64,000 bases of DNA from Methyloversatilis sp. (lineage in GTDB: Bacteria; Pseudomonadota; Gammaproteobacteria; Burkholderiales; Rhodocyclaceae): positions 147,350-211,349 of the forward strand of contig JAEUNO010000020.1 of assembly GCA_016791045.1 (NCBI GenBank), read 5' to 3'. Positions 1 through 64,000 of this stretch are shown in pieces. Numbering within the stretch: the first letter of the stretch is position 1; each line of letters opens with the position of its first letter. The translations under genes and the position numbers were made by a program. A model generated the notes under the pieces. It was not told the DNA's origin and made no database searches. It was given only the letters and a program-made list of their open reading frames with translations.

Positions 1-944
1 GCGTGATCGAAACCGCGCTGCGCGAACAGAAGATTCCGTATCTGGTCAGCGGCGGCCAGTCCTTCTTCGATCGCGCCGAAATCAAGGACGTGATGGCCTA
101 TCTGCGGCTGGTCGCCAACAGCGACGACGACCCGGCCTTCATCCGCGCGGTGACCACGCCGCGCCGCGGCATCGGTGGCACCAGTCTCGAAGCGCTCGGC
201 ACCTATGCCGGCGAGCGTCACGTCAGCCTGTTTGCCGCGCTGTTCGAAACCGGCGCCGAACATGCTCTGCCGGCGCGCGCACTCACCCCGCTGCGCGAAT
301 TCGGCGACTTCATCAACCGGCTCGAATGGCGCGCCCGCACCGAAGCACCGCGCCTGCTGCTCGAAGACCTGCTGCGCGGCATCGGCTACGAAACCTGGCT
401 GTTCGAACAGTTCGAACCGAAGGAGGCGGAAACGCGCTGGAACAACGTGCGTGACTTCGTCGACTGGATGGGGCGCAAGGGCGAGGAAGACGGCAAGACG
501 CTGCTCGAACTGACGCAGACCGTCGCGCTGATCACGATGCTGGACAAGCGTGACGACGACGAGGCGCGCGATGCGGTGCAGCTGTCCACGCTGCACGCGT
601 CGAAGGGGCTGGAATACCCGCACGTGTTCCTGGTCGGGCTGGAGGAGGGCATCCTGCCGCACCGCGAATCGATCGAAGAGGGGCGCATCGAGGAAGAGCG
701 CCGGCTGATGTATGTCGGCATCACGCGGGCACGGCGCACGCTGACGCTGAGCTATTGCGAGCGGCGGCGCAGCGGGCGCGAATCGCGCGACTGCGAGCCG
801 TCGCGCTTCATCGCCGAAATGGGCGAGGACGTGCAGCGCCCGAACACCGACGCCGCGCCCAAAGCCGAACAGCGCGCCGCCAACGTGGCGCGGCTGGAAT
901 CGCTGAAGGCGTTGCTGGGCGGCACGCCGACGCCCAAAGCATAG
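1..944 (+). CDS. rep: ATP-dependent DNA helicase Rep, C-terminal part (5' end outside the window)
   Basis: This is the 3' part of a superfamily 1A 3'-5' DNA helicase, which unwinds DNA ahead of replication forks using ATP. Counting from the first complete codon at position 3, helicase motif V is seen at residues 194-205 (STLHASKGLEYP) and motif VI at 231-244 (EERRLMYVGITRAR). Upstream, residues 15-60 (SGGQSFFDRAEIKD and the following TPRRGIG) follow Rep more closely than UvrD. The short tail of about 60 residues after motif VI also fits Rep. The N-terminal Walker A half lies before the window. A bidirectional terminator follows 40 bases after the stop. UvrD is the main alternative. Confidence 0.9.
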   Translation, partial: VIETALREQKIPYLVSGGQSFFDRAEIKDVMAYLRLVANSDDDPAFIRAVTTPRRGIGGTSLEALGTYAGERHVSLFAALFETGAEHALPARALTPLREFGDFINRLEWRARTEAPRLLLEDLLRGIGYETWLFEQFEPKEAETRWNNVRDFVDWMGRKGEEDGKTLLELTQTVALITMLDKRDDDEARDAVQLSTLHASKGLEYPHVFLVGLEEGILPHRESIEEGRIEEERRLMYVGITRARRTLTLSYCERRRSGRESRDCEPSRFIAEMGEDVQRPNTDAAPKAEQRAANVARLESLKALLGGTPTPKA

Positions 945-984
945 GTCGGTGCGAGTGAGCGGGGCGCCGGCACCCTGCGGACGT

Positions 985-1015
985 AAAAAAGCCCGCCGGG
1001 TCGCGGCGGGCTTTT
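985..1015. terminator. Bidirectional rho-independent terminator between rep and the cytochrome gene
   Basis: Six A residues (985-990) precede a perfect 8-bp stem, GCCCGCCG (991-998) with CGGCGGGC (1004-1011). The loop is 5 nt and four T residues follow. The A and T tracts on both sides let it serve the plus-strand rep gene and the convergent minus-strand cytochrome c gene. Confidence 0.9.
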
Positions 1016-1042
1016 CCGGAAGCGGGGGCGCTTCGGGACGGC

Positions 1043-1915
1043 TTACTTGGCAGCCGCCACCATCACTTCAACGGCGGCCTTGATCTCGGCATCCTTCAGC
1101 GCCGGGTTGCCACCCTTGGCCGGCATCGCGCCCTTGCCCTTGATCGCGTTCGCCACCATCGAATCGAGGCCGGTTGCGATGCGCGGCGCCCACTGACCCT
1201 TGTCGCCGAACTTCGGCGCACCGGCCACGCCCATTGCATGGCAGGCGGCACAGGCCTTGTTGTACACCGCCTGGCCGTCGATGCCGGTAGCGGCCGCTGC
1301 AGGCGCGGGTGCCGCGGCGGGCGCAGCAGCAACCGGTGCGTCGTCGTAGGCGGGGGCCGCGATCGCCGGCACTTCCATCGCCGCCGGCGCAGCCGGTGCG
1401 GCAGCAGCGGGCGCGGCCTCTTCCAGCTTGGGCTCGGCAAACTTGCCACCGGCTTCGTTTGCCATGTAGACCACCGCGCGGGTGATTTCGGCTTCGGTCA
1501 ATGCGGCGTTGCCGCCCTTGGCCGGCATGGCGCCCTTGCCATTCACCGCCGAATGCACCAGCGCTTCCAGACCGGTCGCAATGCGGCTGGCCCAGCCTGC
1601 GCTGTCGCCCAGCTTCGGCGCGCCTGCGGCGCCTGCGTCATGACAGGCCGCACAGGCGGCCTTGTACACCTGCACACCGGTCTTCGGACCTGCAGCGGCT
1701 GAATCCGCTTCACCGAGTTCGACCCGCGCCACCGGCTGGATGCCCGCGGCGATGATTTCGGGGTTGGCCGTGTCAAGACCCTTGTAGCCCGACAGCACGA
1801 ATTGGGCGACCAGCACTGCAATGCCCACAAACACCACAAACGACAGTACAACGACCGCCGCCAGCTGCTTCGGCGTCTTGATGAAAGACTCGTGTTCCTC
1901 GTGCGCGTCCGACAT
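1043..1915 (-). CDS. Membrane-anchored diheme class I cytochrome c (c5-like, tandem domains)
   Basis: This is a predicted 290-aa electron carrier of the periplasm. A short cytoplasmic N-terminus is followed by one membrane segment at about residues 19-41. Two cytochrome c5-like domains follow, with heme-binding CAACH motifs at 88-92 and 222-226. Each has a downstream KGAMPAKGG stretch whose Met is the likely sixth heme ligand. An Ala/Pro-rich linker of about 50 residues joins the domains. The start at 1915 is chosen because an AAAGGAAC ribosome site lies upstream and the anchor follows directly; the longer reading frame to 2047 adds an unlikely basic leader. The two domains look like an internal duplication. 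The redox partner cannot be told from this context. Confidence 0.9.
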   Translation of the reverse strand: MSDAHEEHESFIKTPKQLAAVVVLSFVVFVGIAVLVAQFVLSGYKGLDTANPEIIAAGIQPVARVELGEADSAAAGPKTGVQVYKAACAACHDAGAAGAPKLGDSAGWASRIATGLEALVHSAVNGKGAMPAKGGNAALTEAEITRAVVYMANEAGGKFAEPKLEEAAPAAAAPAAPAAMEVPAIAAPAYDDAPVAAAPAAAPAPAAAATGIDGQAVYNKACAACHAMGVAGAPKFGDKGQWAPRIATGLDSMVANAIKGKGAMPAKGGNPALKDAEIKAAVEVMVAAAK

Positions 1916-2104
1916 GGTGTGCGTTCCTTTGAAAACCTTGTGACAGGTGAAAACAAAACGCGCCATTATAGCGGCAGCGAACGGCTTTCGCCTCACCTGC
2001 AACAGCGCGCCATGGACGCGTCCGGGCAAAGCCGCTATCCTTCGCATCGGTCTGATCGTGTTTTCCGGTCAGTCCCCGGGGCTCTCCGCCCTTGATACAC
2101 CCTA

Positions 2105-2181
2105 GCGCCCGTAGCTCAGCTGGATAGAGTACTGCCCTCCGAAGGCAGGGGTCGTGCGTTCGAATCGCGCCGGGCGCGCCA
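2105..2181 (+). tRNA. tRNA-Arg (anticodon CCG)
   Basis: A 77-nt cloverleaf with encoded CCA is visible. The acceptor stem pairs GCGCCCG (2105-2111) with CGGGCGC (2171-2177). The anticodon stem CTGCC/GGCAG encloses the loop CTCCGAA, with anticodon CCG at 2139-2141. The T loop is TTCGAAT. It reads CGG arginine codons. A strong terminator follows 11 bases later, so it is probably a single-gene transcript. Confidence 0.97.
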
Positions 2182-2190
2182 GATTTCAGG

Positions 2191-2222
2191 AAGGGCCGGA
2201 TCATCGCGATCCGGCCCTTTTT
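2191..2222 (+). terminator. Rho-independent terminator after tRNA-Arg
   Basis: A perfect 10-bp stem GGGCCGGATC (2193-2202) pairs with GATCCGGCCC (2208-2217). The loop is 5 nt and five T residues follow (2218-2222). Confidence 0.93.
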
Positions 2223-2359
2223 GCCTTTCTGCAGTGCGGATGGCTGCCGTTGCTGTCGCGGGGTGTCCCGTACGCGCCCTCCGATTCGCGGCACCGCGCT
2301 GATTCGGGTTGGTTTTTTGCAGACCCTGCAGCCTCGACAGAGGCAGGACGAAGACCTTC

Positions 2360-3505
2360 ATGAGATCAACGCTGTACGCATCGGTCCTTGCCGTGGCGCT
2401 CGCCACGCCGGTCAGTGTTGGCGCTGCCGACCCGGCGCCGGGCGAATTCGCCTTCAGCGGCGACGCACGCATGGGCTACTTCGGTCGCGAACGCGAAGAT
2501 CGCAACGGCAGTCGCAGCGACGAAAGCGACTGGCGCATCCGCATTCGCCCGGGCGTCCTCTGGCAGGTCACCCCGACTCTGAGTGCCAAGGCCCGCTTCG
2601 CGGGGCGTTACTCGAGCGACGACAGCAACGACAACCACTACGAATTCTTCACTTCGATTCCGCAGAGCGACGGCCTGGGTTTCGGCGACTCGATCATCGA
2701 CGAACTCAATCTGCGCTACAAGGCGGGCAACTGGGACGTGAAGGTGGGCCGCATGCAGACCAGCTTCGAACTGGAGGGCATCGCGAAGAAATCGCTGAGC
2801 CGCAACGACTCGCCCAACACCGACATCACCTGGACGGACGGCATTCACGCCCGGTATGGCGATACCGCCGGCTGGAACTACCATGTCATCGTGCAGCGCA
2901 GCGAGGACGACGGCCCGACCACCGTGCGCCGCAGTCCGCTGGCGTTCACCGAGTCGGCCAGCCACGCGACCTACTATTTCGGCATGGAAAGGAAAGACCC
3001 GAAGGGCCGCTTCCTGCAGCTCGGATGGGACCTCACGTACATACCCAGCGCGCTGCGCACGGATGGCAGCGCGGCCGGTCGCATCGACGACTATCTGGGT
3101 ATCGCCGGGCGCATGGCGCTGCAGTGGTCGCTCGCCGGCGCGATGCGCTTCGTGTGGGCGGGCGAAGCCGGCTACGCACCCAACAGACCGACCGACGCCG
3201 CGCTGCGTCTGTCGGGTTCCGGCGATGCGAGCGGGCTGGCGTTCCAGACCTCGATCAATCTCGCGGATTTCGCGCCCGGCCACGGCGTCGGGTTCGTCTA
3301 TGGTCAGGCGGGCGGAGGCTGGCTGCTGTCACCCGACTTCGGCAACAATCAGGAACTGCTGGAACTGCGCTACCAGTGGAAGCTGTCCGCCACGCAGTCG
3401 ATCGAGACACGGGTGCGCCAGCGACGCGATCTCGAGCAGCGAACCGACGCCGCGCGCAAGCGTGTCGACGACGATGTCTATGTCCGGTTCACGCAGCGTT
3501 TCTGA
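2360..3505 (+). CDS. Predicted outer-membrane beta-barrel (porin-like) protein
   Basis: This 381-aa protein has a signal peptide (about residues 1-22, ending VSVGAA). The mature part consists of alternating hydrophobic and polar strands rich in Tyr, Trp, Gly and Asp. Strand-like pieces such as the one around ARMGYFG near the N-terminus recur through to the end. The protein ends in a Phe (FTQRF), the usual last residue of BAM-assembled barrels. No specific substrate can be named. The ATG at 2360 is preferred over an upstream start because it begins the signal peptide. A perfect CGCCGGG-A-CCCGGCG palindrome lies at 3509-3523, just after the stop. Confidence 0.75.
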   Translation: MRSTLYASVLAVALATPVSVGAADPAPGEFAFSGDARMGYFGREREDRNGSRSDESDWRIRIRPGVLWQVTPTLSAKARFAGRYSSDDSNDNHYEFFTSIPQSDGLGFGDSIIDELNLRYKAGNWDVKVGRMQTSFELEGIAKKSLSRNDSPNTDITWTDGIHARYGDTAGWNYHVIVQRSEDDGPTTVRRSPLAFTESASHATYYFGMERKDPKGRFLQLGWDLTYIPSALRTDGSAAGRIDDYLGIAGRMALQWSLAGAMRFVWAGEAGYAPNRPTDAALRLSGSGDASGLAFQTSINLADFAPGHGVGFVYGQAGGGWLLSPDFGNNQELLELRYQWKLSATQSIETRVRQRRDLEQRTDAARKRVDDDVYVRFTQRF

Positions 3506-3562
3506 CATCGCCGGGACCCGGCGCTCGATCATCCGCAGTCTGCCGCTTCATCGTTCAAGTCC

Positions 3563-4201
3563 GTGAAGTCACTTCTTTGCTTCGTCGTTGCCTGCGTCAT
3601 CTGCACCAGCGCCTTGGCCGACACCCATCTGGGCATCCGGCCGCTCGATTCGCTGGGCGAGGTACGGGCGCGTTTCCCGGATTCGCAGCGCGTGCGCATG
3701 GCGCCGGACTGGGCCGACGAGTCGCAGGTGCTGTTTTCGTTCACCGGCGGCACGCTTCAGGGCCAGCTCCTTGTGCTGTTCATCGACGGACGCCCGGACT
3801 ACCGGCGTGAGATCGCGGATGGGTTCGCCGATGATCTCGATGCGCTGAAGCTGCTTGCGGCGGAAAGTGACGACCAGGCGCTGCGCGTGAAATGGGTGAG
3901 ATGGGTGCCCACCACGCCGCTGAGGGTGCAGGACGTGGTCGCGAAATATGGGCGGTGGGACGCGGGCGGGTTGTCGGACGACGGCTTCAGGCTCTACCGG
4001 AGCTGGGACGCGCGGGGCATCACGGCGCTGCTGTCGGAAGACGAGCAGTCGGTGCTGATGATGGACTTCGTATTTACAGAAGACGAGCAGCGCGAGGCCT
4101 TCATGCGGCGTTATGGCCAGGTGCCGTCGTGGCTCAGGCCCGGAGCCGGGGGTGGGACCACGGCCGCACCGGGGGCGTCACGGTTCATGCCTGCACCGTG
4201 A
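3563..4201 (+). CDS. Exported protein of unknown function
   Basis: This 212-aa protein starts at a GTG codon and has a clear signal peptide (about residues 1-19, SALA-D cleavage). The mature part is acidic with mixed alpha/beta character and ends in a Gly/Ala/Pro-rich tail. It follows the barrel gene by 57 bases and may be co-transcribed with it. I do not recognise a family. The last codons lie inside a 14-bp hairpin (4171-4208). Expression is plausible because the reading frame is long and has a proper signal peptide. Confidence 0.7.
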   Translation: MKSLLCFVVACVICTSALADTHLGIRPLDSLGEVRARFPDSQRVRMAPDWADESQVLFSFTGGTLQGQLLVLFIDGRPDYRREIADGFADDLDALKLLAAESDDQALRVKWVRWVPTTPLRVQDVVAKYGRWDAGGLSDDGFRLYRSWDARGITALLSEDEQSVLMMDFVFTEDEQREAFMRRYGQVPSWLRPGAGGGTTAAPGASRFMPAP

Positions 4202-4208
4202 CGCCCCC
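4171..4208. terminator. Long stem-loop overlapping a stop codon between convergent genes
   Basis: A 14-bp perfect stem, GGGGGCGTCACGGT (4171-4184) with ACCGTGACGCCCCC (4195-4208), encloses a 10-nt loop. It contains the TGA of the exported-protein gene. There is no T tract, so it may be a stability or attenuation hairpin and not a classical terminator. Confidence 0.5.
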
Positions 4209-4228
4209 GGGGCGCACCGAGAGGTCTT

Positions 4229-4882
4229 TCAGCCGTCGCCGCGCGCCACCTTGACCTGGTACTCGTCCAGCGTGATGACGCCTTCCTTTTCGGCGCGCGC
4301 GACCTCGTGCCCGGGCAGCACGTCCTGCACCATGTCGAGCCGCTTCCACAGCGCGAGCGGCGTTTCGCAGGCGGCCTTCGGCACGTACTTCGACTGGTCC
4401 ACCTTCTTGTAGCGGTGGATGTAGCGCGGGCAATTCACCCACACCTTCGTGACGGTGACCCGCACCAGATACTTCGCTTCGGTGTATCCGGCCATCAGCG
4501 GGTGGTCGCGCAGGAATTCGGCCGTGCCCTGGACACGCACGCGGTGCGGCGTTTCGAAGTCGATGAACAGCAGACCGACGCGCGCCTGGCCGACGATGTT
4601 GCCCATCGAGTAGAACATGCCGTTGCCGTCATAGCCGGGGAACACCAGCGTCTGCGCGTCGATCACCTTCACGACGCCGGTCGGCCCGCCCTTGTACGAC
4701 ACGGTCGGATTGCCTTCGGGATCGACGGTCGACAGGAAGAACATGTCGCGCCCCTCGATGAAGGCCTTCTCCTCGTCGGTGATCGTCTCGTGGATCCAGT
4801 TCTGGTCCAGCATGTCGGCCAGTTTCGTGGTGCCGAATTCCTGCTGCAGCGCCCGGTGCTCGTCGGCGTAGATTGAAGCCAT
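4229..4882 (-). CDS. Pyridoxamine 5'-phosphate oxidase-like FMN-binding protein
   Basis: This 217-aa protein belongs to the pyridoxamine-phosphate-oxidase-related split-barrel flavoproteins. The barrel core at about residues 45-75 carries the family pattern (DMFFLSTVDPEGNPTVSYKGG). A later stretch, around GNIVGQARVGLLFIDF, fits the FMN-site strands. True PdxH motifs are absent, so a general FMN-dependent reductase or oxidase of unknown substrate is more likely. The start is backed by a strong GGAGGAG site just upstream. The gene converges on the exported-protein gene. It is followed upstream by a separate OmpA-like gene on the same strand, about 147 bases away. Confidence 0.8.
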   Translation of the reverse strand: MASIYADEHRALQQEFGTTKLADMLDQNWIHETITDEEKAFIEGRDMFFLSTVDPEGNPTVSYKGGPTGVVKVIDAQTLVFPGYDGNGMFYSMGNIVGQARVGLLFIDFETPHRVRVQGTAEFLRDHPLMAGYTEAKYLVRVTVTKVWVNCPRYIHRYKKVDQSKYVPKAACETPLALWKRLDMVQDVLPGHEVARAEKEGVITLDEYQVKVARGDG

Positions 4883-4974
4883 GTCTCCTCCTGTCGGTCT
4901 GTGTTCCGGCGTACGGCGTCGGCCGTCGCGCGCATCCGGTGCCCGGGCGCCGGAGCAGGATACCGCAGCGGAAC

Positions 4975-4995
4975 ACCCGGCCGTGCAGGCCGGGT
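4975..4995. terminator. Stem-loop between two minus-strand genes
   Basis: An 8-bp perfect stem, ACCCGGCC (4975-4982) with GGCCGGGT (4988-4995), has a 5-nt loop and no T tract. It lies 34 bases past the stop of the OmpA-like gene and may act as a weak terminator or a stability element. Confidence 0.4.
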
Positions 4996-5029
4996 CTGCT
5001 GGACGAATGGAGGACGGACGACGGGCGGA

Positions 5030-5653
5030 TCAGAAGCGGAAGATCGCGCCGAGCGACCAGGTGTCGATGTCGCCGCTGCCGGTGTTGCTGCCGCCCAGGC
5101 TTTCGTAGCGGGTGAATTCACCCCGCAGCCCGATGGACGGTGTCAGCGCATAGCCCACGCCCGCGCCGTACAGGCCGCTCCAGTCGCGGTCCTGCGCCGT
5201 GCCGGCGGCTGCACCGCCGGGGCCGGTCACGTCGACATCGACTTCGACCTTGGCGTGGATGCCGCCGAGCCGGCCGAATACCGAAAACTTCTCGCCGACC
5301 GGCAGGATGCCGAGCACCGATGCGGTCCATCCATGGGCATCGATCTGCGCACGCGCCGTGCCACCGGTGAAGTCGGCCCGGTAGCGCGCGCCACCGAAAT
5401 CGGCGTAGCCGAGTTCGAACGCCAGATAGGGATTGAGCTGATAGCCGAGCGACAAGCCGTAGTGCGTGTCGTGTTCGTCCACGCTGGAACGCAGGCCGGT
5501 GGCACCGGCCGACACCAGGGCTGCGTCGGTCTCGCTGCGACCCATGTCGACGCTGGAGCGGCCGATCGAAGCGCCGACATAGAAGTCGCCGGCCAGCGCG
5601 GACGACGCGGCGAGCGAAAGCAGGGCGCTGCACAGCAGCGAAGGTCTTGTCAT
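5030..5653 (-). CDS. OmpA/OmpW-like small outer-membrane beta-barrel
   Basis: This 207-aa protein has a signal peptide (about residues 1-21, cut after ALA) and an 8-stranded barrel pattern: DFYVGASIGRSS at the mature start, repeated Gly-aromatic strands, and a terminal Phe (GAIFRF). The pattern fits the OmpA-like transmembrane domain family. No periplasmic peptidoglycan-binding domain follows. The ATG at 5653 is chosen for the signal peptide and the AAAGGAG site about 10 bases upstream. Function is structural or stress related at best. Confidence 0.8.
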   Translation of the reverse strand: MTRPSLLCSALLSLAASSALAGDFYVGASIGRSSVDMGRSETDAALVSAGATGLRSSVDEHDTHYGLSLGYQLNPYLAFELGYADFGGARYRADFTGGTARAQIDAHGWTASVLGILPVGEKFSVFGRLGGIHAKVEVDVDVTGPGGAAAGTAQDRDWSGLYGAGVGYALTPSIGLRGEFTRYESLGGSNTGSGDIDTWSLGAIFRF

Positions 5654-5859
5654 CGTCGGATACTCCTTTGGAATGGAGCGGCGGAGTATATCTATATGAC
5701 GATGTAAAAATACTAAATGCATCAAAGGCTGTCTCGCCGCTGCAACATCGGGGAATTCCCGCGTTACATCGGTGTCGATCAGCCTGATACCCGCTTGCAC
5801 CCGCAGGCGGCCCGGTGCATCGTGCCCCGCACACGTTAGGCCTACGCAGGAGATTCACC

Positions 5860-6750
5860 ATGAAACGCAAGACAGCCAGGGATTTCGCACCCGAGGTGAT
5901 GGCGCTGTTCGACCGCTACGTGCATGGCGCCATCGACCGGCGCGGTTTTCTCGATGCAGCAGCCCGCTTCGCGGTCGGTGGCGTGACGGCGTCGATGCTG
6001 CTGGAGGCGTTGAGCCCGAACTTCGCGCAGGCGCAGCAGGTGAAGCCGGACGATCCGGCGCTGAAGACCGACCATATCGAATACGCCACGCGCGGCGGCT
6101 ACGGCAAGGTGCGCGGTTACCTGGCACGACCGGCACAGGCGACCGGCCCGCTGCCGGCTGTCCTCGTGGTGCACGAGAACCGCGGCCTCAATCCGCACAT
6201 CGAGGACGTTACGCGCCGGCTTGCGCTCGAGGGCTATCTCGCGCTGGCGCCCGATGCGCTGTATCCGCTTGGCGGCTATCCGGGCAATGAAGACATGGCG
6301 CGCGAACTGTTCCAGCAGCTGGACCAGAAGAAAACGCGCGAAGACTTCCTGTCACTGGCGCTCGCTTTCCGTGCGCACGACCTCGGCAACGGCAAGCTGG
6401 GGGTGGTTGGTTTCTGCTATGGCGGCGCCATCGCCAACTTCCTCGCGACGAAGCTCCCCGACCTGAATGCCGCGGTGCCGTTCTACGGCACCCAGCCCCC
6501 GCTGGAAGACGTGCCGGCGATCCGGTCGCCGCTGCTGATCCACTATGCCGACCAGGACGAAAAGGTGAATGCCGGCGCCACCCGCTACGACGCGGCGCTG
6601 GTCAACGCCGGCAAGACCTATCAGACCTATGTCTATCCGGGCACGCTGCACGGCTTCCACAACGACACCACACCGCGTTATGACGAACGTGCGGCGAAAC
6701 TGGCCTGGCAGCGCACGCTGGATTTCTTCGCGCAGCAGCTGCGCGCCTGA
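5860..6750 (+). CDS. Dienelactone hydrolase family protein with twin-arginine leader
   Basis: This 296-aa alpha/beta hydrolase has the dienelactone hydrolase catalytic set. The nucleophile Cys is at 186 in GFCYGG, an acidic residue at 231 or 233 lies in YADQDEKV, and a His is at 264 in LHGFHN. The N-terminus contains RRGFL (27-31) followed by a hydrophobic stretch, a pattern of Tat-exported members of this family. A CAGGAGA ribosome site supports the start. Related proteins are annotated carboxymethylenebutenolidases, but no aromatic-degradation genes are nearby, so the substrate is unknown. Confidence 0.88.
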   Translation: MKRKTARDFAPEVMALFDRYVHGAIDRRGFLDAAARFAVGGVTASMLLEALSPNFAQAQQVKPDDPALKTDHIEYATRGGYGKVRGYLARPAQATGPLPAVLVVHENRGLNPHIEDVTRRLALEGYLALAPDALYPLGGYPGNEDMARELFQQLDQKKTREDFLSLALAFRAHDLGNGKLGVVGFCYGGAIANFLATKLPDLNAAVPFYGTQPPLEDVPAIRSPLLIHYADQDEKVNAGATRYDAALVNAGKTYQTYVYPGTLHGFHNDTTPRYDERAAKLAWQRTLDFFAQQLRA

Positions 6751-6819
6751 CGAAGCACAGCCAGCGCACGCAAAACTTCGCCACGCTCGCGACGCTGCCC
6801 TTCGAGCACGTGATGTCGC

Positions 6820-7467
6820 GTGATTGACGTGGGGATCGCGAGCAGGGCTCGCTCCTACAAGGGCGGCACGGTTTTCCGCAGGAGCGAGCCCTGCTCGCGA
6901 TTCCGGTCTCGGAGTACGTGACAGCGCATGATCGACGTGTTGATCGCGACCAAGGGGGGCGCTCCTACAGCGGAGCCACGGTTTTTGCAGGAGCGAGCCC
7001 TGCTCGCGATTCCGGTCTCGGAATACATGACGGCGCATGATCGACGTGTTGATCGCGACCAGGGGGGCGCTCCTACAGCGGAGCCACGGATTTTGCAGGA
7101 GCGAGCCCTGCTCGCGATTCCGGCCTCGGAATACGCGACGGCGCATGATCGACGTGTTGATCGCGACCAGGGGGTCGCTCCTACAGCGGAGCCACGGTTT
7201 TTGCAGGAGCGAGCCCTGCTCGCGATTCCGGTCTCGGAATACGTGACGGCGCATGATCGACGCGTTGATCTCGACCGGGGGGCGCTCCTACAGCGGAGCC
7301 ACGGTTCTTGCAGGAGCGAGCCCTGCTCGCGATTCCGGTCTCGGAATACATGACGGCGCATGATCGACGTGTTGATCGCGACCAGGGGGGCGCGCCTACA
7401 GCGGAGCCACGGTTTTTGTAGGAGCGAGCCCTGCTCGCGATTCCGGTCTCCGAATACGTGACAGCGC
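6820..7467. repeat. REP-like array: six units with a 108-bp period
   Basis: The anchor of GCATGATCGACG recurs at 6820 (degenerate), 6928, 7037, 7145, 7253, 7360 and 7468, giving spacings of 107-109 bases. Each unit carries GCTCCTACA, then TG(C/T)AGGAG in inverted orientation about 25 bases later, then a short hairpin GCGAGC-CCT-GCTCGC. This matches the GTAG-headed REP palindromes known from Pseudomonas and relatives, arranged here as tandem pairs. The array fills the gap between the hydrolase and the 3' end of polA. The reading frames in it are open only because 108 is a multiple of three. No REP-associated transposase is in the window. Confidence 0.9.
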
Positions 7468-7541
7468 ATGATCCACTTGCCGGTCGCGTTGCTGCGGGTC
7501 ATGCGGGCCTTCGCTGTACATGCATGAATGCCACCGTGGCT

Positions 7542-10265
7542 TCAGTGCGCCTCGTCCCAGTTCAGGCCGACACCGGCTTCGACCTTCAATGGCACCGACA
7601 GCTGGGCCACGCCTTCCATCAGCGCCGGCACGCGCTCGCGCACGAGGTCGATTTCGGCGTCCGGCACTTCGAGCACCAGTTCGTCATGCACCTGCAGCAC
7701 CAGCCGCGTGCCGAGCTGTTCGCGGCTGAGCCAGCCGGAGACCGCGATCATCGCCAGCTTGATCAGGTCGGCGGCCGTGCCCTGCATCGGCGCGTTGATC
7801 GCGGCGCGTTCGGCGCCCTGTCGGCGGGCGACCTGGGCGGCGCGGATCTCCGGCAGTTGCAGTCGGCGCCCCAACACGGTTTCGACCCAGCCCTGTTCCC
7901 TCGCCAGCGCGCGGGTTTCGTCCATGTAGCGCGCGACGCCGGGGTAACGCGCGAAATAGCGGTCGATCCAGCCCGCTGCGGCGGCGCGCTCGATGCCCAG
8001 GTTCTTCGCCAGCCCGTGCGCGCTCATGCCGTAGATCAGGCCGAAGTTGATCACCTTGGCGTAGCGGCGCTGTTCGCTGCTGACCTCGCCCGGCGGCACG
8101 CCGAACACCTCGGATGCGGTGGCGCGGTGCACGTCCTCGCCATCGGCGAAGGCCTGCAGCAGACGGGCATCCTGCGACAGGTGGGCCATGATGCGCAGCT
8201 CGATCTGCGAATAGTCGGCACTCACGAGCCGGTGACCCGGCGGCGCGATGAAGGCGGAGCGGATACGCCGGCCCTCCGCGGTGCGCACCGGAATGTTCTG
8301 CAGATTGGGATCGACCGACGACAGCCGCCCGGTCACCGCCACCGCCTGGCTGAAGCTGGTGTGCACGCGGCCGGTGTCGGCGCGCACCATGCGCGGCAGC
8401 TTGTCGGTGTAGGTGCCCTTGAGTTTGGCGAGGCTGCGGTATTCGAGGATGAGCGCCGGCAGCGGGTAATCCAGCGCCAGTTGAGACAGCACTTCTTCGT
8501 CGGTCGAGGGCGTGCCGCTCGGCGTCTTCTTGATCACCGGCAGCTTTTCGCGCTCGAACAGGATTTCCGCCAGCTGCTTCGGCGAATTGATGTTGAACGG
8601 CTGCTTCGCCGCCGCGTGGGCGCGCGCTTCCAGATCAATCATCTTCTGGCCCAGCTCGTTGCTCTGCGCGGCCAGCGAGCCGACGTCGAGCAGCACGCCG
8701 GTGCGCTCCATGTCGAACAGGATCTGCGACACCGGAAGTTCGATGTCCCTATATATATAGGCAAGCTTTTTGTCGGACTGGATGCGCGGCGCAAGCACCG
8801 CGTGCACGCGCAGCGTCACGTCGGCGTCTTCGGCCGCGTAATCGGTGGCGCGGTCGATCGCGACCTGGTCGAAGCCGATGCGCGAGGCGCCCTTGCCGGT
8901 CACCTCGTCGTAGCTGATCACCTTCAGGCCGAGGTGGCGGGTGACCAGCGCGTCCAGGCTGTGGCTGCGGTCGGCGTCCAGCACATAGCTTTCCAGCAGC
9001 GTGTCATCGACCACGCCGGCCAGCCGGATGCCGTGGTTGGCGAACACATGGCGGTCGTACTTGAGGTTCTGCCCGAGCTTGCCGTGCGCCGCCGATTCCA
9101 GCCAGGGCTTGAGCTTCGCCAGTACCTCGTCGCGCGGCAATTGCGCCGGCGCGTCCGGATAGCAGTGCGCCAGCGGCAGATAGGCGGCCACGCCGGCTTC
9201 CAGCGCGAAGCTCATGCCGACCAGCTGCGCCTCCATCGGCTCCAGGCTGGTGGTTTCGGTGTCCAGCGACACCACGGCGGCGCCGTCCAGCAGCGCCAGC
9301 CAGCGCTCGAGCGCCGGCCAGTCGAGCAGGGTTTCGTACTGTGCGCGGTGGCTGCCTTCCGGTTCGGTGGACGGCGTGGCGTCGGCGGCCGGCGCCGGCG
9401 CGTTGATCGTCTTCTTCGGGCCCTTCGACAGTTCTTCCAGCAGGCCGCGGAAGCCATAGCGTTCGTAGATCGGGCGCAGCGCGTCGGCGTTTTCGCCGTC
9501 CGAGGTCAGTGACTCGAGCGGCTGCGGCAGTTCGACATCGCACTTCACCGTCAGCAGCTGGCGCGCCAGCGGCAGGAAGCCGAGGTGGGCGCGCAGGTTC
9601 TCGCCCACCTTGCCGCTGATTTCGTCGGCATGCGCGACGATGTCGTCGAGCGAGCCATACTGCTGCAACCACTTGACGGCGGTCTTCGGGCCGCACTTGT
9701 CGACGCCGGGCACGTTGTCCACGCTGTCGCCGATCAGTGCGAGGTAGTCGACGATGCCGGCCGGCGTGACGCCGAACTTGGCCAGCACGCCGGCTTCGTC
9801 CAGTTTCTCCTCGCTCATCGTGTTCACCAGCGTCACGTGACGGTTCACCAGCTGCGCCAGATCCTTGTCGCCGGTGGAAATGACGCAGTCGATGCCGCGC
9901 GCGGTGGCCTGCGCCGACAGGGTGCCTATCACGTCGTCGGCTTCCACGCCGTCGATCATCAGCAGCGGCCAGCCGAGTGCGCGCACCGCGTCGTGGATGG
10001 GTGCAATCTGTGCCGCGAGGTCTTCCGGCATCGGCGGACGGTGGCTCTTGTAGTCCGGATACCAGTCGTCGCGGAAGGTCGGGCCCTTGGCGTCGAACAC
10101 ACAGGCGCGGTAGTCCGCCTTGTAGTCGCTTGCCAGCCGCCTTAGCATGTTGATGACCCCGCGCAGTGCGCCGGTCGGCTCGCCCTGGGCGTTGCGCAGG
10201 TCGGGCATGGCGTGGAAGGCGCGGTACAGGTAGGACGAACCATCGACAAGCAGCAGCGTGGGCAT
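7542..10265 (-). CDS. polA: DNA polymerase I
   Basis: This full-length 907-aa protein repairs and processes Okazaki fragments. It has a 5'-nuclease domain at about residues 1-290 (starting PTLLLVDGSSYLYRAFHA). A proofreading 3'-5' exonuclease domain follows at about 325-500 and keeps exo motif I DTETT and motif III YAAEDAD. The polymerase domain carries motif A with Asp 684 (DYSQIELR), motif B (RRYAKVINFGLIYG) and motif C with Asp 861 (VHDELVLE). All three activities therefore look intact. It diverges from the LOG gene across 53 bases and ends 74 bases past the REP array. An odd TA-rich palindrome lies inside at 8748-8761. Confidence 0.97.
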   Translation of the reverse strand: MPTLLLVDGSSYLYRAFHAMPDLRNAQGEPTGALRGVINMLRRLASDYKADYRACVFDAKGPTFRDDWYPDYKSHRPPMPEDLAAQIAPIHDAVRALGWPLLMIDGVEADDVIGTLSAQATARGIDCVISTGDKDLAQLVNRHVTLVNTMSEEKLDEAGVLAKFGVTPAGIVDYLALIGDSVDNVPGVDKCGPKTAVKWLQQYGSLDDIVAHADEISGKVGENLRAHLGFLPLARQLLTVKCDVELPQPLESLTSDGENADALRPIYERYGFRGLLEELSKGPKKTINAPAPAADATPSTEPEGSHRAQYETLLDWPALERWLALLDGAAVVSLDTETTSLEPMEAQLVGMSFALEAGVAAYLPLAHCYPDAPAQLPRDEVLAKLKPWLESAAHGKLGQNLKYDRHVFANHGIRLAGVVDDTLLESYVLDADRSHSLDALVTRHLGLKVISYDEVTGKGASRIGFDQVAIDRATDYAAEDADVTLRVHAVLAPRIQSDKKLAYIYRDIELPVSQILFDMERTGVLLDVGSLAAQSNELGQKMIDLEARAHAAAKQPFNINSPKQLAEILFEREKLPVIKKTPSGTPSTDEEVLSQLALDYPLPALILEYRSLAKLKGTYTDKLPRMVRADTGRVHTSFSQAVAVTGRLSSVDPNLQNIPVRTAEGRRIRSAFIAPPGHRLVSADYSQIELRIMAHLSQDARLLQAFADGEDVHRATASEVFGVPPGEVSSEQRRYAKVINFGLIYGMSAHGLAKNLGIERAAAAGWIDRYFARYPGVARYMDETRALAREQGWVETVLGRRLQLPEIRAAQVARRQGAERAAINAPMQGTAADLIKLAMIAVSGWLSREQLGTRLVLQVHDELVLEVPDAEIDLVRERVPALMEGVAQLSVPLKVEAGVGLNWDEAH

Positions 10266-10318
10266 GGCGGATTCCGTGATTGCTCAGCGCGCCATTATCA
10301 ACCCCGGACCCCCTCCCC

Positions 10319-11047
10319 ATGAGCGCGAAAGACAAACTTCCCGGCATGATCGACCCCGGTGACGCGGCACGCGCCAGCAGTGCGCGCGAGGCCTGGCGCA
10401 TCTTCGGCATCATGGCCGAATTCGTCGAGGCGACCGAAAGGCTGCAGGCCATCCGCCCGGCGGTCAGCATTTTCGGCAGTGCGCGTACGCCGCGCGAGCA
10501 TCCCTATTACGACCTGACCGAGCGCATCGCGCGCCAGCTGTCCGACGCCGGGTTTTCGGTCATTTCCGGCGGCGGGCCCGGCATCATGGAGGCGGCCAAC
10601 AAGGGCGCCTTCCACGGCAAATCGCCCAGTGTCGGGCTGAACATCCAGTTGCCGATGGAGCAGAGCGCCAATGTCTATCAGGACATTTCGCATTCCTTCG
10701 AGCATTTCTTCGCCCGCAAGTACATGTTCGTGCGCTTCGCCGCCGCCTACGTCGTGATGCCCGGCGGTTTCGGCACGCTGGACGAGCTGATGGAGGCGCT
10801 GACGCTGATCCAGACCCGCAAGAGCCGCAGCATTCCCATCATCCTGGTGCATACGCCGTTCTGGCAGGGGCTGATCGACTGGTTCCGCAGCACGCTGGTG
10901 GCCGAAGGCATGATTTCCGCGTCCGACATCGATCTGGTGCAGCTGATCGACGATCCGGCAGAGGTCGTCGAAGCGATCTTCCGTCATTACGAGAACCGCA
11001 GCTTCCTGCCGTTGCCTGAGGAGCATGAGGCCATGCTGAATCTCTAG
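10319..11047 (+). CDS. LOG family protein (nucleoside 5'-monophosphate phosphoribohydrolase-like)
   Basis: This 242-aa Rossmann-like protein carries both LOG signature motifs: SGGGPGIM at 83-90 and PGGFGTLDE at 148-156. The family cleaves the N-glycosidic bond of nucleotide monophosphates, including cytokinin riboside phosphates. The extra N-terminal 45 residues place it with the longer TIGR00730-type members. The bacterial role is usually purine salvage or unknown. The ATG at 10319 is preferred, although no good ribosome site is visible; a start at 10280 would add 13 residues. Confidence 0.88.
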   Translation: MSAKDKLPGMIDPGDAARASSAREAWRIFGIMAEFVEATERLQAIRPAVSIFGSARTPREHPYYDLTERIARQLSDAGFSVISGGGPGIMEAANKGAFHGKSPSVGLNIQLPMEQSANVYQDISHSFEHFFARKYMFVRFAAAYVVMPGGFGTLDELMEALTLIQTRKSRSIPIILVHTPFWQGLIDWFRSTLVAEGMISASDIDLVQLIDDPAEVVEAIFRHYENRSFLPLPEEHEAMLNL

Positions 11048-11096
11048 ATTCAAGACGCAAGAATCAAGATTCAAGTTTCAAGGTGCAAGGTGCAAG
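11048..11096. repeat. Seven tandem heptamers NNNCAAG
   Basis: Starting one base after the LOG stop codon, seven consecutive 7-mers read ATTCAAG, ACGCAAG, AATCAAG, ATTCAAG, TTTCAAG, GTGCAAG, GTGCAAG. The last four bases are constant and the first three vary. Confidence 0.9.
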
Positions 11097-11174
11097 GAAA
11101 ACCACAGTGCGCCCGTTGCGTCACCGGGAAGCGCGGGGGGCTCTGTTAAACTGCCGGATCACAAAGGATTTTCG

Positions 11175-11534
11175 ATGCGACCGCTTCTTTCTGCCGCCCT
11201 GATCGCCGCCTCGCTGGCGTTCGCTGTCCCGCCGGTGTTCGCCCAGGCCGACCGGCCGGCCGATCTGCAGCCCATTCCGGAACCGCCGCCGCCGCCGCTG
11301 CCGCTCGACGGCGGCGACGTGACGACCGAGCCGCAGGTGACCATCATCCAGAAGGCCGACGAGCGGGTCGAGGAATACCGCATGAACGGCAAGCTCTACA
11401 TGATCAAGGTGACGCCGTCGCACGGCGTGCCCTACTATCTGATGGACGAGAACGGCGGCGGCGTGATGACACGCTTCGACGATCTCGATCAGGGTCTGCG
11501 CGTCCCGAAATGGGTCATCTTCTCGTTCGACTGA
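11175..11534 (+). CDS. DUF2782 family exported protein
   Basis: This 119-aa protein has a signal peptide (about residues 1-23, FAQA cut). A proline-rich stretch (EPPPPPLPL, around 37-45) follows, then a compact domain with EEYRMNGKLYMIKVTP and GVPYYLMDENG typical of DUF2782. Members are found next to thrB and polA in many betaproteobacteria, as here. The function is unknown; it is probably periplasmic. It precedes thrB by 44 bases. Confidence 0.85.
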   Translation: MRPLLSAALIAASLAFAVPPVFAQADRPADLQPIPEPPPPPLPLDGGDVTTEPQVTIIQKADERVEEYRMNGKLYMIKVTPSHGVPYYLMDENGGGVMTRFDDLDQGLRVPKWVIFSFD

Positions 11535-11578
11535 CCTGCACGCGCCGCCGGCGCGTGCCCAACTTCCGAAACTGATAC

Positions 11579-12535
11579 GTGTCTGTCTTCACCACCGTCA
11601 CCGCAGACGAGATGCGCGACTGGCTGAAGAATTACTCCATCGGCCATCTGCTGTCGCTGGAGGGAATTCCGGCCGGCATCGAAAACACCAATTACTTCGT
11701 CGACACCTCGCATGGTCGCTACGTGCTGACGCTGTTCGAAAAGCTCACGCGCGCCGAACTGCCGTTCTACGTGCACCTGATGGCGCATCTGTCGCGCCAT
11801 GGCATTCCCTGCCCGGCGCCGATCGCCGATCGCGACAACGAATACCTCGGAATGCTCAACGGCAAGCCGGCGATGCTCGCCACGCGACTGGCCGGCACAT
11901 CGCAGATGGCGCCGCAGGCGCCGCACTGCGCGGCCATCGGCGGCATGCTGGCGACAATGCATGTGGCCGGCCAGAGCTACGGGCGGCGCTTCGCCAATCC
12001 GCGCGGCTACGACTGGTGGCGCGCCGCCGCGCCGCAGCTGCTGGGCTACCTCGACGCCGATGACCGCGCGCTGCTCGAATCCGAGATGGCATTTCAGGTC
12101 GCGGCGCGCGAGGGGGGCGCCTGCGCCGGGCTGCCGGCCGGCGTGGTGCATGCCGACCTGTTTCGTGACAACTGCCTGATGGATGGCGAGCGCATCGGCG
12201 GCATCATCGATTTCTACTTCGCCGGTGATGACTTCCTGCTGTTCGATCTCGCGGTGACGATGAATGACTGGTGCTCCGACGACGCCGGCGAGCTGGTGGC
12301 CGATCGCGCCGACGCGATGCTCGCCGCCTATCGCGACGAGCGACCGCTGACCGACGCCGAACACCACGCCTGGCCGTTGATGCTGCGCGCCGCCGCGCTG
12401 CGCTTCTGGCTGTCGCGACTGTATGACTTTCACCTGCCGCGTGATGGAGAGATGGTGCACAAGCACGACCCGAAGCGCTTCCGCGACATCCTGCGCGCCC
12501 GCATCCGTGCCGGCGACGCCCTGCCATGGCGGTGA
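11579..12535 (+). CDS. thrB: Homoserine kinase (ThrB, aminoglycoside-phosphotransferase fold)
   Basis: This 318-aa enzyme phosphorylates homoserine with ATP in threonine synthesis. It belongs to the choline/aminoglycoside-kinase-like ThrB type found in Pseudomonas and betaproteobacteria, not the GHMP type. The catalytic loop HADLFRDN lies at 191-198 and the metal-binding IIDFYFAGDD at 209-218. The GTG start at 11579 gives the usual family length. The stop overlaps the start of the next gene by 10 bases, implying translational coupling. Confidence 0.93.
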   Translation: MSVFTTVTADEMRDWLKNYSIGHLLSLEGIPAGIENTNYFVDTSHGRYVLTLFEKLTRAELPFYVHLMAHLSRHGIPCPAPIADRDNEYLGMLNGKPAMLATRLAGTSQMAPQAPHCAAIGGMLATMHVAGQSYGRRFANPRGYDWWRAAAPQLLGYLDADDRALLESEMAFQVAAREGGACAGLPAGVVHADLFRDNCLMDGERIGGIIDFYFAGDDFLLFDLAVTMNDWCSDDAGELVADRADAMLAAYRDERPLTDAEHHAWPLMLRAAALRFWLSRLYDFHLPRDGEMVHKHDPKRFRDILRARIRAGDALPWR

Positions 12536-13332
12536 ATCTGCAGGCGCGCGCGCTGCCGGCGCTGGCCGGGTGGTCGTGGATCAGTGGAGGCTTCGCGCTG
12601 TTCCGCCGCAATCCGCCGCTGATGACCGCGCTCACCATGGGGTATCTGCTGGTGATGGTGTTCCTGAACATCGTGCCGCTGATCGGTCCGGTGCTGGTCG
12701 CCGTCTGTCTGCCGGTCATGTCGGTCATCGTGTTCAACGGCGCCCGCCTGCTCGACAAGCAGCTCGATGTTTCGACCGAGGTGCTCAAGACCGGCCTGGC
12801 CGAGAACCTGCGACCGCTGGTCCAGCTCGGCTTCGTGCATCTGGCCGGCTCTCTGGTCGTGGTGCTGATCCACACCCTGCTGTTCGCGGCGCCCGACGTG
12901 CCGCTGGCGGAAGCCGACGAAGAGGCCTTCACGCGCACGCTGATGCAGCTGCTGCCGCTGGTGCTGCCGCTGATCCTGATCATGTGGTTTCCGCCCTACC
13001 TGATCGCGACCCAGGGCATCAAGCTCGGCAAGGCGCTGTTCTTCGGCGCGGTTGCGGTGCTGCGCAACGCCGGTGCCTTCATCGTGTATTTCGCAGGCGC
13101 GGCGGTGCTCGGCGTCGGCCTGCCGGTGCTGGTGATCCAGTTGATCGGCAACGACGAAGGCATCGCCAGCCTGTTGCGCATCGGCGTGCGCATGACGCTG
13201 CTGTTCGTGCTGGTGCCGACGCTGGCAGCCAGCCTGTACGTGAGCTTCCAGCAGGTGTTCGCGCAACTGCCCGAAGCCGTGCCTGAGCCCGATCCGGATT
13301 CCGGATCGTCCGAAGACGCCGCCGATGAGTGA
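12526..13332 (+). CDS. BPSS1780-type multipass membrane protein
   Basis: This 268-aa inner-membrane protein has about six hydrophobic segments, including ones around residues 35-75, 100-125, 140-170 and 185-245. The amphipathic N-terminal helix (GWSWISGGFALFRRNPPL) is characteristic of the uncharacterised BPSS1780 family. The acidic tail (PEPDPDSGSSEDAADE) is cytoplasmic. It overlaps thrB by 10 bases and nadD by 8 bases, so it is part of the same transcript. Function is unknown. A paralogue is at 52607-53383. Confidence 0.8.
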   Translation: MAVNLQARALPALAGWSWISGGFALFRRNPPLMTALTMGYLLVMVFLNIVPLIGPVLVAVCLPVMSVIVFNGARLLDKQLDVSTEVLKTGLAENLRPLVQLGFVHLAGSLVVVLIHTLLFAAPDVPLAEADEEAFTRTLMQLLPLVLPLILIMWFPPYLIATQGIKLGKALFFGAVAVLRNAGAFIVYFAGAAVLGVGLPVLVIQLIGNDEGIASLLRIGVRMTLLFVLVPTLAASLYVSFQQVFAQLPEAVPEPDPDSGSSEDAADE

Positions 13333-13999
13333 GCAGCGGCCGGCCGGTGCGGGCTCCGGCATGCCTCTGGGTATCTTCGGCGGGTCGTTCGACCCGGTGC
13401 ATCTGGGCCATCTGCGGCTGGCCGAAGAAGCGCTCGAAACGCTGCAGCTCGAGCGCGTGCGCTGGATTCCGGCCGGTCAGCCGTGGCACCGCGACGCGTT
13501 GCGGACCGATGCAAGCCACCGGCTCGCCATGGTGCGGCTGGCCACCGCGTCCAACCCCGCGTTCGAAGTCGATGCACGCGAAGCGGAAGCGGGGGCACCG
13601 GGTTACACGGTCGACACGCTGCAGGCGCTGCGCGGCGAGCTCGGCGTACAGCAACCGCTGGTGCTCATCCTCGGCGCCGACGCGTTCAGCCGGCTGCACA
13701 CGTGGCGGCGCTGGAAATCGCTGTTCGAACTGGCGCACATCGGTCTGGCGACGCGTGCCGGTCAGGCGGTCGATCCGGCCGCGCTCGACGGCGCGCTGGC
13801 GACCGAACTGTCCGCCCGCCTTGAGCACGATCCGGCGGTGCTGCGCACGGCGCCGGCCGGCGCCATCGTACCCTTCGACATGACAGCACTGGCCATTTCG
13901 GCCACCGATCTGCGGGCACGACTGGCGCGCGGCGCCAGCTGCCGCTATCTTGCCCCGACAGGCGTGCTCGATTACATCCGCCATCACCGGCTTTACTGA
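13325..13999 (+). CDS. nadD: Nicotinate-nucleotide adenylyltransferase
   Basis: This 224-aa enzyme adenylates nicotinate mononucleotide in NAD synthesis. The nucleotidyltransferase motif GGSFDPVHLGH is at residues 19-29 and the ISATDLR motif at 191-197. The first 12 residues before MPLGIFGG are not conserved, so translation could also begin at 13361; the ATG overlapping the upstream gene is kept for coupling. It is followed 8 bases later by rsfS, the order seen in most proteobacteria. Confidence 0.95.
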   Translation: MSEQRPAGAGSGMPLGIFGGSFDPVHLGHLRLAEEALETLQLERVRWIPAGQPWHRDALRTDASHRLAMVRLATASNPAFEVDAREAEAGAPGYTVDTLQALRGELGVQQPLVLILGADAFSRLHTWRRWKSLFELAHIGLATRAGQAVDPAALDGALATELSARLEHDPAVLRTAPAGAIVPFDMTALAISATDLRARLARGASCRYLAPTGVLDYIRHHRLY

Positions 14000-14007
14000 G
14001 AGAATTC

Positions 14008-14403
14008 ATGGAAATCAATGCACTGCAGGCGCTGGTGGTCGATGCGCTGGAAGACATCAAGGGCAAGGACATCGAAGTGATCGATACGTCCAACTTCAAT
14101 GCCCTGTTCGACCGGCTGGTCATCGCCAGCGGTGACTCGAACCGGCAGACGCGCGCGCTCGCGCGCCATGTGCAGGAAAAGGCCCGGGACGCCGGCGCGC
14201 AGGTGATCAGCGTCGAAGGCGAAGAAACCGGCGAGTGGGTGCTGGTCGATCTGGGCGATCTGGTGGTGCACGTCATGCAGCCGGCGGTGCGCGCCTATTA
14301 CAACCTCGAAGAGCTGTGGTCGGGCTCGGCCAAGCCGTCCGACCGCTCGGCCGCAGCCGCGCGCAGCCCCGGCGTACGCGGCCGCGGACCGGACGCGCGT
14401 TGA
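14008..14403 (+). CDS. rsfS: Ribosomal silencing factor RsfS
   Basis: This 131-aa protein of the Iojap/RsfS family binds ribosomal protein L14 (uL14) and blocks subunit joining in starvation. The family core is seen in [24 protein letters not shown] (about residues 26-48, read in pieces) and in [15 protein letters not shown] near residue 80. A basic Arg/Ala-rich tail of about 25 residues extends past the core. The stop overlaps the TTG start of rlmH. Confidence 0.95.
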
Positions 14404-14870
14404 AGCTGCGGGTGATCTGTGTCGGGCACCGCATGCCCGGCTGGGTCGATGCGGGCGTCGAAGAATTTGCCCGCCGCATGCCGCGCGAGTCGCCACTCGT
14501 GTTCACCGAAATCAAGGCCGAGCCGAGAACCCAGGGCAAGCCGGTCGACGCACTGCTCGACGCCGAGCGCGTGCGCATCGAACAGGCGATCCCGCCGCGC
14601 GCCCGCATCGTCGCCCTCGACGAGCGCGGCGACGACCTGACCACCGTGGCGCTGGCCGACCGGCTGCGCCGCTGGCGTGACGGGGGCGACGACGTCGCAC
14701 TGCTGATCGGCGGCCCGGACGGCCTCGCCCCCGCGCTCAAGGCGCGTGCCCACGAGCTGATCCGCCTGTCCAGCCTCACCCTGCCGCACGCACTGGCCCG
14801 CCTGCTGCTCGCCGAAGCGTTGTATCGTGCAGCCAGCCTCGAATCCAACCATCCCTATCACAGAGAATGA
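14400..14870 (+). CDS. rlmH: 23S rRNA pseudouridine-1915 N3-methyltransferase
   Basis: This 156-aa SPOUT-class enzyme methylates pseudouridine 1915 of 23S rRNA. The SAM-binding knot is visible in LLIGGPDGL and in the C-terminal [14 protein letters not shown] and NHPYHRE pieces, which are hallmarks of RlmH. The start is a TTG at 14400 that overlaps the rsfS stop (TTGA), giving the same length as the E. coli protein. No ATG or GTG fits better. Confidence 0.93.
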
Positions 14871-14964
14871 AGCGCCCCTCGCCCACGATGTCGCTGCCAC
14901 CATCGGGCGGCGCTCGCCCTCGAGGCGGCCCGGCGGGCGGCGCGACGTCAACCTGAGCAACTGA

Positions 14965-15591
14965 ATGAGTCTTTCGACCACCGTACCGCCAGCGCTCTAC
15001 CTGGCATCGCGCAGCCCGCGCCGGCGTGAATTGCTGACCCAGATCGGCGCACCCTTCCTCGTACTGCCCTTCCGCGGCCTGCCGCGCGAGGACATCGACG
15101 TGCTGGAAGATGTGCGCGACGGCGAAGACGCCGAAAGCTACGTCGTGCGTGTGGCGCGCGCCAAGGCCCTGGGCGGCGAACAGAGACTGTCCTGGCGGCG
15201 TCTGTCTTCCGGCCTGGTGCTGTCGGCCGACACCACGGTCGAGATCGACGGCGAAATACTGGGCAAGCCAGCCGACGCAGCCGACGCCACACGCATGCTC
15301 GGGCTGCTGTCCGGCCGCAGTCACCGCGTGCTGACCGCGGTCGCGGTCAGCGACGGGCGCCGGCTCGAACACGTGCTGTCGATATCCAGCGTGCGCTTTT
15401 CTGCGCTCGACGCGCGCGACATCGAACGTTATGTCGCGTCCGGCGAACCGATGGACAAGGCCGGTGCCTATGGCATTCAGGGCCGCGCCGGTGCGTTCGT
15501 CGAACACATCGACGGCTCCTACACCGGCATCGTCGGGCTGCCGCTGAACGAAACCTGGCAGCTGCTGCGCCGCTTCGGGCTCCATTTCTGA
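14965..15591 (+). CDS. maf: Maf family nucleotide pyrophosphatase
   Basis: This 208-aa enzyme hydrolyses non-canonical nucleoside triphosphates, keeping dUTP/dTTP-type or modified nucleotides out of nucleic acid. Maf motifs are SRSPRRRELL at 15-24, the SADTTV region, and DKAGAYGIQG, which places it with the YhdE (dTTP/UTPase) branch. It lies 94 bases after rlmH and 76 bases before rng, the usual order. Its stop codon is the first of three repeats of a 12-base unit. Confidence 0.92.
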   Translation: MSLSTTVPPALYLASRSPRRRELLTQIGAPFLVLPFRGLPREDIDVLEDVRDGEDAESYVVRVARAKALGGEQRLSWRRLSSGLVLSADTTVEIDGEILGKPADAADATRMLGLLSGRSHRVLTAVAVSDGRRLEHVLSISSVRFSALDARDIERYVASGEPMDKAGAYGIQGRAGAFVEHIDGSYTGIVGLPLNETWQLLRRFGLHF

Positions 15592-15620
15592 CTGAGTTTC
15601 TGACTGAGTTTCTGACTGAA
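15585..15620. repeat. Three tandem 12-bp units at the end of maf
   Basis: TTTCTGACTGAG occurs at 15585-15596 and 15597-15608, then TTTCTGACTGAA at 15609-15620. A decayed fourth unit follows. Each copy carries TGA codons in two frames, so read-through of maf in the original frame meets further stops at once. Confidence 0.9.
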
Positions 15621-15667
15621 TTTTCGAGCGAGATTCCACCATCCCACCCTTCCCGGTCCGTGCAGTC

Positions 15668-17122
15668 ATGAACGATCAATTCCTCATCAACTTCACGCCG
15701 CAGGAAACGCGGGTGGCGCTGCTGCAGCAGGGTGCCGTGCAGGAACTGCACATCGAACGCAGCAGCGCGCGCGGCATCGTCGGCAACATCTATCTGGGCC
15801 GCGTGGTGCGCGTGCTGCCCGGCATGCAGTCGGCCTTCATCGATGTCGGGCTCGAACGCACCGCCTTCCTGCACGTGGCCGACATCTGGGAAGCGCGCCA
15901 GAATGGTGACGCGCCCAAACCGATCGAGCGCCTGCTGACCGAAGGCCAGAGCGTGCTGGTGCAGGCGCTGAAAGACCCGATCGGCACCAAGGGGGCGCGC
16001 ATGTCGACCCAGATCAGCATCGCCGGGCGGCTGCTGGTGCATCTGCCGCAGGACCGCCACATCGGCATTTCGCAGCGCATCGAGGCAACCGAAGAACGCG
16101 AGGCGCTGCGCACGCGCATCCAGGCCCTGCTGCCGCAGGAAGATCCGGGTGGCTACATCGTGCGCACCATGGCCGAATGCGCGTGCGACGAAGAGCTGTC
16201 GGCCGACATCGCCTACCTGCGCAAGATCTGGCAGGAAATCCGCAACCGCGCCAAGACGGCCAAGCCGCCGTCGCTGGTGTTCGAAGACCTCACGCTGGGC
16301 CAGCGCGTGCTGCGCGATCTGGTGTGCGCCGACACGCAGAGCATCCAGGTCGACTCGCGCGAAAACTACGTCAAGCTGCGCGCCTTCGCCGAGGAATACA
16401 TGCCGCAGCTGACCAAGCTGCTTGAGCATTACACCGGCGAGCGGCCGCTGTTCGAGCTGCACAGCGTCGAAGAGGAAATCGAAAAGGCGCTGGCGCGCCG
16501 CGTCGACCTGAAGTCGGGCGGCTACCTGATCTTCGACCAGACCGAAGCGATGACTACCATCGACGTGAATACCGGCGGCTTCGTCGGTTCGCGCAACTTC
16601 GATGAAACCATCTTCAAGACCAATCTCGAAGCGGCTCATCAGATCGCGCGCCACCTGCGGCTGCGCAATCTGGGCGGCATCATCCTGATCGATTTCATCG
16701 ACATGGAAAACGACGAGCACCGCACACAGGTGCTGGCCGAGCTGAACAAGGCGCTGTCGCGCGACCACACCAAGATTTCGGTCAGCGGCTTCACCTCGCT
16801 CGGCCTGGTCGAAATGACGCGCAAGCGCACCCGCGAATCGATCGCGCATGTTCTGTGCGAAGCCTGTCCGACCTGTGGCGGCCGCGGTGAGGTCAAGACC
16901 GCGCAGACCATGAGTTTCGACATCCTGCGCGAGCTGCTGCGCGAAGCGCGCCAGTTCAGCGCGAAGGAATTCCGCATCCTCGCCCACCCCAAGGTGGTCG
17001 ATCTTTTCCTCGAAGAGGAGTCGCAGGCGCTGGCCATGCTGTCCGACTTCATCGGCAAGCCGATCTCGCTGCACGCCGAATCGAGCTATTCGCAGGAGCA
17101 GTTCGACATCGTGCTGCTGTAG
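15668..17122 (+). CDS. rng: Ribonuclease G
   Basis: This 484-aa endoribonuclease processes 16S rRNA 5' ends and some mRNAs. It has an S1-type RNA-binding domain at about 36-120 (GNIYLGRVVRVLPGMQSAFIDVG). The DNase I-like catalytic region has metal-binding Asp 299 (DVNTGGFVG) and Asp 342 (ILIDFIDM). The zinc-link CPTCGGRG is at 400-407. The long C-terminal degradosome scaffold of RNase E is absent, so this is RNase G. It ends the maf-rng unit, with a stem-loop after the stop. Confidence 0.96.
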   Translation: MNDQFLINFTPQETRVALLQQGAVQELHIERSSARGIVGNIYLGRVVRVLPGMQSAFIDVGLERTAFLHVADIWEARQNGDAPKPIERLLTEGQSVLVQALKDPIGTKGARMSTQISIAGRLLVHLPQDRHIGISQRIEATEEREALRTRIQALLPQEDPGGYIVRTMAECACDEELSADIAYLRKIWQEIRNRAKTAKPPSLVFEDLTLGQRVLRDLVCADTQSIQVDSRENYVKLRAFAEEYMPQLTKLLEHYTGERPLFELHSVEEEIEKALARRVDLKSGGYLIFDQTEAMTTIDVNTGGFVGSRNFDETIFKTNLEAAHQIARHLRLRNLGGIILIDFIDMENDEHRTQVLAELNKALSRDHTKISVSGFTSLGLVEMTRKRTRESIAHVLCEACPTCGGRGEVKTAQTMSFDILRELLREARQFSAKEFRILAHPKVVDLFLEEESQALAMLSDFIGKPISLHAESSYSQEQFDIVLL

Positions 17123-17150
17123 GGCGCCTCACTCCACCCGCCTCCCCGCA

Positions 17151-17179
17151 CCGGCACCGGTTTGAAAAACCGATGCCGG
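17151..17179 (+). terminator. Stem-loop after rng
   Basis: CCGGCACCGGTTT (17151-17163) pairs with AAACCGATGCCGG (17167-17179) with one C-A mismatch and a 3-nt loop; flanking bases extend it slightly. No T tract follows, so termination is uncertain. Confidence 0.5.
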
Positions 17180-17280
17180 CGGGCTAAGCTGCCACGGCAA
17201 TCACCTTGTCGTAAGCGGGGTGCGGAGACGATCCGCTTCGTGGCCGGCCCCTTTGCCCACCATTCGTGCAGGGGGTATTC

Positions 17281-19266
17281 ATGGTTTCCGGTCCGGTCTT
17301 CATTCCCGACAAGTTTCCTGATCTGCGGACATGCGCCCGCAACCGCTGGAGCAACGGCGTAGACGTCGTGCAGGCCATGTCGTCCATGCGGGTGCTGTCT
17401 GCCTGCAGCGACGGCGGCGACGGCTGCTATGTCATCAGTTCCCGATTCCCGCAGACCTCAGTGGCCGACCTCTGGCTGCATCACGTCAGCGGCAGCGGAC
17501 AGGTGCAGGCGTCGGTGCAGATCCAGCCGGCGCTTGTCGTGTCGTACTTCAGTGCGGCGGTGGTACCCGCGCCGGCCGGCTCCTGCATCGTGGCTTTCGC
17601 GCCGCCGGCCTTTGGCGCAGCGCTGCTGGCGCAGCGATACGATGCCCTGTGTGCGCCGGTCTGGGCGCAACCGGTTCGCGTCGTGCCATCGGCCGGCGGG
17701 TTTACCGGGCTGGATGCGATCAGCGATGGCGCGGGCGGTGTCATCCTGGCGGTGAATTCCGCCAGCCCGACCGGCGGAGGCGGCCTCCAGGTGCTGGCAC
17801 AGCGCATCGATGCAAGCGGTGCGCTGCAGTGGAGCGCGGGCGGTGTCGCGGTGTCCGGGCCGCGGGCGCCGGGCGGTCGCGCACAGCCTGCGCTGACCCT
17901 CGCCGGCAACCGCATCGGCGTCGTCTGGATGGATCCCAGTCCGTACGGCCCGAGCCCGATCACGGGGGCCTGGCTGGACCTGTCCGGCAACGTCACCACC
18001 GGGCCGTTTGCGATCGGCGTCGGTGTTGATTGGCGGCACGACGCCGCGCCGCGCCGCCTGGTCGCCGATCCGGCGGGTGCGATGTATGTCGCGTTCAGCC
18101 CCGACCCGGTGACGGCACCCGTGCAGGTCATGCGCTTCGAAGCCGACACCGGCGTGCCGGCATGGACCCGGGTCGCGGTGGCGCTGTCGCATCCGATGGC
18201 CTATTCGATCGCCGCCGATGGCGCGGGCGGCTTCCTGCTTGCGGCCGTGGATGCCGGCGGCGCGGTCAGCGTCGACCGGGTCGATGCGACCAATATTTCG
18301 CACTGGCGCTACACCGCCGCGCGTGCCTTCGCCACGGTTCCGGTCGCCGCACTGGCGTCGCAGCCGCTGTTCAACCATGCGCGCCTGGTCACCGTGACCG
18401 CACGCGACAGCGGCGGCGCGATGGTCACGTTCGAAGACCACAACGGCACCACGCCGCGCGTGATGTCCTGGTGCTGCAACGAAAAGGGCGTGCCCGCGAC
18501 GAGCGGCGCGATCGTTGCGGTGGGCGGTGGAATGGGTCGTCAATCCGCTGCGGTGGCCGTCCGGTCGGCCAATGACACGACGGTCGTGGTGTGGCAGGAA
18601 GGCAGCGGCGCCAACGGCACGCTGGTGGGTGCCCAGAAGCTCGGCTGCTGCCCGCCCGACGTACCGCCCGGCCGCCTGCTCGTGCCGCCTCTCCGGTTGC
18701 CGTGCGCCATCCCCATCGATTTTCCGTTGCAACCCTTCGGCGGCAAATTCCCGCTGCCGCCATTCGGCGGCCTGCGCCTGCTGCTCACCTGCGGCAGCCG
18801 TGGCTGGCGCGGCGGCGTCCTGCCGCTGCCCAGTCTGTACGGCGCGCCCGGCATCGACCTTCCGGGCAGTTTCGGCGTGCGTGGCGTGCCTGCTCCGGAC
18901 TGGACCCGGATGACCTTCCGCGGCTTGCCGCCTGACCTGCGCATCGAACTTCACACGCACAAGCGCGAGCGGGTCGCCGTGGCCGAAGCGCTGCCCGATG
19001 TCGAAGGCGATCTGCTGCAGTCGCTCACCTTCGTACCGTCGGCCAGAACCAGCTACCTGCTGGTGTTCCTGGTCCGCAGCAAGAACGTCGATGTGATCGA
19101 CCTGCCCATCGGCGTGCAGGTGGAACACGGCCTCGGCAAGCCCCCGCGCCTCGATGGCCCGGATGTGGGCGACGGCAAGGCCGGCCGCGACAAGGTGGCG
19201 ACGAAGAAGAAGGCGGCGAACGACGAGAAGGCGGGCAAGGGGAAGGCGGGCAGGAAAAAGAGCTGA
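17281..19266 (+). CDS. 661-aa protein of unknown function, propeller-like repeats and lysine-rich tail
   Basis: I do not recognise this protein. The start at 17281 follows a GGGGG ribosome site; no signal peptide or membrane segment is seen. About residues 20-465 contain repeated blocks with SDGAGG/ADGAGG/ADPAG turns and hydrophobic strand patterns (GGVILAVNSA, GGFLLAAVD, AMYVAFSP), which suggest a beta-propeller. A Cys-rich, Pro/Gly-rich middle follows (WCCNE, GCCPPD, PLQPFGGK, PPFGGLR), then a small domain, then a highly basic tail of about 30 residues rich in Lys. Both neighbours are unrelated. Spacing suggests its own transcript. The composition supports the plus strand over a long antisense frame rich in Arg, His and Gln. 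Confidence 0.65.
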   Translation: MVSGPVFIPDKFPDLRTCARNRWSNGVDVVQAMSSMRVLSACSDGGDGCYVISSRFPQTSVADLWLHHVSGSGQVQASVQIQPALVVSYFSAAVVPAPAGSCIVAFAPPAFGAALLAQRYDALCAPVWAQPVRVVPSAGGFTGLDAISDGAGGVILAVNSASPTGGGGLQVLAQRIDASGALQWSAGGVAVSGPRAPGGRAQPALTLAGNRIGVVWMDPSPYGPSPITGAWLDLSGNVTTGPFAIGVGVDWRHDAAPRRLVADPAGAMYVAFSPDPVTAPVQVMRFEADTGVPAWTRVAVALSHPMAYSIAADGAGGFLLAAVDAGGAVSVDRVDATNISHWRYTAARAFATVPVAALASQPLFNHARLVTVTARDSGGAMVTFEDHNGTTPRVMSWCCNEKGVPATSGAIVAVGGGMGRQSAAVAVRSANDTTVVVWQEGSGANGTLVGAQKLGCCPPDVPPGRLLVPPLRLPCAIPIDFPLQPFGGKFPLPPFGGLRLLLTCGSRGWRGGVLPLPSLYGAPGIDLPGSFGVRGVPAPDWTRMTFRGLPPDLRIELHTHKRERVAVAEALPDVEGDLLQSLTFVPSARTSYLLVFLVRSKNVDVIDLPIGVQVEHGLGKPPRLDGPDVGDGKAGRDKVATKKKAANDEKAGKGKAGRKKS

Positions 19267-19506
19267 GGTGCGGCCGGAAACCGCTGCCTGCGGACGCTGC
19301 CTTTGCCGGTCGCGCGTTCGACAGTCGGGCATCCGGCCACCTCGCGAAGCGCTGCTTGGTCGGTCCGTCATGCCGCTGCCTGTCCAGGCTCGGCTGCCCC
19401 ATGCGTGACAGACGGTGACCGATTCCCCCGTGCAATGGCTGACGGCGGGGCGTGTTTTGTGGTTTGATCGGGTTCGCGCTCGAAACACTGACAGAACTTG
19501 GTTGCC

Positions 19507-19893
19507 ATGGGACTCAAGGACCGCATCGTTGCCATCAAGCAGGAACTGATGGCGCTCGCCGTTGCTGCGAAGGACACGCGGACGCCGCGCATGGCTAAGG
19601 TGCTGCTGCTGTTCCTGCTCGCCTACGCGGCCAGTCCGATCGATCTGATTCCCGACTTCATCCCGGTGCTCGGCCTGCTCGACGAGGTCATCCTGCTGCC
19701 GATCGGCGTCTGGATCGTGGTCGGCATGATTCCGCCGGACGTGATGGAAGCGGCGCGGGCGCGGGCGCGCGAGGGCAAGCTGCCGGCCAACTGGATCGCC
19801 GGCGTGATCGTGCTGCTGCTGTGGGCGGCCAGCATCGCGGCCATCGCATGGTGGTGGATGAATTATCAGGACGCCGGTCAGGCCGGTCGCTGA
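19507..19893 (+). CDS. YkvA-like DUF1232 membrane protein
   Basis: This 128-aa protein carries the DUF1232 signature AYAASPIDLIPDFIPVLGLLDE at about residues 38-59 in a hydrophobic hairpin. A further membrane segment lies near the C-terminus (WIAGVIVLLLWAASIAAIAWWW). Function is unknown; members are small inner-membrane proteins. The ATG at 19507 is chosen over one three codons upstream because the conserved MGLKDRI start fits the family length. It precedes the heme-sensor gene by about 190 bases that hold a promoter-like box. Confidence 0.85.
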   Translation: MGLKDRIVAIKQELMALAVAAKDTRTPRMAKVLLLFLLAYAASPIDLIPDFIPVLGLLDEVILLPIGVWIVVGMIPPDVMEAARARAREGKLPANWIAGVIVLLLWAASIAAIAWWWMNYQDAGQAGR

Positions 19894-19980
19894 GCGGCAG
19901 CCGATCCGCGCTTTCCGCCTTCCGTTTGCTGCCGTGGCCCACCGACGGGCGATGGCCTTACTCCCCGGGTGTCAATCTTT

Positions 19981-20060
19981 TACAATCCGGCGTCGCCATG
20001 TCCGCAGGTCGCACGCGGGTGGGTGATGCGCGTACCGGGAACGCGCTGCGAATCACCCAC
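19981..20060 (+). promoter_or_regulatory. Promoter-like box and large leader stem-loop before the heme-sensor gene
   Basis: A near-consensus -10 hexamer TACAAT is at 19981-19986; the -35 match is weak (TTACTC, 17 bases upstream). Transcription would start near 19993. The leader can fold a long stem: GTGGGTGAT GCGCGT (20019-20033) with ACGCGC (20041-20046) and ATCACCCAC (20052-20060), with a 5-nt bulge and a 7-nt loop. It ends 24 bases before the start codon and has no T tract. Confidence 0.5.
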
Positions 20061-20084
20061 ACCTGACCGAAAGGCCTTGCGAAG

Positions 20085-20957
20085 ATGGGACTCAGACTCA
20101 AGTTCAACCTGGTGCTGATCGGCGTGTTCGCGATCGGTCTGGCGGCCTGCGCCGCGTTGTCGCACCAGCTGCTGCACGACAACGCACGCGCCGAGGTCGA
20201 GCGCAATGCGCGGCTGATGATGGAAACGGCGCTCGCCATTCGCGCCTACACGGTCAGCCAGATCAAGCCGCACCTTGATCCGCTGCTGTCCGAACGCTTC
20301 CTGCCGCAGACCGTGCCGGCCTATGCGGCGACCGAAACGATCAACGAGCTGCGCAAGAACCACCCCGAGTATGCCTACAAGGAAGCGACGCTGAACCCGA
20401 CCAATCCGCGCGACCGCGCGTCGGACTGGGAAACGGACATCGTCACCAGCTTCCGCAACGCCGAGGACACGAAGGAGCTGACCGGGGTGCGCGAAACGCC
20501 GACCGGTCGCCACATGTACATCGCGCGGCCGATCCGCATCACCAATCCGGCCTGTCTGGCCTGCCACAACACGGCCGCCACGGCGCCGCCGACGATGGTC
20601 AAGGTGTATGGCGAGGCGAACGGCTTCGGCTGGAAGCTGAATGAAATCATCGGTGCACAGGTGGTGTCGGTGCCGATGACGCTGCCGGTGACCAATGCCG
20701 ACCGCGCCTTCAACACCTTCATGCTGTCGCTGCTCGGCGTGTTCGTGTTCGTCATGGTGGTGCTCAACCTGATGCTCGAATGGCTGATCATCCGCCCGGT
20801 GGCGCGGCTGTCGGCCGCGGCCGACCAGATCAGCACCGGCGACTTTTCGGTGCCCGAGTTCCGCGATTCCGGCAAGGACGAAGTGTCGGTGCTCGGTGCG
20901 TCCTTCAACCGCATGCGGCGCAGCCTTGAAACGGCGATGCGCATGATAGACAGCTGA
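20085..20957 (+). CDS. Membrane c-type heme sensor (Tll0287/DUF3365-like) with HAMP domain
   Basis: This 290-aa membrane receptor has a first membrane segment at about 6-28 and a periplasmic sensor domain. The sensor carries one c-type heme motif CLACH at 157-161 and a PAS-like ARPIRITNPAC context, matching the Tll0287-like DUF3365 family. A second membrane segment spans about 212-233 and a HAMP linker about 234-288. The protein ends right after HAMP, so it has no kinase, cyclase or methyl-accepting output of its own. The next gene, a Ser/Thr kinase, begins two bases after its stop. I infer that the receptor signals redox or gas state to that kinase; this is not shown by sequence. Confidence 0.85.
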   Translation: MGLRLKFNLVLIGVFAIGLAACAALSHQLLHDNARAEVERNARLMMETALAIRAYTVSQIKPHLDPLLSERFLPQTVPAYAATETINELRKNHPEYAYKEATLNPTNPRDRASDWETDIVTSFRNAEDTKELTGVRETPTGRHMYIARPIRITNPACLACHNTAATAPPTMVKVYGEANGFGWKLNEIIGAQVVSVPMTLPVTNADRAFNTFMLSLLGVFVFVMVVLNLMLEWLIIRPVARLSAAADQISTGDFSVPEFRDSGKDEVSVLGASFNRMRRSLETAMRMIDS

Positions 20958-20959
20958 CC

Positions 20960-23089
20960 GTGACGACCGGTCTGCCGCCGTCGAACGCCGGGGACGACGA
21001 GCCGTTCACCGAAGACAGCGTGAACGCCGAAGTGCTGGCGGGCAGCGGCTTCCTGCCGACCGCCAACGCCAGCCCGGGCGCACTGCCGGCCGGCTGGGCG
21101 CTGAACGAATACCGCATCGAATCGCTGCTCGGTGGCGGCGGCTTCGGCCTGACCTATCTGGCGCACGACACGCTGCTCGACTGCAAGGTCGCCATCAAGG
21201 AGTTCCTGCCGACCGACATCGCGATCCGCGGCGACGGCCAGCGCGTGCTGCCGCGCAGCGGTCCGGCGGTCGAAATGTTCGAACAGGGCCTGCGCCGCTT
21301 CCTCGACGAGTCGCGTGCGCTGGCCAATTTCCGTCACCCGCACATCGTGCGCGTCAGCCGCTTCTTCGAGGCGAACGGCAGCGCCTACATGGTGATGGAC
21401 TACGAGCGGGGCCGGCCGCTGAACCAGTGGGTGCGCGAGCGCAGCGCGCGCATCGACCGCGCCACATTGCTGGCCATCGTGCGGCCGCTGCTCGAAGGCC
21501 TGCAGGTGATCCACGACGGCGGCTTCCTGCATCGCGACATCAAGCCGCCCAATATCTGCATCCGCGACGACGGTGCGCCGGTGCTGCTCGATTTCGGCGC
21601 CGCCCGCCGCTATCACGACACCGAACACACGCTGACCGCCATCGTCACGCCCGGCTTTGCGCCCTTCGAGCAGTACCACTCGCATGGCAATCAGGGGCCG
21701 TGGACCGACATCTATTCGCTGTCGGCCGTCATGTACTGGCTGGTCACCGGCCAGCGGCCGGTCGAATCGGCCGCGCGCATCCAGAACGACCCGCTGATTC
21801 CCGCGTCGCGGCTGGCCGACGCGTCGGTGTTCGGCGCCTCGCTGCTGCGCGCCATCGACTGGGGGCTGGAGCCGCACGATTCGAAGCGACCACGCAGCAT
21901 CGCCGACTTCCGCCGCGTATTCACCGCGGCGCCGGCCACGGCGCGCGGCCCGCTGGCGGCCGGCGCGGCCTCGGGGCCGGCCGCCGCGCCGGTGCGCGCG
22001 ATCGGTGCGTCGGAAGAGCGGCGCACCATTGTGTGCAGCGTGCTGTATGCGCAGATCGGCGACAGCCAGCGGCTGGACACCGCGCAGCGGCTGGCCTGCA
22101 AGTCGGAGCTCGACGACGCGCTGGCGCGCGCCGCGCGCTCGGTCGACGCCGACAGCCGGCTCATCCTCGACACGCCGGACGGCACTGCGCTGTGTCTGCT
22201 CGGCCAGCCGGAAGACGCCTGCGTCGTCGCCCAGCATCTGCGCAAGCTCGACTTCGCCGATGACGGCGGCCCGACCGGCCAGGGTCTGAAGCAGGGCATC
22301 AATCTGGGTCCGGTGCGCGTGTCGCGCTCCGGCAGCGGTGCGCTCGACCTGCATGGCGACGGTCTGGATGCGGCGCGCGCGCTGGCCGGACTGGCGCATG
22401 CCGGTCAGGTGCTGGTGTCGCGCGCTTACTACGAAACCGTATCGGCGCTGGGCAGCGGCGCGCCGGACGGCCTGCACATCACCGGCCAGCGGGTCGAGAT
22501 CGCGTCGCGCAGCCAGGAGGTGTTCGAACTCGACAGCCGCAGCGGCATCACGCGGCGCACCGACCTCGCGCAGCCGGTGCTGGCGCCCGACGCGCTGACG
22601 CCGCTGCTCGAAGCGCTGCTGGCGCGCCACATCGGGCCGATGGCGCGCGTGCTGGTCACGCGCATCGCGCCCCACTCCACGTCGGCGCCGCAGCTGATCG
22701 AACAGCTTGCGGCGCACATTCCGAACGACGCGCAGCGCGCCGGCTTCCTGATCGAGGCGAAGCGCCACGTCGTGCAGACCGGCGCGACCACGTCGCGCGC
22801 ATCGCAGTCGATGTCCGGTGCCGCGGCTTCGGGCGCGATGTCGACCTCGCGCAGCAGCCTGCCGCCGACCGGCACGTCGAGCCGTTACGTGTCGTCTGCG
22901 CCGCGGCTGCTCGACGACACGGTGATCGCCGACATCGAGCGCCGGCTGGCCAGGCTGATCGGCCCGGTGGCGCGCATCCTGGTCGGCCGCGCGCTCAAGC
23001 GCACCAGCACCGAACAGGCGCTGCTGGAAGAGCTGGCGCGCGACATTCCCGACCCGGTGCAGCGCGCGGCGTTCGTCGCGGGCAAATAG
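20960..23089 (+). CDS. Ser/Thr protein kinase fused to a nucleotide-cyclase-like domain and two C-terminal repeats
   Basis: This 709-aa cytoplasmic protein starts at a GTG two bases after the heme-sensor stop. Its kinase domain (about 51-320) is complete: glycine loop LLGGGGFGLTYLA (57-68), Lys 80 in VAIK, HRDIKPPN at 191-198, and DFG at 211-213. A cyclase-homology-like domain follows at about 354-530 (RRTIVCSVLYAQIGDSQ to QEVFELD) and appears to lack the metal-binding Asp pair. Two similar repeats at 546-602 and 655-709 (GPMARVLV/GPVARILV and IPNDAQRAGF/IPDPVQRAAF) match the DUF8082 type found after such kinases. A Ser/Thr-rich linker (about 603-654) separates them and could be an autophosphorylation target. 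Confidence 0.88.
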   Translation: MTTGLPPSNAGDDEPFTEDSVNAEVLAGSGFLPTANASPGALPAGWALNEYRIESLLGGGGFGLTYLAHDTLLDCKVAIKEFLPTDIAIRGDGQRVLPRSGPAVEMFEQGLRRFLDESRALANFRHPHIVRVSRFFEANGSAYMVMDYERGRPLNQWVRERSARIDRATLLAIVRPLLEGLQVIHDGGFLHRDIKPPNICIRDDGAPVLLDFGAARRYHDTEHTLTAIVTPGFAPFEQYHSHGNQGPWTDIYSLSAVMYWLVTGQRPVESAARIQNDPLIPASRLADASVFGASLLRAIDWGLEPHDSKRPRSIADFRRVFTAAPATARGPLAAGAASGPAAAPVRAIGASEERRTIVCSVLYAQIGDSQRLDTAQRLACKSELDDALARAARSVDADSRLILDTPDGTALCLLGQPEDACVVAQHLRKLDFADDGGPTGQGLKQGINLGPVRVSRSGSGALDLHGDGLDAARALAGLAHAGQVLVSRAYYETVSALGSGAPDGLHITGQRVEIASRSQEVFELDSRSGITRRTDLAQPVLAPDALTPLLEALLARHIGPMARVLVTRIAPHSTSAPQLIEQLAAHIPNDAQRAGFLIEAKRHVVQTGATTSRASQSMSGAAASGAMSTSRSSLPPTGTSSRYVSSAPRLLDDTVIADIERRLARLIGPVARILVGRALKRTSTEQALLEELARDIPDPVQRAAFVAGK

Positions 23090-23091
23090 CG

Positions 23092-23478
23092 GTGGCGAAA
23101 CTTTCACGCTGTCCGCACTGCGGACAGGACACGATTGCGCGTCTGGTCAAGCTGATGGCCCGCGCCAGGGCGCCGGCCATCTGTCCGGCCTGCGGCGGAC
23201 GCTCATGTACCGGCATCACGCCGCTGTCGCTGTTGTCCTTCTTCGTGCTGATTCTGGTGTGCGGAACGCTGCTGCGTGCCGCCGGCCGCCTGGGCAACCG
23301 GTGGACGCTGCTGGGCGTGCTGGCGCTGTTCATCGGCGGCTTCCTGTACATCAGCTTCCACACCGGACTGGTGAAGCTGGAGCGCTACCCGATGCAGCGC
23401 AATATCGCCATCGCTGTCGTGGCGCTGCTGGCGGTCGGCTTTTCGTGGTGGTGGTTCAGCCGCGGCACCGCAGGCTGA
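23092..23478 (+). CDS. Small zinc-ribbon membrane protein
   Basis: This 128-aa protein starts at GTG two bases after the kinase stop. Two CxxC pairs (CPHCG at 7-11 and CPACGG at 31-36) form a probable zinc ribbon in the cytoplasm. Three hydrophobic segments follow at about 46-62, 71-90 and 104-121. It is probably the third member of the heme-sensor/kinase transcript. I do not recognise a characterised relative. It converges on tolC with a 22-base gap. Confidence 0.75.
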   Translation: MAKLSRCPHCGQDTIARLVKLMARARAPAICPACGGRSCTGITPLSLLSFFVLILVCGTLLRAAGRLGNRWTLLGVLALFIGGFLYISFHTGLVKLERYPMQRNIAIAVVALLAVGFSWWWFSRGTAG

Positions 23479-23500
23479 CGAGCAATCGCGCGCGGCCGCG

Positions 23501-24844
23501 TTACTCGAGCAACGCGTTCACCACGGCCATTTCCTCTTCGCCGAGCTGACCGGCGGCCGCCTTCAGCCTGAGCTGCGCGATCATGGTGTCGTACTGCGCC
23601 TTCGCCAGATCGCGCCGCGTGACGTACAGCTGCTGCTGCGCGTTGAGCACATCGATATTGATGCGCACGCCGACTTCGTACCCCAGCTTGTTCGAATCCA
23701 GCGCGGACTGCGACGACACCTGCGCAGCGCGCAGGGCCGCCGTCTGCGCGATGCCATTGGCAACGCCGAGATAGGCCTGACGTGCCTGCAGTGCGGCGTT
23801 GCGCCGCGCCAGATCGACCTCGGCGCGCGCCCGGTCAAGCAGATAGGCCGATTCGCGCACGCGCGATTCCTGACCGAAGCCCTGGAAGATCGGCACCGAC
23901 ACCTGCACGCCGACAGTACCGGTTTCGGTTTGGTTCGAGATCGGGTTGCCGGCGAAGGTGACCACCGTCTTGTTCTGGCCGTAGGTCGCGACCAGATCGA
24001 CGCTCGGATAGTGGCCGGCGCGCTGGCGCTCGATTTCGCGCGCTGCGATCTCCTGGTTCGCAAGCTGGGTCAGCACCGCGAGACCATCGGTCTGCGCGCG
24101 CTCCACCCAGTCGTCCATGCGCGCCGGTTCCGGCATCGCGAACGTGACATCGCTGCGCATCCGGCGCAGCTCGGCCGAGGTGCCGCCGGTGATCAGCGAC
24201 AGCGCGTGGCGCTTCACCTCGATGTCGCTCGCCGCCGCGATGCCCTGAGCGTTCGCCAGATCGAAGCGCGACTGCGCTTCATGCACATCGGTGATGGTGA
24301 CCGTGCCCACTTCGAAGCTCTTGCGCGCCAGCGCGAGCTGCTGCGAGGCAGCGTCCTTCTGGGCCTCGATCGACGCCAGCACGTCGTGCGCGTACAGCAG
24401 GTCGAAGTAGGCCTGGGCGGCGCGCAGCAGCACGTCCTGCCGCGCCTGCGCCAGCTGCGCCTCGGCGGCGGCGACCTGCAGCTTGCCCTGTTCGAACTGC
24501 ACCCAGTTGGCCCAGCGGAACAGCGGCTGCGTCAGCTGGAAGTTGAAGTTGTGCGAGTTGTGCTGCGAGGCGGCATTGACCGGCTGCTTCACCGTCACGT
24601 CATTCCATTGCGTGGTGCCGCTGGCGGTCAGGCTGGGCAGCAGGCCGGCGCGCGCCTGCGGCAGCTTTTCCGAGGTCGCCAGGCTTTGCGCACGGGCCGA
24701 CTGGTACTGCGCATCGTTGGCCAGCGCGGCGCGCGCCACCGCCATCAGATCGTCGGCCGCATGCACCGCAGGCGTGCATGCGAAGCACGTCGACAGCGCA
24801 GCCGACAGCAGGGCATGCATCGACCGACGCCGCAGCAGGGTCAT
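23501..24844 (-). CDS. tolC: TolC-family outer-membrane channel protein
   Basis: This 447-aa protein is the outer-membrane channel of tripartite efflux or type I secretion systems. A signal peptide (about residues 1-30) is followed by two OEP repeats, with long amphipathic coiled-coil segments (QARQDVLLRAAQAYFDLLYA near the first and RRNAALQARQAYLGVANG near the second, read in part) and VNAASQHNSHNFNFQL strand regions. The ATG at 24844 is chosen to keep the signal peptide; 24820 is an alternative. It closes a co-directional run that starts with tetR at 30722 and is separated from the rhodanese gene by only 4 bases. Confidence 0.9.
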   Translation of the reverse strand: MTLLRRRSMHALLSAALSTCFACTPAVHAADDLMAVARAALANDAQYQSARAQSLATSEKLPQARAGLLPSLTASGTTQWNDVTVKQPVNAASQHNSHNFNFQLTQPLFRWANWVQFEQGKLQVAAAEAQLAQARQDVLLRAAQAYFDLLYAHDVLASIEAQKDAASQQLALARKSFEVGTVTITDVHEAQSRFDLANAQGIAAASDIEVKRHALSLITGGTSAELRRMRSDVTFAMPEPARMDDWVERAQTDGLAVLTQLANQEIAAREIERQRAGHYPSVDLVATYGQNKTVVTFAGNPISNQTETGTVGVQVSVPIFQGFGQESRVRESAYLLDRARAEVDLARRNAALQARQAYLGVANGIAQTAALRAAQVSSQSALDSNKLGYEVGVRINIDVLNAQQQLYVTRRDLAKAQYDTMIAQLRLKAAAGQLGEEEMAVVNALLE

Positions 24845-24848
24845 TGCA

Positions 24849-25172
24849 TCAGTACCGCGCCATCGACGGATCGACCTGCAGTGCCCAGGCGTCGACCCCG
24901 CCGGCCAGGTTGTAAACCTCGCCGAAACCATTGCGCTCGAGAAAGATCGCCACCTGCATCGAGCGTCCGCCGTGGTGGCAGATGCACACCAGCGGTTGCG
25001 CCGGATCGAGTGCATCGAGGCGTGACGGGATGGTGCCCATCGGAATGTGCTGGCTGCCTTCGACCCGGCAGATCGCCCACTCGTGTGCCTCGCGCACATC
25101 GAGCAACTGCGGCTTTTCGCCCTGCGGTTCGGCCAGCCACGCAGCCAGTTCGGCCACCGTCATCTGCTTCAT
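24849..25172 (-). CDS. Rhodanese-domain sulfurtransferase
   Basis: This 107-aa single-domain rhodanese moves sulfane sulfur through a persulfide on the active-site Cys in CHHGGRSM (about residue 64). Flanking motifs LLDVREAHEW and the IPMGTIPSRLDAL loop are typical. It is of the GlpE/PspE-size class and cytoplasmic. It lies between pcm (10-base gap) and tolC (4-base gap), an order common in betaproteobacteria. The start at 25172 (MKQMTV) is preferred to a longer non-conserved N-terminus. Confidence 0.92.
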   Translation of the reverse strand: MKQMTVAELAAWLAEPQGEKPQLLDVREAHEWAICRVEGSQHIPMGTIPSRLDALDPAQPLVCICHHGGRSMQVAIFLERNGFGEVYNLAGGVDAWALQVDPSMARY

Positions 25173-25182
25173 CGACGGCGTC

Positions 25183-25836
25183 TCAGAACACGAAACGCTG
25201 GGCGCCGCGCGCATTGCGCAGCGTCGGCAACAGCGTTTCGAAGAGGATTTCCTGCGTCTGGCTGCCGTCGGCGTTCAGCGTCACCAGCGTCGCGTTCATC
25301 AGCGGCGCTTCGCCGATGAAGGCGATCAGCCGGCCGCCCGGGCGCAGTTGCGCGACCAGTTCCTGCGGCAGTACCGGCAGGCCGCCGGACACCAGGATGA
25401 CGTCGTACGGCGCATGCACCGGCCAGCCCTGCGCCGCATCGCCGACTTCGACGCGCACGTTCAGCGCACCGGAGGCGATCAGGTTTTCGCGCGCGCGCTC
25501 GGCGAGCGCCGGTTCGATTTCGACGGTCGTCACCTGACTGGCGCGTGCGCCGAGCAGTGCGGCCATGTAGCCGGAGCCGGTGCCGATCTCGAGCGCCGTG
25601 TCGGTGCTGCGCACATGCAGTTCCTGCAGCACGCGGGCTTCGATCTTCGGCTCCAGCATTTCCGCGCCATGGCCGAGCGGAATCGGCGTATCGACGAAGG
25701 CCAGGTCGCGCAACGCGGCCGGCACGAAGTTTTCACGTCGGACGACGAACAGCAGGTCAAGAATGTCCTGATCCAGCACGTCCCACGGCCGGATCTGCTG
25801 TTCCACCATATTGAAGCGAGCCTGCTCGATATCCAT
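25183..25836 (-). CDS. pcm: Protein-L-isoaspartate O-methyltransferase family protein
   Basis: This 217-aa SAM-dependent methyltransferase repairs isoaspartyl residues in aged proteins. Motif I for SAM binding is ALEIGTGSGYMAALL (about 80-94), and the N-terminal MVEQQIRPWDVLD region is typical of the betaproteobacterial subgroup. The start at 25836 (MDIEQ) has a GAGGGG site 9 bases upstream; earlier ATGs would sit on top of that site. It follows the RND pump gene by 17 bases and precedes the rhodanese gene by 10. Confidence 0.88.
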   Translation of the reverse strand: MDIEQARFNMVEQQIRPWDVLDQDILDLLFVVRRENFVPAALRDLAFVDTPIPLGHGAEMLEPKIEARVLQELHVRSTDTALEIGTGSGYMAALLGARASQVTTVEIEPALAERARENLIASGALNVRVEVGDAAQGWPVHAPYDVILVSGGLPVLPQELVAQLRPGGRLIAFIGEAPLMNATLVTLNADGSQTQEILFETLLPTLRNARGAQRFVF

Positions 25837-25853
25837 TGTTTCCATCCCCTCGG

Positions 25854-28800
25854 TCAAGCCGTGATTGTAGCCTGCTGCGCTGCGTCAGCGACCCGGCGCA
25901 GCAGCACGCTGCGCCGCATGCACGCGATGTACAGCGCCGGCATCACGAACAGCGTGAGCACCGTTGCCACGCCCAGTCCCCACACGATGGCGCCGGCCAC
26001 CGGTCCCCACAGCATCGAATAGCCGCCGATGCCGGCGGCCAGCGAAAACAGGCCGCCGACCGTCGTGCTGGTCGTGATGATGATGGGCACGACGCGCCGG
26101 CGCGCCGCGTAGATCGCCGCGTGCATCACGCCCATGCCGGCCTTCAGACGCTCGTTGGCAGCGTCGATCAGCACGATGGCTGAATTGACGACTATGCCGG
26201 TCAGCGCGATCACGCCGTACAGCGTGTAGAGCGACAGCGGCGACCCGCTGACCAGCAGGCCGACCGCCACCCCGGTGAACGCCAGCGGCACGGTGGCCAG
26301 AATCATCATCGGCTGCCAGTAGCTGCGGAACTGCGCGGCGAGGATGAGGTAGATCAGTCCGACGCCGAGCAGGAACAGCACCTTCATCGCGTCCAGGCTT
26401 TCCTGCACGTCTTCCAGCTCGCCGGAAAAGTCGAGATCGGTGCGCGGAAAGCGGGTGCGCTGGGCTTCCCAGGCGGCGCGCACCGACTCGGCGACCCCGA
26501 TGGAATTGAGCTTCTCCGTGTCGAGGTTGGCTTCCAGCGTGATGGTGCGGCGCAGGTTGTAATGCTTGATGACGCCCGGGCCGCGCGTCGATTCACTGCC
26601 GACCAGCGCACGCAGCGTGGTGGCACCGCCGCCGGGCAGTGCGATCGGGGCATCGAGCACGCGCATCACGTCGTCGTCGGTCACGCCGGCGGCCGCGACG
26701 CGCACCTCCAGCTTGGCGCCCTGATCGCGGGTGATGGCGACGATTTCGCCCTCGACCTGCAGGCGTACCGCGCGCGCCACCTGCGATGCGCTGAGCCCTG
26801 CGTCGCGCAGCGCGTCGCGGTCCAGCCGCAGTGCCAGCTGCGGGCGGCCCGGCGTGTCGTCGTCGGTGATGTCGCGCGTGCCGTCCATCGATTCGAGGAT
26901 GCGCCGAACCTCGGCGGTGGCGGCGCGCAGCTCGGTCAGGTCGTCGCCGCGCACGCGGATCTTGACCGGCTTCTGCACCGGCGGCCCGCCCGACAGCTGG
27001 GTGAAGCTGATCGTGCCGGGGCCGGGCAGGGCGGTGACGGCGGCGCGCATGCCTTCGACCATGTCACCGACTTCGCGTCCGTCTTCGGCACGTGGCAGCA
27101 GCGCGACCACCACCTGACCGTAGGAATCGCCGAACAGGGCTTCGGCGTCGGTGAACTTGGCGCCGGCGATCGACGCGATGCGCCTCGCCTCGCCGTCCTG
27201 CATCTGCCGGCGCACTTCCGCTTCGAGCTGTTCGACCCGCGCCAGGGTGGCGCCGATCGGGCTGCCGGCGGGCATGTCGACATTGACGTAGAAGATGCGC
27301 ATCGGGTCGAAGGCGAAGAACTGCACCCGGATCAGGCCGGTCGCCGCCGCGCCGAGGGCGCCGGCGATCAGCGACGCCACGATCAGACACAGTACGATCC
27401 AGTGGCGCACCGCCCAGGCGAGCGCCTGCGCGTAGCGGTGGCGCAGCACGCGCGTGAAGGCGATGCGCGCGCGCTGTTCGCGGCCGGGCGTCCGTGCCAC
27501 CGGTCCGAGCGACAGCACGTGCGCCGGCAGCATCCAGAACGCCTCGATCAGGCTGATCGCAAGCGCCAGCGACACGACGAATGGAATGACGAACATGAAG
27601 TCGCCGACGATGCCGGGCAGCAGCATCAGCGGCAGGAAGGCGGCCATCGTCGTGGCGACCGAGGCGACGACCGGCGTCCACACCTCGCGCACGCCGTCGG
27701 CGACCGCCTCGATCGGCGAGGCGCCACGCTGCAGCCGGTAGTAGATCGCCTCGACCACCACCACGGCATCGTCCACCAGCATGCCGAGCGCGATCACCAC
27801 GCCCAGCAGCACCGAAATGTTCAGCGTGTCGCCGGTGGCCGACAGCACGGCGAAAGTGCCGGCGAGCGAGAACGGCACGCCGAGCCCGACCAGCAGTGCG
27901 ATGCGCGTGCCGAGAAAGATCCAGCAAAGACCGATGACGATGAGCAGGCCGTACAGCGCGTTCCATTCCATGATGGAAATGGCTTCGCGCGTCGGCACCG
28001 TCTGGTCGTCCATCAGTTCGAGCTTCAGACCCTGCTGCGCCAGCACCCCGTTCTTGCGCTCGACGTAGTCGTTGATGCGCTCCACCATCGCCAGCGTGTT
28101 CACGCCGGCCTTCTTGCTGACCGAAAACAGCACGCTGGCCTGTCCGCCGGATGACACCATCTGGGTCGGCCGGGCACGCGCCCGCACCACGCCCGCCACC
28201 TCGTCGAGCTTCACCATCGCGCCACCGCGGACCGACGCGGCGACGCCGACATCGGCCAGCCACGCCGGATCGGCGTCCTGACCGACCACGCGCACCAGCC
28301 ATTCCTGCTCGCCGGCGCGCTGCCGGCCGGCAAACACATCGCGGAACCAGCCGGCCACGCCATCGGCGATGTCGGTCGGCAGCAGGCCGCGCGCCTGCGC
28401 CGCCTGCGCCGAGTATTCGATGCGCAGTTCCGGGTCGTGCAGGCCGAGCGCGAACACGCGGTCGACGCCGCGCATGCGTTCCAGATCGGTGCGCAGTTCG
28501 CGCCCGATGGCGCGCAGCACCTCGTCATCCGCCTGACCGGTCAGCAGCACCTGTGCGGTCGGAAACCCGTTCGAACTGGTCACCTCGATGATCTGCGGTT
28601 CCTTCGCCTCGACCGGCAGTTCGGCCCGCGCCTTGTTCTGGATCTCGCGCCGCAGGTCATTGATGCGCTTGTCGAACACCGCCGGCTCGATGTCGTCGAA
28701 ACGCACCAGGATGCCGGCCAGTCCGTCGCGCGCCGCCGACGAAATGAAGCGGATGTCGGACACGTTCTTGATCGCATCCTCGAGCGGCTGCAGCACCCGC

Positions 28801-28982
28801 TTCTCGACGTCTTCCGGCGACGCGCCGGGCAGGGCGGCGGTGATCTGCACCCAGTTGAAATTGATTTCCGGGTCCTGCTCGCGCGGCAGCCCGAGGTAGC
28901 TGATCAGGCCGAGCAGCAGCACCACGACGAAGGTGATGTTGGCCAGCGGATGATTGCTGATGAAACGCGCGTAGGCGCTCAT
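25854..28982 (-). CDS. RND efflux pump inner-membrane transporter
   Basis: This 1042-aa transporter has the twelve-helix, two-loop layout of hydrophobe/amphiphile RND pumps. It starts with the usual first helix (FISNHPLANITFVVVLLLGL). The charged helix 4 region LLGVVIALGMLVDDAVVVVEAIYY has the paired Asp residues of the proton relay. The second half repeats the pattern (YGVIALTGIVVNSAIVLIDAANE). It works with the adjacent periplasmic adaptor and probably with the TolC-family channel five genes down the run. Substrates cannot be told from sequence. It overlaps the adaptor gene by 4 bases. Confidence 0.95.
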   Translation of the reverse strand: MSAYARFISNHPLANITFVVVLLLGLISYLGLPREQDPEINFNWVQITAALPGASPEDVEKRVLQPLEDAIKNVSDIRFISSAARDGLAGILVRFDDIEPAVFDKRINDLRREIQNKARAELPVEAKEPQIIEVTSSNGFPTAQVLLTGQADDEVLRAIGRELRTDLERMRGVDRVFALGLHDPELRIEYSAQAAQARGLLPTDIADGVAGWFRDVFAGRQRAGEQEWLVRVVGQDADPAWLADVGVAASVRGGAMVKLDEVAGVVRARARPTQMVSSGGQASVLFSVSKKAGVNTLAMVERINDYVERKNGVLAQQGLKLELMDDQTVPTREAISIMEWNALYGLLIVIGLCWIFLGTRIALLVGLGVPFSLAGTFAVLSATGDTLNISVLLGVVIALGMLVDDAVVVVEAIYYRLQRGASPIEAVADGVREVWTPVVASVATTMAAFLPLMLLPGIVGDFMFVIPFVVSLALAISLIEAFWMLPAHVLSLGPVARTPGREQRARIAFTRVLRHRYAQALAWAVRHWIVLCLIVASLIAGALGAAATGLIRVQFFAFDPMRIFYVNVDMPAGSPIGATLARVEQLEAEVRRQMQDGEARRIASIAGAKFTDAEALFGDSYGQVVVALLPRAEDGREVGDMVEGMRAAVTALPGPGTISFTQLSGGPPVQKPVKIRVRGDDLTELRAATAEVRRILESMDGTRDITDDDTPGRPQLALRLDRDALRDAGLSASQVARAVRLQVEGEIVAITRDQGAKLEVRVAAAGVTDDDVMRVLDAPIALPGGGATTLRALVGSESTRGPGVIKHYNLRRTITLEANLDTEKLNSIGVAESVRAAWEAQRTRFPRTDLDFSGELEDVQESLDAMKVLFLLGVGLIYLILAAQFRSYWQPMMILATVPLAFTGVAVGLLVSGSPLSLYTLYGVIALTGIVVNSAIVLIDAANERLKAGMGVMHAAIYAARRRVVPIIITTSTTVGGLFSLAAGIGGYSMLWGPVAGAIVWGLGVATVLTLFVMPALYIACMRRSVLLRRVADAAQQATITA

Positions 28983-30019
28983 GGCATTTTCTGTCCGTCG
29001 CGCAGGCTGTTGCGGCCGTCGGTTGCGATGCGCGCATCGGCGGGCAGGGTGCTTGCCGCGGGACGGCCTTCCTGTGCCCCCGGCAGTTCGACGAAGCGGG
29101 CGACGCCGTCGCGCAGCACGAATACGCCGAGCAGGCTGCCGCCGTTGCTGGCGTCGCGCCGGGTCACCAGTTCGGCCGGTACGTGCGGCGCCGGATCGGT
29201 CCAGGCGAGACGGCCTTCGGCCCCCGCCGGCGCACGCGTGCCGGTGAAGGCGGCGCGCACCTCATGCGTGCGGCTGGCGTCGTCGATGGCCGGCGACACG
29301 CGGGCGATGCGCACCGCGCTGCGTCCGGCCGGCGACACGAACTCGACCGACTTCGCGGCGCGCAGCGACGCCAGGTCGCGCGGCGCCACGCGGGCGCTCA
29401 CCTCGACCCGCGTCGCATCCTCGAGCGTCATCAGCACCATGCCGGCACCGGCCAGCGAACCGGCCGACGCCTCCCGCGTGCGCACGATGGCGTCGTAGGG
29501 CGCGCGCAGCACGCACTTGTCCAGATTGCGCTGTGCGAGATCGACCGCATTGGCCGCCACCGACACGTCGGCGCGCACCACTTCGACTTCGGTTTCACGC
29601 TGGGTCAGCGCCTCGGGCGACACGAAGTTCTGTGCCTGCAGCGCGCGCGTGCGGCGCAATTGCGCGTCGGCCTGCGCCAGACGCGCCTCGGCCGCCTTGA
29701 GTTGCGCCCGCGCGCGCTCCAGCGCGAGCTGGTAGTCACGCGTGTCCAGCCGCACCAGCACCTGCCCCTTGCTCACCCGCTCGCCCGGGTCGGCATGCGT
29801 CGATGCCACGCGGGCACTCACTTCGGCCGCGAGCTGGGTGCGGTTCAACGCCACCGCCTGCGCCGGCGCGTCGCGTCCGGGGTAGGTCGCGACCTCGGAA
29901 AAGGGCTTGAAGGCGATCGTGGGCGAGGGCGCAGCCGCGGTCTGCGCATGGCTGGCGCAGGCGGCAAAGCCGAGGCAGAACGCGGCGGCGCGCGCGGCCT
30001 GCCGGTGCAAGTCAGTCAT
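28979..30019 (-). CDS. Efflux RND periplasmic adaptor (membrane fusion protein)
   Basis: This 346-aa adaptor links the RND pump to an outer-membrane channel. A signal peptide (about residues 1-26) is followed by the lipoyl half-motif ARVASTHADPGERVSKGQVLVRLD (about 68-91, read in part). An alpha-hairpin (ALERARAQLKAAEARLAQADAQL region) and the second lipoyl half (CVLRAPYDAIV) come next, then a beta-barrel. No lipobox Cys is evident at the usual place. It overlaps both neighbours (8 bases with tetR, 4 with the pump), so all three are translationally coupled. Confidence 0.92.
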   Translation of the reverse strand: MTDLHRQAARAAAFCLGFAACASHAQTAAAPSPTIAFKPFSEVATYPGRDAPAQAVALNRTQLAAEVSARVASTHADPGERVSKGQVLVRLDTRDYQLALERARAQLKAAEARLAQADAQLRRTRALQAQNFVSPEALTQRETEVEVVRADVSVAANAVDLAQRNLDKCVLRAPYDAIVRTREASAGSLAGAGMVLMTLEDATRVEVSARVAPRDLASLRAAKSVEFVSPAGRSAVRIARVSPAIDDASRTHEVRAAFTGTRAPAGAEGRLAWTDPAPHVPAELVTRRDASNGGSLLGVFVLRDGVARFVELPGAQEGRPAASTLPADARIATDGRNSLRDGQKMP

Positions 30020-30722
30020 GTTCGAGCGCCCGGATGACGAATTCGATGGAAGCGGCGATGTCGGTCGATTCCGCCTGCGCGGCCGCCGACGGGTCATCGG
30101 CGGGCACAGCGTGATCGACACAGCCGAAGGAATGTTTCATCAGCACGCGCAGCAGCAGCGGTGCCATGACGGCCTGCACCGTGCAGGGGTCGCCGGCCAC
30201 GCGGAACTCGCCGCGCGCATGGCCGTAATCGATGGCGCGCCGGATCAGCGCGCAGCCGCGTGCCATCACTTCGCGGTGGTAGAGCTCGGCGATGTCCGGG
30301 AAGTTGCGTGCTTCGGCCACCATCAGCTTGGGCAGCCCGCCCAGCCGCGTGGCGCCGATCAGTCGCCACCAGCCCCACAGCAGCTCGCGCATCAGATCGG
30401 CACCGCTGCCGCGATGGCTGTCCAGCAGCGCTTCGCCGCCGGCGAGGGCCGGCACCAGTCCCTGGCGCACGACGGCGGCGAACAGTGCGGCCTTGGAATC
30501 GAAATACAGATAGAGCGTGCCTTTCGATACGCCGGCGGCGAGCGCCACGTCTTCGAGGCGGGTCGCCGCGTAACCCTTTTCGACGAACAGGTCGAGCGCA
30601 CACGCCACCAGCGTGGCCGGGTCGACCAGTGCCGGGCGGCCGCGCCGGACCAGCGGGTGCGCGTCGGCAGCGTGCACATCGGTGGCGTGCGGAACGGGAA
30701 GCAGGGGCGAGTGCTCTGACAT
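30012..30722 (-). CDS. TetR/AcrR family transcriptional repressor
   Basis: This 236-aa regulator has an N-terminal helix-turn-helix at about 42-77 (DVALAAGVSKGTLYLYFDSKAALF). A C-terminal helical ligand domain carries FPDIAELYHREVMARG, a pattern seen in AcrR-type efflux regulators. It is the first gene of the efflux run and overlaps the adaptor gene by 8 bases. A palindrome (30743-30756) lies about 20 bases before its start, which suggests that it represses its own operon. Confidence 0.92.
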   Translation of the reverse strand: MSEHSPLLPVPHATDVHAADAHPLVRRGRPALVDPATLVACALDLFVEKGYAATRLEDVALAAGVSKGTLYLYFDSKAALFAAVVRQGLVPALAGGEALLDSHRGSGADLMRELLWGWWRLIGATRLGGLPKLMVAEARNFPDIAELYHREVMARGCALIRRAIDYGHARGEFRVAGDPCTVQAVMAPLLLRVLMKHSFGCVDHAVPADDPSAAAQAESTDIAASIEFVIRALEHD

Positions 30723-30742
30723 GGGGTGACGCGCTTTTAATG

Positions 30743-30776
30743 ACTGAATGTTCAGTTAATAACCGGGTCGCGTCAA
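30743..30776 (-). promoter_or_regulatory. Promoter and TetR operator-like palindrome for the efflux operon
   Basis: ACTGAA (30743-30748) and TTCAGT (30751-30756) form perfect 6-bp arms around TG in an AT-rich stretch that nearly extends to 11-bp arms. A TTGACG -35-like hexamer on the minus strand (30771-30776) lies 17 bases from a weak -10-like GAACAT inside the palindrome. Repressor binding there would block the promoter. Confidence 0.55.
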
Positions 30777-30853
30777 TACGAGATGGCATGCCCTGCGTGC
30801 CGACCGGGCGTGGCATCATCGCGCCCTCGCTGACCTACCCGGCCGGCAGACCC

Positions 30854-30878
30854 GCGGACCGGTCACCCTCCGGTCCGC
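30854..30878 (+). promoter_or_regulatory. Perfect hairpin in the gcvT leader
   Basis: GCGGACCGG (30854-30862) pairs with CCGGTCCGC (30870-30878) around a 7-nt loop, four bases before the CAGGAGA ribosome site of gcvT. No T tract follows, and I see no match to a glycine riboswitch aptamer. Confidence 0.45.
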
Positions 30879-30897
30879 CACCCAGGAGATTCTGACG

Positions 30898-32022
30898 ATG
30901 GCAATCCCGGATCAGGCCGCACTGCAGCGCACGCCTTTTTACGACCTTCACCTTGCCGCCGGCGCGAAGATGGTGCCGTTCGCCGGCTGGTCGATGCCGA
31001 TCCAGTACGCGCCGGGCATCCTTCAGGAACACCTGCATACGCGCAGCCAGGCCGGGCTGTTCGATGTGTCGCACATGGGGCAGATAGACGTCACCGGCAG
31101 TGGCGCCTGCGCCTGGCTGGAATCGCTGACCACCGCCGATCTGGCCGGGTTGGCGCCCGGCCGGCAGACCTATTCGCTGCTGCCCAACACGGCCGGCGGC
31201 CTCATCGACGACCTGATGATCCAGCGGCTGGGCGACGGCTTTCACGTGGTGTGCAACGCCTCGCGCTGCGCCGACGTGCTGGCCTGGCTCGCGGCGCATC
31301 CGCCGGGTGCAGATTGCAGTTACGCGCTGCGCGAAGACCTTGCGCTGCTCGCGCTGCAGGGTCCGCTGGCCGAAAGCGTGCTGCAGCCGCTGGTCGACGT
31401 GGCCGGCATGCGCTTTCTGGATGTGCGCACCGCGTCGTCCGGCGGTGTGGCGCTGCGCATCAGCCGCAGCGGCTACACCGGCGAGGACGGCTTCGAAATT
31501 TCGTTGCCCGCCGGCTCGGCCGCCGCGTTTGCGCAGCGCCTGCTCGACCACGAAAGCGTGCGCTGGACCGGACTGGGCGCGCGCGACACGTTGCGCCTGG
31601 AAGCGGGCATGTGCCTGTACGGCAATGACATCGACGACACGACGACGCCGGTATCGGCCTCCATCGGTTGGGCGGTGGGCGCAGCGCGCCGCGCAGGTGG
31701 CGCGCGCGCGGGTGGCTTTCCCGGTGCGGCCGTCGTGCTCGGTGAATTCCAGGAACCGCCGGCACGCGTGCGCGTCGGACTGTTGCCGGATGGCCGCGCG
31801 CCGCAGCGCGCCGGCACGAAGCTGCTCGGCGCCGACGGCCGCGAAGTCGGCGTCATCACCAGCGGCAACCACAGTCCGACGCTGGGTCGGCCGGTTGCCA
31901 TGGGCTATCTCGACCGGGCGGTGAAACTGTCCGGCGAAGCGCTGCACATCGATTCGCGCGGACAGTCGGTGTCCGTTTCCCTCACCTCCATGCCCTTCGT
32001 ACCCAACCGCTACCAACGCTGA
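30898..32022 (+). CDS. gcvT: Glycine cleavage system T protein (aminomethyltransferase)
   Basis: This 374-aa enzyme transfers the methylene group from lipoylated H protein to tetrahydrofolate and releases ammonia. Family marks are [10 protein letters not shown] near residue 28, GLFDVSHMG near 53, and [10 protein letters not shown] near 192. Late motifs are [17 protein letters not shown] and GYLDRAV. The ATG has a CAGGAGA site. gcvP follows 116 bases later with no gcvH between them. A perfect hairpin lies in the leader just before the ribosome site. Confidence 0.95.
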
Positions 32023-32138
32023 ACCGCCACACTGCCCCATATTGCCCACTCGACTCCGGTCAACGCCCTTCACGGGGGGCGGCGACCGGTACCTTCAGAC
32101 AGGGACTGCCAAAAGCGGCCCGGAAAGGACTGTTGAAC

Positions 32139-35054
32139 ATGACCAAACGCCCCACCCTCGAAGCGCTGGAAGACCGCGGAGATTTCATCCGCCGCCACAT
32201 CGGCCCGGACGAACGCGACCTCGCCGTCATGCTGGCGGCACTCGATGTCGCCAGTCTGGACGAACTGATCGCCCAGACCATTCCGTACGACATCCTGTCG
32301 GACACGCCGCTGAACCTGCCGCCGCCGCGCTCCGAGCGCGTCGTCGATGACGCGCTGCGTCGCATGTTCGCGCGCAACGAACTGCACACCAGCCTGATCG
32401 GCATGGGCTACCACGACACCATCACGCCCAATGTCATCAAGCGCAACGTGCTCGAAAACCCGGGCTGGTACACCGCCTACACGCCCTACCAGGCCGAGAT
32501 TTCGCAGGGCCGGCTGGAGGCGCTGCTGAACTTCCAGCAGATGGTGATCGACCTGACCGGCCTGCCGGTGGCCAATGCCTCGCTGCTCGACGAGGCGACC
32601 GCGGCGGCCGAGGCGATGACGATGGCGCACCGCATTTCGAAGGTGAAGTCGGCGCGTTTCATCGTCGATGCCGACACCCACCCGCAGACGCTCGCCGTGG
32701 TGCGCACACGCGCCGAGCCGCTGGGCATCGAGGTGGTGGTGTGCGATCCGTGGGCCGGCGTCGAGGGCGACTACTTCGGCGTGCTGGCGAGCTACCCCGG
32801 TTCGAGCGGCCGGCTGCGCGATCCGGAACCCGTGATCGCCGCCGCCCGCGCGGCCGGCGCGCTGTCGGCCATCGCGGCCGATCCGCTGGCACTGGTGCTG
32901 CTGAAGGAGCCGGGCGCGATGGGCGCCGCCGGGATGGGCGCGGACATCGTGCTCGGCAGCGCGCAGCGCTTCGGCGTGCCGATGGGATACGGCGGCCCGC
33001 ATGCCGCCTTCTTCGCCTGCCGCGACGAACACAAGCGGCAGATGCCGGGGCGCATCATCGGCGTGTCGACTGACGCCCTCGGCCGGCCTGCGCTGCGCAT
33101 GGCGCTGCAGACGCGCGAACAGCACATCCGGCGCGAAAAGGCGAACAGCAACATCTGCACCGCACAGGTGCTGCTGGCGGTGATCGCCGCGTTCTATGCG
33201 GTGTATCACGGCCCGAAAGGCCTGCGCACGATCGCCGACCGGGTGCACCGCATGGCGACCATCTTCGCGCTCGGTCTGCGCGAACTCGGATTCGACGTCG
33301 TGCATGACTGCTTCTTCGACACGGTGCAGGTGCGCGTGCCGGGGGTCGCACGCCGCATATCGGCGCGCGCCCGCGCCGCCGGCTTCAATCTGCACGTGAT
33401 CGATGCCGACCACCTGTCAGCCACCTTCGACGAAACGTCGCGCCGCAGCGAGCTGAAGAACCTGCTGGCGGTGTTCGCGACGCGCGCCGATGCGCTGCTC
33501 GACCTGGCGCAGCTCGATGCGCGCGTCGTCGACTGCATTCCGGCGGCATTGCAGCGCGACAGCGCCATCCTGAGCCACCCGGTGTTCAACCGCTATCACT
33601 CCGAAACGGAAATGATGCGATACCTGCGCCGGCTGGCCACGCGCGACATCGCGCTCGACCGGGCGATGATTCCGCTCGGCTCGTGCACGATGAAGCTCAA
33701 TTCGACCACCGAAATGACGCCGGTCACCTACCGGCTGTTCGCCGCACTGCATCCCTTCGTGCCGCTGGAACAGGCGCAGGGCTATCAGCAGCTGTTCGAG
33801 GAACTGGAAGAGCGGCTGTGTGAAATCACCGGCTTCGCCGCGATGTCGTTCCAGCCGAACGCCGGTTCGCAGGGCGAATATGCCGGCCTGCTGGTGATCC
33901 GAAAATACCACCGCACGCGCGGCGACCTGCATCGCAACGTGTGCCTGATCCCGGCGTCGGCGCACGGCACCAATCCGGCCAGCGCGGTGCTGGCCGGCAT
34001 GGAGGTGGTCGTGGTCGCCTGCGATGCGCTGGGCAATATCGACGCCGCCGACCTGAAGGCAAAGGCTGAACAGCATGCTGACCGGCTGGCCGCGCTGATG
34101 ATGACCTACCCGTCCACGCACGGGGTGTTCGAGGAAGGCGTGCGCGACATCTGCGCGCTCATCCACACGCACGGCGGTCAGGTCTACATGGATGGCGCCA
34201 ACATGAACGCCATGGTCGGACTGGTGCGTCCGGGCGACATCGGCTTCGACGTGTGCCACCTGAACCTGCACAAGACCTTCTGCATTCCGCACGGCGGCGG
34301 CGGCCCCGGCATGGGGCCGATCGGCGTGGCGCCGCACCTCGCGCCCTTCCTGCCGGATCATCCGGTGGTGCAGGGCGTCAATCCGGTGGCCGGGGCGGAC
34401 GGCACCATCGGCACGGTGTCGGCCGCACCGTGGGGCTCGGCCAGCATTCTGCCCATCGTGTGGGCCTACATCGCGCTGATGGGGGCGGCCGGCCTGCGCC
34501 GCGCCACCCAGGTCGCCATCCTGAACGCCAACTACATCGCGCACCGGCTGGCGCCGCACTACCCCATCCTGTACAGCGGCAAGCAGGGTCGCGTGGCGCA
34601 CGAATGCATCATCGACCTGCGCGCCATCAAGGACGCCTGCGGCATCACGGTGGAGGATGTCGCCAAGCGGCTGATGGATTACGGCTTCCACGCGCCGACC
34701 GTGTCGTTCCCGGTGCCGGGCACGATGATGATCGAGCCGACCGAGAGCGAGAACCGCGCCGAGATCGACCGCTTCTGCGACGCGATGATCCACATCCGAG
34801 CCGAAATCGCCGATATCGAAGCCGGCCGCGCCGACCGCGAAGACAATCTGCTCAGGCACGCGCCGCACACCCACGAGCTGCTGATCGCCGATCAGTGGAA
34901 CCGCCCCTACGGCCGCCGCGAAGCCTTCTTCCCGCACCCGTCGATCGACCGCGACAAGTACTGGCCGCCGGTCGCGCGCGTGGACAACGTCGCCGGTGAC
35001 CGCAACCTCGTGTGCACCTGCCCGCCGATGTCGGAGTACGAGCGCGTGAGTTGA
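32139..35054 (+). CDS. gcvP: Glycine dehydrogenase (decarboxylating), P protein
   Basis: This 971-aa enzyme decarboxylates glycine and passes the aminomethyl group to lipoyl-H protein. The N-terminal half has the conserved FIRRHIGP start and [19 protein letters not shown]-type region (here ENPGWYT). The PLP Lys is residue 712 in NLHKTF, followed by the glycine-rich [12 protein letters not shown]. It is the fused single-chain form typical of proteobacteria. Start ATG 32139 has a GGAAAGGA site; a TTG two codons earlier is possible. It pairs with gcvT; gcvH must lie elsewhere. Confidence 0.96.
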
Positions 35055-35087
35055 GCCATGATCGGGCGCCGCGACGTGTTCGACGGA

Positions 35088-35180
35088 CCGAATCGCGAGC
35101 GCGGCTCGCTCCTGCAGAGATCGGTGCCTCGGCTGTAGGAGCGACCCGCGCTCGCGATCCGCGCGTCGATCATGCGCCAT
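35088..35180. repeat. Single REP-like unit, inverted relative to the two arrays
   Basis: ATCGCGAGC-G-CGGCTCGCTCCTGCA (from 35092) and TGTAGGAGCGACCCGCGCTCGCGAT (to about 35158) face each other. They are followed by GCGTCGATCATGCGCC, the reverse complement of the anchor that starts each unit in the arrays at 6.8 and 63.4 kb. It lies between gcvP and the PEP-CTERM gene. Confidence 0.8.
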
Positions 35181-35241
35181 CCCATATTTGCTGGCTGGAA
35201 CAGCACACGCAAGGAGTCCGGCATCGGTGTACGTGCCACAG

Positions 35242-35269
35242 TTGATTCGTGCACGAACGATTGTAAATT
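35242..35269 (+). promoter_or_regulatory. Possible sigma-70 promoter
   Basis: TTGATT (35242-35247) and TAAATT (35264-35269) are separated by 16 bases in an AT-richer stretch about 100 bases before the PEP-CTERM start. The match is moderate. Confidence 0.3.
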
Positions 35270-35309
35270 TCAGTGACGTGACAGTGCTGTAACACGTTTG
35301 CAATCTCCC

Positions 35310-35362
35310 CCTGTTGTCCTGACGGGCTACTGCGGCCGGACCGCCGGCCCGCTGACAACAGG
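35310..35362 (+). promoter_or_regulatory. Leader stem that overlaps the ribosome site of the PEP-CTERM gene
   Basis: CCTGTTGTC (35310-35318) pairs with GACAACAGG (35354-35362); the latter includes the start of the ACAGGAG ribosome site. Inside it, GGCCGG (35334-35339) and CCGGCC (35344-35349) form a second stem with a 4-nt loop. The fold could hide the ribosome site. Confidence 0.45.
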
Positions 35363-35372
35363 AGAATCAATA

Positions 35373-36950
35373 ATGGTCAGGAAGATTGCAGCCGCGGCGG
35401 TCGCGGCGCTGTTCGTGCCGGTCGTGCAGGCGGCCGGCTGGGAAAAACTGTGGACCTTCGAGCACGGCGCCGGTACCAGCGTCGCGGGCCAGACGTCGGA
35501 AATCCTCGCTTTCGACAGCCTGAACAACGAGCTGTGGGTGGCCGGGCTCAAGGGTGTGGACATCCTGAATGCCGCCACCGGCAGCTTCGTTCAGCACATC
35601 GACACCACCGCGTTCGGCGAACTGAACAGTGTGGCCATCCGCAACGGCGTGGCCGCCTTCGCCATCGCCGCGCCGATCAAGACCGACGCCGGCTCGGTGC
35701 TGACCTTCGACACCACCAGCCGCAGCTTCCAGCAGAGCTATCTGGTGGGCGCACTGCCCGACATGGTCACCTTCACCGCCGACGGCCGCATCATGACCGC
35801 CAACGAAGGCGAGCCGCTGGCCCGCCCGGGTTTCGCCACGATCGAGGCACGCGGCTCGATCAGCATCATCGACACCACGAAGGATTCGGTCACCACGCTG
35901 GGTTTCTCCGGCTATGACGGCACGACCGGCCTCGGCCGCATCGTGTCGCCGGGCGCGAAGCCCTCGATCGACTGGGAGCCGGAGTACATCGCGCTGTCGA
36001 AGGACGGTCAGTTCGCCATGGTGACGCTGCAGGAAGCCAATGCGGTCGCCAAGATCGACCTCATGTCGCAGCAGATCGTGTCGGTCACTTCGCTCGGCCT
36101 GAAGGATCACAGCCTGCCGGGCAACGAACTCGACACCACGGACCGCGACATCACCTCTCCCAGAACGTCGATCGCCGGCAACTACCGCAATGCGCCGGTG
36201 TTCGGCATGTACATGCCGGACGCGATCGCCTCGTACGCATCAGGTGGCAAGACCTATTACATCACCGCCAACGAGGGTGATTCGCGCAATCTGACAGATT
36301 TCGTCGATGGCGAATTCAACGAGGAAGTGCGCGTGGGCTCAAGCAGCTATGTGCTCGATCCGACGGCGTTCCCGGATGCCGCCGCGCTGAAGGCGGACAG
36401 CAATCTCGGCCGGCTGACGGTCACGACATCCGGTGGCGATCTGGATGGCGACGGCGATTACGATCAGATCCACGTGTTCGGCGGCCGCTCGTTCTCCATC
36501 CTCGACGAGAACGGCAACCAGGTGTTCGACAGCGGCAACCAGCTCGAAGCGCTGCTGTTCGCCGACCCGGCCCTGCGCGCGCTGATCGACGACGGCCGCA
36601 GCGACAACAAGGGCGTCGAGCCCGAAGGTGTCACGGTGCTCGAGCTGGGCGACCGCACGCTGGCCTTCATCGGCTTCGAACGCACGTTCGACAGCGTGAT
36701 TGCGATCTACGACGTGACCAACCCGACCGCAGCCACTTTCGTCGATTTCATCGTCGATGCGGAATCGAACGCGGTGGAAGGCCTGACTGCGTACGAGTTC
36801 GGCGGCCGTTACTTCCTGGCCACGGCCAACGAAGGGACGGGCACGACCTCGCTGTTCTCGATCACGCCGGTGCCGGAACCCGAAACCTACGCCATGCTGC
36901 TGGCCGGTCTGGGCCTGATCGGTCTTGCCGCGCGCCGTCGTCGCGGCTGA
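35373..36950 (+). CDS. Choice-of-anchor I type exported protein with PEP-CTERM sorting signal
   Basis: This 525-aa secreted protein has a signal peptide (about residues 1-21, VVQA cut) and a beta-propeller-like middle. Conserved phosphatase/esterase-like stretches include MTANEGEP, DWEPEYIALS, YYITANEGDSRN and GVEPEGVTV, as in the choice-of-anchor I proteins related to PhoX-type phosphatases. The C-terminus is a full PEP-CTERM signal (VPEPETYAMLLAGLGLIG, then ARRRR), a substrate mark for exosortase. DGDGDYD may bind Ca2+. No exosortase gene is in the window. A second PEP-CTERM protein is at 61977-62954. Confidence 0.85.
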   Translation: MVRKIAAAAVAALFVPVVQAAGWEKLWTFEHGAGTSVAGQTSEILAFDSLNNELWVAGLKGVDILNAATGSFVQHIDTTAFGELNSVAIRNGVAAFAIAAPIKTDAGSVLTFDTTSRSFQQSYLVGALPDMVTFTADGRIMTANEGEPLARPGFATIEARGSISIIDTTKDSVTTLGFSGYDGTTGLGRIVSPGAKPSIDWEPEYIALSKDGQFAMVTLQEANAVAKIDLMSQQIVSVTSLGLKDHSLPGNELDTTDRDITSPRTSIAGNYRNAPVFGMYMPDAIASYASGGKTYYITANEGDSRNLTDFVDGEFNEEVRVGSSSYVLDPTAFPDAAALKADSNLGRLTVTTSGGDLDGDGDYDQIHVFGGRSFSILDENGNQVFDSGNQLEALLFADPALRALIDDGRSDNKGVEPEGVTVLELGDRTLAFIGFERTFDSVIAIYDVTNPTAATFVDFIVDAESNAVEGLTAYEFGGRYFLATANEGTGTTSLFSITPVPEPETYAMLLAGLGLIGLAARRRRG

Positions 36951-36973
36951 AACGCGGCTGTCACACCTCGGCG

Positions 36974-37001
36974 CCCGGGCTTGAGCAAGGTCAAGCCCGG
37001 G
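36974..37001 (+). terminator. Stem-loop after the PEP-CTERM gene
   Basis: CCCGGGCTTGA (36974-36984) and TCAAGCCCGGG (36991-37001) form a perfect 11-bp stem with a 6-nt loop. No T tract follows. Confidence 0.5.
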
Positions 37002-37061
37002 TGGCGGGCGGGCGGTTAAGGTGGCGCAGCCCATCTGCCGCCACCCGTCCCCTGCCTTGCC

Positions 37062-38303
37062 ATGACAGAAACGCCGACTGCAACCCTCACGCCCCCCGTA
37101 GCCGCTCCGGCTGCGCCGCTTCCTCTCGTATCCCCTGCAGACCGACTGCGCAACAGCGGTCTTGCGCCGCTGAAGCTCGCCGGTCGCACCCTGCTGCCCA
37201 TCGTGCAGGGCGGCATGGGCGTGGGCGTATCGGCGCACCGGCTCGCCGGGAGCGTCGCAGCGCTCGGCGCCGTCGGCACGATTTCGTCGGTCGACCTGCG
37301 CCGGCTGCACCCCGATCTGATGGAACGCACGCGCGGCCTGTCGGGCGAACACGCAAAGGTCGAGATCAACGCCAACAACCTCGAAGCGCTGACGCGGGAA
37401 ATCCGTGCGGCGCGACAGATCGCCGGCGGTAACGGCCTGCTGGCAGTGAACGTGATGCGCGCAGTGAGCGACTATGCGGCGCAGGTGCGCTGCGCGCTCG
37501 AAGGCGGCATCGACGCCGTGGTGGTCGGCGCCGGCCTGCCGCTCGATCTGCCCGACCTCGCGCGCGAACACCCGTCGGCGGCGCTGATCCCCATCCTGTC
37601 GGATGCGCGCGGCGTGCAGCTGGTGGTGCGCAAGTGGGAACGCAAGCAGCGCGTGCCGGATGCCATCGTGCTCGAACACCCGGGCTGGGCCGGCGGCCAC
37701 CTCGGTGCTGCCAAGGTGGCCGATGTGTCGAACGAGCGCTTCGATTTCGAGCGCGTACTGCCGGAAACCCTGGCCTGGCTGCGCAGCGCAGGTCTGGAAG
37801 GGCGCGTGCCGCTGATCGTGGCCGGCGGCCTGCGCACCCATGAAGACATCCGGCGCATGCAGTCGCTGGGTGCGGCGGCGGTGCAGTTCGGCACCGCCTT
37901 CGCCGTGACCGAAGAATGCGACGCTTCCGACGCGTTCAAGCATGTTCTGGCCGACGCCGGCGACGATGATCTGGTCGAATTCACCAGCGTGGCCGGCCTG
38001 CCGGCGCGCGCCGTGCGCACGCCCTGGCTGCAGAAGTACCTAGCGGTGCTGGAACGCACGCAGGCCGTGGTGCATGAGCGATCGCGCTGCGCCAAGCATT
38101 TCGACTGCCTGGCGCAGTGCGGTCTGCGCGACGGTCTGGTCGGCTGGGGACAGTTCTGCATCGACCACCAGCTGGCCGCCGCCCTGCGCGGTGACCTGAA
38201 GACCGGCCTGTTCTTCCGCGGCCGCGGCGCGCTGCCTTTCGGCCAGCGCATCGCCAGCGTGCGTGCGCTGATCGACTACCTGCTTACGCCTTTGGCCGTG
38301 TGA
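37062..38303 (+). CDS. Nitronate monooxygenase family flavoprotein
   Basis: This 413-aa FMN enzyme belongs to the nitronate monooxygenase/2-nitropropane dioxygenase TIM-barrel family, which oxidises toxic alkyl nitronates. Family marks are LPIVQGGMGVGVSAHRLAGSVA (about 46-67, read in part), the phosphate-binding IVAGGLRTHEDIRR, and AVQFGTAFAVTEE. An Ala/Pro-rich N-terminus of about 30 residues is unusual, and a Cys-rich piece (RCAKHFDCLAQCG) in the C-terminal part is a feature of a longer subgroup. It overlaps the convergent yeeE gene by 20 bases at the 3' end. Confidence 0.85.
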   Translation: MTETPTATLTPPVAAPAAPLPLVSPADRLRNSGLAPLKLAGRTLLPIVQGGMGVGVSAHRLAGSVAALGAVGTISSVDLRRLHPDLMERTRGLSGEHAKVEINANNLEALTREIRAARQIAGGNGLLAVNVMRAVSDYAAQVRCALEGGIDAVVVGAGLPLDLPDLAREHPSAALIPILSDARGVQLVVRKWERKQRVPDAIVLEHPGWAGGHLGAAKVADVSNERFDFERVLPETLAWLRSAGLEGRVPLIVAGGLRTHEDIRRMQSLGAAAVQFGTAFAVTEECDASDAFKHVLADAGDDDLVEFTSVAGLPARAVRTPWLQKYLAVLERTQAVVHERSRCAKHFDCLAQCGLRDGLVGWGQFCIDHQLAAALRGDLKTGLFFRGRGALPFGQRIASVRALIDYLLTPLAV

Positions 38304-38712
38304 GCAGGGCGTGGGCCGCCATGCCGACGCCCATTGCGACAACGAACACGATGGCCGGCTGCGACGCCATGCCGAGCGACACCAGTGCCGGACCCGGGCA
38401 GTATCCGGCCAGCCCCCAGCCGACACCGAAGGTCAGACTGCCGAGCACCAGCGGCGCGTCGATCTGTCGCGCGGTCGGCAGTTGCAGGCGTTCCCCCGAC
38501 CAGGCCACGGGCCGTGACTTCGCCCACGTGAAGGCGGGGAAGGCCACCGCAATGGCGCCGCCCATGACCAGCGCCAGCGACGGGTCCCACGGACCGGCGA
38601 GGTCGAGAAAGGCGATCACCTTGGCCGGATTGGCCATGCCCGACAGCAGCAGGCCGATGCCCAGCACGAGTCCGGAAAGCAGGGCGACGAACGGGGCGAC
38701 GAAGGTTTTCAT
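38284..38712 (-). CDS. YeeE/YedE-type sulfur transporter subunit (second half)
   Basis: This 142-aa membrane protein has four hydrophobic segments and the conserved GYCPGPAL motif (Cys 105), which marks the C-terminal half of YeeE/YedE thiosulfate- or sulfur-compound channels. It starts one base after the stop of the first half. The pair corresponds to the split PmpA/PmpB-type transporters that accompany BigR regulators. The gene ends inside the nitronate monooxygenase gene on the other strand. Confidence 0.88.
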   Translation of the reverse strand: MKTFVAPFVALLSGLVLGIGLLLSGMANPAKVIAFLDLAGPWDPSLALVMGGAIAVAFPAFTWAKSRPVAWSGERLQLPTARQIDAPLVLGSLTFGVGWGLAGYCPGPALVSLGMASQPAIVFVVAMGVGMAAHALLTRPKA

Positions 38713-38713
38713 G

Positions 38714-39148
38714 TCAGGCTCCCGCGAGATGACGGACGACATGGACGGTGACGAAACCGGCGCCCATGAAGGCCAGCGTCGCCACCAGCGAACGCGGCGA
38801 CAGGCGCGACAGCCCGCACACGCCGTGACCGCTGGTGCAGCCCGAGCCGAAACGGGTGCCGACGCCGACCAGCAGGCCGGCGATGACCAGCGTCGCGGTG
38901 CCGGCGTCGGACTGCACGGCGGGCAGGGCGGCGAACAGCCCCCACACCAGCGGCGCCGCGAGCAGGCCGACGACGAACGCGATCCGCCAGCCCGTGTCAC
39001 CCGCAGTCGGTCTGAACAGCCCGCCCACGATGCCGCTGATGCCGGCGATGCGGCCGCTGCCCAGGATCAGCAGCGCAGCCGCGAGGCCGATCAGCGCGCC
39101 GCCGGCCAGCGAGGTCCAGGGCGTGAAGGTGTCCCAGGCGATGTTCAT
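38714..39148 (-). CDS. YeeE/YedE-type sulfur transporter subunit (first half)
   Basis: This 144-aa membrane protein has four hydrophobic segments. The conserved FGSGCTSGHGVCGLSR motif carries the Cys residues that line the substrate path in YeeE relatives. It overlaps the ArsR-type regulator by 4 bases and abuts the second-half gene. The three genes form one minus-strand transcript. The likely substrate is a reduced sulfur compound such as thiosulfate or sulfide; this is inferred from family and neighbours. Confidence 0.88.
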   Translation of the reverse strand: MNIAWDTFTPWTSLAGGALIGLAAALLILGSGRIAGISGIVGGLFRPTAGDTGWRIAFVVGLLAAPLVWGLFAALPAVQSDAGTATLVIAGLLVGVGTRFGSGCTSGHGVCGLSRLSPRSLVATLAFMGAGFVTVHVVRHLAGA

Positions 39149-39483
39149 GCGTGTGCTCCGTATGGCGCTGCGCAGAAGCGCGCGTGCAGGGTGTGCATCA
39201 GCGCCAGTGCGTCGTCGCTGGCGATGCGGTAATGGATGTGCTTGCCATCGCGCCGCGTGCTGACCAGCCCTTCGCGCCGCAATACGCCGAGCTGCTGCGA
39301 CAGCGTCGGCTGCGCAATGCCGAGCCGTGTTTCGAGTTCGCCCACCGAGTGTTCGCCCTGCGCCAGCTGGCACAGCAGGATCAGCCGGTCATCATGCGCC
39401 AGCACGCGCAGCAGTGCGCAGGCACGGCCGGCGGCCGCGCGCAGCGTGTCGAGATCGATGGTCGTATCGAATGTGCTGTCCAT
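39145..39483 (-). CDS. ArsR-family repressor, BigR/SqrR-like persulfide sensor
   Basis: This 112-aa winged-helix regulator has its recognition helix around IAQPTLSQQLGVLR (56-69). It carries three Cys residues, at 22, 38 and 104. Cys 38 and Cys 104 are 66 residues apart, the same spacing as the two redox Cys of BigR (42/108) and SqrR (41/107), which form a sulfur bridge when reactive sulfur rises. It overlaps the YeeE-type gene by 4 bases, and an AT-rich palindrome lies directly upstream. It probably represses the three-gene unit until persulfide appears. Confidence 0.88.
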   Translation of the reverse strand: MDSTFDTTIDLDTLRAAAGRACALLRVLAHDDRLILLCQLAQGEHSVGELETRLGIAQPTLSQQLGVLRREGLVSTRRDGKHIHYRIASDDALALMHTLHARFCAAPYGAHA

Positions 39484-39488
39484 CCAAA

Positions 39489-39515
39489 CAATATATCACC
39501 GAATAAATTATATTG
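39489..39515 (-). promoter_or_regulatory. AT-rich operator-like palindrome upstream of the BigR-like gene
   Basis: CAATATA (39489-39495) and TATATTG (39509-39515) are perfect inverted arms with a 13-base spacer, centred about 19 bases from the repressor start. Its AT richness in a GC-rich genome and the position fit an ArsR-type autoregulatory site and promoter. Confidence 0.6.
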
Positions 39516-39596
39516 CAGTAAATTGAAATGAGGCAATGCGGTCGCGCACGCCGCCGTTCGGCGCGATGATGCGTGTTGCTGCCCCCTCACGAACCG

Positions 39597-41084
39597 ATGA
39601 CCCGCCCGATGACATCCGATCTCCCCGCCCTGCCCGATGCCGCGCACAGCAGCGACCCGCACCTGAACCTGATCACCACACCGGTGCGCAGCCTGATCCG
39701 GCGCGCACCGATCACCGTGTCGCCCGCGACCACCATTCGCGATGCGGCGACGCAGATGAGCGCGCAGCGCGTGTCGTCGGTGCTGGTGGTCGAAGCGGGC
39801 CGGCTGATCGGCGTGGTGACCGATCGCGACCTGCGCAACCGTGTCGTCGCGCAGGGGCTGGACAGCGCGCGGCCGGTGCTCGACATCGCCACGCTCGATC
39901 CGCTGACGATGGATGTGCGCAAGCCGGCCTTCGACGCCCTGCTGCTGATGGCACGCCACAACATCCACCACGTGCCGGTGATGGACGGCGACAGCGTGGT
40001 CGGCATGATCACGGCGACCGACGTCAGCGCGCAGCAGAATCTGTCGGCGGTGCATCTGGCGGGCGACATCTACAAGCAGACCAGCGTCGAGGGGCTGGCC
40101 GAGGCCGCCCTGCAGGTGCGTGCCCTGCAGCAAAGTCTGGCCGGCGCCGGCGCCACCGCCTACAGCACCGGTCACATCATCACCGCCATCACCGATGCGC
40201 TGACCTGCCGTCTGCTGCAGCTGGGCGAAGCGCAATTCGGTCCGCCGCCGGTCGGTTACGCGTGGGTGGCCGCCGGGTCGCAGGCGCGCAACGAACAGAC
40301 GGCGAAGTCGGACCAGGACAATTGTCTGGTCATCGACGACGCCTACGATCCGGTCGCGCACGGCGATTACTTCCGCGCGCTGGCCACCTTCGTGTGCGAC
40401 GGTCTCGACGCCTGCGGCTACATCCACTGCCCGGGCGAAATGATGGCGATGACCGACCCGTGGCGGCAGCCGAAGGCGCGCTGGGCGCAGTACTTCCGCA
40501 AATGGACGGCCGAGCCGGAGCCCAAGGCGCTGATGCTCACCTGCGTGTTCTTCGACCTGCGCGCCATCCACGGACAGACGGCGCTGCTCGACACGCTGCG
40601 CGAGGACGTGCTGGCGCGCACGCGCGGCAACCGCATCTTCCTCGCCTACATGGTGGGCAATGCGCTGAAGCACCAGCCGCCGCTCGGCCTGTTCAACCGC
40701 ATGTCGACGCTGCGCTCGGGCGAACACCGGGGCACGCTGGATCTGAAACACAGCGGCATCGTGCCCATCGTCGATCTGGCGCGCGTCTATGCGCTGGCCG
40801 GCGGCCACGCCGCGGTGAACACGCACGACCGGCTGGCCGTCGCTGCGGCCAGCGGCGAAATCAGCGAACAGAGCGCGCACGACCTGCGCGATGCACTCGA
40901 ATACATCGCCACGCTGCGCATCCAGCACCAGGCGCGCCAGCTGGCGGGCGGCGCCGGCGCCGACAATTTCCTGAGGCCGGACGAACTGTCGAACTTCGAA
41001 CGCGGCCAGCTGAAGAACGCGTTCGGCGTCGTGCAGACGCTGCAGAGCGTGCTCGGCCAGCGCTATCAGGCCGGGCGCTTCTGA
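39597..41084 (+). CDS. CBS-pair and DUF294 nucleotidyltransferase-like signalling protein
   Basis: This 495-aa protein starts with two CBS domains (about 28-90 and 95-150; TIRDAATQMSAQRVSSVLVVE and HNIHHVPVMDGDSVVGMITATD, read in part). A DUF294 nucleotidyltransferase-like domain follows (about 165-305) with GSQARNEQTAKSDQDN, then the DUF294 C-terminal helical domain. The cyclic-nucleotide-binding domain that often precedes the CBS pair in this family is missing. Relatives may act as nucleotidylyltransferase regulators, like the GlnD fold. The start is uncertain: 39597 and 39609 are both possible and no clear ribosome site is seen. Confidence 0.82.
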   Translation: MTRPMTSDLPALPDAAHSSDPHLNLITTPVRSLIRRAPITVSPATTIRDAATQMSAQRVSSVLVVEAGRLIGVVTDRDLRNRVVAQGLDSARPVLDIATLDPLTMDVRKPAFDALLLMARHNIHHVPVMDGDSVVGMITATDVSAQQNLSAVHLAGDIYKQTSVEGLAEAALQVRALQQSLAGAGATAYSTGHIITAITDALTCRLLQLGEAQFGPPPVGYAWVAAGSQARNEQTAKSDQDNCLVIDDAYDPVAHGDYFRALATFVCDGLDACGYIHCPGEMMAMTDPWRQPKARWAQYFRKWTAEPEPKALMLTCVFFDLRAIHGQTALLDTLREDVLARTRGNRIFLAYMVGNALKHQPPLGLFNRMSTLRSGEHRGTLDLKHSGIVPIVDLARVYALAGGHAAVNTHDRLAVAAASGEISEQSAHDLRDALEYIATLRIQHQARQLAGGAGADNFLRPDELSNFERGQLKNAFGVVQTLQSVLGQRYQAGRF

Positions 41085-41188
41085 GCCCCCGGTCGCGCGC
41101 CGTTCCGGTCCCGCCTCCGGCAAACGACTTATTGCCGCCGCGGCAGGCAGGGCCGAGCATCCAGCCAACCTTTCAAGCTGGAGTTGCC

Positions 41189-41965
41189 ATGAGAACCGTT
41201 CGTCAGTTGTACCGGTATCCGGTCAAGGGTCTGTCGGCCGAACCGCTCGGTGAAATCGCGCTGCGCACCGGCGAAGGCGTGCCGCTCGACCGCCAGTGGG
41301 CGCTCACCAACGGCAGCTGGACCTTCGACGCCGGCAGTTATGCGCCGCGTCCGAAAACCGATTTCATCGCGCTGATGGATCACGCCGCACTCGCTTCGCT
41401 GGCCACCCGCTACGACGACGCCGGCAACTGCCTGCACGTCAGCGCACCCGACGGACGCCATCTGCGTATCGATGTCGATGACCCGGCCGCCTGCAGCGGA
41501 CTGGCACGCTTCATCGCGCAGCACATCAACGCGCGGCTGGAAGGCCCGCCGGCCTTTGTCAGCGGCGAGGGCTTCCGCTTCACCGACGTCAGCGTGCTGT
41601 CGCACGGCATGATGAATGCGGTGTCGCTGATCAATCTGGCCACGGTGCGCGAAGTCGGTGCAGCGCTCGGTGCGGACATCGATCCGATGCGCTTTCGCGC
41701 CAACATCTATATGGATGGCGGTGAGCCGTGGGAGGAGTCGACCTGGCTCGACCGCGAGGTGCAGGTGGGTGAGGTGCGCGCGCGGGTCGTCATGCGCACG
41801 CCGCGCTGCAGCGCGACCAACGTGAATCCGGTGACCGCGGAGCGCGACATGACGCTGCCGGCGACCATGATGGAGCGCTACGGCCACCGCGAACTGGGCG
41901 TCTATCTGCAGGTGCTCGACGGCGGCACGCTCGCGCCGGGTGCCGTCGTGACGCCGCTGCCGTAA
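41189..41965 (+). CDS. MOSC domain-containing protein
   Basis: This 258-aa protein has the MOSC N-terminal barrel (YRYPVKGLSAEPL, residues 8-20) and the MOSC domain with the conserved Cys in TPRCSATNVNP near residue 210. That Cys carries sulfur or binds molybdopterin in MOSC proteins such as YcbX and mARC. It probably handles N-hydroxylated substrates or sulfur for a molybdenum cofactor. It stands 104 bases after the CBS-DUF294 gene and 98 bases before the TerB-like gene. Confidence 0.88.
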   Translation: MRTVRQLYRYPVKGLSAEPLGEIALRTGEGVPLDRQWALTNGSWTFDAGSYAPRPKTDFIALMDHAALASLATRYDDAGNCLHVSAPDGRHLRIDVDDPAACSGLARFIAQHINARLEGPPAFVSGEGFRFTDVSVLSHGMMNAVSLINLATVREVGAALGADIDPMRFRANIYMDGGEPWEESTWLDREVQVGEVRARVVMRTPRCSATNVNPVTAERDMTLPATMMERYGHRELGVYLQVLDGGTLAPGAVVTPLP

Positions 41966-42063
41966 CATCCGGGCACAGCCGCAGCGGGAACGCCGACCGG
42001 CGTTCACCGGTCCGCTGTGACGCGGGCGCACGGTGCGCCCGCGCTCCGCCGACGAAGGACACG

Positions 42064-42528
42064 ATGCTCCGTACCCTGAAAGACCTGTTCGACAGCTTTG
42101 CCACGCCGGCGCCGCTTGACGCCGCCGCCACCGAACACCAGCTGCAGCTGGCCACCGCCGTGCTGCTGGTCGAAGTGATGCGCGCCGACCCGGACATCGG
42201 CGACGCCGAACGCGCCGCGGCCATGACCGCACTGCGCGGCAAGTTCGCCCTGACCGACGACGAAATCGAGCGCCTGATCGAGCTGGCGACCACCACGGCG
42301 CGCGAGGCCTACGACTACCAGCGCTTCACGGCGCTGATCAACCAGGCCTTCGATGCCGAGCGCAAGGCGCACATCGTCGAGCTGATGTGGCAGGTCGCCT
42401 ACGCCGACGGCCACCTGCACGCCCGTGAATCGCACGTGATGCGCAAGGTGGCCGATCTGCTCTACATCCCGCACGCCGACTACATCACCGCCAAGCTGCG
42501 GGCGCGCGATGCGGCGGCCGCCGCCTGA
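42064..42528 (+). CDS. TerB-family protein
   Basis: This 154-aa all-helical cytoplasmic protein has the TerB fold pattern: LATAVLLVEVMRADPDIGDAER near the N-terminus and a repeat VELMWQVAYADGHLHARESHVMRKVADLL at about 112-140. The acidic pairs (D/E after AD) of each half fit the TerB-like metal-binding duplication. It is probably not tellurite resistance as such; stand-alone TerB proteins are common and uncharacterised. The pqi genes begin 72 bases downstream. Confidence 0.82.
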   Translation: MLRTLKDLFDSFATPAPLDAAATEHQLQLATAVLLVEVMRADPDIGDAERAAAMTALRGKFALTDDEIERLIELATTTAREAYDYQRFTALINQAFDAERKAHIVELMWQVAYADGHLHARESHVMRKVADLLYIPHADYITAKLRARDAAAAA

Positions 42529-42600
42529 TCGACACGCCACGGTCATTGCACCGGTCTGCGCGGCACCGCAGAATCGCGGTTCTTCCTGACGCCACCGGCC

Positions 42601-43260
42601 ATGCCCGCACCCGCCGCGCACCTGAAACTGCCTGCCGATCTGGTCGCCTGCCACGAGTGCGACCTGCTGCAGACCGAGCCGGCACTGCTGCCCGGGCAGA
42701 CTGCGCGCTGCGTGCGCTGCGACGCCTTTCTTGCGCGCAACCCGCCGGACAGCCTCGACCGCACGCTGGCGCTCACGCTGACCGCGCTGGTGCTGTACGT
42801 GATCGCGAATGCCTGGCCGCTGGTGGGCCTCGACATGCAGGGGCGTGTGGTCGCGGTGACGCTGTTCGAGGCGGTGCAGGTGCTGTGGCGCGACGGCATG
42901 ATGCCGGTCGCTGCGCTCGTGTTCGGCACCGCCATCCTGTTTCCGCTGCTCGAACTGGTGATGATCCTGCTCGTGCTGGTGCCGCTGCGGCTGGGGCGCG
43001 TGACACCGCGCATGGCGCCCTTCTTCCGGCTCGTGCGGTCGCTCAAGCCCTGGGGCATGGTCGAGGTGTTCCTGCTCGGCATGCTGGTGTCGCTGGTCAA
43101 GCTGTCGCATCTGGCCACCGTCATCCTCGGTACCGCGTTCTGGGCCACGGCGGCGCTCATCCTTGCGCTCACCTTCGCCGGCCGGGCCTTCGACACGCGT
43201 CTGCTGTGGCAGACCCCGCTGCCCGACGAAGCGGAAGACCTCCTGGTGACGAGCCGGTGA
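42601..43260 (+). CDS. pqiA: Paraquat-inducible protein A-like membrane protein, first half
   Basis: This 219-aa inner-membrane protein begins with a zinc-ribbon-type CHECD...CVRCD pair (about 19-41). About four membrane segments follow, with ALVLYVIANAWPLVGLDMQG and LFGTAILFPLLELVMILL pieces typical of PqiA halves. Together with the next gene it equals one PqiA, which in E. coli is a single protein with two such halves. The complex moves lipids between inner and outer membranes with PqiB and PqiC. The stop overlaps the next start (GTGA). Confidence 0.88.
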   Translation: MPAPAAHLKLPADLVACHECDLLQTEPALLPGQTARCVRCDAFLARNPPDSLDRTLALTLTALVLYVIANAWPLVGLDMQGRVVAVTLFEAVQVLWRDGMMPVAALVFGTAILFPLLELVMILLVLVPLRLGRVTPRMAPFFRLVRSLKPWGMVEVFLLGMLVSLVKLSHLATVILGTAFWATAALILALTFAGRAFDTRLLWQTPLPDEAEDLLVTSR

Positions 43261-43916
43261 GCCGGCGCGCACTGACCGCCCGCGAGGCCGGGCTGCTGAG
43301 CTGCCATGTGTGCGGTCAGCTGGCGCGCCCACCCGAAGGCGCGGCGCACAGCCTGCGCTGTCCGCGCTGCCGCGCGCCGATGCACCTGCGCAAGCCGGCC
43401 AGCGTGTCGACCACCTGGGCGCTGCTGATCGCATCGATCGTCATGTTCCTGCCGGCCAACCTGCTGCCGGTCATGACCACCACTTCGCTGCTCGGCAGCC
43501 AGCAGGACACGATCATGAGCGGCGTCGTCTTCCTGTGGCAGTCGGGCTCATGGCCGCTGGCGGCGGTGGTGTTCTTCGCCAGCGTGATGGTGCCGCTGCT
43601 GAAGATCATCGCGCTGGTGTATCTCACGCTGTCGGTGCAGCGCCGCTCGACGCAGAACCTGCTGCAGCGTACCCGGCTGTACCGGCTGGTCGAATTCGTC
43701 GGCCGCTGGTCGATGCTCGACATCTACGTGATCACGATGCTGGTCGCGCTGGTGAGCTTCCGCGGACTGGCGACGATAGAAGCCGGTCCGGGTGCCATCG
43801 CCTTCGGCGCCGTCGTGGTGCTCACGATGTTCGCCGCCATGAGCTTCGATCCGCGACTGATCTGGGACCCGCTGGCCGGCAGGTCTGCCGACCCCCACCC
43901 TGCACACCATGACTGA
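43257..43916 (+). CDS. pqiA: Paraquat-inducible protein A-like membrane protein, second half
   Basis: This 219-aa protein starts with GTG overlapping the stop of the first half by 4 bases. It repeats the layout: CHVCG...CPRCR zinc ribbon (about 16-38), then four membrane segments (LLIASIVMFLPANLLPVMTTTS, MLDIYVITMLVALVSF, read in part). It overlaps pqiB by 8 bases. Splitting PqiA into two coupled genes is known in several betaproteobacteria. Confidence 0.88.
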   Translation: MSRRALTAREAGLLSCHVCGQLARPPEGAAHSLRCPRCRAPMHLRKPASVSTTWALLIASIVMFLPANLLPVMTTTSLLGSQQDTIMSGVVFLWQSGSWPLAAVVFFASVMVPLLKIIALVYLTLSVQRRSTQNLLQRTRLYRLVEFVGRWSMLDIYVITMLVALVSFRGLATIEAGPGAIAFGAVVVLTMFAAMSFDPRLIWDPLAGRSADPHPAHHD

Positions 43917-45546
43917 ACCCGAACTGCCGACCGCTGCGGTCGATGCACCGCGCCGCTTCCGCATCCCGCTGGTCTGGATCATTCCGCTGGTCGCGCTGCT
44001 GATCGGCGTGTTCCTCGCGGCGCGCGCCTGGTACGAACAGGGGCCGACCATCACGATCCAGTTCACGAGCGGCGCCGGGCTGGAGCCCGGCAAGACGCGC
44101 ATCAAGTACAAGGACGTCGATGTCGGCCAGATCAGCGCGGTGGCGCTGGCCGACGACGGCGCGCACGTCATCGCCACGGCGCAGCTGGTGCGTGAAGCGA
44201 ACCGGCTGCTGGTGGCGGATACGCGCTTCTGGGTGGTCAGCGCGCGCGTATCGGGCAGCGCGGTGACCGGTCTGGGCACCTTGCTGTCCGGCGCCTATGT
44301 CGGCATGGACGCCGGCAAGTCGACCGAACCCGGTCGCAGCTTCGTCGCGCTGGACGAGGCGCCGGTCATCACGCTGGACGTGCCCGGTCGCGCCTTTGCG
44401 CTGCATGCCGAAACCCTGGGTTCGGTCGATGTCGGCACGCCGGTCTACTTCCGCCGCATCCCGGCCGGCCAGGTCACCGGCTTCAAGCTCGACGACACCG
44501 GTCAGCACCTCGATATCCAGGTGTTCATCAAGGCGCCGTACGACCGCTACGTGACCACCGACAGCCGATTCTGGAACGCCAGCGGCATCGACGTGAAGCT
44601 CGGCGCAGAGGGGCTGCAGATCAACACCGAATCGGCCACCTCCATCCTGGCCGGCGGGCTGTCGTTCGAAACGCCGGACGGCGGCGATGCCGAACCGGCG
44701 CCCGCCGGGCTCGATTTCAAGCTGTTCGGCTCGCGTGCCGAAGCCCTGAAGCAGCCCGGATCGGACGCCCAGATCGTGCGGCTGCGCTTCACCGAAAGCG
44801 TGCGTGGTCTGTCGGTCGGCGCGCCGGTCGATTTCCGCGGCACCCAGATCGGCGAAGTGATTGCGCTCGAACCCGACGTCGATCTCGACACCGCCGACGT
44901 CGGTCTGCTGGTCGATATCGCGGTCTTCCCCGGCCGCATGCGTCCACGCGCGGGCGGCAAGCCGGACGACGATTTCGACGAAGACGCCTTCCGCACCTTC
45001 GTCGACCGGCTGGTGGCGCGCGGCCTGCGCGCACAGTTGCGCAACGGCAATCTGGTGACCGGTCAGCTTTATGTGGCGATGGATTTCTTTCCGCCGGCCG
45101 ACAGGCAGAAGGTCGACTGGGCCGCCCGACCGCCGCAGCTGCCGACCCAGCGCGGCAGCCTGGACGAACTGCAGGCCACGCTGTCGCGCATCGCCGGCAA
45201 GTTCGACCGCCTGCCGCTGGACGACATCGCGCAGGAAACCCGTGCCGCGATCGCCGGGCTGGCGCGCGCGGTCGAGCGCACCGATCAGCTTCTGCAGCGG
45301 CTCGACGGCCTTGCGTCGAACGAAGTGAGCGCCGCAGTGACCGAAACGCAGCGCACGATGGCCGAGGCGCGCGCGGCGATCGCCGATACGCGCCATCTGC
45401 TGTCGAGCGACGCGCCGCTGCAGCAGGACCTGCGCGACAGCCTGCAGGAACTGTCGCGCGCAGCCCAGTCGCTGCGTCACCTGACCGACACGCTGGAACG
45501 CCACCCCGAAGCGCTGCTGCGCGGCAAGCCCGAGGAGACACCGTGA
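43909..45546 (+). CDS. pqiB: PqiB-type MCE (MlaD) lipid transport protein
   Basis: This 545-aa protein has one N-terminal membrane anchor (IPLVWIIPLVALLIGVFLAAR, 19-39) and three MlaD/MCE domains with starts near residues 47, 160 and 280. Conserved pieces are GLEPGKTRIKYKDVDVGQIS, LGSVDVGTPVYFRRIPAGQV and LSVGAPVDFRGTQIGEVIAL, read in part. A long C-terminal coiled-coil (about 400-530) can form a tube across the periplasm. PqiB hexamers carry lipids from the PqiA protein to PqiC in the outer membrane. Overlaps on both sides show tight coupling. Confidence 0.94.
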   Translation: MTEPELPTAAVDAPRRFRIPLVWIIPLVALLIGVFLAARAWYEQGPTITIQFTSGAGLEPGKTRIKYKDVDVGQISAVALADDGAHVIATAQLVREANRLLVADTRFWVVSARVSGSAVTGLGTLLSGAYVGMDAGKSTEPGRSFVALDEAPVITLDVPGRAFALHAETLGSVDVGTPVYFRRIPAGQVTGFKLDDTGQHLDIQVFIKAPYDRYVTTDSRFWNASGIDVKLGAEGLQINTESATSILAGGLSFETPDGGDAEPAPAGLDFKLFGSRAEALKQPGSDAQIVRLRFTESVRGLSVGAPVDFRGTQIGEVIALEPDVDLDTADVGLLVDIAVFPGRMRPRAGGKPDDDFDEDAFRTFVDRLVARGLRAQLRNGNLVTGQLYVAMDFFPPADRQKVDWAARPPQLPTQRGSLDELQATLSRIAGKFDRLPLDDIAQETRAAIAGLARAVERTDQLLQRLDGLASNEVSAAVTETQRTMAEARAAIADTRHLLSSDAPLQQDLRDSLQELSRAAQSLRHLTDTLERHPEALLRGKPEETP

Positions 45547-46127
45547 TCCATCTTCGCTCCCTGTGCTGGATCGCCGCCGCGCTGGCGCTGGCCGGCTGCG
45601 GCAGTTCGCCGCCGGTGCGCCATTACACGCTGGGCGTCGTGGCCGCGCCGACGTCGGTGCAAGCCGACGCGCCCAGCATCGTCGTCGGCCCCATCGGCCT
45701 GCCCGAAGCGGTGGACCGGCTGCAGATCGTGCGCCGGATCGACGGCACACGCAGCGAGCCGGCCGACGGCCACCGCTGGGCCGGCTCGCTGAAGGCGGAA
45801 ATGGGCCGCCGGCTGGCCGCCGCGCTGGCCAGCGAGCGCGGTCTCGCACGCGTCGTCGCCGTGCCGCAGTCGAGCATCGCCCGACCCGACTACACGCTGC
45901 CGATCGACGTGCTGCGCTTCGATGCCGACGGTTTCGAGCGCGTGACGCTGGACGCCGTATGGACCCTGCGCCGCGACGGCCGCGACATCGCGAGCCGCCG
46001 CTTCACCGGCAGCGAAACCATCGATACGGCCAGCTACGAAGCGCTCGCCGCCGCCCACGGCCGCCTCGTCGACGCGCTGGCCCGCGACATCGCGCAGTCG
46101 GTCCCCGTCACTGCACCGGTACGTTGA
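45543..46127 (+). CDS. pqiC: PqiC outer-membrane lipoprotein
   Basis: This 194-aa lipoprotein begins at a GTG that overlaps the pqiB stop by 4 bases. The lipobox LALAGC puts the lipidated Cys at 19. The rest is the ABC-transport-auxiliary (YmbA/PqiC) domain, with RHYTLG near the start and the DRLQIVRR piece. It probably anchors the PqiB tube at the outer membrane. It ends the pqi unit; a dispersed 30-bp repeat follows. Confidence 0.92.
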   Translation: MIHLRSLCWIAAALALAGCGSSPPVRHYTLGVVAAPTSVQADAPSIVVGPIGLPEAVDRLQIVRRIDGTRSEPADGHRWAGSLKAEMGRRLAAALASERGLARVVAVPQSSIARPDYTLPIDVLRFDADGFERVTLDAVWTLRRDGRDIASRRFTGSETIDTASYEALAAAHGRLVDALARDIAQSVPVTAPVR

Positions 46128-46168
46128 GCGCGCCCGGCGATGCCCGGCAGGCAGCCGCGACAGGGCGA

Positions 46169-46198
46169 CCGCAGGGTGCGGTCAGCGCAGCGATGCCC
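46169..46198. repeat. Dispersed 30-bp repeat, copy 1
   Basis: The sequence beginning CCGCAGGGTGCGGTCAGCGC and ending GATGCCC matches the copy at 53423-53452 at 28 of 30 positions. It lies between pqiC and the radical SAM gene. Confidence 0.75.
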
Positions 46199-46278
46199 AA
46201 CCCGCGCGCCGCCCATTCCCGCGCCGCCGGGCTTCGGTTACCCTGCGCCGGCGCCGTCTGTCGCGGCGCCCATGGACC

Positions 46279-48198
46279 ATGACCGCCACGCATTCCCCCG
46301 ACTTCGTCCGCCCGCGCGTGCTGTCCGTCATCCCGCCGATGACGCAGCTCAACACGCCCTATCCGTCGACCGCCTATCTGACGGGCTTTCTGCGCGCGCA
46401 GGGCATCGACGCGGTACAGGAGGACCTGGCGCTTGCGCTGGTGCTCGATCTGCTGTCGGCCGACGGTCTGCGCGCCGTGCGCGATGCCGTCGCCGACCTG
46501 CCGGAACATGAGCGAACGCCCAGCCTGACGAGTTTTGCCGTGCAGTTCGATCGCTACGCCGCGACGATGGCCGCCACGCTGGGTTTCCTGCAGGGGCGCG
46601 ATCCCACGCTGGCGCACCGCATCGCCTCGCGCGGCTTCCTGCCCGAGGGGCCGCGTTTCGAATCGCTGGACATCTATATCGACGAGGACGGCGGCGACCC
46701 GCTGGGCTGGGCGTTCGGCGCGCTGGGCGTGCAGGACCGCGCCCGCCATTTCGCCACGCTCTACCTGAACGACGTCGCCGACGCGATCCGGCTGGCGGTC
46801 GACCACCGATTCGAATTCGTGCGCTATGCCGAATCGCTGGCGCAGAGCCAGCCCACCTTCGATCCGCTTGCGCGGGCGCTGGCCGCGCCGCCGACCTTGA
46901 TCGACGGTGCGCTGCAGCGGCTCGCACTCGCCGCGATCGAGCGCCACGCGCCGCGCATCGTGCTGCTGTCGGTGCCTTTCCCGGGTGCTGTGTATGCCGC
47001 CTTCCGCATTGCGCAGGCGATCAAGGCGCATGACGCGTCCATCGTCACCGTGCTGGGCGGCGGCTACGTGAATACCGAACTGCGCGAGCTGGCCGAGCCG
47101 CGCGTGTTCGACTTCTTCGACTACGTGACGCTGGATGCCGGCGAGCGTCCGCTGCTCGCGCTGCTCGACCATCTGGCCGGCAGGCGTTCCGCGCAGCGGC
47201 TGGTGCGCACCTTCGTGCGCAACGATTCCGGCGCGGTGCAGTGCGTCAATTTCGTCGAACCCGACATCGCCTTCGACGACGTCGGCACGCCGACCTGGGA
47301 CGGCCTGCCGCTCGACCGCTATCTGTCGCTGCTGGACATGCTCAATCCGATGCACCGGTTGTGGTCGGACGGACGCTGGAACAAACTCACCGTGGCGCAC
47401 GGCTGCTACTGGAAGAAGTGCAGCTTCTGCGACGTGAGCCTCGATTACATTTCGCGCTACGACGCCGCCAGTGCGACCACGCTGGTCGACCGCGTGCAGG
47501 CCATCGTCGCCGAAACCGGCCAGACCGGCTTCCATCTGGTCGATGAAGCCGCACCGCCGAAATCGTTGCGCGCCTTCGCCGCCGAACTGAAACGGCGCGA
47601 CGTCAGCATTTCGTGGTGGGGCAACATCCGCTTCGAAAAGTCCTTCACGCCCGAACTCTGCCTGGAGCTGGCCGACAGCGGCTGCATCGCGATTTCCGGC
47701 GGGCTGGAGGTGGCCAGCGACCGGTTGCTCAAGCTGATGAAGAAGGGCGTGTCGGTCGATCAGGTGGCGCGCGTCACCAAGGGCTTCGCCGACGCCGGCA
47801 TCCTGGTGCATGCCTATCTGATGTACGGCTTTCCGACCCAGACCGTGCAGGACACGGTGGATGCGCTCGAATACGTGCGCCAGCTGTTCGCCGCCGGATG
47901 CATCCAGTCCGGTTTCTTCCACCGCTTCGTGTGCACCGTGCATTCGCCGGTCGGCCTCAATCCGGAGGAGTACGGCGTCACGCTGCTGCCATTGCCGCCG
48001 GTCACCTTCGCGAAGAACGACGTCGGCTTCGTCGACCCGGTCGGCACCGACCACGACGCGCTCGGTGTCGCGCTCAACAAGGCGCTGTACAACTACATGC
48101 ACGGCATCGGGCTGGACGAGGACGTGCGCAGCTGGTTCCCCGACCGCACGCCCAAGGCGCGCGTGCCGCGACACTTCATCGAGCGGGCGCTCGGCTAG
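46279..48198 (+). CDS. B12-binding-type radical SAM protein with a CX4CX2C cluster motif
   Basis: This 639-aa protein has an N-terminal cobalamin-binding-like Rossmann region (about 10-310; SVIPPMTQLNTPYPS and VTVLGGGYVNTELREL). A radical SAM TIM-barrel core follows. The iron-sulfur motif reads C376-X4-C381-X2-C384 (CYWKKCSFC) and not the usual CX3CX2C. SAM-binding support is seen in SISWWGNIRFEK and SGGLEVASDRLLKLMKKG. Substrate is unknown; B12 radical SAM enzymes methylate inert carbons or rearrange skeletons. The ATG at 46279 gives a natural start. The DM13 gene follows after 72 bases. Confidence 0.85.
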   Translation: MTATHSPDFVRPRVLSVIPPMTQLNTPYPSTAYLTGFLRAQGIDAVQEDLALALVLDLLSADGLRAVRDAVADLPEHERTPSLTSFAVQFDRYAATMAATLGFLQGRDPTLAHRIASRGFLPEGPRFESLDIYIDEDGGDPLGWAFGALGVQDRARHFATLYLNDVADAIRLAVDHRFEFVRYAESLAQSQPTFDPLARALAAPPTLIDGALQRLALAAIERHAPRIVLLSVPFPGAVYAAFRIAQAIKAHDASIVTVLGGGYVNTELRELAEPRVFDFFDYVTLDAGERPLLALLDHLAGRRSAQRLVRTFVRNDSGAVQCVNFVEPDIAFDDVGTPTWDGLPLDRYLSLLDMLNPMHRLWSDGRWNKLTVAHGCYWKKCSFCDVSLDYISRYDAASATTLVDRVQAIVAETGQTGFHLVDEAAPPKSLRAFAAELKRRDVSISWWGNIRFEKSFTPELCLELADSGCIAISGGLEVASDRLLKLMKKGVSVDQVARVTKGFADAGILVHAYLMYGFPTQTVQDTVDALEYVRQLFAAGCIQSGFFHRFVCTVHSPVGLNPEEYGVTLLPLPPVTFAKNDVGFVDPVGTDHDALGVALNKALYNYMHGIGLDEDVRSWFPDRTPKARVPRHFIERALG

Positions 48199-48270
48199 CG
48201 CGATGCCGGCCGACTCGTGGAATGACGCGCATCACACCGATGACGCATCCCGCGCTACGCTTGCGGAATC

Positions 48271-48741
48271 ATGAAACGCCCGATCCTGCTCATTGCGTCC
48301 CACGCCGCCGTGCTCGGCATCGGCTTCGCGCTGGGCATCTACGCGCTGCCCATCCTGACGGCACCCCTGCCACCGACCGCGGCCGAAGCCGCGTCGGCCG
48401 CCGGGGGCGCAATGTTCAGCGGCCAGTTCCGGCGCGACCTGAAGGACAGCGATCTGCTGCACTGGGGCGAAGGTACGGTGGCCATCGGGCGCACGCGCAT
48501 CGCGCTGACCGGCCGGCTGGCGCCCGGGCCGGACTACAAGCTTTACCTGTCGCCGGAATTCGTCGAGACGGAAGCCGATTTCGCGCGCCTGAAATCAGTC
48601 ATGGTGCGCGTCGGCGACGTGCGTACCTTCGACAACTTCGTCGTCGAGGTGCCTCCCTCGATCGACGTCACGCGCTTTACGACGGTCATCGTGTGGTGCG
48701 AAACCTTCGGCCAGTTCATCAGCGCCGCCCGCTATCGCTGA
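48271..48741 (+). CDS. DM13 domain protein, membrane-anchored
   Basis: This 156-aa protein has an N-terminal membrane anchor or signal (about 5-30). A DM13 domain follows (SGQFRRDLKDSDLLHWGEGTVAIG to the WCETFGQFISAARY end, read in part). DM13 domains carry a conserved Cys in WCETFGQFI and have been proposed to be redox or electron-transfer modules. It may be co-transcribed with the radical SAM gene. It converges on atoE with a 21-base gap. Confidence 0.88.
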   Translation: MKRPILLIASHAAVLGIGFALGIYALPILTAPLPPTAAEAASAAGGAMFSGQFRRDLKDSDLLHWGEGTVAIGRTRIALTGRLAPGPDYKLYLSPEFVETEADFARLKSVMVRVGDVRTFDNFVVEVPPSIDVTRFTTVIVWCETFGQFISAARYR

Positions 48742-48762
48742 TGTCGGCATACCCCGGACTTG

Positions 48763-50082
48763 TCACGGCACGAAAGTCAGTCCGAGGCCGATCACCACGC
48801 CCGACATGAACAGCGTGATCAGGCAGTAGCCCATGATGTCCTTTGCCCGCAGGCCGGCGATGGCCAGCGCGGGCAGCGCCCAGAAGGGCTGGATCAGGTT
48901 GGTCCAGGCGTCGCCCCAGGCCACCGCCATCGCCACGCGCGGCAGATCGGCGCCCATGTTGGCGGCGGCCTCGACCATGATCGGCCCCTGCACCGCCCAC
49001 TGACCGCCGCCCGACGGGATGAAGATGTTCACCAGACCGGCGCTGAGGAAGGCAAACAGCGGCAGCGTCGTGTCGGTCGATACGGCAACGAACACATTCG
49101 AGATCGTCACCGCGAGGCCCGAACCGACGATCATGCCCATCAGGCCGGCATAGAACGGAAACTGCACGATGATGCCGCCCGAACCGCGCGCGGCGTCGCC
49201 GATCGCCGCCAGAAACCGGCTGGGGCGGCCGTGCAGCATGATGCCGAGGAACAGGAACATGAAATTGACGATGTTCAGGTTCAGGGTGCCGGCGCTGACC
49301 AGGAAGTAGTAGCCGGAGAACACCAGACCCATGATGCCGACCGACTGCGCGAGCAGAATGCTGTTGTCAAGCCGCGCAGCCGGCGTGTCGGTGGTGGTGT
49401 CGGGCACGAATTCGACGTCGACCAGCAGCGCCGGATCGACCGTCACCGTGTCTTCAGGTCGCGGCATCATCAGCCGGTTCAGTATCGGCACGCAGACGAA
49501 CAGCGCCAGCACGATGACCAGGTTGAAGGTCGAGAAGATCGTGTCGCCGGTGACGATGACGCCGGTGCGGGCGGCGAGGAAGTGGTCGGCGGTGGCAAGC
49601 GTGAGCGGCACCGAGCCCGACAGTCCGCCATGCCAGATGACGAAGCCGCTGTAGGCGCTGGCGATCAGCAGACGGTAGTCGACGCCCGTCACGCCACGCG
49701 CCAGCTGGCGCGCGAACATCGCGCCGATGACCAGGCCGAAACCCCAGTTGAGCCAGCTCGCCACCAGCGACACCACACTCACCAGCAGGATGGCCTGCCC
49801 CGGCGTGTGCGCCAGCTTTGCGATGGCTTCGAGAATGCGGCGGAAGAACAGCGTCGTCGCCAGCACCCAGCCGGTCACCAGTATCAGCACCATCTGCATC
49901 GAAAACTGCAGCAGGTTCCAGAACCCCTTGCCCCAGTGTTCGAGCATCGCCACCGGCGACTGGCCCTCGACACCGATGCCGGCCGCGAACACGAGCAGCG
50001 TCAGCAGCAGCACCAGCACGAAGGGATCGGGCAGCCATCTTTCGACCAGCCGGACGGACAGCGACGTGACACGTTGCAGCAT
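48763..50082 (-). CDS. atoE: Short-chain fatty acid transporter (AtoE family)
   Basis: This 439-aa protein has about twelve membrane segments and the family marks LVERWLPDPFVLVLLLT at the N-terminus, SWLNWGFGLVIGAMFAR, and IPSGGGQWAVQGP near residue 355. AtoE proteins bring butyrate and similar acids across the inner membrane with protons. No CoA-transferase or thiolase is beside it here, though a thioesterase gene lies 1.4 kb away. It diverges from the decayed gene at 50225. Confidence 0.92.
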   Translation of the reverse strand: MLQRVTSLSVRLVERWLPDPFVLVLLLTLLVFAAGIGVEGQSPVAMLEHWGKGFWNLLQFSMQMVLILVTGWVLATTLFFRRILEAIAKLAHTPGQAILLVSVVSLVASWLNWGFGLVIGAMFARQLARGVTGVDYRLLIASAYSGFVIWHGGLSGSVPLTLATADHFLAARTGVIVTGDTIFSTFNLVIVLALFVCVPILNRLMMPRPEDTVTVDPALLVDVEFVPDTTTDTPAARLDNSILLAQSVGIMGLVFSGYYFLVSAGTLNLNIVNFMFLFLGIMLHGRPSRFLAAIGDAARGSGGIIVQFPFYAGLMGMIVGSGLAVTISNVFVAVSTDTTLPLFAFLSAGLVNIFIPSGGGQWAVQGPIMVEAAANMGADLPRVAMAVAWGDAWTNLIQPFWALPALAIAGLRAKDIMGYCLITLFMSGVVIGLGLTFVP

Positions 50083-50224
50083 GGGAGTCTCCTGTTTGTA
50101 TTTTTTGCGCCGGCCATCGAGGGCGGGCGATCGGCGTGCGCAGACATGCCGCGCAGCGCGAGGATAGCCCAGTCGTCACCGGTGCGACGTCGGGGTCTTC
50201 CCGATCGGGAGAGGAGCATGCTGC

Positions 50225-50475
50225 GTGGACCGCATCACCCGGTCGAATGCCGGGAAGAAGATCGCGCGACAGGCATTCGACACGGTGCTGGCCCGCGAAG
50301 AGGCTTCGCTGCTGGCGGATTTCAAGGCGCGCGCCGCGGCGGCTGCGACGCAGGATGACATGTGGGCGGTCTACCGGTTTCTGGCCGAGCGGGACGGCAC
50401 ATGGGCAGAAAGCATGGATTCCGTTATTCGGAACGGATTTTCCTGTTTGCGCTGCTGCGAGCGCTGGCAGCGTGA
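50225..50475 (+). pseudogene. Short hypothetical gene with an apparent frameshift
   Basis: A GTG start at 50225 has an AGAGGAG site 9 bases upstream and opens a credible amphipathic frame (MDRITRSNAGKKIARQAF to MWAVYRFLAERDG, about 57 residues). After that the composition becomes odd in this frame, and the frame runs on into the antisense of the next gene. A different frame continues as RYSERIFLFALLRALAA with a stop at 50473-50475. A single frameshift near 50380-50400 would join the two. I do not recognise the family. A sequencing error or a real lesion is equally possible. Confidence 0.45.
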
Positions 50476-50527
50476 TTTCGAGCGCGACGACCGATCACCG
50501 CGCGAAGCGGGGATCCGGTGCGCGCCA

Positions 50528-51466
50528 TCAGGTCTTTGCGGTGTCGAGCCACACCTCGAGGCCCTGCGCGTTCAGTTCGATGTCCAGCCCCCATACGGCC
50601 ATCGCCTCGTCACGCGTGAGCGGGCTGCCGTGGGCGCGCAGTTCGTCCGTCAGATAGGCGGTCAGCGCGGCCAGCAGCGCCTGCTTGCGGCCGTCACCGG
50701 CACTGGCGGCCGCCCTGGCGATCGCCACGTGGGCGTCGATGCGCGACAGCAGCGCGCGGCCCAGCGCCGGTACGCCGGTCACCTTGCCGTAGTGGGTCAG
50801 GAACATCGCCTCCGGCTGCCGCGACAGCAGACGCTCGACCGACGCGCGCATCGCGACCGGATCGAACTGCACCGGCGACGTGGTCGGGAAGATGAAGGCG
50901 CGGCCATCGACCGTGCATTCCGGATAGGCCAGGCCGAAGGTGTCGCCGCTGAACCAGCCCCGGGCGCGCGCGTCCCAGATGCAGTGGTGGTGCTTGGCGT
51001 GACCCGGCGTGTCGACGAACTCGAGCGGACGGCCGTTGAAGTCGAGCACGAAACCATCGTGCGTTTCGATCACGCGCGTGGCGTCGACCGGCAGGATGTC
51101 GCCATACATGTCGTCCATCGCCTGCGTGCCGTAGACCTCGGTGGCGCCGGCAATCAGTTTCGACGGGTCGATCATGTGGCGTGCGCCGCGCGGATGCACC
51201 ACCAGCTGCGCGTTCGGAAAGGCGCGCATCGCGGCACCGGCGCCGCTGGCGTGGTCCAGATGCACGTGGGTCAGGATGACATAGCGCAGCTGTTCGGCGG
51301 CGATGCCCTTGTGCGCCAGCGCGGCCAGCACATTGGGCAGCGAATGGCCGGTGCCGCAGTCGACCAGCGCCGCTTCGTCACCGGCGCGCAGCAGGTGGAT
51401 GGACGCCATGCCGTGGCGCAGCAGTGCTGCGTCGATGGCGGATATGTCGTGCTCGTAGTCGATCAT
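50528..51466 (-). CDS. MBL-fold metallo-hydrolase
   Basis: This 312-aa enzyme has the metallo-beta-lactamase metal motif HVHLDH at residues 67-72, a later His in TPGHAKHHH, and Asp in WFSGDTFGL. The substrate is unknown; relatives include glyoxalase II-like and lactonase-like hydrolases. It overlaps the thioesterase gene by 4 bases, so the two are translated together, which suggests a shared acyl- or thioester-related role. Confidence 0.9.
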   Translation of the reverse strand: MIDYEHDISAIDAALLRHGMASIHLLRAGDEAALVDCGTGHSLPNVLAALAHKGIAAEQLRYVILTHVHLDHASGAGAAMRAFPNAQLVVHPRGARHMIDPSKLIAGATEVYGTQAMDDMYGDILPVDATRVIETHDGFVLDFNGRPLEFVDTPGHAKHHHCIWDARARGWFSGDTFGLAYPECTVDGRAFIFPTTSPVQFDPVAMRASVERLLSRQPEAMFLTHYGKVTGVPALGRALLSRIDAHVAIARAAASAGDGRKQALLAALTAYLTDELRAHGSPLTRDEAMAVWGLDIELNAQGLEVWLDTAKT

Positions 51467-51975
51467 TCGTTCTCCTCGCCGGCTTTCGCCTGTTCGGCCT
51501 GCATCAGTTCATGGAAGCGCTGGTCGAATTCCAGCCGCATCTGCCGGCGCACCTTGGCGGCGGTCTGGCGTCGCTGCTGGTCCGGCGTGGCCGGCGTCAG
51601 CGGGGGCACGCGGCACGGGCGGCGCGCCTCATCCATCGCCACCATGGTCAGGTAGCAGGTGTTGGTGTGACGCGTCGTGTGTTCCCGGATGTTCTCCGTC
51701 ATCACCTTGACGCCGACCTCCATCGACGTGGTACCGGTGAAATTGACCGACGCGAGGAAAGTGACCAGTTCGCCGACGTGGATCGGGCTGCGGAAGATGA
51801 CCTGATCGACCGACAGCGTCACCACATAGCTCTGTGCAAAACGCGCCGCACAGGCGTAGGCCACCTGATCGAGCAGCTTGAGCAGCGATCCACCGTGCAC
51901 ATTGCCGGAGAAGTTCGCCATGTCGGGTGTCATCAGCACCGTCATGGTCAGTTCATGTTTCGGAAGTTCGGTCAT
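51463..51975 (-). CDS. Acyl-CoA thioesterase (hotdog fold, YciA-type)
   Basis: This 170-aa hotdog-fold protein carries the acyl-CoA hydrolase pattern MANFSGNVHGGSLLKLLDQVAY (19-40, read in part), with the catalytic Asp in LLDQVAY. It also has RSPIHVGELVTFLASV. A charged C-terminal helix follows (about 130-170). It probably cleaves short or medium acyl-CoA. The stop codon overlaps the MBL gene start by 4 bases. Confidence 0.9.
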   Translation of the reverse strand: MTELPKHELTMTVLMTPDMANFSGNVHGGSLLKLLDQVAYACAARFAQSYVVTLSVDQVIFRSPIHVGELVTFLASVNFTGTTSMEVGVKVMTENIREHTTRHTNTCYLTMVAMDEARRPCRVPPLTPATPDQQRRQTAAKVRRQMRLEFDQRFHELMQAEQAKAGEENE

Positions 51976-52050
51976 CGGAAGAGGGCGCCGGCCGGGTGGC
52001 CGGCGTGTCGTGAGGTTTAAGGAATCGCCGCCGGGCGGGGCGGCTGCGGA

Positions 52051-52416
52051 TCAGCGGTCCTGTTCGATCCGCCAGCCGGGCTGACGGTAGTCGCGCACAT
52101 TGCCGTACGGCGCGGTGGGATACACGCTGGTGCCGTGGGCATCTTCCTCGATGCGCACACCCGGTCGCGAATGGTCGCGGATCTGCGTGCCACGCAGTGT
52201 CGGATAGATATTGGTCGTGCGGCTGCGCGCATTCGGCCGGATCAGGTCGCGCGGATGCTGGCCGATCATGCCGCCCGGTCCGGCACCGCCGATACCGGCG
52301 CCCGGTCCGTACGGGTCGCCGCCGATCGGCGTGACGGGCACGTGGCCCATGCCGCCGGCCAGCGCGGCGGACGACGTGAGCAGCGCCGACACGGCGCACA
52401 AGGTGGTCAGTTTCAT
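52051..52416 (-). CDS. Small exported protein of unknown function
   Basis: This 121-aa protein has a signal peptide (about residues 1-20, ALA-G cut). A Gly/Pro-rich part follows (GGDPYGPGAGIGGAGPGGM). The C-terminal half carries two similar blocks, RDHSRPGVRIEEDAHGTSVYP and RDYRQPGWRIEQD, which look like a short internal repeat. No family is recognised. A GGGAGACC-type ribosome site precedes the start. Confidence 0.65.
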   Translation of the reverse strand: MKLTTLCAVSALLTSSAALAGGMGHVPVTPIGGDPYGPGAGIGGAGPGGMIGQHPRDLIRPNARSRTTNIYPTLRGTQIRDHSRPGVRIEEDAHGTSVYPTAPYGNVRDYRQPGWRIEQDR

Positions 52417-52606
52417 GAAGGTCTCCCGGAGGGGCGCGCCGCGACAGCACTGCTGCAGCGTCGCCGAACACTTCTGAAGTCTAGTGGAACATGCGCCGCG
52501 CGCCCGTTACAAGCGCGTGCGTCGTGTGAGGTCCTGCCGGCGCCGCGCGTCGGTTGTGGACGGCACGCGACAGCCGGCGCACGACATCGCGCGCGGATGT
52601 GGAATC

Positions 52607-53383
52607 ATGCAGCTTATGAACAGCTCAGGCCACAACCCCTTCGAGCCGGCGCCCCAGCCGGTCGTCGTACCGGACGTCACGGCGCCCGAGTCGCATGGCC
52701 TGCCGGCCGGCCGCGGCCTGGAATGGCTGCGTCAGGGCTGGCAGTGTTTCCTTGCCGCGCCCGGCCTGTGGATCGTCATCACCGTCATCTGGACGGTCGT
52801 GCTGGTGGCGCTCAATGTGGTGCCGCTGTTCGGCACCATCGCGGCGACCTTGCTGGCGATGGTGACGCTCGGCGGCATCATGCACGGTTGCCGCGCGCTG
52901 TCGCGCGGCGAACCGCTCGAGCTGGCGCATCTGTGGGCCGGCTTCGGAGAGCGGGTCAATCCGCTGCTCGCGCTGGGTGGCTGGTATCTGGGCGCGATGC
53001 TCGCGGTGACGCTGTTCGTGCTGTTGATGTCGGCCATCGTCGCCGGTCTGGCCGGTCTGGCTGCATTCGCCGCGCTGCTGGTCGTGTCGGCCGCAACCTC
53101 GCTGCTGCTGGTGATTGCCGTGATGCTGATGGCGCCCGTGCTGATGGCCGTGTGGTTCGCGCCCGCGCTGGTGATGTTCCACCGCATGACCGCCATCGAA
53201 GCAATGCGCGTCAGCTTCTACGCCTGCCTGCGCAACGCGCCGGCATTTCTGGTGTTCGCGTTGATCTACATCGTGCTGGTCGTGCTGGCATCGATCCCGG
53301 CCATGCTGGGCTGGCTGGTGCTGCTGCCGGTCACCTTCGGCGCGATCTATGCGAGCTATCGCGACGTGTTCCGGCAGGACTGA
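52607..53383 (+). CDS. BPSS1780-type multipass membrane protein (paralogue)
   Basis: This 258-aa membrane protein has a short polar N-terminus and the GLEWLRQGWQCFLAAPGLW amphipathic start of the BPSS1780 family. About six membrane segments follow. Its layout matches the protein at 12526-13332, although sequence is diverged. The start could also be ATG 52616; 52607 is chosen for the GTGGA upstream. Function is unknown. Confidence 0.78.
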   Translation: MQLMNSSGHNPFEPAPQPVVVPDVTAPESHGLPAGRGLEWLRQGWQCFLAAPGLWIVITVIWTVVLVALNVVPLFGTIAATLLAMVTLGGIMHGCRALSRGEPLELAHLWAGFGERVNPLLALGGWYLGAMLAVTLFVLLMSAIVAGLAGLAAFAALLVVSAATSLLLVIAVMLMAPVLMAVWFAPALVMFHRMTAIEAMRVSFYACLRNAPAFLVFALIYIVLVVLASIPAMLGWLVLLPVTFGAIYASYRDVFRQD

Positions 53384-53422
53384 GGCGTCGCTCCGGGCTG
53401 TCGCACCGCCCGCCTGCCACAT

Positions 53423-53452
53423 CCGCAGGGTGGGGTGAGCGCAGCGATGCCC
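53423..53452. repeat. Dispersed 30-bp repeat, copy 2
   Basis: CCGCAGGGTGGGGTGAGCGC through GATGCCC matches the copy at 46169-46198 at 28 of 30 positions. Both copies lie shortly after the stop of a plus-strand gene. Confidence 0.75.
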
Positions 53453-53465
53453 GACAACACCGCCT

Positions 53466-54908
53466 CTACCCCACGCTCCCCTTCACCGCCTTGAACCGTT
53501 CCAGCGTCGCCTCGCGCGCCGCCGCGTGGTCCACCACCGGCGCCGGGTAGTCGCGGCCGATCACGCAGCCCGCCATCTGCTGTTCCAGCGCCGTTGCCAG
53601 CCAGGGCGCGTGGATGCGTTTCCGGTCGAACTTCGCGAGTTCCGGGCAGTAGCGGCGGATGAACTGGCCGTCGGCATCGAATTTCTCCGACTGCGTGACC
53701 GGGTTGAAGATGCGGAACCAGGGCTGGGCGTCGCAGCCGGTCGATGCCGCCCACTGCCAGCCGCCGTTGTTGGCCGCCAGATCGAAGTCGTTCAGCGTGC
53801 GCGCGAACCAGTGCTCGCCGCGCCGCCAGGAAATGCCCAGATCCTTGGTCAGGAAGGACGCGCTGACCATGCGCAGCCGGTTGTGCATGTAGCCGGTCTG
53901 CGCCAGCTGGCGCTGCGCCGCATCGACCAGCGGATAACCGGTGCGGCCTTCGCACCACGCGGCGAAGCGCGCCTCGTTGTCCACCCAGCGCACGGCGTCG
54001 AATTCGGGCCGGAAGCTGCCATTGAGCACGTGCGGGTTGTGCCACAGGATCTGGAAATAGAAATCGCGCCAGATCAGTTCGTTCAGCCAGCCTTCGGCAC
54101 CCGCGCCACCGCGCGCATGCGCCTCGCGCGCCAGTCGGCGCACGGATATCGTGCCGAAGCGCAGATGCACCGACAGATAGCTCGGTCCCTTGGTCGCCGG
54201 AAAGTCGCGCGTCTGCTTGTAGCGGTCGATGCGGTCGAGAAACTCGTCGAACAGCGTTTCGGCACCGGACGCCCCGGTGGGGAGCTTCAGCGTCGCCAGA
54301 TTGGTCGGCTCGAACCCCATGTCGGACAGCGACGGCATGGCCGCGACCGGCGCCGCCGCGAGGGCGCCCGCGTAACGGCGCACCGGGTAGGCCTGAAGCT
54401 GATAGGGCGTGAGTTTCTTCAGCCAGGCGTTCTTGTAGGGCGTGAATACCGAGAACGGCTTGTGCGCCAGCGTCAGCACTTCGTCGCGTTCGAAGATGAC
54501 CTGATCCTTGTGCTGTTCGAAGCCGATGCCGTGCCGCGCCAGTTCGGCGCCGACTTCACCGTCGCGCTGCTGTGCCGCCGGCTCGTAGTCACGGTTGCAG
54601 ACCACCGTGTCGACACCCAGCTCGCGCGCCAGCGCGGGCACCAGATCGCGCGCGCGACCGTGGCGCACGATGAGGCCGCCACCGAGGTCGCGCAGGGCCG
54701 CATCCAGCTCCACGATGGCGGCGTGGATGAATTCGACCCGCCGGTCGGCGCGCCAGCCTTCGCGCAGCAGTTCGTCCAGTATTTCGGTGTCGAACACGAA
54801 TGCGCACCACACCGGGCCGCCTTCGCGCAGCGCGTGATACAGCGCGGCGTGGTCATCCACCCGCAGGTCGCGACGGAACCACACCAGCCGGGACGAACTC
54901 TTTGCCAC
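53466..54908 (-). CDS. phrB: Deoxyribodipyrimidine photolyase (class I)
   Basis: This 480-aa flavoenzyme splits cyclobutane pyrimidine dimers with blue light. The N-terminal antenna domain (RLVWFRRDLRVDDHAAL) is followed by the FAD domain. Signature pieces are GYPLVDAAQRQL, MHNRLRMVSASFLTKDL, and NNGGWQWAASTGCDAQPWFRIFNP near 360-385 (read in part). The start is a GTG at 54908 with a GGAGGT site 4-5 bases upstream; reading further upstream gives a non-homologous leader. It diverges from yqgE across 87 bases. Confidence 0.94.
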   Translation of the reverse strand: MAKSSSRLVWFRRDLRVDDHAALYHALREGGPVWCAFVFDTEILDELLREGWRADRRVEFIHAAIVELDAALRDLGGGLIVRHGRARDLVPALARELGVDTVVCNRDYEPAAQQRDGEVGAELARHGIGFEQHKDQVIFERDEVLTLAHKPFSVFTPYKNAWLKKLTPYQLQAYPVRRYAGALAAAPVAAMPSLSDMGFEPTNLATLKLPTGASGAETLFDEFLDRIDRYKQTRDFPATKGPSYLSVHLRFGTISVRRLAREAHARGGAGAEGWLNELIWRDFYFQILWHNPHVLNGSFRPEFDAVRWVDNEARFAAWCEGRTGYPLVDAAQRQLAQTGYMHNRLRMVSASFLTKDLGISWRRGEHWFARTLNDFDLAANNGGWQWAASTGCDAQPWFRIFNPVTQSEKFDADGQFIRRYCPELAKFDRKRIHAPWLATALEQQMAGCVIGRDYPAPVVDHAAAREATLERFKAVKGSVG

Positions 54909-54995
54909 ACCCACCTCCACGATTCGATCGCCTTTTCGAGTCGCGAGGGTCGCACAGGTTCTGCGACAAACGCACAACACGGATAAAATCCCGCC

Positions 54996-55574
54996 ATGCA
55001 CGCGCACGCACCGACTTCCACGGTCAATCTCACCGGCCACTTCCTGATCGCCATGCCCGCCATGGCCGACAAGAATTTCGCCCGCACGCTCACGCTGGTG
55101 TGCGAGCACAACGATCAGGGTGCGCTCGGCGTCATCGTCAACAGGCCGATCGACATGTCGCTCGAAGACCTGTTCGAGCGCATCGAACTCACGCTCGAAT
55201 CGCCGCGCTTCGAGGGCCAGCCGGTCTATTTCGGCGGCCCGGTGCAGACCGACCGCGGCTTCGTGCTGCATCGCCCGGTCGGCGAATGGCAATCCACCAT
55301 CGATGTCGGCAACGGGCTGGGTCTGACCTCGTCGCGCGACGTGCTGCAGGCACTGGGCAGCGAAATCGAGCCGGACGACGTGCTGGTCACGCTCGGCTAT
55401 GCGGGCTGGCAGGCGGGTCAGATCGAATGGGAAATGGCGCAGAACGCCTGGCTCACGGTGCGCGCCGACAGCGGCATCATCTTCGACCTGCCGCCGGAAG
55501 AACGTCTGGTCGCCGCGATGCAGCTGCTCGGCGTCGATTTCGCGTCGCTGTCCGACGTGGCCGGGCATGCCTGA
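54996..55574 (+). CDS. yqgE: YqgE/AlgH family protein (UPF0301)
   Basis: This 192-aa cytoplasmic protein has the YqgE marks [28 protein letters not shown] and PVYFGGPV. The role is unsettled (transcription or pyrimidine related in some genera). It leads the operon yqgE-ruvX-pyrR-pyrB and overlaps ruvX by 8 bases. A GATAAAAT -10-like stretch ends only 6 bases before the ATG, so the leader may be very short. Confidence 0.93.
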
Positions 55575-56013
55575 ACCGGGTGGTCTTCCTGCGCGCGGTA
55601 CCGTGCTGGCGTTCGACTTCGGCGAAAAACGCATCGGCGTTGCCGTGGGCGAATGCGAGCTGCGCAGCGCCAGTCCGCTGCTCACCTTCGATGCCGAAAC
55701 CAACGACGCCCGCTGGTCGGCTGTCGGTCGACTGCTCGACGAATGGAAGCCGGTCACGCTGGTGGTCGGTCTGCCGCTGTCGCCCGAAGGCGTGCCGCAC
55801 GACATGACGGCGCGCGCCGAACGCTTTGCGCGCCAGCTCGAAGGGCGCTACCGCCTGCCGGTCGTGCTGCAGGACGAGCGCTACACCTCGGCCGAAGCGG
55901 ACAGCCAGCTGCGCGACGAAGGCGGCGTGCGCGACTGGCGCAGCCGCAAGCAGAAACTGGACGCACACGCCGCCCAGCTCATCCTCAAGGACTATTTCGA
56001 TGTCACTGCCTGA
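55567..56013 (+). CDS. ruvX: RuvX/YqgF Holliday-junction resolvase-like protein
   Basis: This 148-aa RNase H-fold protein has Asp in [15 protein letters not shown] (13-28), the [10 protein letters not shown] catalytic Glu, and DAHAAQLIL near the C-terminus. It is a 16S rRNA maturation nuclease and proposed junction resolvase. It overlaps yqgE by 8 bases and pyrR by 14 bases. Confidence 0.93.
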
Positions 56014-56491
56014 CGCAGAACACCTGCTGGTCGTGCTGGCCGACCAGATTCGCCCGCGGGTCGGCGCCGACACGGCGCTGGTCGGCCTGCACACCGGCGG
56101 CGTGTGGCTGGCGCAACGACTGCACGCCCTGCTGGGTCTGGCGCAGCCGGCTGGCTCGCTCGACGTGAGCTTCTACCGCGACGACTACGCCAAGCGCGGT
56201 CTGGCGCGCGACACCCGCTCGTCGGCGCTGCCCTTCGAAGTCGAAGGCCGGCACCTGATACTGGTCGACGACGTGCTGCACACCGGCCGCACGGTGCGCG
56301 CCGCGCTCAACGAACTGTTCGATTACGGTCGTCCGCTACGGGTCGAACTGGCCGTGCTGGTCGATCGCGGCGGGCGCGAACTGCCGGTGGCGCCGACCTA
56401 CTGCGCCGCGACGCTCGACCTGCCGCCCGGACAGCGCGTGAAACTGGCGCAGGACGGCGACACCCTCTCGCTGCGACTGACCGGGAGCTGA
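56000..56491 (+). CDS. pyrR: PyrR bifunctional pyrimidine regulator/uracil phosphoribosyltransferase
   Basis: This 163-aa protein has the PRPP-binding motif [16 protein letters not shown] near residue 92. PyrR binds RNA in Gram-positives; in Pseudomonas-type operons its role is less clear and uracil phosphoribosyltransferase activity is weak. It overlaps ruvX by 14 bases and is 2 bases before pyrB, the typical order. Confidence 0.92.
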
Positions 56492-56493
56492 CC

Positions 56494-57462
56494 ATGGCGC
56501 GCAACCCGCAACTGAACCGGCACGGCGAACTGCAGCACCTGCTGACCACGGAAGGCCTGCCGCGCGACGTCATCACGCGCATTCTCGATACGGCCGAGCC
56601 GTTCACGGTGGTGGCCGAGCGCGAGGTGAAGAAGCTGCCGCTGCTGCGCGGCAAAAGCGTGTTCAACCTGTTCTTCGAAAACAGCACGCGCACCCGCACC
56701 ACCTTCGAAATCGCCGCCAAGCGCCTGTCGGCCGATGTGATCAACCTGAACATCGCGACCAGTTCGACCAACAAGGGCGAAACCCTGCTCGACACGGTGG
56801 ACAACCTCGCCGCGATGCAGGCCGACATGTTCGTCGTACGCCACGCCTCCAGCGGCGCGCCCTACCTGATCGCCCAGCACCTCGAAGCCACCGGCCGCGA
56901 CCACATCCACGTGATCAACGCCGGTGACGGGCGGCACGCGCATCCGACGCAGGGCCTGCTCGACATGTACACCATCCGCCACTACAAGCGCGACTTCACG
57001 CAGCTGTCGGTGGCCGTCGTCGGCGACATCCTGCATTCGCGCGTGGCGCGCAGCCAGATCCACGCACTGACTACGCTGGGCGTACCCGACCTGCGCGCCA
57101 TCGCACCGAAAACGCTGCTGCCCGCCGACATCGACCGGCTCGGTTGCCGCGTCTTCCATGACATGGCCGAAGGCCTGCGCGGCGTCGATGTCGTGATGAT
57201 GCTGCGGCTGCAGAACGAACGCATGCAGGGCTCGCTGCTGCCCAGCCCGCAGGAATACTTCAAGTTCTTCGGCCTGACGCAGGAAAAGCTGGCGCTGGCC
57301 AAGCCGGACGCCATCGTGCTGCACCCGGGGCCGATGAACCGCGGCGTCGAAATCGACTCGGCGGTGGCCGACGGCAAGCAGGCCGTCATCCTGCCGCAGG
57401 TCACCTTCGGCATCGCCGTGCGGATGGCCGTCATGGCGATGCTGGCTGGGAGCACGACGTAA
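56494..57462 (+). CDS. pyrB: Aspartate carbamoyltransferase catalytic subunit
   Basis: This 322-aa enzyme makes carbamoyl-aspartate. The carbamoyl-phosphate loop [13 protein letters not shown] is at 60-72. [12 protein letters not shown] and [10 protein letters not shown] carry the other substrate contacts. In this lineage it associates with an inactive PyrC'. The stop is followed after 6 bases by an AT-rich foreign gene, not by pyrC' as usual. Confidence 0.96.
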
Positions 57463-58468
57463 TTCAGTATGAATGCGACTGAGGTGCAAAGACCACTCCG
57501 TAGTGCTTCGCAACGCGCCCGAGTTTTTAGTGAAAATTGGGTCAAGAATCACTTTAACTGCCCCTGCTGCAGCTCGTCGCTTTCGCATACACCCAACAAT
57601 ACGATTGCACTCGATTTCATCTGCACTGATTGCTCGCAAGGCTTTGAGCTAAAAAGTAAGCTCGGAAATTTCGGAAAAACTGTGGTGAATGGAGCATATG
57701 GAACCCTGGTCGAATGTATTCGCGCAGGCAATGCTCCAAATCTCCTTCTTTTGAGCTATAGCGATGATTTGGATGTAAGGAGCTTGCTCGTTATTCCGAA
57801 GAGATTCTTCGTTGAAGAGATAGTCGTCCCGAGAAGGCCCCTCGGACCCCAATGCCGACGCGCTGGGTGGCGAGGTTGCAATTTGAATCTTTCGATCTTG
57901 CCCGACGCAGCAAAAATTGAGTGTGTGAGAGATTTTAAGGCGGTTGATCAGTCTGAAATTGCAAATCGTTGGCGCGAAACGTCGTTCATGGACTCCCTGT
58001 CACCCCGCGGTCAGGGATGGTTAGCTGTTGTCATGGGACTGATTTCAAAGCTGAAACGACGCGATTTTTGTCTTGATGACTTGTATCGGTTCGAAGGTGA
58101 GATGAAGTTGCTCTATCCGCATAATCACAATATCAGGGCAAAGCTCCGACAGCAGCTACAGCGACTACGTGATGCGGGGTGGATCGCATTCGAAGGACAA
58201 GGTTGTTACCGATTGAATTATTAGCGGGAGTTTGCATGAGCGCGAATGAAGGAACACCGAAAGTCTTGGTCGTTGTTTCAGGCGGGAACGCGTACTTTGC
58301 CGCGGAGGGAGCTGTTGAAATCGCGATCTTCGATTGTGACAACTATCGTGCGGACCCGATGCAAACAGCCAAGGTTCCGAAGGGTTTCACCGATTTGGCT
58401 CTCCGTTTGGGCGTGGATGCCGATGCGATCCAAGCCTCGAGCAGTATGGTTGCAAGGCACGATCCAGC
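57463..58468. mobile_element. AT-rich insert within the pyrimidine operon
   Basis: Two genes fill this interval and nothing else fits. Hand counts of 57601-57720 give 52 G or C of 120 (43%), against 37 of 60 (62%) for 57241-57300 in pyrB. No transposase, terminal repeat or target duplication is visible. The first insert gene starts 6 bases after pyrB and the last overlaps pyrC' by 4 bases. Confidence 0.6.
57469..58224 (+). CDS. DpnI-like methyl-directed type IIM restriction endonuclease
   Basis: This 251-aa protein matches DpnI in length (254 aa) and layout. Residues 31-34 (CPCC) and C52/C55 form the zinc site. The PD-(D/E)XK core is D49, E60 and K62 in ELKSK, with the same 11-residue D-to-E spacing as DpnI. 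VVNGAYG, RSLLVIPKRFF and PRRPLGPQCRRAGWRGC are other family pieces. A winged-helix domain (about 180-251) would give a second DNA contact. DpnI cuts only GATC methylated at adenine, so no partner methylase is needed, and none is present. No ribosome site is seen; translation probably couples to pyrB. The AT richness shows recent acquisition. Confidence 0.85.
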   Translation: MNATEVQRPLRSASQRARVFSENWVKNHFNCPCCSSSLSHTPNNTIALDFICTDCSQGFELKSKLGNFGKTVVNGAYGTLVECIRAGNAPNLLLLSYSDDLDVRSLLVIPKRFFVEEIVVPRRPLGPQCRRAGWRGCNLNLSILPDAAKIECVRDFKAVDQSEIANRWRETSFMDSLSPRGQGWLAVVMGLISKLKRRDFCLDDLYRFEGEMKLLYPHNHNIRAKLRQQLQRLRDAGWIAFEGQGCYRLNY

Positions 58469-58472
58469 ATGA
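58236..58472 (+). CDS. Small accessory protein of unknown function
   Basis: This 78-aa protein has a core PKVLVVVSGGNAYFAAEGAVEIAIFDCDN, which resembles small orphan proteins often carried on plasmids and integrative elements. It starts 11 bases after the nuclease gene with a GGGAG site. It ends on the start of pyrC' (ATGA overlap). It might help the nuclease or merely be cargo; the sequence does not say. Confidence 0.65.
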   Translation: MSANEGTPKVLVVVSGGNAYFAAEGAVEIAIFDCDNYRADPMQTAKVPKGFTDLALRLGVDADAIQASSSMVARHDPA

Positions 58473-59767
58473 AGATCCATATAAAGGGCGGCCACCTGAT
58501 CGACCCGGCGCAGGACATCGACGCGCCGACCGACGTCTATATCGCCGCCGGCAAGGTGGTGGCGCTGGGCGAGGCACCGGACGGCTTTCACGCCAACCGC
58601 GTCGTCGACGCCACCGGACGCATCGTCGCGCCCGGCCTGATCGACCTGTGCGCGCGGCTGCGCGAGCCGGGGCTGGAGTACCGCGCCACGCTGGAATCCG
58701 AAATGGCCGCCGCGGTGGCCGGCGGCATCACCAGCCTGGCCTGCCCGCCGGACACCGACCCGGTGCTGGACGAGCCGGGGCTGGTGGAAATGCTGAAGCA
58801 CCGCGCACGCATGCTCAACCTCGCGCATGTGTATCCGCACGGCGCGCTGACCATGGGCCTGAAAGGTCAGCGGCTCACCGAAATGGGCGAGCTGTTCGAC
58901 GCCGGCTGCATCGCGTTCAGCCAGGCGAACGTGCCGGTGGCCGACACCCAGGTGCTGTTCCGCGCCATGCAGTACGCCGCCACGTTCGGCTACACCGTAT
59001 GGCTGCAGCCGACCGATCTGCACCTGTCGTCCGATGGCGTGGCGCACGAAGGCGAAGTGGCCGCGCGGCTCGGTCTGACCGGCATACCGATACTTGCCGA
59101 AACGCTGGCCATCGGCCAGATGCTGCAACTGGCCCGCGCCACCGGCTGTCGCCTGCATCTGGCGCGCATTTCCAGCCGGGCCGGGCTGATGCTGATCGAT
59201 CAGGCACGCCTCGACGGGCTGAAGGTGAGCTGTGACGTCGCCATCCACTCGCTGCACCTGTGCGATGTCGACATCGGCTATTTCGACCCGCAGTGCCGCA
59301 CCATTCCGCCGCTGCGCGCGCAGTTCGACCGCGAGGCACTGCGCGCCGCGCTGGCCGACGGCCGCATCGACGCGCTGTGTTCCGATCACACGCCGGTCGA
59401 TGACGACGCCAAGCAGGTGCCGTTCGCCGAAGCCGAACCGGGCACCACCGGGCTCGAACTGCTGCTGCCGCTCACGCTGTCATGGGCGCGCGAAATGCAG
59501 CTGCCGCTGCGGCTGGCGCTCGCCCGCATCACGTCGGACGCCGCGCGCGTGCTGGGGCTGGACGCCGGACACCTGCGCATCGGCAGCGCCGCCGACGTAT
59601 GCATCTTCGACCCCGACGCACCCGTCATGATCAGCCGCGCGACGCTGCGCAGTCAGGGCCGCAATACGCCGTTCATCGGTCGGGAGCTGCTGGGCAAGGT
59701 GTGCGCGACGCTGGTGTCGGGTCAGGTCGTGTACGAGACGCCCGCGAACGACAAGGCCGCCCGGTAG
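58469..59767 (+). CDS. pyrX: Inactive dihydroorotase-like PyrC' (ATCase partner)
   Basis: This 432-aa protein has the amidohydrolase fold of dihydroorotase. The first metal-binding HxH is replaced: GLIDLCARLREPG (56-68) has Cys and Arg where the two His should be. The later CSDHTPVDDD region is kept. Such pyrC' genes next to pyrB encode a structural, non-catalytic partner that ATCase of Pseudomonas and relatives needs. The active dihydroorotase must be elsewhere. The start is fixed by the ATGA overlap with the upstream 78-aa gene. Confidence 0.9.
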   Translation: MKIHIKGGHLIDPAQDIDAPTDVYIAAGKVVALGEAPDGFHANRVVDATGRIVAPGLIDLCARLREPGLEYRATLESEMAAAVAGGITSLACPPDTDPVLDEPGLVEMLKHRARMLNLAHVYPHGALTMGLKGQRLTEMGELFDAGCIAFSQANVPVADTQVLFRAMQYAATFGYTVWLQPTDLHLSSDGVAHEGEVAARLGLTGIPILAETLAIGQMLQLARATGCRLHLARISSRAGLMLIDQARLDGLKVSCDVAIHSLHLCDVDIGYFDPQCRTIPPLRAQFDREALRAALADGRIDALCSDHTPVDDDAKQVPFAEAEPGTTGLELLLPLTLSWAREMQLPLRLALARITSDAARVLGLDAGHLRIGSAADVCIFDPDAPVMISRATLRSQGRNTPFIGRELLGKVCATLVSGQVVYETPANDKAAR

Positions 59768-59810
59768 AGGCGGCCATGCGCCACTGCAATGCCGCCGGGG
59801 TTCGCCTGCG

Positions 59811-60377
59811 TCACATGACCAGTGCGAAGATCTGCCGCGACGCCGCATCGATCAGGTAGAGCACGATCTGCAGCAGCAGAATGAGCACCAGCGGTGACAG
59901 GTCGACGTTGGCGATCGGTGGCATGACGCGCTGGATCGGCTGCAGGAAGGGTCGCGTCAGTGCGCCCAGGATGCTGCCCAGCGGGTTGCCGGGCGACACC
60001 CAGCTCAGCACCGCCGAAATGAGCAGCGCGATGATCAGGAACCACACCGACAGGCGCGCCACTTCGAACAGTCCGCGCAGGAAGATCAGCGGAATCAGAT
60101 TGTCTGCACCGAGGCCGCCTTGAAGCGTGGCCGCCAGCAGCAGCAGCGCGACCTGCAGCAGCCAGGCCACGACGAAGGTCGCCATGTCGAGGCCGAACAC
60201 TGCGGGAATCACCTTGCGCGCAGGCAGCACGGCCCAGTCTGTCGTCTGGATGACGAACTGGCCCAGCTGGTTGCGGAAGCTGACACGCGCCCACTGCATG
60301 TAGAAACGGGCGAGCAGCAATGTGGTGACGAAGCCGGCGACGGCGTTCAGGACGAGCAGGATCAGGTCGGTCAGCAT
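59811..60377 (-). CDS. YggT family membrane protein
   Basis: This 188-aa inner-membrane protein has two YggT repeats, each with a pair of helices and a conserved loop (WAVLPARKVIPAVFGLD and TRPFLQPIQRVMPPIANVDLSPLVLILLLQI, read in part). Function is uncertain; members are linked to osmotic tolerance, division and membrane biogenesis. It lies 54 bases after proC on the same strand, the usual neighbour. Confidence 0.92.
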   Translation of the reverse strand: MLTDLILLVLNAVAGFVTTLLLARFYMQWARVSFRNQLGQFVIQTTDWAVLPARKVIPAVFGLDMATFVVAWLLQVALLLLAATLQGGLGADNLIPLIFLRGLFEVARLSVWFLIIALLISAVLSWVSPGNPLGSILGALTRPFLQPIQRVMPPIANVDLSPLVLILLLQIVLYLIDAASRQIFALVM

Positions 60378-60431
60378 GGATTCGTGGTGAGGTGATTCAG
60401 CAAGGAAAGAGGATCGGGCCGCGGTCGGCGC

Positions 60432-61244
60432 CTACTGCGCACCCAGCTGGTCACCCAGCTCGGCGCCGCGTGCCGCCGCCGCGGCGAGTGCGCGCACGAT
60501 CGAGTCTGCCACACCGTCGGCGGCCATCGACTTCAGCGCCGCTTCGGTCGTGCCGCCCTTGGACGTGACGCGTTCGCGCAGGGTGCCGGGCGATTCCGGG
60601 CTTTGCGCCGCCAGCGCGGCGGCGCCGGTGAAGGTGGCGACCGCGAGCCGGTGCGCCTGATCGGCGCTCAGGCCGAGCGCCTCGCCGCCGCGCACCATGG
60701 CTTCGATGAAGTGAAACACATAGGCCGGACCGCTGCCCGACAGGGCGGTCACGGCGTCGATCAGTCGTTCCTCCGCCACCCACACCGTGGTGCCGACGGC
60801 GGCCAGTACCTGTTCTGCCTGGGCGCGCTCGCTGTCGCTGACCGCGGCGTCGGCGTACAGGCCGGTCACGCCCTGACCGATCAGTGCCGGCGTGTTCGGC
60901 ATGGCGCGCACGATGCGCGTGTAGCCGCCGAGCCAGCGCGACAGGTCTGCCGCGCGCAGGCCCGCCGCGATGCTCAGCACGGTCTGGTGGTCGAGCCCCG
61001 GCGCGAGCCCGGCGCACACCTCACGCATCTGCTGCGGCTTGACCGCCAGCACGATCAGGTCGCAGCGCAGTGCAGCCGCATCCGGCGCTTCAACTGCCCG
61101 TACGCCGAGGTCGCGTACCAGCCGGGCGCGTGCCTCGGCCTGCGGTTCGACCACGCTGATGCCCGCCGCGTCGCCACCGCGCCTGATCCAGCCGCCAATC
61201 AGCGCGCTGGCCATGTTGCCGCCGCCGATGAAAGTGATCTGCAT
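60432..61244 (-). CDS. proC: Pyrroline-5-carboxylate reductase
   Basis: This 270-aa enzyme makes proline from pyrroline-5-carboxylate with NAD(P)H. The dinucleotide fold starts FIGGGNMASALIGGW (5-19). The C-terminal dimer domain carries ALSGSGPAYVFHFIEAM and the SKGGTTEAAL signature near residue 230. It begins at ATG 61244 and is the first gene before yggT. The upstream gap of 198 bases separates it from the divergent ohrR. Confidence 0.95.
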   Translation of the reverse strand: MQITFIGGGNMASALIGGWIRRGGDAAGISVVEPQAEARARLVRDLGVRAVEAPDAAALRCDLIVLAVKPQQMREVCAGLAPGLDHQTVLSIAAGLRAADLSRWLGGYTRIVRAMPNTPALIGQGVTGLYADAAVSDSERAQAEQVLAAVGTTVWVAEERLIDAVTALSGSGPAYVFHFIEAMVRGGEALGLSADQAHRLAVATFTGAAALAAQSPESPGTLRERVTSKGGTTEAALKSMAADGVADSIVRALAAAAARGAELGDQLGAQ

Positions 61245-61415
61245 TGCCTGTCCCGTATGTGAATGCGGCCCGCCGGGCCACCTGCCCGGGGCCGCCGCGC
61301 GCTATGGTAACCGGCCGCGGCAAGGCGGCGAAACGTCGTTGCGGTGCCTGGGTCCGCGGACGGCATGCAGCGGAACGTCGCGCCGATCATGCAGTGCACC
61401 ACAAGTTGCTGGACT

Positions 61416-61426
61416 CAATTTGATTG
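61416..61426 (+). promoter_or_regulatory. Short inverted repeat before ohrR
   Basis: CAATTTGATTG has CAAT/ATTG arms and ends 16 bases before the ohrR start. Its core resembles OhrR boxes in other bacteria, but the arms are short. Confidence 0.3.
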
Positions 61427-61442
61427 CTGCTACGATTGGGCG

Positions 61443-61928
61443 ATGCCACAGAAAACCGACGCCCTTCCCGAAGCGATGGATCTCACGCCGGTCACGGCCC
61501 AGCTGTGCTTCACGCTGTACTCGTCATCGCTGACGATGACCAAGGCCTTCAAGCCGCTGCTCAACGAGCTCGGCCTGACCTATCCGCAGTACGTCGTGTT
61601 GCTGGCACTCGGCGACGCCCGCCGGCCGCTGACCGTGTCGGCGCTGGGCGAACAGCTGTTCCTCGACTCAGGTACCTTGACGCCGCTGCTCAAGCGCATG
61701 GAAACCGCAGGGTTGATCACCCGTCGCCGGTCGACGGCCGACGAACGACTGGTCGAACTGAGCCTGACCGACGCCGGCCACGACACGTGCCGGCGCGCCC
61801 GGGAGATTCCGGCCGTGCTCGGTCCGGCCACCGGCTGCTCGGCGCGCGAACTGTCCGAACTGGTTTCCGCCTTGCAGGGCGTGCGCTCGGCGCTGACGCG
61901 CCACCTCGATGCGGTGGCCGGCGACTGA
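61443..61928 (+). CDS. ohrR: MarR-family organic hydroperoxide regulator (OhrR-like)
   Basis: This 161-aa repressor has the reactive Cys 22 in QLCFTLYSSSL, the same number as the sensing Cys of Xanthomonas OhrR. The winged-helix region includes LTVSALGEQLFLDSGTLTPLLKRMETAGL (read in part) and the basic wing RRRSTADER. Oxidation of Cys 22 releases DNA in known members. No ohr peroxidase gene is adjacent in the window. A perfect 15-bp terminator follows the stop directly. Confidence 0.9.
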   Translation: MPQKTDALPEAMDLTPVTAQLCFTLYSSSLTMTKAFKPLLNELGLTYPQYVVLLALGDARRPLTVSALGEQLFLDSGTLTPLLKRMETAGLITRRRSTADERLVELSLTDAGHDTCRRAREIPAVLGPATGCSARELSELVSALQGVRSALTRHLDAVAGD

Positions 61929-61962
61929 ATGAAAAGGGGCCGCATTCGCGGCCCCTTTTCAT
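61929..61962. terminator. Bidirectional terminator between ohrR and the PEP-CTERM gene
   Basis: ATGAAAAGGGGCCGC (61929-61943) pairs perfectly with GCGGCCCCTTTTCAT (61948-61962) around a 4-nt loop, with A and T runs on the stem arms for both directions. Confidence 0.88.
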
Positions 61963-61976
61963 TTCGGCAGACTGAT

Positions 61977-62954
61977 TCAGTTCCGCTGCACCCGCCGCGC
62001 CGCGACACCGGTCAGCACCAGTCCCGCCAGCAGCATTGCGTACGACGACGGCTCGGGCACTGCGAGCACCGCGACACCGCGCATCTGCGACGGGCTGAAC
62101 GGCAGGTTGGGATCGAAATCCTGCTGCGCCCGGATCACTTCCACTACACCACTGCCATCGAGCGTCATGCTGAGGATGCGACCGGCACCCAATGTGGTGT
62201 TGCCTTGCGGTGTCGTGAACGGGGCCTGCAGCGCCGACACGTAAATCGTGTCGTCGGTGACGTCGATGCCATTCAGGAAGCCCAGCCCGCTGGCCAGCGT
62301 GGTGAGGTCGCTGCCGTCGAGGTTGCTGCGCTTCACGAAGCCATCGGTCGTCGTCAGGTAGATGTGGCCGGCGGTGACTTCGAAGTCATACGAGGTCAGT
62401 CCGGTCAGCAGCGTCTGCACGTTCGAGCCGTCGAGGTTCGAGCGCATCAGGCGGTTCGACGTGCCGACCTGGCTCCAGAACACGCTGTCCGCGGTCACGT
62501 CGATTGCGAACGGCGATGTCAGGCCGCTCTTGAACACGTCGGCGGGCGGAAATTGCAGCGACGGGTCGAGCGTCAGGATGTCGCCCGAGTTCTGCCGCGT
62601 GACATACAGCAGGCCGCCCTGCACATCGATGTCGTAGGCGCCGGAAACGTTGTACACCATCAGATCCGAACCGTCCGGCAGCGAGGACACGACGCGGTTC
62701 AGCTGCTGGTCCGGCCACCAGATGCGTCCACCGACGAACTCGACGCCATTCGGCCCCTTGACGCGGGTCGGGTCGGTCACCAGTGCGCTGGACGTGCCGC
62801 CAGGTACGGTTGCCGTGTTGATCGAACCGACGGTGGCGAACGTCGGCGTGAACCGCTGAAAGGTTTCCGACCACACCAGCTGGTCGGCCGCGACAGCGGC
62901 AAAGCTGCTACAGGACAGTGCAAGCGCGAGGAACTGACGACCCCGTTTTTTCAT
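61977..62954 (-). CDS. PEP-CTERM exported protein with YWTD-like propeller repeats
   Basis: This 325-aa protein has a signal peptide (about residues 1-22, VAA cut) and repeats like RSNLDGSNVQTLLTGL and RSNLDGSDLTTLASGL, which suggest a beta-propeller of the low-density-lipoprotein-receptor YWTD kind. The C-terminus is a PEP-CTERM signal (VPEPSSYAMLLAGLVLTG, then ARRVQRN), read by exosortase at the membrane. The start at 62954 begins the signal peptide. It is unlike the other PEP-CTERM protein in its main domain. A role on the surface or in the matrix is likely. Confidence 0.85.
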   Translation of the reverse strand: MKKRGRQFLALALSCSSFAAVAADQLVWSETFQRFTPTFATVGSINTATVPGGTSSALVTDPTRVKGPNGVEFVGGRIWWPDQQLNRVVSSLPDGSDLMVYNVSGAYDIDVQGGLLYVTRQNSGDILTLDPSLQFPPADVFKSGLTSPFAIDVTADSVFWSQVGTSNRLMRSNLDGSNVQTLLTGLTSYDFEVTAGHIYLTTTDGFVKRSNLDGSDLTTLASGLGFLNGIDVTDDTIYVSALQAPFTTPQGNTTLGAGRILSMTLDGSGVVEVIRAQQDFDPNLPFSPSQMRGVAVLAVPEPSSYAMLLAGLVLTGVAARRVQRN

Positions 62955-63339
62955 TTCTGGTGATCTCCGAGTCTGAACGGCGATGAACGTTTTCGCCCGG
63001 AGACGCCGGTAGCAAGCGGTATTCCTTCGTACAGGAAGGGTTGGGCAGCCGGGGATCGAGCGGCCTCGATGTTTTGGAAAGTCGTTGTACTGATCAACGC
63101 AGCGGCGCAGGAATGTCCATTGGCGAGAATGAGTTATCGCGTTGATGCATGCACACCCGATACCGTAAGCGTATGACAAATCATGCACGGCTTCGACCAG
63201 CCCCGGTGGTGATCGCCCTGCGCGGGAGCGTCGAAATGTTCCGGTGAGCGTCTGGTGTAAAAAAATCCGACACATGGGCAGTGCAAACCAGGGTGCTGCG
63301 GGTCGTTCGAGATTCATCGCCATGCGTGACGCGACGCAG
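62955..63339. other. Intergenic region upstream of the PEP-CTERM gene
   Basis: I see no coding region in these 385 bases. They should hold the minus-strand promoter of the PEP-CTERM gene. A short inverted repeat CGTTG-TACTGAT-CAACG lies at 63083-63099 and could be an operator; the arms are only 5 bp. The REP array begins after it. Confidence 0.4.
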
Positions 63340-63735
63340 GTTTCGCAGGAGCGGGCCTTGCCCACGATCGACGCACCGATCGCGACCACGGGTCGCTCCT
63401 ACAGGTGAAGCGCGTCTTCTTGTAGGAGCGAGCCCCGCTCGCGATCCCGCCCTCTGAGCACGTGACGGCGCATGATCGACGCGCCGATCGCGACCGCGGG
63501 TCGCTCCTACAGCCGAAGCCCCGTTCCCGCAGGAGCGAGCCGTGCTCGCGATGCCGTGCTTCGAACAGGTGATGTCGCGTGATTGACCTGCGGAATCGCG
63601 ACCGGGGGTCGCTCCTACAGGTGAAGCGCGTCTTTTTGTAGGAGCGAGCCGTGCTCGCGATGCCGCCCTCTGGGCACGTGACGGCGCATGATCGACGCGC
63701 CGATCGCGACCGCGGGTCGCTCCTGCGGCCGATGC
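63340..63735. repeat. Second REP-like array with a 108-bp period
   Basis: The ATCGAC anchor recurs at 63367, 63475, 63582 and 63691, spacings 108, 107 and 109. The units carry GTCGCTCCTACA, then TGTAGGAGCGAGCC or GCAGGAGCGAGCC, then GCTCGCGA, in the same orientation as the array at 6.8-7.5 kb. Sequence differs more between units than in the first array. It stops about 10 bases before the thiC stop codon. Confidence 0.88.
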
Positions 63736-63744
63736 ACGTCGGAC

Positions 63745-64000
<256 letters not shown>

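Follow-up and report, generated by a model that had tools for sequence, protein, structure and literature searches.

Restriction genes are often carried in islands or on mobile elements. The locus described here raises the question of how a gene for a DpnI-type restriction enzyme came to lie between two genes of pyrimidine synthesis, and whether this place has any significance. The window, i.e. the whole stretch of 64,000 nucleotides of a Methyloversatilis genome (G000) that was analyzed, contains at this place an inserted cassette of about 1.0 kb (57463..58468, + strand). The insert was read as a two-gene restriction cassette (dpnI plus orf78) that occupies a recurrent slot at the pyrB-pyrC' junction and whose enzyme would cut Dam-marked DNA; a probability of roughly 0.77 was assigned to this reading. 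It is based on sequence homology, the conserved residues, the predicted fold, the boundaries of the insert, its recurrence, and the alternative cargo of the slot.

The gene dpnI (57469..58224, + strand) encodes a product of 251 aa, which had been taken for a DpnI-like nuclease in the initial annotation. This identification was borne out. The product matched PDB 4esj along its whole length in a phmmer search (E 1.6e-62, far beyond chance). Pfam assigned PF06044 (E 8.9e-54) and PF17726 (E 6.7e-23), and PADLOC assigned mREase_II ('Type II methyl-directed restriction enzyme', E 5.5e-72). A model predicted from 25 sequences (pLDDT 92.3) was compared with 4esj_B by Foldseek, resulting in a TM score of 0.85 and an rmsd of 2.2; the global match to 4kyw_A was poorer (TM 0.61). 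In structural alignments, the product was 36-40% identical to R.DpnI. It was annotated as a predicted m6A-dependent PD-(D/E)XK endonuclease with a C-terminal winged-helix domain (residues 182-248; 58012..58212, + strand; PF17726).

E64 and K66 of DpnI are catalytic. Together with D53 they align with E60, K62 and D49 of the product, as had been proposed. These residues lie in one stretch with C31, C34, C52 and C55 (residues 31-64; 57559..57660, + strand), which are called zinc cysteines by analogy with DpnI. The cysteines and the D49/E60/K62 core were unchanged in 25/25 rows of the DpnI alignment. A loss of the core in relatives had been named as evidence against the assignment; it was not seen in the alignment, but a distant relative outside these rows (L036) has Q where the product has E60. 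In PMC4117772, D53A is used as active-site control for DpnI, and roles in the methyl-binding cleft are given to L129, R135, W138 and G140; in the product, 4/4 of these cleft residues are conserved as L125, R131, W134 and G136 (57841..57876, + strand). A loss of active residues in the product was ruled out, the catalytic residues being conserved. Membership in the DpnI family is strongly supported by sequence comparison and the predicted model, and the product is an ordinary DpnI family enzyme, a new example of an established type.

The location between pyrB and pyrC' was confirmed. The left edge of the slot is pyrB (56494..57462, + strand), coding for the catalytic chain of aspartate carbamoyltransferase (322 aa; NF002032, E 6.3e-121), and the right edge is pyrC' (58469..59767, + strand), coding for a dihydroorotase-like partner (432 aa; NF005791, E 5.2e-217). 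Active dihydroorotases have an HxH motif, and pyrC' carries CAR at this position; the cassette therefore sits between aspartate carbamoyltransferase and a probably non-catalytic partner. An insert of a single gene had been implied, and this had to be corrected, since a second gene, orf78 (58236..58472, + strand; 78 aa), begins 11 bp past dpnI. No other genes were judged present in the insert, and neither of the two is a mobility gene. The neighbours of dpnI are pyrB, orf78 and pyrC', and the insert contains no methylase gene; the term 'stand-alone' is thus adequate with regard to a methylase but not to the gene count, as orf78 follows dpnI here and its relatives do so in two other genera. Two short junctions had also been ascribed to dpnI. 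The one of 6 bp between the pyrB stop and the dpnI ATG was found, but the 4-base junction, an ATGA overlap with the start of pyrC', belongs to orf78; 244 bp separate the dpnI stop from the pyrC' ATG. The insert was described correctly as lower in G+C than its flanks, but not at the 43% given: values of 48.4% for dpnI and 54.9% for orf78 were obtained, against about 63-73% in the surrounding region. Inside the insert no terminator was found, and one promoter-like site was detected versus 0.5 expected, none being convincing. A 6-base-word test for direct repeats at the edges of the window's insert yielded shared words of 6 bases only.

The flanks were compared with three congeners, and identity was 0.88-1.00 per 60-nt bin right to the junction, so that an imported donor flank is not visible. 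Since the genome is a draft of 47 contigs, an assembly chimera was considered; it was rejected as extremely improbable because the insert lies within a contig of 211 kb, the flanks match those of congeners right to the junction, and the two-gene arrangement recurs on one contig in another genome (G617). In the alignments with empty junctions, the last pyrB codons in the window were unlike those of the congeners. Elsewhere in the window (61977..63389, - strand), an ORF with a PEP-CTERM-like tail (VPEPSS...) was read by eye.

Searches of orf78 against Pfam, NCBIfam, PADLOC and PHROGs gave no match below E 0.1, and its predicted model (pLDDT 82.8, built from 5 sequences) had no match in the PDB at E <= 0.001. 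Relatives were present in 3/150 Rhodocyclaceae genomes sampled, with G000 counted. In G617 the relative follows dpnI (52% over 52 aa), as it does in G542 (47% over 49 aa), where it forms the C-terminal portion of a larger frame. A weak relative also comes after dpnI in G153 (phmmer E 0.092; small profile E 3e-5). The orf78-like domain was also found on two conjugative plasmids and on a plasmid of Aromatoleum aromaticum EbN1. On the latter (plasmid 1, L297), a type IV CRISPR system has its csf4 two genes upstream of this domain.

For comparison of the junction, pyrB was searched in 40 relatives and loci were obtained for 29, namely 12 congeners, 12 genomes from other genera of Rhodocyclaceae, and 5 from other families of the order. 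Neither dpnI nor orf78 was matched at any of these junctions (0/29), and the gaps between pyrB and pyrC' were <= 174 bp. A spacer of about 60 bp and altered last pyrB codons were noted at the junctions of G011, G008 and G003 (L004, L005, L043); the spacer has inverted-repeat-like arms (GGTCTGT...ACAGACC), with the letters read for L005 and L043 and only the gap for L004. In the congener G003, one contig ends (L044 end) shortly past a full pyrB and the start of a divergent pyrC' (49% over 37 aa); a second contig (L043) has a partial pyrB together with a pyrC' of its own. This double junction is possibly due to a contaminant or a mis-assembly.

PF06044 was tallied in larger sets of genomes. With the window's genome included, it was found in 4/249 genomes of Rhodocyclaceae, 10/399 of the order (9 over cut-off) and 6/369 of the class (5 over cut-off). 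Three of the 4 Rhodocyclaceae carriers, belonging to three genera (G000, G617, G542), have dpnI in the slot, each time followed by an orf78 gene. In G617 the slot with both genes is on one contig. The dpnI of G542 is split across two contig ends, with pyrB on one and orf78 plus pyrC' on the other, and no overlap between the two ends was found. In G326, a genome of another family in which PF06044 was found in 1/22 genomes, the order is pyrB-dpnI-pyrC' with an assembly gap within dpnI. No orf78 match was obtained in this slot, and orf78 is therefore not a fixed part of the slot cassette; as a family that co-travels with DpnI, it is a testable partner for it. A decayed dpnI outside the slot was found in G589 (L158:5327-6061) between metH- and murB-like genes (named by reading translations), which is another housekeeping junction. 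The DpnI relative of G153 is likewise located outside the slot. G617 has a second DpnI at a contig edge (L156:3-494, G617:C7), which the tree places with an Anaerolineales sequence and which is either a contaminant or a second acquisition.

A first scan of genome contigs with a single protein gave no relative. In the later scan, 80 of at least 310 relatives were followed up, and pyrB or pyrC' was found beside dpnI in 0/80 loci within the stretches examined. Phage sequences were matched by neither protein of the insert, and viral contigs yielded only 3 partial winged-helix matches. Of the 80 loci, 57 were scored for neighbouring genes; in 7 a DpnI ORF could not be clearly made out, and the other unscored loci lacked a neighbour or lay too close to the end of a contig. 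By a crude ORF-based count, dpnI was tightly flanked by same-strand ORFs in 10/57 loci. A position of dpnI among ORFs of the same strand is in itself no rarity. This count weakens the initial description of a housekeeping-operon address as unusual, as does the presence, at this very junction, of DpnI in three further genomes and of methylation or restriction genes in another three.

The latter genes were found in a survey of 129 further Rhodocyclaceae junctions, which were read among the matches listed (236/249 genomes matched). G000, G617, the junctions of the earlier comparison, and G596 (pyrB at contig start) were left out. Gap lengths, counted from where pyrB is expected to end, are accurate to a few bases. 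Among the matches listed, pyrB was followed by pyrC' in 129/129 junctions, the gap was <= about 222 bp in 126/129, and in these 126 no dpnI or orf78 match was found. The remaining 3/129 all held restriction or methylation genes, a cargo that had not been selected for. The slot of G431 contains a gene for an MT-A70 protein of 224 aa (PF05063, E 3.9e-29; type II methyltransferase in PADLOC) with a host-like G+C content (66.7 vs 64.2%). In G573 the slot is filled by an N6_N4 methyltransferase gene (PF01555, E 2.4e-48) plus a gene for a BglII-family endonuclease, which matched BstYI (PDB 1sdo) over all of its 203 residues (E 6.7e-90). The pair in the slot of G555 is about 76% identical to that of G573 in both proteins. 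BstYI is grouped with RGATCY isoschizomers and called m6A-insensitive in PMC10734518, so that a BstYI-like pair need not oppose m6A. Two of the three kinds of slot cargo (DpnI and BstYI-like) would read a GATC core.

Since some relatives hold other restriction or methylation genes in exactly this gap, the pyrB-pyrC' junction looks like a recurrent, exchangeable socket for such genes. The same flanking genes were found with presence, absence and alternative cargo, and the insert brings neither mobility genes nor repeats (dpnI and orf78; 6-base words only), as is characteristic of a minimal mobile element. No prior description of restriction genes between pyrB and pyrC' was found by searches of one open-access library for links to pyrB, pyrC or Rhodocyclaceae. 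The alternative of an ordinary lateral gain of dpnI by chance, at one of many operon junctions that tolerate in-frame cargo and without any dedicated slot, is unlikely, but it has to be taken seriously: gene-sized inserts are scarce at the junction (3/129 among the matches listed), DpnI loci elsewhere are also tight between same-strand ORFs in 10/57 cases by the crude count, and the copies of the sister-group genome G153 and of G589 (decayed) are located elsewhere. Chance would not readily explain why all 3 unselected inserts of gene size, among the matches listed, are restriction or methylation genes, or why 4 slot DpnIs from two families fall into one clade with one non-slot copy.

This clade was obtained in a tree of 86 rows, from which L070, L100, L113 and L114 were excluded because their matched stretches contain stop codons. 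The G589 fragment, which is not from the slot, grouped with the four slot DpnIs (99/90), with G153 as sister (100/91), and G326 was placed inside the slot clade (100/87) with G000 outermost, in a tree whose bootstrap was unsettled (0.967), with G326, G542 and G589 being partial and the root of the clade depending on the long-branched sister G153. The clade of slot and G589 sequences was kept in a smaller tree of 23 of the 86 rows (97/92). Neither of two constrained trees was rejected by the AU test, i.e. the four Rhodocyclaceae DpnIs together without G326 (p 0.44) and the four slot DpnIs together without G589 (p 0.42), and lateral exchange within the slot is thus not proved by the tree. Over the same stretches, the DpnI of G326 was 60.7 and 59.4% identical to the window's DpnI versus 53.3 and 44.9% for G617, while the pyrB of G617 was closer to the window's than that of G326 (88 vs 77%).

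A vertically inherited pyrB-dpnI-orf78-pyrC' arrangement, ancestral and lost in most lineages, would account for the gene order common to three genera. With slot DpnIs only about 47-61% identical to the window's, the association may indeed be old, and the AU test does not reject the Rhodocyclaceae dpnI rows as a group (p 0.44). Very many losses would be needed, as dpnI occupies the slot in just 3/249 Rhodocyclaceae genomes; the G+C content of dpnI is lower than that of the flanks in G000, G617, G542 and G326; the window's DpnI is closer to that of another family (G326) than to that of G617, which is not true of pyrB; and other genera hold different cargo at the same place. Vertical descent was considered improbable and was rejected as the main story because of the many losses, the low G+C of dpnI, the distances, and the alternative cargo. 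Lateral gain and exchange of the slot dpnI is more likely than descent, in view of its patchy distribution, low G+C, and the distances.

The presence of Dam-type genes in the host and in other carriers of DpnI was also considered. No match to PF05869, PF02086 or TIGR00571 was found in the host, the assembly of which is about 92% complete; in the host genus, PF02086 was found in 2/13 genomes. TIGR00571 was absent from 11/12 DpnI-bearing genomes searched, including those with decayed and partial copies. The exception is G145, which has dam and in which a stop breaks the dpnI frame. Among non-carriers in the same search, dam was over cut-off in 9/61 genomes and below it in 3 more. That dam is rarer where DpnI is present fits exclusion in its direction, with numbers too small for proof.

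From these results we infer the following course for cleavage, defence, expression, and lateral exchange with its mode. The PD-(D/E)XK domain and the winged helix would each read the methylated G-m6A-TC site, and the dpnI product most likely cuts such DNA inside the site. As both domains would read methylated GATC, incoming phage or plasmid DNA marked by Dam would be degraded in an unmarked host, which presumably makes no such mark itself, and dpnI would need no methylase of its own. Read-through from the pyr operon probably yields the transcripts of both genes of the insert, and the translation of pyrC' would be coupled to orf78 by the ATGA overlap. It is plausible that the insert is expressed together with the pyrimidine genes and that it protects against DNA marked by Dam. 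In the genomes read, the slot is occupied in a few lineages by dpnI plus orf78, by dpnI alone, by a BstYI-like restriction-modification pair, or by an MT-A70 adenine methyltransferase, and lacks gene-sized cargo in the other lineages; cargo would be exchanged through recombination between the conserved flanks, the mode of a minimal mobile element.

A different role was weighed for the DpnI-like protein, namely that it acts mainly as a host regulator or as a replication or repair factor, as suggested for Drg of Neisseria, with orf78 as modulator. In PMC4269198, gonococcal Drg is reported to affect viability, biofilm and gene expression. An orf78-like domain comes after dpnI in three genera, counting that of the window. 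The chance that this is the main role was rated as small, as the patchy presence and the conserved catalytic residues fit a restriction enzyme. For the restriction cassette in a recurrent slot, a more far-reaching form can be put forward only tentatively, and we regard it as rather doubtful in full: in Rhodocyclaceae and one or more other families, the pyrB-pyrC' junction might serve as a dedicated, exchangeable locus for restriction, in which a lineage of DpnI plus orf78 alternates with a GATC-core restriction-modification system (BstYI-like, RGATCY) and an adenine methyltransferase, similar to the GATC cassettes of pneumococcus but expressed from a pyrimidine operon, and in which orf78 modulates DpnI. 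A precise socket of this kind in a biosynthetic operon, free of mobility genes and reused by DpnI, a BstYI-like pair, and MT-A70, would offer a simple natural system for studying how restriction genes are swapped without harm to the host, and in what way a DpnI-type enzyme and methylation of GATC rule each other out.

Among known systems, R.DpnI of Streptococcus pneumoniae (PDB 4esj, 4kyw) resembles the window's enzyme in full length, domains, catalytic residues, and residues of the methyl-binding cleft. It differs in its place, which here is the pyrimidine operon of a betaproteobacterium. In pneumococcus, too, a small second gene, dpnD, follows dpnC. DpnI and DpnII are alternative restriction systems within this one species, comparable to the alternative cargo described here, but the alternatives at the pyrB-pyrC' junction are BstYI-like or MT-A70 and not DpnII. 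According to PMC3573125, in which the primer name dpnDdo also appears, dpnI was swapped for dpnII at the dpnI place in laboratory pneumococcus. BstYI (PDB 1sdo), the endonuclease of a restriction-modification pair, resembles the slot cargo of G573, found in other genomes and not in the window. In the type IV enzymes with a winged-helix fusion described in PMC11037411, m6A is sensed by the winged helix and a methylase is usually not adjacent; both points would apply to the window's protein, which differs in having the DpnI architecture and, judging from this, should cut inside the site. The leuS/dam locus of Neisseria is comparable in several respects. The dam replacing gene drg encodes a DpnI-type enzyme of low G+C beside a housekeeping gene, and a gonococcal copy matched the window's DpnI at 33%. 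Either dam or drg is present there as alternative cargo in one place, as in the pyrB-pyrC' slot, and drg occurs in a host without Dam, just as the window's host had no Dam-type match to three profiles in its assembly of about 92% completeness. The drg locus is called reminiscent of minimal mobile elements in PMC4269198. It differs from the locus described here in its flanking genes, and drg replaces dam, whereas most of the pyrB-pyrC' junctions read here are empty.
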